NCBI GenBank assembly: GCA_018820855.1
Contig: JAHJNL010000068.1
Coordinates: 1-36,472 of the forward strand
DNA length: 36,472 bases
Direction: 5' to 3'
DNA from: Pseudomonadota bacterium
GTDB lineage: Bacteria; Desulfobacterota; Desulfobulbia; Desulfobulbales; Desulfocapsaceae
The position numbers and the translations under genes are program-made. The notes below the pieces were generated by a model. That model ran no database searches, was not told the DNA's origin, and saw nothing but the letters and a program-made list of their open reading frames with translations. Of the stretch, positions 1 through 36,472 are shown in pieces. Each line of letters begins with the position of its first letter. Position 1 is the first letter of the stretch.

Positions 1-28
1 ATTATTTAAGCCAAAGTTGGAGTGAGTT

Positions 29-1336
29 ATGACACTATATTGGGAAGAGGAGATAGAAACCCTGCCTCGGGTGGGGTTGGAGTCTATTCAGCTGAAACGT
101 CTTCAGCATCTGGTGGCTCGGGTCTATAAGACTGTTGCTCCGTATCGCAAAAAGATGGATGACGCCGGTGTCAAGCCGTCAGATATCCAATCCCTGACAG
201 ATCTTGCCAAGTTACCCTTTACGGTCAAAGATGATCTGCGCGATAATTATCCCTTTGGTCTCTTTACCGTACCCATGGATCAGGTTGTCCGGGTCCATGC
301 TTCTTCCGGTACCACCGGCAAACCTACGGTGGTGGGCTATACCAAAAAAGATATCAAGACCTGGGCTGGCCTGATGGCGAGAGCCCTGACCTGTGCCGGG
401 GCCACCTCCCAGGACATGGTCCATAATGCCTACGGCTACGGTCTTTTTACCGGCGGCCTTGGTGCTCACTACGGGATTGAACGACTGGGGGCCACTGTTA
501 TTCCTGTCTCAGGCGGCAATACCAAGCGGCAGATCACCATCATGCAGGATTTTAAATCCACTGTCCTCATGGCGACTCCCTCCTATGCCCTCAATCTGGC
601 CGAGACCATGGTAGGGCTGGGTGTAGATCCCCAGTCTCTGGCTCTGCGTGTTGGCATCTTCGGGGCAGAGCCCTGGAGCGAGAATATGCGGGATGAGGTG
701 GAGCGTAAACTGAATATCAAGGCCGTAGATATTTACGGCCTGTCCGAGATCATGGGGCCGGGGGTAGCCATGCAGTGTCTGGAAGGAGAAAAAGGGATGC
801 ATGTCTTCGAAGATCATTTCCTCCCTGAAATCATTGATCCGGATAGTGGCGAGGTCCTTCCCCCCGGCGAAAAAGGAGAACTGGTCTTCACAACGCTAAC
901 CAAAGAGGCGTTTCCTCTTATCCGTTATCGAACCAAGGATATCTCCAGGCTCATGTATGATGAGTGCGCCTGCGGGAGGACCCTGGTCCGCATGGAAAAG
1001 GTCACCGGACGCACTGACGACATGCTTATCATCCGTGGCGTCAATGTTTTCCCCTCCCAGATTGAGCATGTGCTTATGGGAACCGAAGGAGTGGAACCTC
1101 ATTACCAGATAGTGGTGAACCGGGAAGGGAATATGGACACCATGGCTGTTGAGGTGGAGGTTAGTGAGGCCATCTTTTCCGATGAGATCAAAAACCTTGA
1201 GGCTCTCACCAAGAGTATTCAGGCGGATATTAAAGATATGCTGGGCGTTACCTGCAAGGTGAAATTGGTAGAACATAAGACTATTCAGCGCAGTGAAGGT
1301 AAGGCACAGCGGGTAATTGATAACAGGAAATTGTAA
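29..1336 (+). CDS. paaK: Phenylacetate-CoA ligase family protein (aryl-CoA ligase 1)
   Basis: This 435-residue protein is full length for the PaaK family, which activates phenylacetate or related aryl acids to CoA thioesters through an acyl-AMP intermediate in the cytoplasm. The P-loop-like motif SSGTTGKPT lies at about residues 92-100. The adenylate-binding region [10 protein letters not shown] is near residue 237. The C-terminal lid region, with [19 protein letters not shown], is near residues 329-347. A purine-rich ribosome site (GGAGTGAG) precedes the ATG. The tandem-ACT gene follows 21 bp downstream, and the Liv transporter genes come next. In anaerobes this set often accompanies indolepyruvate oxidoreductase genes and turnover of aromatic amino acids. 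No ior genes are visible here, so the true aryl-acid substrate is inferred. A TAA at 7-9 may end an upstream gene. Confidence 0.93.
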
Positions 1337-1357
1337 GAAGTTTACGGAGGAGTTGGC

Positions 1358-1789
1358 ATGAAGGTTGAGCAGATTGCAGTTTTTTTAGAGAATAAATCAG
1401 GACGCCTGGCCGAGATCACGGCAACACTTGCGGCAGAAAATATCAATATCCGGGCCCTCTCCGTCGCCGATACCGCTGATTTTGGTATCCTGCGGCTTAT
1501 TGTCGACAACGTGGAAAAGGCCAAGACCACTCTGAAAGCCAATGGTTTTACGGTAGGTATCACCAATGTCGTTGCGGTGGAAGTTGCCGATAAAACCGGT
1601 GGCCTGGCAGGTGTCCTGAAGACCATAGAAGAAGAAAAACTGAACGTGGAATACATGTATGCCTTTGTCAATAAGAGCGGAGAAAATGCTGTTCTCATCT
1701 TTCGTTTTGATGAGATGGATAAAGCGGTAGAGTCTTTGCAGCGCACCGGCTACACCATGCTCAGCGGTAAAGAAATCTGTGCCTTGTAG
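1358..1789 (+). CDS. Tandem ACT-domain protein
   Basis: This small cytoplasmic protein of 143 residues is built of two ACT-type repeats. The first covers about residues 1-70 ([18 protein letters not shown]). The second covers about 72-140 ([19 protein letters not shown]). ACT domains bind amino acids and act as regulatory modules. No catalytic domain is attached. The start follows an excellent ACGGAGGAG ribosome site. The gene lies between the first aryl-CoA ligase and livK, an arrangement common in anaerobic deltaproteobacteria. A plausible role is sensing a branched-chain or aromatic amino acid to regulate the ligase or the pathway, but the ligand cannot be read from the sequence. Confidence 0.9.
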
Positions 1790-1960
1790 GTTGCAGGTGA
1801 AAGACTGGAGGGAGAATACTGAAGGCTGAAGATGTTGCCGGACCAAGTTGTTATGGTGACAAAAAGCAGCATCAATAAATCTCCGGTGTTGTCCGGAACT
1901 ACAATCTGGCAGGGAGCAGTAGACCCTGTCATTATTTTTAATTGAATGGGGGAGAAAAAG

Positions 1961-3112
1961 ATGAAAAAATTTGTGTCAAAGTTTCTCATGGCCGTGTTGG
2001 CCGTCACTCTTTTCGCTGTGCCTGCTGCCTGGGCTGAGAATATTAAGGTTGGCGCTATTCTGGCTGTTACCGGTCCTGCTTCTTTCCTAGGCGGTCCAGA
2101 GGCCCGTACCCTGGAAATGTTGGTTGAAGATGTGAACAGCCGTGGTGGTATCAACGGCAATATGATTGAACTGATCATCAAGGATTCTGCAGCCAGCCCG
2201 GAAAAGGCAATTTCCTTTGCCAAGCAGCTGATTGAAGAAGAGAACGTCCTGGCCATCATCGGACCTTCCACCTCCGGTGAGACCCTGAAGATCAAAAACA
2301 TCTGTGAAGAGGCCAAGGTCCCATTGCTTTCCTGCGCTTCTGCCGAGCTTATTGTCAATCCTGTTGCTGCCTATGTCTTCAAAACCCCGCAGAATGATTC
2401 CTTTGCCGCCAAGAAGATCTTCATGGAAATGAATAAGATGGGGATCAGTAAGATTGCGGTCCTTGCCGGAAATACCGGTTTTGGTAAGGCAGGAAAAGAG
2501 CAGCTGTTGACAATCGCCCCTGAGTTCAATATCGAGGTTGTGGAAGCAGAGGTCTATGATAAAAGCTCAAATGATCTCTCTGCAGTAGTTGCCAAAATCA
2601 AGGCAAATAAGGACGTACAGGCCGTGGTTAACTGGTCTGTCGTTCCTGCTCAGGCCATTGTCGCCAAAAATATGCGTCAGGCCGGTTGGGATGTGCCTCT
2701 TTTCCAGAGCCACGGTTTTGGCAATATCAAGTACGTTGAGGCTGCCGGTGCCGCAGCCGAGGGGATTATCTTCCCTGCAGGACGTCTCCTCATTGCCGAC
2801 AGTCTCTCTGACGATAATCCGCAGAAGGGCTTGCTGCTGGAGTATAAGAAAAACTACGAAGACAAGTATAAAGAAACAGTATCCACCTTTGGTGGTCATG
2901 CCTATGACGCCTTCACCATTCTCATGGCAGCCATTGCCGAGGGTGGAAATGATCGGGACAAGGTCCGTGCGGCCCTTGAGGGCTTGAAAAACTTCGCCGG
3001 AACCGCCGGCGTCTTTAATTTTTCTGCCGAAGATCATAATGGCCTCGGGATGGACGCCTTCCAGATGATGACCGTCAAAGATGGTAAATTTGTCGCCTAT
3101 ACCGGAAAATAA
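1961..3112 (+). CDS. livK: Branched-chain amino acid ABC transporter substrate-binding protein
   Basis: This is a periplasmic type I substrate-binding protein of 383 residues. A Sec signal peptide (MKKFVSKFLMAVLAVTL) has a likely cleavage after PAAWA, at about residue 25. The mature start ENIKVGAILAVTGPASFLGG is typical of the LivK/Peripla_BP_6 family. An ATG 15 bp upstream is in frame, but the ATG at 1961 sits at correct spacing behind GGGGGAG, so it is preferred. The gene heads the livKHMGF set. The ligand could be a branched-chain amino acid, or an aryl acid feeding the flanking CoA ligases. The family assignment is firm and the ligand is not. Confidence 0.93.
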   Translation: MKKFVSKFLMAVLAVTLFAVPAAWAENIKVGAILAVTGPASFLGGPEARTLEMLVEDVNSRGGINGNMIELIIKDSAASPEKAISFAKQLIEEENVLAIIGPSTSGETLKIKNICEEAKVPLLSCASAELIVNPVAAYVFKTPQNDSFAAKKIFMEMNKMGISKIAVLAGNTGFGKAGKEQLLTIAPEFNIEVVEAEVYDKSSNDLSAVVAKIKANKDVQAVVNWSVVPAQAIVAKNMRQAGWDVPLFQSHGFGNIKYVEAAGAAAEGIIFPAGRLLIADSLSDDNPQKGLLLEYKKNYEDKYKETVSTFGGHAYDAFTILMAAIAEGGNDRDKVRAALEGLKNFAGTAGVFNFSAEDHNGLGMDAFQMMTVKDGKFVAYTGK

Positions 3113-3141
3113 TCAACCGGTATTGCGATAACGTTGGATTT

Positions 3142-3176
3142 GCCGGGCTGGGAGTATGCTCTCAGCCCGGCTTTTT
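3142..3176 (+). terminator. Strong hairpin with T-run between livK and livH
   Basis: The arms 3142-3154 and 3159-3171 form a 13-bp stem, with one G-U pair, around the tetraloop TATG. TTTTT follows directly at 3172-3176. This is a textbook rho-independent terminator placed just after livK. Partial read-through would make binding protein in excess over the membrane and ATPase subunits, as is common in ABC transporter operons. Confidence 0.9.
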
Positions 3177-3252
3177 GCTATCAAGCAGTTTTCAGGAAAG
3201 TCTTTGTGAGACTGAACGCTGATTTATGCCCTCAGGGTAAAATTGTTTTTTT

Positions 3253-4143
3253 ATGACCCTCGAACTCTCTATTCAGTACCTTATGGCCGGTATTACCTAT
3301 GGCAGTATTTATGCCATTGTCGCCATCGGGTTCAACATTATCTATAACACCACCGGGATTATCAATTTTGCCCAGGGGGAGTTTGTTATGTTCGGAGGAA
3401 TGATCGCCATTACCCTCCTGAACTTTATGCCTCTGCCGCTGGCCATTTTTTTGGCCGTGGTGATCACCATGTTCATAGGGGCCCTGATCGAAATCTGCTT
3501 TATCCGCTGGCTGAAGTCTCCTTCGGTCCTGCGCATGATTATTATCACCATAGGCATCTCGATTCTCTCCCGTGAGGTGGCTGTCCATATATGGGGAGAG
3601 AGTATCCGCTCGCTGCCCTATTTTGTCGGCAACGAGATAACCTCCATCCCAATATTGGGAGCACGGATTTCTCCGCAGGTCATGTGGGTGGTCCTTGTCT
3701 CCGCCCTGATGGTGGTCTGTCTTGGCCTTTTTTTCAAAACCACATCCGTGGGCCGGGAGATGCGGGCCTGTGCTTCCAATCGCAAGGCCGCCACACTCTG
3801 CGGTATCAATACCCGGAACATGGTGACCCTCTCCTTTGTCCTCAGTGCAGGTATTGGGGCTCTGGCCGGCTGTATCATGTCGCCCATCACCTACAGTCAG
3901 TATGATATGGGTACCGGGCTTGCCATCAAGGGTTTTACCGTAGCCATCCTTGGGGGACTCGGTAGTTCAGGCGGCGCTGTGGTAGCTGGATTGCTTCTTG
4001 GTGTTATTGAGGCATTTTCCGTCTCTGTGGTACCCCTTGCTTTTCAGGATGCTATTTCCATTGCCATCCTTCTTGGTATCCTCTTTATCCGTCCTCAAGG
4101 CTTATTCGGATCGAAAGAGGCAGCGGGATTGAAGGAGTATTAG
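3253..4143 (+). CDS. livH: Branched-chain amino acid ABC transporter permease LivH
   Basis: This inner-membrane permease of 296 residues has a usual LivH length and about 8 hydrophobic segments. The N-terminal part contains GSIYAIVAIGFNIIYNTTGIINFAQGEF-type family sequence (about residues 16-45). The EAA-like contact region with LivG/LivF, AILGGLGSSGGAVVAGLLLG, is near residues 232-251. The ATG has only a weak ribosome site, and the preceding 140 bp contain the strong terminator, so its expression probably relies on read-through. The stop is 4 bp from the livM start. Confidence 0.93.
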   Translation: MTLELSIQYLMAGITYGSIYAIVAIGFNIIYNTTGIINFAQGEFVMFGGMIAITLLNFMPLPLAIFLAVVITMFIGALIEICFIRWLKSPSVLRMIIITIGISILSREVAVHIWGESIRSLPYFVGNEITSIPILGARISPQVMWVVLVSALMVVCLGLFFKTTSVGREMRACASNRKAATLCGINTRNMVTLSFVLSAGIGALAGCIMSPITYSQYDMGTGLAIKGFTVAILGGLGSSGGAVVAGLLLGVIEAFSVSVVPLAFQDAISIAILLGILFIRPQGLFGSKEAAGLKEY

Positions 4144-4147
4144 AATC

Positions 4148-5224
4148 ATGAAGAAACTTCTTTCCATCCTGCCCCTGCTCGTTGTCGTGATCGGAGTCCA
4201 TCTCCTGACCAGTGCCACCGACACCATGTATTATCTGACCCAGATGACCATGTCGGCGTATTACTCACTGTTGATCATCGGTCTCTGTGTCCTCATGGGC
4301 TATGCCGGTCAAATTTCCCTTGGCCATGCCGGGTTCTTCGCCATCGGCGGGTATCTTTCGGCGGCTCTCACCACCCGTAGCCTGATTCCCTATCAGGATA
4401 CACTGCCGGTGAAACTGCTTGATTCTGCAGGATTTCTTCTTGCCGGTCAGGACCTCTATGGAGACTCCCTGCTGGTGGTTACCCCTTGGGCCGCCTGTAT
4501 TCTCGCTGTCGTGACTGCTGCTCTCATTGCTGTGGCCATCGGCATTCCGGTCCTCAAGCTTAAAGGGCATTATCTGGCCATGGCCACTCTCGGCTTTGGG
4601 ATTATCATTTATCGGGTGGTTCTGGCCAGTGAGTATTTTGGTGAGGCAGACGGGATCTCAGAGGTCCCTGCCTTTGTCCTGTTGCCGGGCCTCAGCGTCA
4701 GCGGAAATTTCGGGGATCGAGTCCAGAACTACTATATTGCCTGGGGACTGCTTCTCATTGGCATGGTTCTCCTGCTCAACCTGATGGACTCCCGCGTGGG
4801 GCGAGCCCTGCGTGGTATTCACGGCTCAGAAGAGGCTGCCGATGCCATGGGTGTCAATACAGCCCGTTTCAAGCTGCAAACCTTCGTTCTTTCCGCTGTC
4901 TTTGCCGCCATTGCCGGAGTCTTTCTCACACATTACAACGGCGGGATCGGGCCGTCTGAGGCTGGTGTGATGAAGTCGGTACGCTATGTGGCGATTGTTG
5001 CCGTGGGGGGCATGGCTAATCTCTGGGGCGCGCTGCTCATGGGGATCGTTCTCAATTTTCTCTCCCTGCGCGGGAGCTTTGGCTCTTATGATGATGCGGT
5101 CTTTGGCCTGATCCTTATCCTGATCATGCTCTTTGCCCCCAACGGTATCCTGAGCATCAATGTCCGCTATCGTCTGGGACAGCTTTTAGGCAGAAACAAA
5201 CAGGACAGAGAAGGGGAGATGTAA
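4148..5224 (+). CDS. livM: Branched-chain amino acid ABC transporter permease LivM
   Basis: This is the second membrane permease, at 358 residues with about 9-10 hydrophobic segments. The family segment GYAGQISLGHAGFFAIGGY lies near residues 52-70. The ATPase-contact motif, around VAIVAVGGMANLWGALLMG, lies near residues 280-300. It pairs with LivH to form the translocation channel for substrate handed over by LivK. It is packed tightly between livH (4 bp gap) and livG (2 bp gap), indicating one transcript. Confidence 0.93.
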   Translation: MKKLLSILPLLVVVIGVHLLTSATDTMYYLTQMTMSAYYSLLIIGLCVLMGYAGQISLGHAGFFAIGGYLSAALTTRSLIPYQDTLPVKLLDSAGFLLAGQDLYGDSLLVVTPWAACILAVVTAALIAVAIGIPVLKLKGHYLAMATLGFGIIIYRVVLASEYFGEADGISEVPAFVLLPGLSVSGNFGDRVQNYYIAWGLLLIGMVLLLNLMDSRVGRALRGIHGSEEAADAMGVNTARFKLQTFVLSAVFAAIAGVFLTHYNGGIGPSEAGVMKSVRYVAIVAVGGMANLWGALLMGIVLNFLSLRGSFGSYDDAVFGLILILIMLFAPNGILSINVRYRLGQLLGRNKQDREGEM

Positions 5225-5226
5225 CT

Positions 5227-5985
5227 ATGGCTCTCTTGGAACTCAAACAGCTGCATAAACGTTTTGGCGGTCTGCATGCCGTAAATGATGTCTCTTTTCA
5301 GGTGGAACCGGGCCAGATCAAGGCCGTGATCGGACCCAATGGTGCGGGGAAGACCACCCTGTTCAACATGATCTCCGGAACCTTTCCTGCAACTTCCGGG
5401 AACGTGCTTTTTCAGGGCAGGGAGCTGCAGGGGAAAAAACCCTTTCAAGTCGCCTCGCTGGGAATGGCCAGAACCTATCAGAATATCAAGATGTTCAGTG
5501 GCATGACCGCTCTTGAAAATGTTATGGTTGGACGTCATGTCCAATCCCAGGCAGGTTTTCTTGCTTCCATGTTTCGTATGCCCTGGACCTGGAAGGAGGA
5601 GAGGGATATTCGTGATAAATCCATGGAGCTTCTGACCTTATTGGAGATAGAGGAACATGCCCATACTGATGCCGCAAGTCTGGCCTTTGGCCAGCAGCGG
5701 GCAGTGGAACTGGCACGGGCTCTGGCTCTTGAGCCTTCTCTGCTTCTCCTCGATGAACCGGCAGCAGGGCTGAATATCTATGAAACCGCAGAGGTCGGGC
5801 GTCTGATCACCAAGATTCGTGACCTTGGTATCACGGTCTTGCTGGTGGAGCATGATATGTCTCTGGTCATGGATATTTCTGATGAGATTGTTGTCCTTTG
5901 CTTCGGGGAAAAGATTGCCGAGGATGTGCCGACGGCCATCCAGCAGGATCCGGAAGTAATTAAGATTTATCTCGGAGAAGAGTGA
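5227..5985 (+). CDS. livG: Branched-chain amino acid ABC transporter ATPase LivG
   Basis: This is a cytoplasmic ATPase subunit of 252 residues. Walker A is GPNGAGKT at 36-43. The signature region is SLAFGQQR at 151-158, a variant of the LSYGQQR seen in this family. Walker B is LLLLDEP at about 172-178, and the switch His lies in VEHD at about 209. It forms a heterodimer with LivF that powers LivHM. The start is 2 bp after livM, consistent with translational coupling. Confidence 0.94.
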   Translation: MALLELKQLHKRFGGLHAVNDVSFQVEPGQIKAVIGPNGAGKTTLFNMISGTFPATSGNVLFQGRELQGKKPFQVASLGMARTYQNIKMFSGMTALENVMVGRHVQSQAGFLASMFRMPWTWKEERDIRDKSMELLTLLEIEEHAHTDAASLAFGQQRAVELARALALEPSLLLLDEPAAGLNIYETAEVGRLITKIRDLGITVLLVEHDMSLVMDISDEIVVLCFGEKIAEDVPTAIQQDPEVIKIYLGEE

Positions 5986-6045
5986 TAGCATCCTGATAAC
6001 TCATCATCTGCTTTGTTGTTGGAAGTTATTTTTTTATAGAAAATT

Positions 6046-6771
6046 ATGCTGAAAATTCGCAATCTGGAATCCGGATACGGAAAGATCAAGGTCCTCAAGC
6101 ATGTCTCCATGCATGTGGACCCAGGTGAAATCGTAACCATTATCGGGGCCAATGGTGCCGGGAAGACCACTTTGCTGGCGACTATTGCCGGTCTGGTGAA
6201 GGCCACCTCCGGTGAGGCTGAGTTCAAGGGCACCAATATCCTGAAGGCCCAGGCTGCAGCCATCCCTGGTCTGGGTTGCGTGATGGTCCCTGAAGGGCGG
6301 CAGGTCTTTGCCACCATGACTGTGGAAGAAAATCTGCTCCTTGGCGGCCATGTCCTGCAGAAACAGGGAAAACAGGTCCTGACCGATCTCCTGGAGCATC
6401 AGTACGAACTTTTTCCTATTCTCCGTGATCGCAGGAACCAGCTGGCAGGGACGCTTTCCGGAGGCGAGCAGCAGATGCTTGCCATGGGCAGAGCGCTGAT
6501 GTCCAAACCCTCGCTGGTCATGATGGATGAGCCTTCAACCGGACTCGCGCCTCTTATTGTCAAAGAGATTTTCCAGATCATTGTCCGCTTGCGGGAGGAA
6601 GGCAACACCGTACTTCTTGTGGAACAGAACGCCAAGGCCGCCTTAGGTATCGCCGATCGAGGCTATGTCCTTGAGACTGGAAAAATAATCCTGCAGGGGC
6701 CGGCCGAAGACCTTTTAGCCAACCAGGATGTGCAACGTGCCTATCTGGGACGGGAAAAGACGGAAGGGTAA
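6046..6771 (+). CDS. livF: Branched-chain amino acid ABC transporter ATPase LivF
   Basis: This is the second ATPase subunit, 241 residues. Walker A is GANGAGKT at 34-41, the signature is LSGGEQQ at 137-143, and Walker B is VMMDEP at 158-163. The VPEGRQVF motif typical of LivF lies near residue 81. It partners LivG. A 60-bp AT-rich spacer separates it from livG, and its ribosome site is poor, which is unusual in an otherwise tight operon. Confidence 0.94.
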   Translation: MLKIRNLESGYGKIKVLKHVSMHVDPGEIVTIIGANGAGKTTLLATIAGLVKATSGEAEFKGTNILKAQAAAIPGLGCVMVPEGRQVFATMTVEENLLLGGHVLQKQGKQVLTDLLEHQYELFPILRDRRNQLAGTLSGGEQQMLAMGRALMSKPSLVMMDEPSTGLAPLIVKEIFQIIVRLREEGNTVLLVEQNAKAALGIADRGYVLETGKIILQGPAEDLLANQDVQRAYLGREKTEG

Positions 6772-6857
6772 TGAGTGTGTTTCAAGAAACTTTCATTTAT
6801 GCTTTAGGGCGAACGTTAATCGCTTACCACATAAAACTTAAAACTATCTAATTAATT

Positions 6858-8156
6858 ATGTATTGGCAGGAAGATAAAGAATGCATGAGTCGTGGTGATC
6901 TGGAACAACTCCAGCTGGAACGTCTGCAATCCACCCTATACCGGGTTGGCACCCATGTCCCGTTTTATCGGCAGAAGTTCAGCGAGATGAAACTGAATTA
7001 TGAGGGGTTCAACTCTCTGCAAGATATCCGCAAGCTGCCTTTTACCACAAAGCAGGATCTTCGTGACAGTTATCCTTACGGGCTTTTTGCGGTGCCGCTG
7101 AGGGAAGTGGTTCGGGTCCATTCTTCATCCGGAACAACCGGTCAGGCGACTGTGGTTGGATACACCAAAAACGATATCAAAAACTGGTCCAACCTTGTGG
7201 CCCGTATCCTTTGTGCTGCCGGTGTCACAGCAGACGATGTCATCCAGATTGCCTTTGGCTACGGCCTCTTCACCGGCGGTTTCGGCCTTCACTACGGGGC
7301 GGAGTTGTTGGGGGCATCGGTCATTCCCATTTCTGCCGGCAACACCAAGCGCCAGATCCAGATCATGCAGGATTTCAAGACCACAGCCCTGGTCTGTACC
7401 CCCTCTTATGCCTTGAATATTGCCGATGTCCTTTTTGACATGGGGATCAATCCGGCAGGATTATCGCTCAAATTCGGGCTGTTTGGGGCTGAGCCCTGGT
7501 CTGAGGCCATGCGGCGGGAGATTAACGAAAAGCTCGGCATCCAGTCCACCGACAACTACGGACTTTCAGAGATCATGGGACCCGGAGTGGCCGGGGAATG
7601 CCAGGAGTGCAACGGTCTGCATATCAATGAAGATCATTTCCTGGTCGAGGTCCTTGACCCCGAGACCCTGGAGCCGGTGGAACCGGGTGAGGTGGGTGAA
7701 CTGGTCATCACCACACTCACCAAGGAGGCCTTTCCCATGATCCGCTATCGGACCAGGGACCTGACCCGCCTCCTGCCCGGGGCCTGTCCCTGCGGCCGGA
7801 CTTTTACCCGTATGCACCGTATCCTCGGGCGTACCGATGATATGCTCATTATCAAAGGGGTAAATGTCTTTCCCACCCAGATCGAGTCCATCCTCTTTAA
7901 CATAGATGGGACTGAGCCCCATTATCGAATCATTGTCGAGCGCGAGAACCATCAGGATCGTGCGACAGTGATGGTGGAGGTCAAAGAGTCACTGTTCTCC
8001 GATCAGATGAGCAAGCAGCGGGCCCTCATCGATACGATTAAAAAACAGCTCAATTCCGAGCTTGGTATCGGAGTGGCAGTCAAGCTTGTAGAAGAGAAGA
8101 CCCTGGAACGTTTTGAGGGCAAAGGTCAGCGAGTAATCGACAAAAGGAAAATATGA
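6858..8156 (+). CDS. paaK: Phenylacetate-CoA ligase family protein (aryl-CoA ligase 2)
   Basis: This is a 432-residue paralogue of the ligase at 29-1336, colinear with it along its whole length. It carries [12 protein letters not shown] at about 89-100, [14 protein letters not shown] near 235, and [19 protein letters not shown] near 326. The loop reads TTGQA rather than TTGKP, and the adenylate-binding region differs slightly, so the two ligases may prefer different aryl acids. No clear ribosome site precedes the ATG. The stop overlaps the rph start by 4 bp (ATGA). It catalyses ATP-dependent CoA thioester formation; the substrate is inferred only. Confidence 0.92.
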
Positions 8157-8854
8157 AGCGTTCACAGAACAGAAGTAGTGACAGCCTGCGAGAAATTTCA
8201 CTTGAGTGGGGTTTTCAGCCCGGAGCCGATGCCTCTCTCCTCATTCGTATGGGCGGCACTCATGTCCTGTGCGGCGTGAGTATAGAAGAAAATGTTCCGC
8301 CCTTCCTCAAAGATACGGGGAAGGGGTGGATTACGGCAGAATACGGGATGCTGCCCTGTGCCACCTCTTCGCGTTATAAGCGGGAGAGCGTGGGTGGGCG
8401 ATCAGGGCGGACTTCTGAGATCCAGCGTCTCATTGGCCGCAGTCTGCGCATGATGGTGGATCTGTCTCAGATCGGTGAACGTACCCTGCGTGTTGATTGC
8501 GATGTTTTAAACGCCGACGGCGGTACCCGCACGGCCTCCATCACCGGTGGAGCCCTGGCCCTGCGCCTGGCCCTGCAAAAAATGGTGGCGGACGGACGGT
8601 TGCAGAAGATGCCGGAAATATTGCCGGTGGCAGCAATTTCCGTGGGAGTGATCGAGGGTGAGCCCAGCCTTGATCTCGATTATTCCGAAGACTCCCGGGC
8701 CGAGGTCGATGCCAATTTTGTCATGAGTGGTGACGGACGATGGATCGAGATCCAGTCCACGGCGGAAGGAACACCCTTTACCGGCGAGGACTTTCAGGCC
8801 ATGACAACTCTTGCCGAAAAAGGAATCAGGGAGCTCTTTGAACTCTGGCAATAA
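8153..8854 (+). CDS. rph: Ribonuclease PH
   Basis: This 233-residue protein is a phosphorolytic 3'-5' exoribonuclease that trims tRNA 3' ends. Family blocks are clear: [14 protein letters not shown] at about 58-71, [15 protein letters not shown] at 85-99 with phosphate-binding Arg86, [19 protein letters not shown] at 115-133 with Arg126, and the metal-site aspartates D180 and D186. It normally forms a hexameric ring. The length is slightly short of the usual 237-240, with a compact N-terminus. It overlaps the preceding ligase gene by 4 bp, so this housekeeping RNase is translated with a catabolic cluster, an odd but plausible pairing. Confidence 0.94.
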
Positions 8855-8973
8855 GACTGCATCGCTTATCTGCCTAAGCACCCAGTGATACGACTTTTTA
8901 TGGGTCTACCGAAAAACGGCTGGCCATATCAATCTGTTTGTCTTGGGGATGTGTTGTTCTGGGAGAACAAACC

Positions 8974-9603
8974 ATGTTCGGAGTAGTTGATCTTGGTGTT
9001 TTTGTCATTGCCGGATTGATCCTTAACATCACTCCGGGTGTGGATGTCCTCTACATCACCAACCGGAGTGCCATGCAGGGCAGCAAGGCGGGGGTGGTGG
9101 CTGCCCTGGGCATCGGGGCAGGATGTGTCGTCCATGTCCTTGCTGCTGCCTTAGGCCTGTCTGTGGTGCTGGTCTCTTCAGCCCTTGCTTTTTCCGTGGT
9201 TAAGTATGTGGGGGCGGCCTATCTGCTCTATCTGGGAATCAGCACCTTTCTCAGTTTGAAAGAGAAGGAGGGCCGGGAGCCTCGGTCATCCTCTGTGCTG
9301 CCCCTTGCAAAGATTTTCTGGCAGGCGTCTCTGGTTAATGTTCTCAATCCCAAGGTCGCCCTCTTTTTCATGGCTCTCCTGCCGCAGTTTGTCTCTCCCA
9401 CGGCAGAAAATCCAGCCTTGGCTTTTCTATTCCTCGGTGTGCTCTTTAATGTGAACGGCACCCTGGTGAATATCCTCTTTGCTCTTTTTGCCTCAACCCT
9501 GGCCTTGAAAATCAAGGCCGGTTCCACCTTGCCCCGCCTCCTCAAAGCTCTGGTCGGGGTACTTTTTGTCATCCTTGGTGTTCGCCTGGCCCTGACTTCT
9601 TAG
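8974..9603 (+). CDS. LysE/RhtB family exporter
   Basis: This inner-membrane exporter of 209 residues has six hydrophobic segments. The family motif NITPGVDVLYITNRSAMQGS lies near the N-terminus, and NVLNPKVALFFMALLPQF lies in the middle. LysE/RhtB proteins export amino acids or homoserine lactone-like compounds. The reading frame opens further upstream, but ATG 8974 follows GGGAG with an 8-nt gap and gives a normal N-terminus, so it is chosen. It lies 119 bp after rph on the same strand. It may relieve amino-acid load imported by the Liv system, which is inference. Confidence 0.88.
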   Translation: MFGVVDLGVFVIAGLILNITPGVDVLYITNRSAMQGSKAGVVAALGIGAGCVVHVLAAALGLSVVLVSSALAFSVVKYVGAAYLLYLGISTFLSLKEKEGREPRSSSVLPLAKIFWQASLVNVLNPKVALFFMALLPQFVSPTAENPALAFLFLGVLFNVNGTLVNILFALFASTLALKIKAGSTLPRLLKALVGVLFVILGVRLALTS

Positions 9604-9650
9604 GCTGGTTTTGCATAGTTGGAAGATCCTAAAAAAAAAGCACAGTAACT

Positions 9651-9758
9651 TTGCAGAATATAAAGGAGTTCCTGTTGATCCTGATGACACGGGTATGAAT
9701 ACCTTTCCATCTCAATCTGCCCGGGCCTTTTTCTTACCAGCGAAATTGCAGAATATAA
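9651..9758. repeat. 13-bp direct repeat pair in an intergenic region
   Basis: TTGCAGAATATAA occurs at 9651-9663 and again at 9746-9758 in the short space between lysE and the convergent lipoprotein gene. The copies are exact and about 95 bp apart. They could be a scar of a small duplication or a chance repeat. No gene lies between them. Confidence 0.5.
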
Positions 9759-9800
9759 GTGAACTGAAAGTATCAAGTTTGTGGTGATGAACAATCAGAA

Positions 9801-10340
9801 TTACGGACGAATTGCCCGTACCTGACCTTTTTTCTTGGGGATATATTGACGTTCCGGGTCACAGTTGTCATCAAGCTCCCAGGTACCTACCCGGTCCTCA
9901 AGATCTGCTTCACCTGACCAGTATGTTCCTTCCGCCTGCAAATTGCAGTTGCCGTTTTCGTGGAGATCGAAGATCATATAGAGGTCATAGAGTTCTGTGA
10001 CCATGGGCAGTCGCCAATCATGATATCCACCTTCCGCAAGATTTGCGGCATAGCTTTCGGCATCGGCGAGGGATTTGATGGTCTTGCTGCTGCCTATCTG
10101 CCACATCTTTCCCGTTTTGGTGTCCTGGCAGACGCCATTCCCCATATCAACAAGTCGGCCATCAGCAGCGGTCACCATGTTTGTAGACTGGCCTGAATGA
10201 GTTGAGCATCCACTGATCAGTTGTGAGAGCAGGATTACGAGCATGATCGATAAAAGCTGTAGTGTCCGCTGGCCGGTTCTTTTATGTTTGCAAATCATTC
10301 CTGGGTTGTTGGCAAGACCCTTGGTTATATCTTTCATCAT
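9801..10340 (-). CDS. DUF1566 (Lcl C-terminal-like) lipoprotein
   Basis: This predicted lipoprotein has 179 residues. The ATG at 10340 follows GGAGG with a 6-nt gap and begins MMKDITKGL. A hydrophobic segment leads to the lipobox LISGC, with Cys at residue 45. That gives a long n-region, so a later Met (MICKHK) cannot be excluded. The mature part has the DUF1566 pattern: DTKTGKMWQ, YHDWRLPMVTEL, GTYWSGE and a terminal VRAIRP. The domain is common in secreted and surface proteins of deltaproteobacteria, and its function is not established. A TetR operator-like palindrome lies 32 bp upstream of the start, so it is probably repressed by the adjacent regulator. Confidence 0.85.
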   Translation of the reverse strand: MMKDITKGLANNPGMICKHKRTGQRTLQLLSIMLVILLSQLISGCSTHSGQSTNMVTAADGRLVDMGNGVCQDTKTGKMWQIGSSKTIKSLADAESYAANLAEGGYHDWRLPMVTELYDLYMIFDLHENGNCNLQAEGTYWSGEADLEDRVGTWELDDNCDPERQYIPKKKGQVRAIRP

Positions 10341-10371
10341 GGCACACCTCCAGTATGCGTTGATTTTTTTC

Positions 10372-10391
10372 TGTACCGACCAAACGGTACA
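10372..10391. promoter_or_regulatory. Putative NemR/TetR-type operator upstream of the DUF1566 lipoprotein
   Basis: The inverted repeat TGTACCG-N6-CGGTACA has exact 7-bp arms. On the minus strand it includes the core ACCGTTTGGT, which also occurs upstream of the neighbouring tetR gene. The core with its flank matches 7 of 8 positions of GACCN4GGTC, the inner part of the NemR box. It lies in the 72-bp gap between tetR and the lipoprotein gene. Confidence 0.65.
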
Positions 10392-10412
10392 GTTTGTGTC
10401 CAAAAAAACTCC

Positions 10413-11012
10413 TTATTTCTTGAACTCAATCAATGAGCGGATGACTAAAATGCAGTCCTCCAGTTTATTTTTGTTTTTATAAACCCGCGAAAGCATGATG
10501 CCACCTTCCAGGATAGCGACGATGGCCGTTGCCAAAGAATCAGGCGGGACAGGGGGATTGAGAAGGCCCAGATCGGTGGCTCGCTGTAATTCGTGTTCAA
10601 TCCTTTTGGTCCAGTGAGAAAAGATTTCTTGAATGATCTTGCCGAATCTGGAGTTTGAATCTGCCATTTCCAGGGCAGTGTTCCCGAACAGACAACCGCC
10701 GACAAAGTTGGTCTGCTGCATCAATGCCATGATTGAGTTGCACGAGTGCATGATTTTGAGAATCGGGGTCTCTCCAATAAGAGAGTTGTCCAGAATGTGA
10801 AAAAATTCATCTCTGGCATCAACCAGTACAGCAAGTCCAAGTTCTTCCTTGCTTGGGAAATAATAGTAGAGATTCCCTTTTTTTACCTGGGTAGCCGCAA
10901 TGACTTGGCTGATGCTGGTGTTCTGAAAGCCCTGGACGGTAAAAAGCTTGCGGCTTTCTGTGAGGATATGTTTTTGGGTTTCTTGGCCTTTTGTGAGCAT
11001 ATGAGAATCCAT
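10413..11012 (-). CDS. TetR family repressor, NemR-like
   Basis: This 199-residue DNA-binding repressor has a typical TetR length. The N-terminal helix-turn-helix spans about residues 13-60 (ILTESRKLFTVQGF, TSISQVIAATQVKKGNLYYYF). The ligand-binding half contains GGCLFGNTALEMADSN, a Cys-bearing segment characteristic of NemR-like TetR proteins that respond to electrophiles or oxidants in studied members. The first ATG has no clear ribosome site. A second ATG four codons later (MLTKGQ) is possible. Operator-like sites lie just upstream of this gene and just downstream, before the lipoprotein gene, suggesting autoregulation and control of the lipoprotein. Confidence 0.9.
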   Translation of the reverse strand: MDSHMLTKGQETQKHILTESRKLFTVQGFQNTSISQVIAATQVKKGNLYYYFPSKEELGLAVLVDARDEFFHILDNSLIGETPILKIMHSCNSIMALMQQTNFVGGCLFGNTALEMADSNSRFGKIIQEIFSHWTKRIEHELQRATDLGLLNPPVPPDSLATAIVAILEGGIMLSRVYKNKNKLEDCILVIRSLIEFKK

Positions 11013-11023
11013 TAAAAAGAACT

Positions 11024-11036
11024 GACCGTTTGGTAC
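11024..11036. promoter_or_regulatory. Putative autoregulatory operator upstream of tetR
   Basis: GACCGTTTGGTAC lies 12 bp upstream of the tetR start codon. It shares the 10-bp core ACCGTTTGGT with the larger palindrome at 10372-10391 and matches 7 of 8 positions of GACCN4GGTC. Confidence 0.6.
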
Positions 11037-11362
11037 ATAATATGATCTGGAACCTTAAAAAGCAAGTTGTTTTTCTGATATCAGTGGGTGTTTCTTTTCT
11101 CTCGTTCTTGTTTCGCAGGTATCCGGACTGGGATGCCGTGTCGCTTGAGGGAAGAGAGCAGAAAAAGTTGTGTTTTCCTGTATCCGCGGATTTGAAAGTG
11201 AACAGGGCTTGGCGTAGTTCGCTTGTCTGTTTTTAATTGTGCGGCGATTGTTCGCGAATAAAGCCGCATCTCTGTATAGAGTGGACTGTCAGTCGTGTGG
11301 AATTGTCGTCAATATTGCGGGTTAGTTTTTTTAGGGTATGAGCGAAGCGACAGGTAAGCGTC
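11037..11362. other. Intergenic region without a convincing gene
   Basis: A 64-codon plus-strand frame from ATG 11042 has a hydrophobic start but no ribosome site and no recognisable domain, so it is not called. A 6-bp inverted repeat, TGCGGC/GCCGCA, lies at 11240-11268. Nothing else stands out. Confidence 0.5.
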
Positions 11363-12268
11363 TCATGCAGGAGAAGGCCTGTGGTTGATGAGATAGAGTC
11401 CGGAAAAGACAAGCAGGCCACCGATTATAAGAGAGCTTCCCAGGTGTTCGTCAAGGAGCAGGGTGCCGAGCAGGACACCGCTCACCGGAACCAGATTGAC
11501 GTACATGGATGCCCTGCCTGCTCCGAGTTTTTTAACCCCTTCGTAAAACCAGATAAACCCCAGGGTTGTGCCGAAAAAGGCAAAGTAAAAGAGGTAGCCA
11601 GCACCTGTCGCGGTCAGTTCTGTGATCTCTGTGAGGTGTCCACTGCACAGGGTGGCAATGATGAGAAAAATGGCGCCCAGGCTGCAGGAGTAGGCAACTA
11701 TCACCAGGGGCTGGATGTTCGTGAGCATTTTTTTGCCGATGAGGGTGTATGCTGACCAAGCCACAACACAGCCAATTATGTAGAGCTCACCGATCCCTCC
11801 GGTGTCTCCCTGAAAAAGAGAGGCTGGCTCTCCCCTGGAGATGACGATCAGAGCTCCGCAGACAGCGAGCATCATGCCAATCCCTCTGAGAAAGCTGCAA
11901 CGTTCACCAAAAAAGAGCATTGCCAGAAATGCGGTTATTACAGGATTCACGGCGATGATCATGGATGCCCGTCCTGCCTCTACTGTCTGGAGGCCTGTAA
12001 AAAAGAAGATATTATAGGCAAAGACACCGGTAAGACCGAGCAGAGCCATGGCTGCCCACTGCCTTTTGTCGAGTCGGGGCAGAGAGTTATCGCGGATCAG
12101 GATGGTTGTTAAGAGCATTGCAGAGGCGAGGACAAACCGCAGTGAGGAGGCATTCAGTGGATGAAGTTCCTCGGCCAGTAAGCGCCCGGCAACAAATGTG
12201 CCGCCCCAGAATATCATGGTCAGGACCAGGCGAATATGGACGCCGCGGGAAATGTGGCTTTCAGACAT
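11363..12268 (-). CDS. EamA/DMT family transporter
   Basis: This inner-membrane protein of 301 residues has about 10 hydrophobic segments in two EamA repeats. The first (about residues 10-135) includes FWGGTFVAGRLLAEELHP. The second (about 150-290) includes AWSAYTLIGKKML and ASMYVNLVPVSGVLLGTLLL. Members export amino acids or metabolites, and the substrate cannot be told here. The ATG at 12268 is preferred over an in-frame TTG 9 bp upstream; neither has a good ribosome site. Confidence 0.9.
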   Translation of the reverse strand: MSESHISRGVHIRLVLTMIFWGGTFVAGRLLAEELHPLNASSLRFVLASAMLLTTILIRDNSLPRLDKRQWAAMALLGLTGVFAYNIFFFTGLQTVEAGRASMIIAVNPVITAFLAMLFFGERCSFLRGIGMMLAVCGALIVISRGEPASLFQGDTGGIGELYIIGCVVAWSAYTLIGKKMLTNIQPLVIVAYSCSLGAIFLIIATLCSGHLTEITELTATGAGYLFYFAFFGTTLGFIWFYEGVKKLGAGRASMYVNLVPVSGVLLGTLLLDEHLGSSLIIGGLLVFSGLYLINHRPSPA

Positions 12269-12704
12269 GGGAAGCAAAGTGTTACGCGTTAGGGTTATGG
12301 GTAGTTCAGTCGATTCTTTATACTTGAATCATTTTTAATGACAAGCAACATCTTTTCCTGCCTGGAATCTTCGGTCAGCTTTGTCTCTCTCATTGCCGTT
12401 ATGGATTAGAGTACAATTGAGATTTGGCAGAAAAAGGGTGAAGAGGCATGTACCACGATGCTGCCGACGGTAAAACCGGCAGCGGAAGAGCCAGCAGCAA
12501 ATCCACTGAATGGCTGCAGGAAACATTGGGCACATGAAGGAAGCCAGCTCTGTTCGAGGCAAGCGAACAGTTCCTGATGCGTATTTGTCAAAAGATACCA
12601 GCGAACATTTCAGGACTTACCGGTACCGCAAGTGAACTGGAAAACATCTCGACTGGTGGGTGTCATTGGGAAAGTATTCAATAACGAAGAAAATGACTGA
12701 CGGG
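12269..12704. other. Intergenic region without a convincing gene
   Basis: About 430 bp between the EamA gene and the Cache-PAS kinase gene. Only overlapping short frames without domains are present. A 7-bp perfect hairpin, CTGTTCG/CGAACAG with a 7-nt loop, lies at 12550-12570 and lacks a T-run. Confidence 0.5.
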
Positions 12705-14957
12705 TTATGATGGTTTTTCATCCAGAACCCTTCGTACTACCTGAGCCAAATCTTTCTTGATAATAGGTTTCATGATATATTCACGGATCCCAAAGGATTT
12801 GGCCTTCTCCGCGTTCATCAGTTCACTGAATCCGGAGCAGAGAATGATAGGAATATCTGCTCTGATATTGAGAGCCTCCCTGGCCAATTGCATACCGGTA
12901 ATTCGTGGCATTGTCAGGTCGGTAATGAGAAGATCGAATGATTCCGGTTTGTGCATGAAGGTATGCAATGCTTCCTCACTGTTGGTGAAAGTTGTTACCT
13001 GATAGCCAAGTTTTTTTAAGATTTGCATTCCTAGTTTTACAATTATTTCTTCATCATCCACCAGCAAGATTCTTTCATTACCAGTAGGGATTTGGACAGA
13101 AATGTCATCTGCAGGTGCAAGATTATCTTCTTTAATAACAGGAAAATAGAGGTGAAAGGTTGTGCCCAGGTCGGGTTCGCTGTAAACCGTGATTTCTCCT
13201 CCACAGCTTTTCATGATGCCATGTACTACGGAAAGTCCGAGTCCTGTGCCTTTTCCCTTTGGCTTGGTGGTAAAGTAGGGCTCGAAAATTTTTCCCATAG
13301 TTACTCGGTTCATGCCCACACCGTTATCGGTAACCTCAAGTCTCACATAGGGGCCGGGTTCCAGATTGATTTTGGATCCCAGTTCCTCACGGCCAAGTTC
13401 AACTTCATCCAAAGAGACAGCTAATATCCCGCCGGATTTTTGCATGGCGTGATAGGCATTGGTACAGAGATTCATGATGATTTGATGAATCTGGGTAGAA
13501 TCAGCAAATACGGCCCCACAGTGTGGATCAATCCTTTGTTCTATTTCAATGGTGGTCGGAATAGAGGCCCGCAATAATTTGAGAGCCTCTTTCAAAACAA
13601 ACTGAATCTTTAGAGGTTTCCATTCTTGCTCTGCCTGGCGACTGAAGGTGAGAATCTGAAGAATCAATTCTTTTGCGCGGTTCGCGGCACAAACTACTTC
13701 CTGAATATCTGCAACAGCTGGACTGTCAGGTGGCAGAGCCTCCATTGCCATTTCGGAATAGCCAAGAATTGGGGTGAGAATGTTGTTGAAATCATGTGCA
13801 ATACCGCCGGCCAATGTGCCGATGGCTTCAATTTTCTGTGCTTGCCGGAGTTGCGTTTCCAGAGTGTTTTTCTCCTCCTCAGCCCGTTTTTGAGAACTAA
13901 TGTCGCGGAAATACCATACCCTGCCGAGATAGGTACCGTCCGGCCCGGACATGGGTGATGAATATCTGTCAAACACTCGTTTATCTTTTAAGATAATTTC
14001 ATCGAGGCTTTTTTCATTTTGGTGCTTGTAAAGGTATCTTGTTTTTCCTGAAAATTGTTCCGGATCGACTACTTTTGTGAGAATCGACTGCAAGGCCAAT
14101 TCATCGTTTCCGGACCGGGTAATTTGCTCTGAAACGCCCCACATGGTAAGAAAACGCTTATTGTAGGATACTATTTTGCCATGTTCATTAACCACCATGA
14201 TTCCATCAAGTGAAGTTTCCTGCTGGGTTGAAAGGATTAAATTATTAAATGCCAAATCGGCTAGCGCTTGCTGACGTAGCTTCATTGCATTAAACGCCTG
14301 ATAAATTTGGTACCATGTTATGAGTAACACAAGGATAAGAATAATAACGGAGGTAACTATTAATCTTTTAATCATTGAAGCAATTTCTGCCTCGACATCT
14401 TCAAGATAAATTCCTGTGCCGATTATCCATCCCCAAGGCTTATATTCTTTAACGAATGACAGTTTGGGAACGATTCTGCTTTGGTCATCCATCCATTGCC
14501 ACAAATATGGTACGTAACCTTGTCTTTTCTCTCTAACCTTTTTGACAAGCTCTGGAAAAATTCTGGTGCCGGCGGGGTCAACAAAATCGGACAGGTCTTT
14601 TCCTTCCAGGTCTGATCTGTAAGGATGCATGATGAGGGTTGGAGTAAAATCGTTAATCCAAAAATAGTTTTTGTTGTTAAACCCATAGCGCATTGATCTC
14701 AAGTGACGAATAGCTATGTTCTGTGCATCATTGAGGCTGTACTTCCCTTCACTGACTTCCTTGTCAAGATACTGAATCATATGCCAGGCAGATTGGACAA
14801 GTTCCCTTGATATCAGTTTTTTGTCTTCAAGTAAGTTCTTTTCCAATCTTGGTATAAAGAGATAAAAAGAAGAGAATATGAAGAGGGAAACAGCCACAAA
14901 TGCAGGGATAACAACACGCATCATCTCCTTAACATTATGTGTATTTTGTTCTGGCAT
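12705..14957 (-). CDS. Cache-PAS hybrid sensor histidine kinase
   Basis: This membrane-bound hybrid kinase has 750 residues. TM1 spans about residues 14-36. A periplasmic single-Cache domain covers about 45-190, with the typical NYFWINDFTPTLIMHPY and KPWGWIIGTGIYLEDV. TM2 spans about 199-217. A PAS domain covers about 240-355. HisKA carries the phosphoacceptor His388 in GGIAHDFNN. The HATPase has NLCTN at 496-500, DNGVGM at 544-549 and GTGLGL at 570-575. A C-terminal receiver has Asp680 in LLITDLTMP and Lys730. Cache domains of this type sense small organic acids or similar ligands. No DNA-binding output domain is attached, and no partner regulator is adjacent. The kinase-receiver half closely resembles the kinase at 22660-24807. 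Confidence 0.93.
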   Translation of the reverse strand: MPEQNTHNVKEMMRVVIPAFVAVSLFIFSSFYLFIPRLEKNLLEDKKLISRELVQSAWHMIQYLDKEVSEGKYSLNDAQNIAIRHLRSMRYGFNNKNYFWINDFTPTLIMHPYRSDLEGKDLSDFVDPAGTRIFPELVKKVREKRQGYVPYLWQWMDDQSRIVPKLSFVKEYKPWGWIIGTGIYLEDVEAEIASMIKRLIVTSVIILILVLLITWYQIYQAFNAMKLRQQALADLAFNNLILSTQQETSLDGIMVVNEHGKIVSYNKRFLTMWGVSEQITRSGNDELALQSILTKVVDPEQFSGKTRYLYKHQNEKSLDEIILKDKRVFDRYSSPMSGPDGTYLGRVWYFRDISSQKRAEEEKNTLETQLRQAQKIEAIGTLAGGIAHDFNNILTPILGYSEMAMEALPPDSPAVADIQEVVCAANRAKELILQILTFSRQAEQEWKPLKIQFVLKEALKLLRASIPTTIEIEQRIDPHCGAVFADSTQIHQIIMNLCTNAYHAMQKSGGILAVSLDEVELGREELGSKINLEPGPYVRLEVTDNGVGMNRVTMGKIFEPYFTTKPKGKGTGLGLSVVHGIMKSCGGEITVYSEPDLGTTFHLYFPVIKEDNLAPADDISVQIPTGNERILLVDDEEIIVKLGMQILKKLGYQVTTFTNSEEALHTFMHKPESFDLLITDLTMPRITGMQLAREALNIRADIPIILCSGFSELMNAEKAKSFGIREYIMKPIIKKDLAQVVRRVLDEKPS

Positions 14958-15316
14958 TATGTCTCTACTTGTTCTGTGAACGGAGTGGGATTCCTCTTGG
15001 CTTTCAAATAAGCTTATCCTATTTAATTTGAGAATGTAAATTAGTAATTAAAGTCAGTGTCATCTCACAGGACATTGCACAGTAAAAGTTCTGAAGAAAC
15101 AGATTGTAGCTTGTCGGTTGATCTGAAAAAATCAATTAAGATATGTCGCTCAAACAAGGTTCGTGGCAGCGCCCTTAGTCTATGCTGGGTGGAATTGTCT
15201 GGTTTCGGTCATCAGTCTAAGCCATGTCCTGTTCCTTTTATGGTCGATGTCAGGCAGATCAACCGAAGGTCAAATGTTCTGGTATTTGAGGACCGTATAA
15301 GTACTGATGAACAGAG
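14958..15316. other. Intergenic region without a convincing gene
   Basis: About 360 bp between the kinase start and the end of the deaminase gene. It is AT-rich near 15000-15060 and probably holds the kinase promoter, although no clear -35/-10 pair is visible. The plus-strand frame at 15057-15320 has no ribosome site or domain. Confidence 0.5.
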
Positions 15317-15796
15317 CTAGCTGCTTTGCGGTTCCCGGTCAGGCCATGGCTCCGGATAGAGTTCTGTCAGTCTGAATGATTTTGCATCGGTCCCCCGTAG
15401 ACAGATGAGTTGGATGTCCACCTTTGAAAAACGGGCATTTTCAAACAGGGCCTGTCGGCAGATGCCACAGGGGATGGGCAGTATGGAAAGATCATCGGAG
15501 GCAATCGCTATGGCCTGGATAAGAGGATCTCCATGGACAGCGGCATTGACTAAGGCCACTTGTTCTGCATGCAAGGTAAGAGAGTGGGTGGGCGAAAACA
15601 GGTTGATTCCTTTGAAAAAAAGGCCATGCATCGTATAGACACAGGCACCGTAATTTCCGCCTAAGGTGGTGGTACGGCCAGTGGCGCTAACTGCTTTCTG
15701 CGCAGTGTCGATCAGTTCGCTCAGGATCTTTTCATCGATGCAACTAGGCGCGTTGAGTTTCATCCTCTTTGTTTGCCCCCTCTTTTTTTGTTTCAT
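15317..15796 (-). CDS. Cytidine deaminase family protein
   Basis: This zinc-dependent nucleoside deaminase has 159 residues and would convert cytidine or deoxycytidine to uridine forms in pyrimidine salvage. Zinc and catalytic residues are visible: HAEQVAL near residue 77 (His ligand, Glu proton shuttle) and PCGICRQ near 109-115 (two Cys ligands). The His in HAE replaces the Cys of the usual small tetrameric enzymes, as in the larger dimeric type, although the length is that of a small single-domain form. The first ATG has no ribosome site. ATG at codon 12 (MKLNAP) directly follows AAGAGG and may be the true start. It is not obviously linked to its kinase neighbours. Confidence 0.83.
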   Translation of the reverse strand: MKQKKRGQTKRMKLNAPSCIDEKILSELIDTAQKAVSATGRTTTLGGNYGACVYTMHGLFFKGINLFSPTHSLTLHAEQVALVNAAVHGDPLIQAIAIASDDLSILPIPCGICRQALFENARFSKVDIQLICLRGTDAKSFRLTELYPEPWPDREPQSS

Positions 15797-15908
15797 AAAC
15801 TGAAACTGAAGAAATGTTCTGGTGCTGAGTTATATATTGAGAAACGACTCTCGAAACAGGGAGTGCCCATGAAAACGCTCCGGTTTGTGAGTGCGTTGGG
15901 CTGAATCT

Positions 15909-17009
15909 TTACAGCTTGGTGGTACGAATGGGACGTCTTCTCTCCTTCACCAGATGGAAACTGACCGTAGTGCCTTCTCCGACCTTCGAGGAAACGGTCA
16001 GGGCACCCCGCTGTTCTTCAACAATCTTCTGGGCCAGGGTCAGACCCATTCCTATATGTTTGGTTTTGCTTGAATAGAAGTGGCCAAAGATATGTTGAAG
16101 GGTTTCATGGGGAATTCCGACGCCATGATCAGTAATATTAATCAGATAGGGGAGGGCAGGGTCATTGGTGGAGTTGATCTGGAAAATAACGTCTTTTCCT
16201 TCAGCAGCGCCATTGTAAGCCTCGCAGGCGTTGATGATGATCGCTTCCAGGGCTTCTGCCATGAGAGCTTTGTCAATCAGAAGATCCTCATCTCTTATAC
16301 TCTCGTCATACTCGCTGATCCAGTTGCAGCCATAGGGCTCTATCTTGCTGCGCAGAGTGGTTTCCGCCATATGAATGAGTTCAGCCATCGGCAGACGTTC
16401 AGGCATGGGGCAGCGCAAGCGGATAAAGTTGTTCAGGGTGTCGAGTAACTGTTCCAGGTGGTTGGCTTCATTCAGTATGGCCTGGATTTTTTTCGAGGGT
16501 CTGTCCTTGCTGGCGAGCCGTCTGGCAAATCCCCCTATGACCATGACCGGATTGCGAATCTGATGGCTGATATCATCAACGAGATGGCCAAGAAAGGCAA
16601 TTCGCTCCGAACATCTGAGAGACTGCTCAATGGCCTTCATTTCAGTAAGATCATGGATGGAAAAGGCCATTCCCGCTTGACTGTTGTCCCATTGGAAGTA
16701 GGTTCCGGAAATCATCCCCATGAATGTTGATCCATCCGGGCGTCTTAACATGGCCTCGCCTTCGAATTCATGATCCTTGCGGATAATATGGAGAATGTTG
16801 GTGACCATGATTTCTCTGTCGTCAGGCATGAACAGATTGAAAAAATCACTGGTTTTTAATTCGTCTACCGATGCCTTGAACATTTCTGCAGTGCGGCTGT
16901 TGGTAAAAACAATTCGATTTTCCGAGTTAATGACAATGATCGCGTTATGGATGATGTCCAGTAGATCGCCGATCAGTTTTGGTTCAAAATGTATTGTTTT
17001 TGCATTCAT
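15909..17009 (-). CDS. PAS-domain sensor histidine kinase
   Basis: This soluble histidine kinase has 366 residues. A PAS domain covers about 10-125 (DLLDIIHNAIIVINSENRIVFTN). HisKA has His149 in DDISHQIRNPVMVIGGFARRL. The HATPase has the N-box Asn260, DHGVGI at 294-299 and the G-box HIGMGL at 318-323. No transmembrane segment or receiver domain is seen. It would respond to a cytoplasmic signal and pass phosphate to an unlinked regulator. The gene is transcribed toward the deaminase with about 110 bp between them. Confidence 0.92.
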   Translation of the reverse strand: MNAKTIHFEPKLIGDLLDIIHNAIIVINSENRIVFTNSRTAEMFKASVDELKTSDFFNLFMPDDREIMVTNILHIIRKDHEFEGEAMLRRPDGSTFMGMISGTYFQWDNSQAGMAFSIHDLTEMKAIEQSLRCSERIAFLGHLVDDISHQIRNPVMVIGGFARRLASKDRPSKKIQAILNEANHLEQLLDTLNNFIRLRCPMPERLPMAELIHMAETTLRSKIEPYGCNWISEYDESIRDEDLLIDKALMAEALEAIIINACEAYNGAAEGKDVIFQINSTNDPALPYLINITDHGVGIPHETLQHIFGHFYSSKTKHIGMGLTLAQKIVEEQRGALTVSSKVGEGTTVSFHLVKERRRPIRTTKL

Positions 17010-17365
17010 AGGTTATAGATGTCTTCTTGAATGAATGTGTTGGTGAAAAACGATATGCTCTTTCACTCCTGTCGGTAATCGTTGTCAGTGGAGTTCTGGA
17101 CGGACGGGGGCAGGTAGGCTGTTTCTACGCGTTGCACTCCGTCTGAACCTGATACCGTTGACCATGGTTGTCAGCAGAGCTTAACTTTCTCGTAGGACAT
17201 ATTGATGATATCAGCACATCATCTGAGAAATCAATGTTTTTTCCTTGTGCCTTTTGCGCAGGCTGGTCTGTGGACATTGGCATCGGAAAGGCAATCATTC
17301 TCATATTAGTAAGAAACCCTCATGGTGAATTATAGCGTTCATTTCCTGGATAAAGAATAAATAAC

Positions 17366-17385
17366 AGAATAGAATAGAATAGAAT
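17366..17385. repeat. Short tandem repeat (AGAAT)x4
   Basis: Four exact copies of the pentamer AGAAT stand in an intergenic region. They run directly into the hairpin at 17386-17408. Such a repeat may vary in copy number by slippage. Confidence 0.8.
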
Positions 17386-17408
17386 CCTTCTGAAATCGCT
17401 TCAGAAGG
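17386..17408. other. 9-bp hairpin in the intergenic region
   Basis: The arms CCTTCTGAA and TTCAGAAGG pair perfectly around the 5-nt loop ATCGC. No T-run follows on either strand, so it is not a standard terminator. It could be a structured leader or protein-binding site upstream of the hydrolase gene at 17496. Confidence 0.6.
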
Positions 17409-17495
17409 GAAGAGGAGAAAAAATCTCAATGAGGCGCGGCTGCTGGCTGGCAACTTGCAGAGTGTTAAGAAATTAATGTGATCTGGACAGAGTAA

Positions 17496-18338
17496 ATGTA
17501 TGGACGCATGGTAATGAACGGTTTGAGCTCCCTCCTGCTGATGGCTGTGTTCGGCTACAGTCTTTTCTTGGTTTTTTTGTATTTATATCAGGATCGAATG
17601 CTGTTTCTGCCAAACATCCCTTCCCGTATTGTGGACAGGTCGCCTTCTGCGGTGGGACTGGCCTATGAGTCGGTCGACCTGGTGACCGGCGACAATATCC
17701 ACTTGGATGGCTGGTTCATTCCCGCGCCTGAAAAACGGGGGGTCATCCTCTTCTGTCACGGCAATGCCGGCAACATCTCCCACCGCTTTGATTCATTGCT
17801 GCTGTTCCACAGGCTGGGTTTCAGCACTCTGATCTTTGATTACCGGGGGTATGGACGCAGTCAGGGCAGACCGTCCGAGGCAGGCACCTATCTGGACGTG
17901 GAGGCCGCCTGGCAATACCTGACACGGGAGCGGTCCGTGGCACCTTTCCGTATTGTCCTGTTCGGCCGTTCGCTCGGTGCAGCCGTGGCGGTCCATCAAG
18001 CTGCCGTGCATACCCCCGGAGCACTGATTGTTGAATCAAGTTTTACCTCGGTGCCAGACAGGGCGGCAGAACTGTATCCTTTCCTGCCTGTCAGATGGTT
18101 GAGTCGGCTCGACTACAATGTCCAGGAACAGCTGCAGAGGGTATCGTGTCCGGTACTGGTGGTACACAGCCGGGACGATGAAATTATCCCTTTCAGCCAT
18201 GGCCGGGCTCTGTTTGCACAAGCCAATGAACCGAAGCAGTTTCTGGAGATTGGCGGCGGTCATAATGATGGTTTTATCCTGGCCGGTCAGACCTATGTGC
18301 AGGCGCTGGACGGATTTTTCTCAGAGTGGATCAAGTGA
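17496..18338 (+). CDS. Membrane-anchored alpha/beta hydrolase (Bem46/ABHD13-like)
   Basis: This 280-residue protein has an N-terminal membrane anchor (about residues 10-31) and an alpha/beta hydrolase domain. The oxyanion HGN is at 88-90. The nucleophile elbow GRSLG has Ser159. The acidic residue is Asp227 or Asp228 in HSRDDEIIP, and His256 lies in GGHND. The fold and motif order match the COG1073-type serine hydrolases related to Bem46/ABHD13, whose substrates are largely unknown. It may work on a lipid or peptide at the membrane. The start is uncertain among three nearby ATGs. It overlaps the next gene by 13 bp. Confidence 0.88.
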   Translation: MYGRMVMNGLSSLLLMAVFGYSLFLVFLYLYQDRMLFLPNIPSRIVDRSPSAVGLAYESVDLVTGDNIHLDGWFIPAPEKRGVILFCHGNAGNISHRFDSLLLFHRLGFSTLIFDYRGYGRSQGRPSEAGTYLDVEAAWQYLTRERSVAPFRIVLFGRSLGAAVAVHQAAVHTPGALIVESSFTSVPDRAAELYPFLPVRWLSRLDYNVQEQLQRVSCPVLVVHSRDDEIIPFSHGRALFAQANEPKQFLEIGGGHNDGFILAGQTYVQALDGFFSEWIK

Positions 18339-19360
18339 GGTTTTCCCTGTATCCGCATGGGGGGCGGCAATGGCTGTCGGCCCTGCTTCGGCTGCTTTTT
18401 TTTGTTCTGATACTTGTGGGTGCCATGGTTTTTTCTATCCGTATGCCCGGTTCGTCATTCAGCGGCGCTTTGCCGCCGCTGACGTTGCAGGAAGAGCAGA
18501 CATCCGAGCTGCTCAGGCACCATGTCTACACCCTGGCCCGGGATATAGGTCCCCGCAATATTCTGCAAGCCTCCTCTCTGTCCAGAACGGTCTCTTACCT
18601 GGATGAGGTGCTGACTGACTTGGGATATGTGGTCGGGCGGCAGGAATTTAGCGCCTGTAATGTCACTGCGGTCAATCTGGAAGTAGAGATCAAAGGCAGG
18701 CTTCAGCCGGAGGAAATCGTGGTGGTCGGAGCACATTATGACACGGTTCCCGGCTGTCCCGGAGCCAATGATAATGGTTCCGGTGTCGCTGCTCTGCTGG
18801 AACTGGCCCGACTGCTTGCTGATGCCCATCCCCTTCGTACCATCCGGCTGGTGGCTTTTGCCAACGAGGAGCCTCCTTTCTTTTTCAGTAAGGATATGGG
18901 CAGCCGTCACTATGCGGCATTGAGCCGCAAGCGCCGGGAGAAAATCGTGGCCATGCTGTCTCTGGAGACCATGGGCTATTATCGTGACGAGCCCGGCAGT
19001 CAGCACTACCCATTTCCTTTTTCCCTTTTTTATCCTGATACCGCCAACTTCATAGGATTTGTCGGCAATATCCGCTCGCATAATCTGGTGCGCCGCACCA
19101 TTGGTTCCTTTCGTCGCCATACCCGTTTTCCGTCCCAGGGGCTGGCAGCGCCTATCATTATTAAAGGTGTCGGCTGGTCCGATCATTGGTCTTTCTGGCA
19201 GGAAGGCTATCCGGCCATCATGGTCACAGATACCGCTTTTTTTCGCTATGCCCCCTATCACACCGCCGCTGATACTCCTGAAAAACTTGATTATGAACGG
19301 CTGGCCAGGGTGGTGACCGGTCTTGTTCATACCATCCTGGATCTTGCTGAACAGGAGTGA
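18326..19360 (+). CDS. M28 family zinc peptidase, membrane-anchored
   Basis: This 344-residue aminopeptidase-like protein has one N-terminal hydrophobic segment (about 20-37), so the catalytic part probably faces the periplasm. The metal ligands of the M28 family can be traced: His137 and Asp149 in GAHYDTVPGCPGANDNGSG, general base Glu181 and ligand Glu182 in NEEPPFF, Glu214 in SLETMGYY, and His312 in YHTAADTPEKLDY. It starts with GTG inside the end of the hydrolase gene. Another GTG 9 bp later is possible. The overlap suggests the two hydrolytic enzymes are made together and may act on peptides or modified peptides in the envelope. Confidence 0.9.
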   Translation: MDQVRFSLYPHGGRQWLSALLRLLFFVLILVGAMVFSIRMPGSSFSGALPPLTLQEEQTSELLRHHVYTLARDIGPRNILQASSLSRTVSYLDEVLTDLGYVVGRQEFSACNVTAVNLEVEIKGRLQPEEIVVVGAHYDTVPGCPGANDNGSGVAALLELARLLADAHPLRTIRLVAFANEEPPFFFSKDMGSRHYAALSRKRREKIVAMLSLETMGYYRDEPGSQHYPFPFSLFYPDTANFIGFVGNIRSHNLVRRTIGSFRRHTRFPSQGLAAPIIIKGVGWSDHWSFWQEGYPAIMVTDTAFFRYAPYHTAADTPEKLDYERLARVVTGLVHTILDLAEQE

Positions 19361-19787
19361 CGGGCAAATCTGTTGTTGTCCCGTAGTTGAGGGTTTCTCG
19401 AAAGATTATGATGTCGGAGGTTGTGCTTACTACGTTCATGATACGGTAAACAGCGCTTCCAAGGTATACAGAAGATGTTACCGTCGATTCATTTTCCCCC
19501 ATAGTCTCTCTGTTCACAAAAAAAATAGCGTGGAATAAAGTAGTTGTGTCCTGTTTGAATAAAAATATTACCAGGGCAGTAGTAAGGGATACTTGAGATA
19601 AGTTTGAGAAAATCAGATCATTGATCTTGTCTTGTCACCTTCCTGTTCTCCACCTAACGACCATGGCCATGACCATGAACATGATCTGCGCATGAGGCAG
19701 TATTATCTGATAGTTATCGCGCCGAATGATGTAATAGGGAATTCCAGTGATCACCACTCACTTTAATCGTGTCAGTCAACAGGAATA
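19361..19787. other. Intergenic region with a possible gene remnant
   Basis: No intact gene is seen. A plus-strand frame without ATG, 19608-19766, encodes a His-rich stretch DHGHDHEHD at 19659-19685. It looks like a fragment of a metal-binding loop, or may be chance. No start codon or ribosome site supports it. Confidence 0.4.
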
Positions 19788-19814
19788 CCCGCCACACCTT
19801 CAGGGTGTGGCGGG
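19788..19814 (-). terminator. GC-rich hairpin after the 727-residue protein gene
   Basis: Perfect 11-bp arms, CCCGCCACACC and GGTGTGGCGGG, enclose the loop TTCAG. It lies 33 bp past the stop of the minus-strand gene. The minus-strand continuation is only moderately T-rich (TATTCCTGTT), so the terminator call is likely but not textbook. Confidence 0.6.
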
Positions 19815-19847
19815 AGTCTCCAAGAACAGAGGTCGTCAGTCAGTTTT

Positions 19848-22031
19848 TTATGGGGGAGTCAGGGCAAACCCTGCATGGTTGAATCGGTCAAGGGACCATA
19901 TCCTGCCATAGCCGTCCTGAGCCATGGTCCACACATGCAGTGCCTCGGAAAATGCCGCTCGCGTACAGGTGTCGAGAAGCTCCGTGGCAGCGAAGGACTC
20001 GCTGTACTGTCCCGATCCGGTGAGTGTATAGGAATGGCTCGGAGTCGGCGTGTCGTTTGTTGGAATCGGTGAAGCACCGACGCGACCTGATGCACTCGCA
20101 AGATAAACATTTGTCGTCACACCCTGCTTAACACTGAAGGAGAAGGTGGCAAAGTCATTCGGATGTCCGGCAGTGAAGCCAAGGGTCACACTTGCCGTGG
20201 GAGTTATTTCGTAAAAGCCGCAGGGCGTGGCCGTCAGACCGACACCGCTCAGCGGATCAATAGTTGCCTGGCAACAGTTGTTGTCCACTCGCAGAATCAT
20301 ACGAAAAGCTACCGTATGCAGGGCAGCATTTTTGATGCGATTGTAATCCGGAGCAGGGTCAGTGGTTACTGTGCTGGTCCCGAAAGGTGCCGCTATATCA
20401 GTCATCTCAAGATCAATATTGATGCCTGCGGCATCCCAGTCGACCAGATCGCCGGTTCCATCTTTGAACAGCTCCAGCTTGAGTTCATATTTTCCGGCAC
20501 CATCAAAGGCTTGTGCACATGTATCTGCACCTGTGCCAAGCTTGGCAGTTTCGAAATGTGCGCTTGCCAGGTCCTCGCGCTCATCCATCACTGTCCATTC
20601 CAATCCTCCTGTCGGTACATCGGCTGGTTTGATTTCAAAGAGATTTGATTCCGTACCTACCGGTTGCGGGCCGAGTATATAGGGGACATGGGTGATGTCA
20701 CTACCGGTTATTTTTGCATAGTGACGAACGACTGTGCGGGTCATAGGGATCCAGGGACCGGCTGTGGTCAGCGGGGTACCGTCTCCTTCGGTAAGTCGAC
20801 GATAGGACCAGCGGTAATAACGAACGCCTTTGCTGTGAAGCGTTGTCCGGCTGAACCAGACCCGGGGCTCAATTTTTCCTCCAAAGGGCTCGCCGTTGGT
20901 TGTCAGCCCTTCATTGGCAACGGTTGAACCATTTCCATGGATCTCCGACATGCTCACTTTTCGTCCGATTGAGATAATTTGTACCTTGCATCCGACAAGG
21001 TCGGGTTCGTCATCACAGCTGGGCACCCGCTGATCTGAAATCTCGAGGGTTACTTCGGTGCCGCATTTGTAATCCCAGTAGGTGTAGCAGGGGATCGGCG
21101 GATGATAAACCGTCTCAAATATACTGGCAATCTTGTATTCAACCCAGAAGTAGAGATCCGGTTTGTCGCCATTGCAGAGGTATTTGATGACTGTTTCAAA
21201 GCGACCCAGACCATCTGTTTCAACCACAGCGATTTCGTCACAACGATAGGTCCACCAGTAAGGCCACAGACAAAGGTACGGCCGAATCAGCTCCAGGTTG
21301 GCGACAAGTACATCACGGATGACCCTGGATGATGAGGACATCAGTTTTGTCTTTATTTCCATAGGTAGGGAAGGAAGAGCATAATCCAGAGCCTGCTTGT
21401 CGGGTGGCTCGGGCTGTGGTCCGAGCGCGGCTATATTCATGGAAGTTGACATCGGTCCGATAAGATCAATGGGCGAGGGATCAGGCTCAGGACGCGGAGG
21501 GCGTCGCAGCTCCGGTATCTCTATAACCTTGATCAATTCATCCCGCAGGCGGAACACTTCCAGCTCCGGCAGCTCAAATATCCAGCGCCAGAGTTTATCC
21601 ACCTCGCAGATGTGTACCCTTGCACCACATACCGGATGGGCGCTGTCGGTTTTGATTACGCGACCTCGCACCCAGCATGAACACAGCAACCATTTTACGA
21701 TGACTATATCAGGTATTCGAATTGTCTCGATCAGACTGTCACCCTTTCGCAGGACGGGTGAGTAGGCACCAAGACGGGTCATGGACTTGAGGGTAGGGCG
21801 ATGCACATCAGGGTCTTTATCTGAGACTGGTGCAATGAAGATTCGGTTTCTGGATAAGGCCTGCAGTGAGCTAGACAGGGTGACCTTACCGGCTTTGACC
21901 GGGGCCTGCTCCAACAGATTGCCGGTCGAATCGAAAACGAATGCCGACAGTTGTCCCTTAAAATCAGGCTGTTCAAGGTCTATTTTGAGAATAGTGCCCT
22001 TTGTTTCCGCATCTTTTTTCTGGTTAGCCAT
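19848..22031 (-). CDS. Unrecognised 727-residue Cys-rich protein with a carboxypeptidase-regulatory-like segment
   Basis: I do not recognise a named family. The frame opens earlier, but ATG 22031 follows AGGAGG at 8 nt and begins MANQKKDAETKG. No signal peptide or membrane segment is seen. Residues about 115-145 (VRGRVIKTDSAHPVCGARVHICEVD) and about 275-310 (VVETDGLGRFETVIKYLCNG, LYFWVEYKI) look like the two halves of a transthyretin-like or carboxypeptidase-regulatory beta fold. They are separated by a Pro/Arg-rich linker with PRPEPDP and GPQPEPPD. There are many Cys, often paired (CSC, CGARVHIC, CYTYWDYKC, NCC). The C-terminal half is Thr/Gly-rich and beta-like. It is preceded by a large palindromic leader. 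Such architecture could suit a secreted-particle or assembly component, but this is speculation. Confidence 0.75.
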   Translation of the reverse strand: MANQKKDAETKGTILKIDLEQPDFKGQLSAFVFDSTGNLLEQAPVKAGKVTLSSSLQALSRNRIFIAPVSDKDPDVHRPTLKSMTRLGAYSPVLRKGDSLIETIRIPDIVIVKWLLCSCWVRGRVIKTDSAHPVCGARVHICEVDKLWRWIFELPELEVFRLRDELIKVIEIPELRRPPRPEPDPSPIDLIGPMSTSMNIAALGPQPEPPDKQALDYALPSLPMEIKTKLMSSSSRVIRDVLVANLELIRPYLCLWPYWWTYRCDEIAVVETDGLGRFETVIKYLCNGDKPDLYFWVEYKIASIFETVYHPPIPCYTYWDYKCGTEVTLEISDQRVPSCDDEPDLVGCKVQIISIGRKVSMSEIHGNGSTVANEGLTTNGEPFGGKIEPRVWFSRTTLHSKGVRYYRWSYRRLTEGDGTPLTTAGPWIPMTRTVVRHYAKITGSDITHVPYILGPQPVGTESNLFEIKPADVPTGGLEWTVMDEREDLASAHFETAKLGTGADTCAQAFDGAGKYELKLELFKDGTGDLVDWDAAGINIDLEMTDIAAPFGTSTVTTDPAPDYNRIKNAALHTVAFRMILRVDNNCCQATIDPLSGVGLTATPCGFYEITPTASVTLGFTAGHPNDFATFSFSVKQGVTTNVYLASASGRVGASPIPTNDTPTPSHSYTLTGSGQYSESFAATELLDTCTRAAFSEALHVWTMAQDGYGRIWSLDRFNHAGFALTPP

Positions 22032-22659
22032 CTGATCTTCCTCCTGATTGCAGTTGGTGGGTTTTCGTTCGTGCAATCGTTGGTCTATGAAAAGAAGAAA
22101 TCACTTCTTGGACCAACGATCTAGGTCTGCACGAAAGAGCAAGTTGAGTAACTTATAACCGTTAAGTGAATCCTATTGCCTGTAAGGTAACAAAATGGTA
22201 ACAGTTTGAAAAAATATGTGTATCGGCAGGAAAGACAAAATAATGATAACGTTTTCAGGTGGATGGCTGAGGGTAAGTTGTCTGCGGTGTCCCAGGCAAG
22301 GGAGCGGAGGGGGGAGTATGCCCTCTTGTAACGGTTCTTTCAGGGCGTTATTCTGATGTGGAAAATGAGAAGAAGAACGGGCAGTAAGGTGATTTTTGCA
22401 GCAATCCTCACGAGGACAAACAGGCAATTCAAGTTTCTCGTTTTATTCAATTGAATTCAGTTCGGCCAGGTATGGTGACTCGTTCTGAGGATTGTCATGA
22501 GGCAAAATATGAATGGAACTATGCAAGGATAAAGTGATTTTTCTCTCTAGATTATATTGAAAGAAAGAGGATGTCGATGACCTTATTACGGCATGAGCTT
22601 GATCTTTATATTGTTAGGCGTGTGCGGCGAATTATAAGAAGACCGGGCCATGGGAGAGC
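22032..22659. other. Long intergenic region upstream of the 727-residue protein gene
   Basis: About 630 bp separate this gene from the end of the GAF-PAS kinase gene. Apart from the ribosome site near 22040 and the palindrome at 22068-22135, it holds a direct repeat of GGTAACA around 22187-22203 and no credible gene. The length and structure suggest separate regulation. Confidence 0.5.
22068..22135 (-). promoter_or_regulatory. Nested inverted repeat in the leader of the 727-residue protein gene
   Basis: Three nested arms pair in order: TTCGTGCA (22068-22075) with TGCACGAA (22128-22135), ATCGTTGGTC (22076-22085) with GACCAACGAT (22111-22120), and AAGAAG (22092-22097) with CTTCTT (22104-22109). 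All are exact, with a 7-nt one-sided bulge at 22121-22127. It lies about 25 bp upstream of the ribosome site, so it could fold in the mRNA leader or act as a protein-binding site. Confidence 0.7.
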
Positions 22660-24807
22660 TTACTGAAAACAATTTCTCTCATCCAATAGAGTTCTCACTA
22701 TCCTTGCTAGATCTTTAATGTCTACCGGTTTAGTAAGATATCTTTTGATCCCTATCTCCATTGCTTTTTCCTCAGGAAGCGTAGTGCTGTAGCCGGTGCA
22801 AAGAATAATCGGGATATCAGGCCGAAGACGCAGCACCTCTTCAGCAAGTTTTGCCCCTGACAAAGCGGGCATTGTCTGATCGGTGATGAGCAGATCAAAA
22901 CTTTTTGGGTCAGCCTGTAATGCAGCAAGCGCCTCTTCACTGCTGGTTTTCATGGTGACAGTGTAACCGAGGCTGGAAAGCATCGCCTTATGCAGGGCAA
23001 CAATTGTCGATTCATCGTCAACGGTCAAAATCCTCTCAGTCCCGGTAGGTAGCGGTTTTACGTGTTCTGCTGTAACAGGCACCTTCATCTTTTCAGATAT
23101 CGCCTGAAAGTAGACACGAAAAGTTGTTCCTTTGCCAAGTTCACTTTCAACTGTGATTATTCCACCGTAGCCTTGGACGAGACCAAGAACCACGGAGAGG
23201 CCCAAGCCCGTACCTTTTCCTGTTTCTTTGGTGGTAAAGTAAGGCTCGAATATTCGTCGTTGTGTTTGTTGATCCATGCCGCAGCCGGTATCACTCACGG
23301 AAAGTTCAATAAACGGACCGGGTGAAACTCCCGGATGGCCCAATACATCATCACTATTGAGTTCTTTGCGTGCCAATGTGACTTTTAAGGTGCCTGTCTC
23401 CTCTTCCATGGCATGCAGAGCATTGGTGCAAAGATTGACAACGATTTGATGGAGTTTTGTTGAGTCAGCCAGAATAGAACAACTTTCACGATCAATATGT
23501 TCCTCTATTGCTATGGTAGTCGGCAAAGACGCTCTTATGAGATGAAGAGACTCCTTGACTATCAGATATGGATTAACAACCTTAGAGTCATAATCTCCTT
23601 TGCGGCTGAAGGTCAGGATCTGTTTGACAAGCCCCGTTGCCCTTTGTGATGCCTGTAATACATGTGCAAGAGTCTCAGTAATGCTGTCGTTATCTTCCGC
23701 TTCTGCTATCGCAAGTTCCGTATAACCGATGATTGCCGTGAGGATATTGTTGAAATCATGGGCAATACCACCGGCAAGGGTGCCGATGGCCTCCATCTTA
23801 TGTACCTGGAAAAGCTCTTCTTCAAGCAGTTTCTGCTCGGTGATGTCTATGGCAATCTGGATCTTGACCAGAGAGCCATCCACCCAGCGTAGAAGGCGAT
23901 CATGTCGCGAATACCAACAGTTGTTGAAGGTGTTGAAGTGTTCCCAGACATATGTTTTGCCGGCAAGAGCCGCATTATGGATAAGTTTTTCACTGGGGCA
24001 GAAAGGACACGGGCCGTTCAGCCCTTTTTGCAGAACCTGCCAGCACGTTGAGCCGGTTACATCACCATACAGTTCCTGACTGAACTTGTTCATATATAAA
24101 ATTTTATAGCTCTCAACATCGATAACATAGACACTGCTCTCAGTGCTATCAAGGATTGTCATCATTCTGTTGTGGGCATCCTCAAGGCTGGCCAGGGTGT
24201 CCTTCAGATCATTCTCCCGCTCTGCCAGCTTCCTGTTTGCGTTCTTCAGTGACAGGTGGGAGAGGCAATTTGTAAGAGCCCCAGAGATTAAGCCAGTGAT
24301 AATTTCCAGTATTGTCAGATCCGCATCTGCATGAAAATCATGAGGGGGGTGTGTGGCTACGATGATCCCTGATCTTTTTTCCCCAGGCTCCAGCGCCCCG
24401 ATTATTGGGACAGCGAGTAACAAATTTTCTGCATCCTCCCCGGCCGGGGCAGTACTCTCCTGTTGATAGCGGATCGTAATGTCAAGATATTGCGGGCTGT
24501 AAATTTTCCTCCAAAGGTGTTCAATTGGAAAAATCTGCGTGGTTGCGAACTCATCTCCACTCGAAATATCCCCCGTGCCGGCCATCAACTCAGGCTGGCC
24601 ATTGTCATTTTCCAAAAATATGGCCACTGTTCTGTATCCCAGGATTGAAGATATTAATCTTACTGCCGTGTTGCAGACATCACTGAGGTTGGACAGGGGA
24701 ATACGGGCAAAGGTATTGTTATAGTAGTTGAGCATCTGGACCAACTGATCAATGCGGTCCTTGCGTGACGATGATTTGGATATGCTCTTTTGCATCTTGT
24801 CAGTCAT
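22660..24807 (-). CDS. GAF-PAS hybrid sensor histidine kinase
   Basis: This is a soluble hybrid kinase of 715 residues from ATG 24807. That ATG overlaps the stop of the upstream redox gene (ATGACTGA), so the longer in-frame start is rejected. A GAF domain covers about 40-190. A short coiled coil covers about 190-215. A PAS domain covers about 215-325 and includes GPCPFCP with Cys267 and Cys270. HisKA has His350 in GGIAHDFNN. The HATPase has NLCTN and GTGLGL, and the receiver has Asp643 in LLITDQTMP and Lys693. The C-terminal half is clearly paralogous to the kinase at 12705-14957. Coupling to a thiol/selenol redox protein and the CxxC in its PAS suggest redox sensing, which is inferred. Confidence 0.9.
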   Translation of the reverse strand: MTDKMQKSISKSSSRKDRIDQLVQMLNYYNNTFARIPLSNLSDVCNTAVRLISSILGYRTVAIFLENDNGQPELMAGTGDISSGDEFATTQIFPIEHLWRKIYSPQYLDITIRYQQESTAPAGEDAENLLLAVPIIGALEPGEKRSGIIVATHPPHDFHADADLTILEIITGLISGALTNCLSHLSLKNANRKLAERENDLKDTLASLEDAHNRMMTILDSTESSVYVIDVESYKILYMNKFSQELYGDVTGSTCWQVLQKGLNGPCPFCPSEKLIHNAALAGKTYVWEHFNTFNNCWYSRHDRLLRWVDGSLVKIQIAIDITEQKLLEEELFQVHKMEAIGTLAGGIAHDFNNILTAIIGYTELAIAEAEDNDSITETLAHVLQASQRATGLVKQILTFSRKGDYDSKVVNPYLIVKESLHLIRASLPTTIAIEEHIDRESCSILADSTKLHQIVVNLCTNALHAMEEETGTLKVTLARKELNSDDVLGHPGVSPGPFIELSVSDTGCGMDQQTQRRIFEPYFTTKETGKGTGLGLSVVLGLVQGYGGIITVESELGKGTTFRVYFQAISEKMKVPVTAEHVKPLPTGTERILTVDDESTIVALHKAMLSSLGYTVTMKTSSEEALAALQADPKSFDLLITDQTMPALSGAKLAEEVLRLRPDIPIILCTGYSTTLPEEKAMEIGIKRYLTKPVDIKDLARIVRTLLDERNCFQ

Positions 24808-25402
24808 GAGTTGCCAGAGATTGTAAAAGTTTTTTGGCATCGTGTCTGTTTTGCTGGACACCATAAACAGTGACATTAGGGGCAGCGATAAGACATGGGA
24901 CTCCGGTGGCATGGAATGATGCTTTTAATTGTGCACCTTCATCACTCTCAACCGAAACAATGCGCAGGTCTACACCGACTTCTTCGGCAATCTCTCCCCA
25001 GAAACTGGAGGCAGTCAGTGAAAACGGGCACCAATCGCCGCTCAACAGGGTCGGATAATGGATGTCATCACTCACAGGTGACTCGGCGAACTGCTGCGGC
25101 TTGCCATCTAAAAGGGCTATGATTTCAGTAGCGAGGGGGTGGGGGCGGACTCCATCCGCAGTAAGGTAGGACCTTCAGTAAAAACCCGGGTGGGAAAAAG
25201 GCTGCTTTTGATATTCCTCACCGTCAACCAGAATGGTCGGTGAGCCGAAAAGACCCATTTCTTCAGCTTTTTCAAGTGACGGCACTATAATTGTCTCAAC
25301 TTCTGCATCAAGCTTTTCTTCCCGAATCAGAGCAGTTATATCCCGGACCAAATCAATTGCAGTCTGACAGCCCTTAAAGGTAAGTATCTCTATTTTTTTC
25401 AT
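24800..25402 (-). CDS. Putative selenoprotein: glutaredoxin-like plus thioredoxin-like fusion with in-frame TGA
   Basis: A continuous 201-codon frame runs from ATG 25402, behind AGGAGGAGG, to a TGA at 24800-24802. It is broken only by the TGA at 25175-25177 (codon 76). The N-terminal part is a thioredoxin-fold domain: EILTFKGC with Cys12, and GSPTILVDGEEY near 52-64. The TGA would read FY-U-RSYLTADG. In the related small proteins I recall, a Cys occupies this spot in C-R-x-Y. Residues about 77-105 continue that domain. A second thioredoxin-like domain follows, with GDWCPFS (Cys125, Ser128, CxxS form) and cis-Pro-like TGVPC. A SECIS-like hairpin follows the TGA. The stop overlaps the kinase start. 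A nonsense mutation or sequencing error is the alternative. Confidence 0.78.
25145..25159 (-). promoter_or_regulatory. Candidate bacterial SECIS hairpin
   Basis: Downstream of the in-frame TGA, GCGGA (25159-25155) pairs with TCCGC (25149-25145) around the loop TGGAG. The loop G at its second position is 22 nt after the TGA, inside the usual 16-37 nt window for bacterial SECIS elements. A smaller hairpin, AAGGT/ACCTT, lies between them. It is short, so the fit is suggestive rather than proof. Confidence 0.6.
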
Positions 25403-25654
25403 TGTCCTCCTCCTTTATTCTATAACATAACTTAATACCATGCTTAGGTTCTTGGAACCATGGTTGTTTAAGAGGACCTTTAAATAGAGCGTATCATATC
25501 TGTGTCGGCAATTTCAAAAAGATTCTCTGACTACGGAAATGATATGATGCTGTCGCCACCTTGCAATATCCGAGTTTATTAGGCTTTTTCAAGGCAGTAT
25601 ACCTGTTTCTTATGTATTTTTGAGCATGAGCAGCTCAAATCAAGTGATAACCTG

Positions 25655-28057
25655 TCATGTCGGGAAGAATTGCCGGGTTGTGGAGAGAGCGGCCACTCCG
25701 TAGGCTGCGCAGGCCATGAGCATGACAGCTGAAAAACCGAACTCTACGGCAATAATGGTGGCCAGCCCGGTGCTCACTACCGAGATGCAGCCGTTAATGC
25801 CCCAGGCCCAGGCGGCCTGACTTTTGCTGTGATTGGCCAGATGCTCCAGTCCGAGCGGGAAGGGTATGCCCATGGCCGTGGCCGGCGGAGCAATAAGCAG
25901 GAAGAAAAAGAGTGTCTTCCATAGTGGCGGCAGGGTGATGGCCATTTGTAACAGTGGCGGCAGGATGAAGAAGTAGAGAAGGAGGAGAAGGGCCACCAGA
26001 GCGGCAGCCAGACCATGGTTTGACCGGTGTGGCCGCAGGCGGCCTGAAAAAAGGCTGCCCAGGCCGGAAAAAACCAGCAGGCCGCTGATTCCCGCAGCAG
26101 CCGCAAAAATGGGGTGACCGAAGAAGAGAACCAATTCGTGGATCAGCATGATCTCGAAAAACATGTAGCCAAGTCCCAGGCCGCTGAAAAAAGGAATGGT
26201 CCACCTCTTCAGCCCCGTGCGACCGGGCAGGCCAAGGCGCAGGAGGGGAAGGAGGATGAGCAGGACTGCTGCCAGGGTTATCTGGGTGAAACTGATCAGG
26301 ACGATGAGATAGCCCAGTTCAAGAAAAGGCAGGGTCCGTTCACCGAACAGTTGCATGAGATGCGGGATGGAGTGCCAGTGCAGAAATTGGGAAAAAAAAG
26401 GGTGGTTGTCGCTGACCGGATGGAGGTTGAAGGCATAGTTTTCATAGAGTTTCTGGCGGTGGGATGGTGAAAAGAGGCTGTCGAGATTGTTGAAAAAGCG
26501 AGGATCTGCCGGCACGTGGTAGCGGATTCGTTCCGGCCCCTGCAGTTCAGGGAGCAGGGCTGGGTCAAACTGCAGTCGCTTGCAAAAGCTGCGGACCTGT
26601 TCAATGTCGCTGTTGTTGAGCGGTGAGCGCTTCAGAATAAAGGTTATCATATTCCAGTTACGCACTGCCGCCACATGTCGCCGCGCGTCCACATCTGCTT
26701 CTTCCAGGGTTTCTGCAATGGTGGCTGCCAGCCGCAGAGAGTTCCGGGTTGGAGAATCCAGCCAGGCTGAAACCCGCAACATACCGTCAGGGGATAAATG
26801 ATTCCACAGCTCGAGGAAGGCCTCTTTGGTCAGGAGATACTGCTCCTGCAGGGCAAAGAGGCCCGAAGCACCGCCAAAGCTGCCCACAGTGGGCAGGGTA
26901 ATCAGGTCATAGCGTTCCCGGTGCAGGGCCAGCCAGGTACGAGGGGTCAGAGAGGAACGCTGTACCAGGGGATGATGCAGAAGATTTTCATCGGTTGTGC
27001 CATAGAGGCCAGCCATGATCGTTGTCGCCTTTTGATGCGGTTCCACGGCCATGACGCCTTCTGTCTCGTTTTTCAGGGCCTGGATGATGTCCGTACCTGT
27101 TCCGGCCTGGAGGACTAGAACCCGATCTCGCTTACCCATGGCATAGGGCAGAGCGGATATGGTTGCATGCAGGAAGGATGCTTCTCCGCTGTCCACTGCT
27201 CCGAACCAGTCGCCATTGTTGAAAACCGCAGCACTGACTGTCGGTACCTCTTCCACATAGGTCAGGCTGAGTCCGGGAGCGTAACGCAGGGCTGGTGCCG
27301 TTACCAGCTCAATCAGACCATAGGGGCTAGGCTGACTGGCTGTAATGTTACTGCCGGGCAGATCCATGGTGCGGCTGATATCTTTGTACTGTGAGGGTTG
27401 CAGGTGCGGCGGATGGGAGAGAACGGCTGCGATGAGCGTCAGGGTGAGAGCTGCCAAGGCAAGGAGGGATCTGCGCCTGGGCCTTGAGATGACAAGGATG
27501 CCGGCCGCCCATGGCAGCAGGGCGGTCAGGGCAGGGAGCTGTTGCGGCAGGAGAACATACATAAGAGCAACCGCGCTGAGTCCGCCAATTCCGGAACCCA
27601 CCAGATTGGCGCAGTAGAGACTGTTGATCCTGCTGCTGAGGCCGATAAAGACCAGGCCCAGAGGGAGAGCTCCGAGGAAGAAAACCAGCAGGTAGATGCC
27701 CTGGCTCAGCAGCAGCAATGCCGCCTGACCCGGTTCGATAAAGAGCAGGCAGATATCAAAACGACTGGTCATTTCCTGGGAGAGGGGGAGGGCCATGGCC
27801 ATGGAGATGGCGCAGGCAAACATCAAAACAGGCAGAAGCCACTCCACCTGGCGTAGCAGGCTGGTGCGGCAGATGGCAATAAGGGTACCGGCTGCGCCAA
27901 AACCGAGCAGGGCAACCGAGATGATCAGGTAGGCAAAATGATGCCACTGCACAATGGCCAAAAGCTGCATCTGCTCCAGCTGGAAAGCGATGAGGGCGGC
28001 GGAGAGGAGGATAAGGGCCAGATGGAGTTGCAGGGGTGGGGCGGGATCCCTCTTCAC
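25655..28057 (-). CDS. Large membrane protein with degenerate spermidine-synthase-like domain
   Basis: This 800-residue protein has about 7 N-terminal hydrophobic segments (residues 10-205), a soluble central domain (about 225-530) and about 7 further membrane segments (570-795). The central domain resembles the Rossmann methyltransferase-like fold of polyamine synthases, with VLVLQAGTGTDIIQAL and VMAVEPH. The usual catalytic Asp motif after the DLI strand reads TLPTVGSFGG instead, so polyamine synthesis is unlikely. QYLLTKEAF and SPDGMLRVSAW fit the family of membrane-fused spermidine-synthase-like proteins of unknown role. It starts by 4-bp overlap with the pcm stop, so the two are translated together. 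Confidence 0.8.
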   Translation of the reverse strand: MKRDPAPPLQLHLALILLSAALIAFQLEQMQLLAIVQWHHFAYLIISVALLGFGAAGTLIAICRTSLLRQVEWLLPVLMFACAISMAMALPLSQEMTSRFDICLLFIEPGQAALLLLSQGIYLLVFFLGALPLGLVFIGLSSRINSLYCANLVGSGIGGLSAVALMYVLLPQQLPALTALLPWAAGILVISRPRRRSLLALAALTLTLIAAVLSHPPHLQPSQYKDISRTMDLPGSNITASQPSPYGLIELVTAPALRYAPGLSLTYVEEVPTVSAAVFNNGDWFGAVDSGEASFLHATISALPYAMGKRDRVLVLQAGTGTDIIQALKNETEGVMAVEPHQKATTIMAGLYGTTDENLLHHPLVQRSSLTPRTWLALHRERYDLITLPTVGSFGGASGLFALQEQYLLTKEAFLELWNHLSPDGMLRVSAWLDSPTRNSLRLAATIAETLEEADVDARRHVAAVRNWNMITFILKRSPLNNSDIEQVRSFCKRLQFDPALLPELQGPERIRYHVPADPRFFNNLDSLFSPSHRQKLYENYAFNLHPVSDNHPFFSQFLHWHSIPHLMQLFGERTLPFLELGYLIVLISFTQITLAAVLLILLPLLRLGLPGRTGLKRWTIPFFSGLGLGYMFFEIMLIHELVLFFGHPIFAAAAGISGLLVFSGLGSLFSGRLRPHRSNHGLAAALVALLLLLYFFILPPLLQMAITLPPLWKTLFFFLLIAPPATAMGIPFPLGLEHLANHSKSQAAWAWGINGCISVVSTGLATIIAVEFGFSAVMLMACAAYGVAALSTTRQFFPT

Positions 28058-28836
28058 TGTGATCTCCGGAAGGGAACAAAGCGTACCGGCATCAGGCTGC
28101 GCGTGCTGATTTTCCCCTGTGTCTTTTCCACCAGCATGAGATGCTGCACATAAAAAGGAGAGCCGACCGGGATGATCATTCGTCCCCCCTCTTTGAGCTG
28201 CTGCAGGAGAGGAGGGGGAATGAATTCTGCCGCTGCGGTGACCATAATACCATCAAAGGGGGCAGCCTCGGGCCAGCCGTGGTAGCCGTCACCCTGTCTG
28301 ACAGTTACGCTGCTGCAGCCTGTTTCTTTCAATCGCCTGCCTGCGCTGTCGGCCAGTTCCGGGATGATCTCCATGGTGTATACCTGGTCGCTGAGTTCGG
28401 CCAGGACTGACGCCTGATAGCCTGAACCGGTGCCGATCTCCAATAGTCTGTGCTGCGGTTGTATATGCAATATCTCCGTCATGTAGGCGACGATATACGG
28501 CTGAGAAATGGTCTGTCCATGGCCGATGGGAAGAGGGCCGTCTGTATAGGCCTGTTGCTTGAGGTAGGCGGGAACAAAGAGATGGCGCGGGACTGTGGAC
28601 ATGGCACGAAGGACTTTCAGGTCAGTAATACCCCGGTCCTTGAGCTGCTCATCCACCATTTGCATCCGTTTGGCGGCAAAGTTGCTCGATTCATCAGCCC
28701 ATGCGGCAGGCAGGGAATCTGCTGCATGGACAAGACAAAACAGTATTACAATAACACGCAGACTTGTCCGCAGTGCACAGGGGAAAAACTGCCATGAATA
28801 GCTTTTAGGTAGTATCATTCGCTTCTTGGTTGCCAT
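28054..28836 (-). CDS. pcm: Protein-L-isoaspartate O-methyltransferase, exported form
   Basis: This 260-residue repair enzyme methylates L-isoaspartyl residues in damaged proteins using S-adenosylmethionine. The family substrate site PIGHGQTISQPYIVAYMTEIL and the SAM motif LEIGTGSGYQASVLAEL are intact, followed by the DGIMVTAA strand. The N-terminal extension has a basic start and a hydrophobic segment (RVIVILFCLVHAADSLPAAWA), so export to the periplasm is likely, unlike the cytoplasmic E. coli enzyme. ATG 28836 is chosen after AGAAAG; an in-frame TTG lies 18 bp earlier. It overlaps the next gene by 4 bp. Confidence 0.9.
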   Translation of the reverse strand: MATKKRMILPKSYSWQFFPCALRTSLRVIVILFCLVHAADSLPAAWADESSNFAAKRMQMVDEQLKDRGITDLKVLRAMSTVPRHLFVPAYLKQQAYTDGPLPIGHGQTISQPYIVAYMTEILHIQPQHRLLEIGTGSGYQASVLAELSDQVYTMEIIPELADSAGRRLKETGCSSVTVRQGDGYHGWPEAAPFDGIMVTAAAEFIPPPLLQQLKEGGRMIIPVGSPFYVQHLMLVEKTQGKISTRSLMPVRFVPFRRSQ

Positions 28837-28984
28837 ATTCTTTCTGCCGACCAAAAAAGTACTGTTCTTTTAACAGGCTATGATTACGTCCTTTCTTTAT
28901 TATACACGTTGTTCAGTTGCGGCTGGTAATAAAAAATTACCTTCCTGTGCGCTTTTCTCTGTGGATCTTTCTGGACAGTCCTTG

Positions 28985-29012
28985 TTGACTTCCCTTTTCT
29001 CTGTGATATAGA
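28985..29012 (+). promoter_or_regulatory. Candidate sigma70 promoter for the NlpC/P60 gene
   Basis: TTGACT at 28985-28990 and TATAGA at 29007-29012 are separated by 16 bp, about 125 bp upstream of the chosen GTG start. Both boxes are one mismatch from consensus. Confidence 0.5.
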
Positions 29013-29136
29013 ATTATCAGCAGATACCTTCTAGGGCTGCACAGTCAGGAATTGCAGAGAGGGCAAGATGACATCGATCAACATGATTCTTTGGTTGCAG
29101 AGTGATCAATTATGGAGGCCAGGTAGAGGGAAATCA

Positions 29137-29619
29137 GTGCTTATTTATCGTTATAATGTACTTGTGGTTCTTGTTGTCTTACTGCTGGGGGCCTGTACAT
29201 CCCAATATGCCGGTATGGGAGCTGTTGATTCAAGGCTACAAAAAGAAAAGACTCAGATGGTAGAGAGGCTGTATGCTCAGCTTGAAAAATGGCAAGGGGT
29301 GCCCTACCAGATGGGTGGTTTAAGTAAAGGCGGTATTGACTGTTCCGGCTTTGTCTATATGACCTATAAAGATCATTTCGGAATCGAACTGCCCAGGACC
29401 ACAGGACAGCAGGCAAAATCAGGTCAGCCGGTCAATGAAAAAGTGCTGCAGGCAGGAGATCTTGTGTTTTTTAAAACTGGAATACTGGCGAAACATGTCG
29501 GGATTTATGTCGAAAATGGCGAATTTCTGCATGCTTCTACCGCTAAAGGGGTCATGCTATCCAGGCTCTCTGATCCCTACTGGTCATCTCACTATTGGAA
29601 AACGGTCAGGATTCCATAA
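29137..29619 (+). CDS. NlpC/P60 family cell-wall hydrolase lipoprotein
   Basis: This is a 160-residue peptidoglycan endopeptidase of the NlpC/P60 (Spr-like) type. The GTG at 29137 follows GAGGG with a 6-nt gap and gives a compact lipoprotein signal ending LLLGAC, with Cys20. The longer frame from ATG 29068 would add 23 polar residues, so it is less likely. The catalytic triad is visible: Cys69 in GGIDCSGFVY, His120 in AKHVGIYV and His132 in EFLHAST. It should sit on a membrane face in the envelope and cut stem-peptide links. It is convergent with ftsH. Confidence 0.9.
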   Translation: MLIYRYNVLVVLVVLLLGACTSQYAGMGAVDSRLQKEKTQMVERLYAQLEKWQGVPYQMGGLSKGGIDCSGFVYMTYKDHFGIELPRTTGQQAKSGQPVNEKVLQAGDLVFFKTGILAKHVGIYVENGEFLHASTAKGVMLSRLSDPYWSSHYWKTVRIP

Positions 29620-29670
29620 TTCAGCATGGTAACAAAAAAACGAGTGGACTTTTGGCAATGAAAAAAATTA

Positions 29671-31515
29671 CTACTCAGTATTCGCCTTCAATGGTTCTCC
29701 GGCTTCTCTCTGTTTGATGAGTTCCTCAAGATACGTTCCTTCGATTTTTTCTTTTTCCAGCAGCTCCGTTATGGCTTCTTCAAGAATATCTCTTTTTTCG
29801 TCCAGAATCTTCATTGCTACTGTATACTGACGCTCAATGATGCCGCGTATCTCCTCATCAATGACCTGGGCCGTTTTTTCACTATAGTCACCTGAGACAT
29901 TTCGTCTCTGTTCCGGCTGCAGAAACATGGCCTGCGGTTCCTGCTTGTAGTAGACCTGTCCTGCTTTTTCGCCCATTCCGTATTCAGTGACCATACTGCG
30001 TGCTATGTCGGTGGCCTTGGCCAGGTCATTATGGGCACCGGTGGAGATATCGGTAAAAATCATTTCTTCGGCAGCCCTGCCGCCAAGCAGTGAGGCAACT
30101 TTTCCCAGCAGCTCGGTTTTCGTCATGAGAAAACGATCTTCGGTGGGAACCTGCATGGTGTAGCCGAGGGCTGCAATACCGCGCGGGACAATGGTTATTT
30201 TTTTCACCGGGTCAGTGCCCGGTAAAGACAGGGCAACGATGGCGTGTCCCAGTTCGTGATAGGCTACAATTTCCCGTTCCTTGGGGTTGATCAGCCTGTT
30301 CTTTTTTTCAAGTCCGGCAACGATACGCTCCACAGCTTCCTCGAACTGCTCTTTTTCCACCTTTTCTTTGCGGGCTCGCACGGTTAAGAGAGTAGCCTCA
30401 TTTACCAGGTTGGCCAGATCGGCACCAACCATGCCGGGTGTCATATTGGCAAGTTCTTCGATATCAATATCCCCGAGTTTCTTGATTTTTTTGAGGTGCA
30501 CCTGCAAGATTGCAATACGGCCCTGTTTGTCCGGCCGGTCAACGAGTACCTGACGGTCGAAGCGACCAGGACGCAGGAGCGCAGGATCGAGGACTTCAGG
30601 GCGGTTGGTGGCAGCCATCAGGATAACCCCCACATTGGGATCAAAGCCGTCCATCTCAACAAGGAGCTGATTTAAGGTCTGCTCCCGTTCATCATGGCCG
30701 CCAATGCCACCAAAGCCACGGGCCTTGCCGATGGCGTCCAGCTCGTCAATAAAGACGATGCAGGGGGCATTGGCATTGGCCTGATCAAAGAGGTCACGAA
30801 CCCGGGCGGCTCCCATACCGACAAAGAGTTCAACAAATTCGGAGCCGCTGATGCTGAAAAAGGGAACCTGGCTTTCACCGGCAACTGCTTTGGCGAGAAG
30901 CGTCTTACCGGTACCGGGAGGGCCGACCAGGAGAATGCCTTTGGGCAGGGAGCCACCGAATTCAAGATATTTGTCAGGGTTTTTCAGGAAGTCCGTTACT
31001 TCCACGAGTTCCGCGACGGCCTCGTCCACTCCGGCCACATCTTCAAAGCTGACGCCCACATCTTCCTGTTTATGTACCTTGGACTTGTTTTTGCCAAGGG
31101 TCATGAACCCGGGCTGTTGTGCGCTAAGGCGTTTCATGAGAAAGAACCAGATTCCCACGAAAAGAAAAACCGGTATGGTCCAGGAGAGAATATCTCGAAG
31201 AAATGTCGACTCAATGGAGGCGGAATAATTGACCTGGTATTTGTCTAACAGCTCGGAGGTGTCAGGGTCAACCCGAACCGTACGGAAATAGACCTCTTTT
31301 CCAGAGGCTCCTTCGGATTGCATCTTGCCCTGAATCTGTTTGTCGGTAATGGATACTTCAGTAATTTTACCGTTTTTAAGGTTCTGGAGGAATTCACTGT
31401 AAGGTATTGTTTTCGTAACGTATGTTGATGCCAGATAGCTTTGCAGGATCAGAACAATCCAGATGCCGACAACGAAATACCAGATCGAAACCTTATGGCG
31501 TTTTTCCATGTCCAT
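29671..31515 (-). CDS. ftsH: ATP-dependent zinc metalloprotease FtsH
   Basis: This 614-residue membrane-bound AAA+ protease degrades damaged and regulatory membrane proteins. Two membrane segments (about 12-30 and 108-127) flank a periplasmic domain. Walker A is GPPGTGKT at 198-205, pore motif FVG at 231-233, Walker B FIDELD at 255-260, SRH region with RPGRFDRQ at 315-322, zinc site HELGH at 420-424, and third ligand Asp497. ATG 31515 follows CGGAG; another ATG lies two codons later. It has no clear operon partner. Confidence 0.95.
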
Positions 31516-32014
31516 TTTTCACTCCGGGAAAATTTTTATCGTTATTAATTAAGCTTACCCAACTGTTTAGAGAAAGGCAATTTCAAGATGAATATTATAT
31601 CATTTTGGCTAATGGCGTAACTGGAAGAACGAGCTGTGGACAAAGGTGGTTTCTCCGATTCCAGGAACCATATCAGAAACTATTAACGAAGGCCGCACCT
31701 CATGTGGGAGCGGTTTAAACCGCGAATATCGCCGATGCAGGGTAGCTGGCAAAGAGGGCACGCCAACACCCATTTCGCGGATAACTCCGCTCCCACACAA
31801 AGGGGGAGGGACAACTGGCGGGGGAGGGAGGGCTTCAGTCGCTCCTCTCGCATCCTTTCCCTGCCCGGTTTTCAGATAAGAGTATTTACTGAACTCTTCT
31901 CCCTGCCTGTGGAACTCTTTGATCTGGGCTGGCAGGATGAATGAATATGCTCTTTTTTATAAATACAAATGAATGGTATTCTTGCTATTTTTCCGGGCAC
32001 TTTAGTGACTTATC
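31516..32014. other. Intergenic region carrying a REPIN-like element
   Basis: About 500 bp between the divergent ftsH and tatT genes. It holds the inverted REP pair listed separately and the promoter region of both genes. Short frames through the palindromes are not genes. Confidence 0.6.
31703..31797. repeat. REPIN-like pair of inverted REP sequences
   Basis: Two related palindrome-bearing units face each other. One begins TGTGGGAGCGG at 31703-31713 with internal CGGTTTAAACCG (31711-31722) and then CGAA. The other, on the minus strand, begins with the same 11 bp at 31797-31787 and continues through TCCGCGAA. Two inverted REPs around a short spacer is the REPIN layout mobilised by RAYT transposases in other bacteria. 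No RAYT gene is in this window. Confidence 0.75.
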
Positions 32015-32044
32015 TTGACAATCATGTTCTGCTGCTGATAAAAT
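32015..32044 (+). promoter_or_regulatory. Near-consensus sigma70 promoter for the TRAP operon
   Basis: TTGACA at 32015-32020 and TAAAAT at 32039-32044 are separated by 18 bp. A normal transcription start about 7 nt downstream would fall at 32051-32052, right at the first ATG of the TatT gene, giving a leaderless or almost leaderless message. Confidence 0.75.
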
Positions 32045-32051
32045 ATAAAGT

Positions 32052-32909
32052 ATGATAATGCGCTATTTATGCTTAGTCGTTCTTCTCATTTTTTCTTCCG
32101 GCTTGAGTGGTTGTGCCAGGATGGCGGTGGATTCGCTCATGCGTCCGACAATGGTCAATCTGCAGCGTCAGACGGATATTGATCTGGTCTGTGAGGGAAC
32201 GCCTGCCTTTCTGCTGATGATCGACAGCATGATCGTATCCAATCCTAATGATAAAAAACTCCTGCTGACCGCCACCCAGGCCTATACCGGTTATGTTGCA
32301 GCCCTTGATGCCTGTGGCAACCCGGAGCGGGCGAGCACGGTAAGCATCAAGGCCAGGTTATACGGCATGTCCCTGCTGTGGGACTGTGGTGATCTTCATA
32401 AAGTTTGCACCTTGCCTCTGTCTGACCTGGAACAGACTTTGGCCGGTCTTGACAGGGATGACGTAGGCCTGCTGTTCTGGGCTGGTAACGGCTGGGCCAC
32501 ATGGATTCGCCATCAGAAAGGGTCGCCGGAATCCCTTGCGCAGCTGGTCCGGGTGGAACAGATCATGTTGCGGGTACTTGAACTGGACGAGACATACAAC
32601 TACGGTGGTGCCCATCTCTTTCTCGGTGTATACTATGGTTCCAAGCCGCCCCTTCTCGGCGGAAAACCTGAGATAAGCCGCCGTCATTTTGAACAGGCCC
32701 TTGCCCTCAGCAACCGGCAGTTTCTTCCAGCTCTTGTCCTTTATGCCCAGACCTATGCCCAGATGGCCTTTGACCGTGAGCTATTTGTCGATCTGTTGCA
32801 GGAAGTACTTGACTTTCCCTTGGAAAGACAGCCGGATATTGCCTTTGCTAATCAGGTGGCCAAACGGAATGCAAGCATGCTGCTTGAGCAGACAGACCAG
32901 TTGTTTTAG
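32052..32909 (+). CDS. TRAP transporter TatT-type lipoprotein
   Basis: This 285-residue lipoprotein has lipobox GLSGC, with Cys21. The mature protein is helical and repeat-like, matching the TatT component of TRAP transporters (known from Treponema pallidum), which forms a trimer that docks the substrate-binding protein. Landmarks are YTGYVAALDACG, LLFWAGNGWATWI and NYGGAHLFLGVYYGSKPPLLGG. It is the first gene of a tatT-dctP-dctQ-dctM operon; dctP begins 10 bp on. There is no ribosome site before either ATG (32052 or 32058). Confidence 0.9.
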   Translation: MIMRYLCLVVLLIFSSGLSGCARMAVDSLMRPTMVNLQRQTDIDLVCEGTPAFLLMIDSMIVSNPNDKKLLLTATQAYTGYVAALDACGNPERASTVSIKARLYGMSLLWDCGDLHKVCTLPLSDLEQTLAGLDRDDVGLLFWAGNGWATWIRHQKGSPESLAQLVRVEQIMLRVLELDETYNYGGAHLFLGVYYGSKPPLLGGKPEISRRHFEQALALSNRQFLPALVLYAQTYAQMAFDRELFVDLLQEVLDFPLERQPDIAFANQVAKRNASMLLEQTDQLF

Positions 32910-32918
32910 GAGAGAACC

Positions 32919-33941
32919 GTGTATTACTGCAAGCGTTATATCCAAGTGCTGATTGTCCTGTTTTGCGCCCTGCTTATCTGCAGTACGGTGCAGGCCAAAC
33001 CCAAATACCTGTTCAAGATGGCGACCATTGCCCCGGAAGGCAGTATCTGGACCAATCGCTTTTATGATTTTGTGGCAGAGGTGGCTGAGAGGACTAACGG
33101 CGAGGTGGGCTTTAAGGTATATTCCGGCGGTATAATGGGAGATGACCGGGCCATGTTCCGTAAAATGCAGATAGGTCAGCTGCATGGCGGTGGCTTTACC
33201 ATGACAGGCATCGGCACCGTGGTACCGGATTTCAGCGTTATGGGTATTCCCTTTCTTTTTCACTCTTACGAGGAGGTCGATCATGTAAAGGAAGGGCTGT
33301 GGCCTTCTTTCAGCCAGGCCTTTGCCGAAAAGGGTTTGGAGCTCATTGCCATGACTGAGGTGGGCTTTGTCTACTCCATGTCTACCTCGCCGATATCCAC
33401 TCTGAATGAGCTGAAAAAAAGTAAAGTCTGGGCGCCGGAAGATGATCCCATCAGTATCGCTTATCTGCAAACTCTGGGCATAACGCCGCTTCCCTTGACC
33501 ATTCCTGATGTACTTACCTCTCTGCAGACCGGCATGGTGGAAACGGTATTTAATTCCCTGTACGGTGCCATTGTCCTGCAGTGGTTCACCAAAACAAAGT
33601 ATATCTCAGATATTCCCTTTGGCTATGCCTATGGTGCCCTGTTGCTGGATCGCAAAAAATTTTCCAGCCTGCCAGCATCTTACCAGTCTGTAATCAGGGA
33701 TACTGCCAAAAAACATTTTGATCTGCTTATTACCGACACCAGAAAAAGCAACGACGACTCCAGGCAGGTGTTACGGGATAACGGGGTTTCCATGATCATT
33801 CCTGATTCCGGAGATGTGCAGGCCTTGAGTGACATGCGCGATGAAACAGTACGGCAGGTGCAGGGTACAGCCTTCAGTCCGCAAGTCTACAGGACAACTG
33901 TGAAACTGCTGGAGGACTACAGGAAGCAGCCCCCTGAGTAG
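32919..33941 (+). CDS. TRAP transporter substrate-binding protein (DctP/TatP type)
   Basis: This 340-residue periplasmic binding protein has a Sec signal peptide with likely cleavage after TVQA (about 26). It begins with GTG after AGGAGAG. The mature start KYLFKMATIAPEGSIW is typical of the DctP superfamily. The position that usually carries the carboxylate-binding Arg, after the LK strand, reads ELKKSKVWAPEDDP, with Trp171 in place of Arg. That matches TatT-associated binding proteins, which in the T. pallidum case lack the Arg and have a hydrophobic pocket. The ligand may therefore not be a dicarboxylate. It should pass substrate to DctQM. Confidence 0.9.
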   Translation: MYYCKRYIQVLIVLFCALLICSTVQAKPKYLFKMATIAPEGSIWTNRFYDFVAEVAERTNGEVGFKVYSGGIMGDDRAMFRKMQIGQLHGGGFTMTGIGTVVPDFSVMGIPFLFHSYEEVDHVKEGLWPSFSQAFAEKGLELIAMTEVGFVYSMSTSPISTLNELKKSKVWAPEDDPISIAYLQTLGITPLPLTIPDVLTSLQTGMVETVFNSLYGAIVLQWFTKTKYISDIPFGYAYGALLLDRKKFSSLPASYQSVIRDTAKKHFDLLITDTRKSNDDSRQVLRDNGVSMIIPDSGDVQALSDMRDETVRQVQGTAFSPQVYRTTVKLLEDYRKQPPE

Positions 33942-33991
33942 ACGGCAGCGGATACAGCAGCAGAACTCATAACCAGGACCTGAAATATGCC

Positions 33992-34516
33992 ATGACCCAC
34001 AGACAGGTTGCCCGCTATGTGTTGACCTTTGAAAAGCAGTTGATAGACGGCCTGCTCTGCCTGCTGCTTGTGGCGATGATCGTGCTTGCCTGTCTGCAGA
34101 TCGGCCTGCGTACATTCTTTTCCGGCGGTCTGCTCTGGGCCGACCCGCTCCTGCGCTATCTTGTATTGTGGTGCGGCATGCTCGGGGCCGTGGTGGCAAC
34201 CAGAGAAAGAAAACATATCGGCATTGATGTGGTGGGGTATCTGGCCCCGGAGCAGATAAAACCATGGATAGGGCTGGTTATTGATCTTTTTTCCTCCTTT
34301 GTTGCCGTAATCCTCACCTGGGCGGCTGTTCTCTTTGTTCAAAATGAACGATTGTATGGCAATTCCCCCCTGCTGACTCTTCCCTCTTGGGTCTGGAATC
34401 TGATTTTTCCCATTGCCTTCGGGCTGATCACCATACATTTTCTTCTGGCGATCGCAGCTGATATAAGGACACTTGCGTCCGGGCTGGGAGAGAAGGAAAC
34501 AGGAAGCACCTCGTGA
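33992..34516 (+). CDS. TRAP transporter small permease subunit DctQ
   Basis: This inner-membrane protein of 174 residues has four hydrophobic segments, the normal DctQ length and layout. Family landmarks are LLWADPLLRYLVLWCGMLGAV and the charged loop TRERKHIGIDVV. It pairs with the large permease DctM. Its stop overlaps the DctM start by 4 bp (GTGA), so the pair is translationally coupled. Confidence 0.92.
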   Translation: MTHRQVARYVLTFEKQLIDGLLCLLLVAMIVLACLQIGLRTFFSGGLLWADPLLRYLVLWCGMLGAVVATRERKHIGIDVVGYLAPEQIKPWIGLVIDLFSSFVAVILTWAAVLFVQNERLYGNSPLLTLPSWVWNLIFPIAFGLITIHFLLAIAADIRTLASGLGEKETGSTS

Positions 34517-35778
34517 ACATTCTCAAGCTGCTTACCCTGGTTCTGGCTCTGCTGGGCAGTCCGCTATTTATCGTTATAGCAGCCATAGCCCTGCTCTCAT
34601 TTTACAGTGTGGATATTAATATCTCGGTGGTAATTATCGAGATGTCGCGCCTGGCGGATACACCGCTTCTGCTTGCTCTGCCCCTTTTTATTTTTGCCGG
34701 TACCATCCTCTCTGAGAGCGGAACGCCCAAACGGCTGCTCAGGCTCTCTCACCTGTTGCTGGGCTGGCTGCCCGGCGGTCTGGCCGTTGTCTCTCTACTG
34801 GTCTGTGCAGTTTTTACAGCCTTTACCGGTGCCTCGGGTGTGACCATCTTTGCCCTGGGCGGCCTGCTCTTTCCGGCACTCATCAAGGACCATTACTCCG
34901 AAAAGTTCTCTCTGGGGCTCATTACCTCGTCCGGCAGCCTGGGGCTGCTGTTTCCGCCCAGTCTGCCGCTTATCCTCTATGGCGTTATTGCCGAGGTTCG
35001 GATTGATCATCTTTTTTTGGCTGGGATCCTGCCGGGTATTTTCATGCTCGTCTTGCTGGTGGCCTATTCGATGTACAGGAGTCCCCGCAAAAGGGAACGT
35101 CAGAAACGGCTGGGTGGCCGGGAAATACTCGCCGGCCTGAAAGAGGCTGCCTGGGAACTGCCTCTGCCTTTTATTGTCCTGGGCGGCATCTATGGCGGTT
35201 TTCTGGTGGCCGGAGAGGCGGCAGCCATTACTGCCCTCTATGTGCTGGTAGTCGAGGTCTTTCTGTACCGGGATATCCACCTGCGGCAACTGCCCGGGCT
35301 CATGGTAAAGTCCATGATGCTTTTTGGTGGCATCCTGGTCATTCTTGCCGCATCCATGGCCGCGACTAACTTTCTGGTGGACCAGGAAGTGCCCATGCGG
35401 CTGTTTGAATTTATCCGCCAGTATATCTCCAGTAAATACACCTTTCTCCTGCTTCTGAATATCTTTCTGCTGATTGTCGGCTCCATGCTGGATATCTTTT
35501 CCGCCCTGGTGCTGGTGGTGCCGCTTATTGTCCCCATTGCCAGGGGCTATGAGGTCGATCTGATCCATCTGGGCATAATCTTTCTGACCAACCTGCAGAT
35601 CGGCTACTGTACGCCGCCGGTGGGACTCAACCTCTTCCTGGCCAGCTACCGATTTGAACGGCCGGTGATCCAGCTCTACAGCGCGACCATGCCTTTCCTT
35701 GCCTTGTTAATGGTTACTCTGGTCATTATTACCTATTTTCCCCTGTTGAGTCTCTTTTTGGTGAATCTCTTGGGATGA
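34513..35778 (+). CDS. TRAP transporter large permease subunit DctM
   Basis: This is the 421-residue ion-coupled large permease with about 12 hydrophobic segments. Characteristic sequences are FTGASGVTIFALGGLLFP, SSGSLGLLFPPSLPLILYG and LQIGYCTPPVGLNLFLASY. It uses the sodium or proton gradient to import the substrate delivered by the periplasmic binding protein. It starts with GTG overlapping dctQ, and it ends the TRAP operon. Confidence 0.94.
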   Translation: MNILKLLTLVLALLGSPLFIVIAAIALLSFYSVDINISVVIIEMSRLADTPLLLALPLFIFAGTILSESGTPKRLLRLSHLLLGWLPGGLAVVSLLVCAVFTAFTGASGVTIFALGGLLFPALIKDHYSEKFSLGLITSSGSLGLLFPPSLPLILYGVIAEVRIDHLFLAGILPGIFMLVLLVAYSMYRSPRKRERQKRLGGREILAGLKEAAWELPLPFIVLGGIYGGFLVAGEAAAITALYVLVVEVFLYRDIHLRQLPGLMVKSMMLFGGILVILAASMAATNFLVDQEVPMRLFEFIRQYISSKYTFLLLLNIFLLIVGSMLDIFSALVLVVPLIVPIARGYEVDLIHLGIIFLTNLQIGYCTPPVGLNLFLASYRFERPVIQLYSATMPFLALLMVTLVIITYFPLLSLFLVNLLG

Positions 35779-35860
35779 TGATATGGGAAGAGGGCCAAGC
35801 GATTGGGAAGACTCTCATAACTGTAGTTTTGAGATATGCAGACATTGTGTGAGGTGCGGA

Positions 35861-36472
35861 ATGCGAAAGACCGTTAAAACAGAAAAAAAACCGATCAAGC
35901 TCTGGCTGGAAGATATGGACAGCGGGGCCATGGAGCAGGCCAGGAATCTGGCCAACTTTCCCTATGTCCACAGTCATGTCGCCATCATGCCCGATGCTCA
36001 CCTGGGGTACGGCATGCCCATCGGCGGTGTTATGGCAACCGTTGGAGTGGTTATTCCCAATGCGGTGGGCGTTGATATCGGCTGCGGCATGTGTGCGCAG
36101 CAGACGTCACTGAACTCTTTGGACAGTGACAAGCTGAAAGCCTTGCTCGCCCATATCAGAAAGACTATTCCCTTGGGATTTAAACACCATAAGCAGGCAC
36201 AGGATCAGCACCTGATGCCGAAACCAAAGGGAGGGGCTCCTGTCAGTGATCTGCAGATTGTCTCCCGCCAGTATGAAAGTGGCCGTACCCAGCTCGGTAC
36301 CCTGGGCGGGGGCAATCATTTTATTGAAATCCAGAAGGGCAGCGATGGCTTTATCTGGATAATGATCCATTCCGGCAGTAGAAATCTTGGCTTTCAGGTG
36401 GCCAATTTTTATAACAAGCTCGCCGGCAGGTTGAGCGGACGGTTTGGCTCAACTGTTCCCAAAAACTGGCAA
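35861..36472 (+). CDS. rtcB: RtcB family RNA ligase/repair protein (partial, runs off the end)
   Basis: The first 204 codons of an RtcB-type protein are seen, open to the window end. ATG 35861 follows GAGGTG. RtcB joins 3'-phosphate or cyclic-phosphate RNA ends to 5'-OH ends with GTP and Mn. Metal-site and family motifs are present: MPDAHLGYGMPIGG near 45, VGVDIGCGM near 70 with the metal-binding Cys, and LGTLGGGNHFIEI near 145. No stop or frameshift is seen. It lies 82 bp after dctM, and whether it belongs to that transcript is unclear. Confidence 0.9.
   Translation, partial: MRKTVKTEKKPIKLWLEDMDSGAMEQARNLANFPYVHSHVAIMPDAHLGYGMPIGGVMATVGVVIPNAVGVDIGCGMCAQQTSLNSLDSDKLKALLAHIRKTIPLGFKHHKQAQDQHLMPKPKGGAPVSDLQIVSRQYESGRTQLGTLGGGNHFIEIQKGSDGFIWIMIHSGSRNLGFQVANFYNKLAGRLSGRFGSTVPKNWQ

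Follow-up and report, generated by a model that had tools for sequence, protein, structure and literature searches.

The closest described system is the DF family of (seleno)proteins (NF049942), which was previously reported by deep-Sep as 'hypothetical protein DF' in Desulfosediminicola flagellatus (PMC12013277), and which Table 1 of a 2026 review describes as having a single Sec, without naming a function (PMC13188914). The same table includes fusions, among them HUGP/GUXX-star (NF041212) and methyltransferase/UXPK-star (NF047649), that, judging by their names, carry more than one Sec per fused chain. The main text of that review uses none of the terms 'histidine kinase', 'two-component' and 'sensor kinase'.

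We analyzed a window of 36,472 nt (contig JAHJNL010000068.1, from a genome placed in the Desulfocapsaceae) containing a minus-strand gene that is, in our assessment, very probably a selenoprotein gene. Its N-terminal half is related to the DF family (seleno)protein, so that its Sec site at codon 76 is already known; a further Sec site in the relatives and a conserved pairing with a sensor kinase distinguish the locus, and both were absent from an earlier sequence-only reading of this DNA.

Reading frame and family of the probable selenoprotein gene

Translation of the minus strand from 25402 to 24800 yields 200 codons, ends at a TGA at 24802-24800 and meets an earlier in-frame stop at codon 76 alone; this confirms what the sequence-only reading had proposed, namely two minus-strand ORFs in one frame with a single TGA between them. 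The landmarks of the gene are as follows.

24800..25402, minus strand: selenoprotein gene, 200 residues, from translation, profile matches and the relatives' alignment; N-terminal DF domain at residues ~1-103 and C-terminal thioredoxin-like domain at ~115-200, both limits approximate
25406..25413, minus strand: Shine-Dalgarno-like GGAGGAGG, recognized by sequence and followed by the selenoprotein ATG
25367..25369, minus strand: Cys12 of the DF domain, invariant in the five-protein alignment and the likely redox partner of Sec76
25175..25177, minus strand: TGA at codon 76, predicted from its conservation to be read as Sec; motif F-Y-U-R-S-Y
25145..25159, minus strand: SECIS-like hairpin GCGGAU-GGA-GUCCGC, with a 6 bp stem and a GGA loop, 16-30 nt past TGA76
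25028..25030, minus strand: codon 125, TGC (Cys) in W-C-P-F-S; TGA in 4/4 relatives
24893..24895, minus strand: Cys170, directly after Pro169, invariant in 5/5 proteins and a possible resolving residue

Residues 4-91 match NF049942 with 61.8 bits (E 4.6e-17); since the cut-off of this model is 70, the N-terminal half counts as diverged from the family and not as a formal member. The protein does carry a Cys or Sec at the C/U-R position and a Cys near the N terminus, as the family does. Of 395 genomes searched across the phylum with NF049942, 84 gave matches, 22 of them above the cut-off. We examined the best 30 of these matches (L027-L056), leaving out the window itself and L048, which is cut by a contig end, so that 28 DF loci were informative. 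Counted by eye, the position of codon 76 holds Sec (19) or Cys (9) in all 28, in line with the C-R-x-Y motif that the sequence-only reading gave for related small thioredoxin-fold proteins, and the position of Cys12 holds Cys in 26 and Sec in two (L043 and L045).

The C-terminal half weakly matches TIGR00411 (27.7 bits against a cut-off of 92.75, E 2.1e-6) and Pfam PF00085 (15.5 bits, below the gathering score of 23.5), and its motif is C/U-P-F-S, with no second Cys and hence neither CxxC nor UxxC. The earlier proposal of a Grx-like/Trx-like fusion finds no support in its Grx-like part, since the models matched are thioredoxin-like. Solved structures searched by sequence returned weak thioredoxin matches only (best E 0.03). 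AlphaFold models built on a 4-row alignment were of low confidence for both the full-length protein and the C-terminal half (mean pLDDT 54 and 52, respectively), and the Foldseek hits of the full-length model, thioredoxins for the most part, with a best E of 0.006 and no hit at 0.001, are at most suggestive of this fold. Pro169 would then take the cis-Pro position of a thioredoxin fold. The redox residues at positions 12, 76, 125 and 170 are invariant in the five proteins compared, up to exchange of Cys and Sec.

These five proteins are that of the window and those of four distinct close relatives, which we recovered from searches of 96 related genomes, a species-contig collection, 93 genomes from the family and 257 from the order, after merging identical gene sequences (G018 with L026; L024 with L069 and G627; L025 with L068 and G625). 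Identity to the window protein is 75% for G018, 73% for G006, 81% for L024 and 82% for L025; G018 (deposited as Desulfocapsa sp.) and G006 are placed in the window's genus, while L025 is deposited as Desulfurivibrio sp. At E 1e-6, six of the 257 order genomes match; five of these matches span the whole protein, and that in G033 is confined to residues 3-66. The gene is patchy within the genus, since 5 of 20 genomes match at E 0.001, three of them at full length. Searched alone at E 1e-6, the C-terminal half was found in one of the 395 phylum genomes, the window's own, in a search whose first step was capped at 13 candidates per genome; otherwise it was met in the four relatives only. A plasmid origin was considered and found no close match: three of 72,556 plasmid records match, over the DF half only and at 29-38% identity.

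Coding through TGA76 and a probable second Sec site

Codon 76 is TGA in 5/5 distinct genes. To follow coding constraint past this codon, we pooled synonymous and nonsynonymous differences over the ten pairs of the five genes. The pN/pS ratio is 0.37 for codons 1-75, 0.47 for codons 77-124 and 0.23 for codons 126-197 (0.72 in the short stretch 110-124 alone). A sequencing error at this TGA, or decay of the gene into a pseudogene, is scarcely credible: the draft state of the genome (106 contigs) would allow it, but the same TGA stands in five distinct genomes and these ratios hold on all three segments. For codons 77-97 the ratio is 0.31 in frame, while the two shifted frames give 1.15 and 1.52; for codons 77-109, up to the window's GTG, the corresponding values are 0.43, 1.40 and 1.01. 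The low ratios past the TGA in this frame alone indicate coding evolution through TGA76.

The same data bear on the reading in which TGA76 is a true stop and the locus encodes two separate proteins, one of 75 residues and one of 91 residues started at GTG 25075. An open frame from this GTG (25075-24800) does exist, and the GTG, at codon 110, is shared by the window, L024 and L025. However, none of the five genes offers an ATG, GTG or TTG within codons 77-97, a stretch that nevertheless evolves as coding sequence in the same frame. The sequence-only reading had called the GTG a weak start. The five genes do not share their start codons: G006 has ATG at codons 108 and 110, a TTG at codon 98 is found in G006, L024 and L025, and G018, with neither ATG nor GTG at 108-110, has as its sole start codon in codons 77-134 a TTG at 120. 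A stop at codon 76 is also at odds with the nine Cys-type DF homologues, which continue through this position, and with the second TGA of the four relatives, which would cut the second protein too. We consider this two-protein reading very improbable.

That second TGA lies in frame at codon 125 in 4/4 relatives and would be read as Sec in W-U-P-F-S; the window gene is thus the one-Sec form of a two-Sec protein. Judged from the alignment, Cys probably took the place of the second Sec in the window's lineage, with the stem downstream decaying through synonymous changes; such changes at codons 132 and 136 of the window gene hit the stem below site 125. Genome searches found no outgroup carrying the C-terminal domain, so that the polarity, Sec125 ancestral and Cys125 derived, is a parsimony guess.

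The genome that holds the window contains the machinery for Sec insertion, which had been named as a check on the proposal: tRNA-Sec (73.4 bits), SelA (609.5 bits), SelB (367.7 bits) and SelD (366.6 bits) all score above their curated cut-offs, and SelB does so in the genomes of 4/4 relatives. The SelD gene of the window's genome has its own in-frame TGA and a hairpin of -8.7 kcal/mol with a GGA loop and a spacing of 20. This hairpin, of the same geometry as that of the selenoprotein gene, serves as a positive control.

To evaluate the hairpins, we re-coded the bSECIS model given in the Fig. 2 legend of PMC13188914 (loop of 3-9 nt with G in its first two positions, a spacing of 16-37 and an energy no higher than -7.5). 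The G-loop hairpin that had been claimed 16-30 nt after the TGA is present, with its loop 21 nt after TGA76; it agrees with the model in everything except energy (-7.0 vs -7.5 kcal/mol), and free folding of the sub-window gives -7.8 kcal/mol. The same hairpin, with 7 bp, passes the model at site 76 in 4/4 relatives. At site 125 the model is passed in 3/4 relatives, L025 missing by one mismatched stem pair, and the window, with Cys at this position, has no fitting hairpin. The spacing between loop and UGA is exactly 21 nt in all passing hairpins of the relatives, at both sites. As controls, 223 of 5207 codons of the window's genes and 30 of the window's 1447 TGA triplets pass the same model. 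Random recodings that keep the amino acids fold as strongly at site 76 in 1.0-1.8% of cases for the four relatives and in 28.5% for the window; at site 125 the values range from 3.3% to 31.7% across the four relatives. Synonymous conservation under the hairpins shows no significant excess (14/19 vs 58/100 codons, p 0.15), and an Rfam scan gave no match at gathering, the two hits (E 1.1 and 7.7) falling far below the gathering scores. Because the five genes are related, these hairpin and conservation figures do not count as independent trials. Nearly every computational test speaks for a selenoprotein gene; the weak point is the window's own hairpin. The proposal of one Sec-containing protein of 200 residues, a prediction from sequence, is supported by the sel genes, by TGA76 in 5/5 genes and by coding past the TGA.

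The overlapping sensor kinase and the proposed role of the protein

The gene directly downstream encodes a sensor kinase whose start lies within the end of the selenoprotein gene.

22660..24807, minus strand: hybrid sensor histidine kinase, 715 aa, with GAF, a PAS-like region, HisKA, HATPase_c and receiver; its first 8 nt are shared with the end of the selenoprotein gene
23998..24045, minus strand: kinase Cys255, Cys267 and Cys270, in C-W-x8-G-P-C-x-F-C, invariant in 5/5 and a candidate redox or cofactor site

Domain models identify HisKA, HATPase_c and receiver, which define a hybrid kinase; the PAS-like label for residues ~190-335 is our own and is called by no model. Other Cys residues invariant in 5/5 kinases are Cys181, in the N-terminal region, and three that belong to the kinase and receiver regions, Cys460, 509 and 670. 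The overlap reads ATGACTGA, with the kinase ATG at 24807, as the earlier claim of a stop coupled to the next gene had it. It measures 8 nt in four of the five genomes and 1 nt in L025, and suggests co-expression, not physical interaction. A promoter scan upstream of the selenoprotein gene returned at best 9-of-12 consensus matches, three over both strands (0.9 expected) and two on the gene's strand.

The kinase lies directly downstream of the selenoprotein gene in 5/5 genomes, at 72-76% identity over ~700 residues. When seven genes of the window were compared with five relatives' loci, this kinase alone matched at the level of an orthologue; another kinase reached 21-25% identity and the other five genes matched nothing. 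The outer neighbours vary and include RecD2 (L025), an ion channel (G018) and Ppx/GppA, whose side differs between G018 and G006. Because the pair is conserved in 5/5 genomes while its further neighbours differ, selenoprotein and kinase behave as a unit. With kinase residues 1-335 as the query, 142 of the 257 order genomes match; among the matches listed, the first 100 residues are reached only in the five selenoprotein-bearing genomes, and in the remaining ones the shared region begins at residue ~117 or later.

Taken from sequence, the protein is most likely a thiol/selenol redox protein serving the kinase, with both selenium insertion and the kinase link predicted. UGA76 would be decoded as Sec by SelB and tRNA-Sec with the aid of the hairpin just downstream, as conservation, machinery and the SECIS-like fold suggest. 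Position and invariance point to a selenenylsulfide between Sec76 and Cys12 in the DF domain, and to residue 125 (Sec in the relatives, Cys here) as the nucleophile of a U/C-x-x-S motif that would pair with Cys170 in the C-terminal domain. The selenoprotein may then pass electrons to the kinase, or read a redox or electrophile state for it, with contact probably made through the invariant Cys255, Cys267 and Cys270 of the kinase. As a whole, this explanation, a single two-domain selenoprotein with Sec76 that is redox-linked to the overlapping kinase, has in our judgment a somewhat better than even chance of being right. Its more specific version is tentative and rather unlikely as it stands: that the two-Sec, two-domain protein is a dedicated input subunit for redox or metal(loid)-electrophile signals, whose Sec gates the kinase through the Cys cluster, with the window as a natural Sec-to-Cys variant at one site.

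A substantial, though below-even, probability goes to a plain redox enzyme, acting in metal or metalloid handling or in disulfide or peroxide reduction, whose operon merely includes a kinase that senses something else and controls other genes. The surroundings of DF genes elsewhere are in keeping with this: stand-alone DF genes lie by a MerR regulator (L027) and by SBF-family transporters (L043 and L045), those on two actinobacterial plasmids (two of the three plasmid matches examined) adjoin heavy-metal-responsive regulators, and once, on an actinobacterial plasmid, the DF domain heads a protein annotated as 'alkylmercury lyase family protein'. Ten open frames near DF genes at nine loci included eight with a Pfam match and none with a kinase domain. 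On the other hand, the two-domain form has been met only with this kinase, in 5/5 genomes, despite the differing further neighbours, which argues against the plain enzyme.

Comparison with known systems

Our searches of the open-licence literature found neither a two-Sec DF/thioredoxin fusion nor a selenoprotein paired with a histidine kinase, and the two-Sec architecture was not found in the catalogues in Table 1 of PMC13188914 and Table 1 of PMC9312934. Of the two Sec sites, the first is that of a known family; in the literature covered we met no counterpart of the second, of the two-domain architecture or of the kinase pairing. With the DF family, as given in NF049942, PMC12013277 and Table 1 of PMC13188914, the window protein shares the N-terminal domain, the Sec/Cys at the C/U-R position and Cys12; what sets its group apart is a further thioredoxin-like domain with its own Sec/Cys site, and the coupled kinase. 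The family thereby gains a tractable context, a coupled sensor kinase. The two-Sec fusions NF041212 and NF047649 are set apart by their domain names, and an NCBIfam scan of the window protein (E up to 1) returned neither.

The C-terminal domain resembles Sec-containing thioredoxin (UxxC, PF00085) in matching thioredoxin models, weakly, and in having Sec at the first active-site position in the relatives; it differs in its U-P-F-S motif, which lacks a second Cys, and in scoring below the Pfam and NCBIfam cut-offs. Site 125, which four lineages hold as Sec and one as Cys, lies beside a Sec site kept by all five and amounts to a natural experiment. For the kinase pairing, the likeness is to HbpS, a secreted protein that is not known to be thioredoxin-like or a selenoprotein. 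In HbpS-SenS-SenR a separate redox-active protein feeds a sensor kinase (PMC4991794), and the likeness to the pairing proposed here is one of mode of action. If the kinase link is true, the locus would connect the chemistry of selenoproteins with two-component signalling in bacteria.

Stand-alone DF genes with two TGA codons

Two stand-alone genes of the DF family (seleno)protein, to which the N-terminal half of the window selenoprotein is a divergent relative, each contain two in-frame TGA codons, at the positions of Cys12 and residue 76 in the window protein (L043 in genome G104 and L045 in genome G176). Judged by these codons, they are a further, predicted two-Sec form of the DF family, and the presence of TGA at both positions supports a 12-76 redox pair in the family. 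An SBF-family transporter gene adjoins the DF gene at both loci, and a Thioredoxin_3 protein also adjoins it in L043.

A DF-like domain also begins the annotated "alkylmercury lyase family protein" of a Streptomyces plasmid (NZ_CP108626.1, L083), whose gene adjoins a heavy-metal-responsive regulator.

selD, and genes near the selenoprotein gene

The selD gene of the window's own genome (L065, C91) is itself a Sec gene, and its SECIS-like hairpin has the same geometry as that of the selenoprotein gene.

Two further long frames lie in the window, neither of which matched Pfam or NCBIfam at E 0.001:

25655-28057 (-), long open frame, 800 aa
19848-22076 (-), long open frame, 742 aa

In relatives G018 and G006 (loci L063 and L064), a Ppx/GppA phosphatase gene adjoins the selenoprotein-kinase pair; it precedes the pair in one of these relatives and follows it in the other.

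Kinase cysteine motif

The hybrid sensor histidine kinase carries a motif of three cysteines:

24045-23998 (-), kinase Cys255/267/270, C-W-x8-G-P-C-x-F-C

The region of the kinase that holds this motif has matches in 142 of the 257 genomes of the order, a count that refers to the region as a whole.
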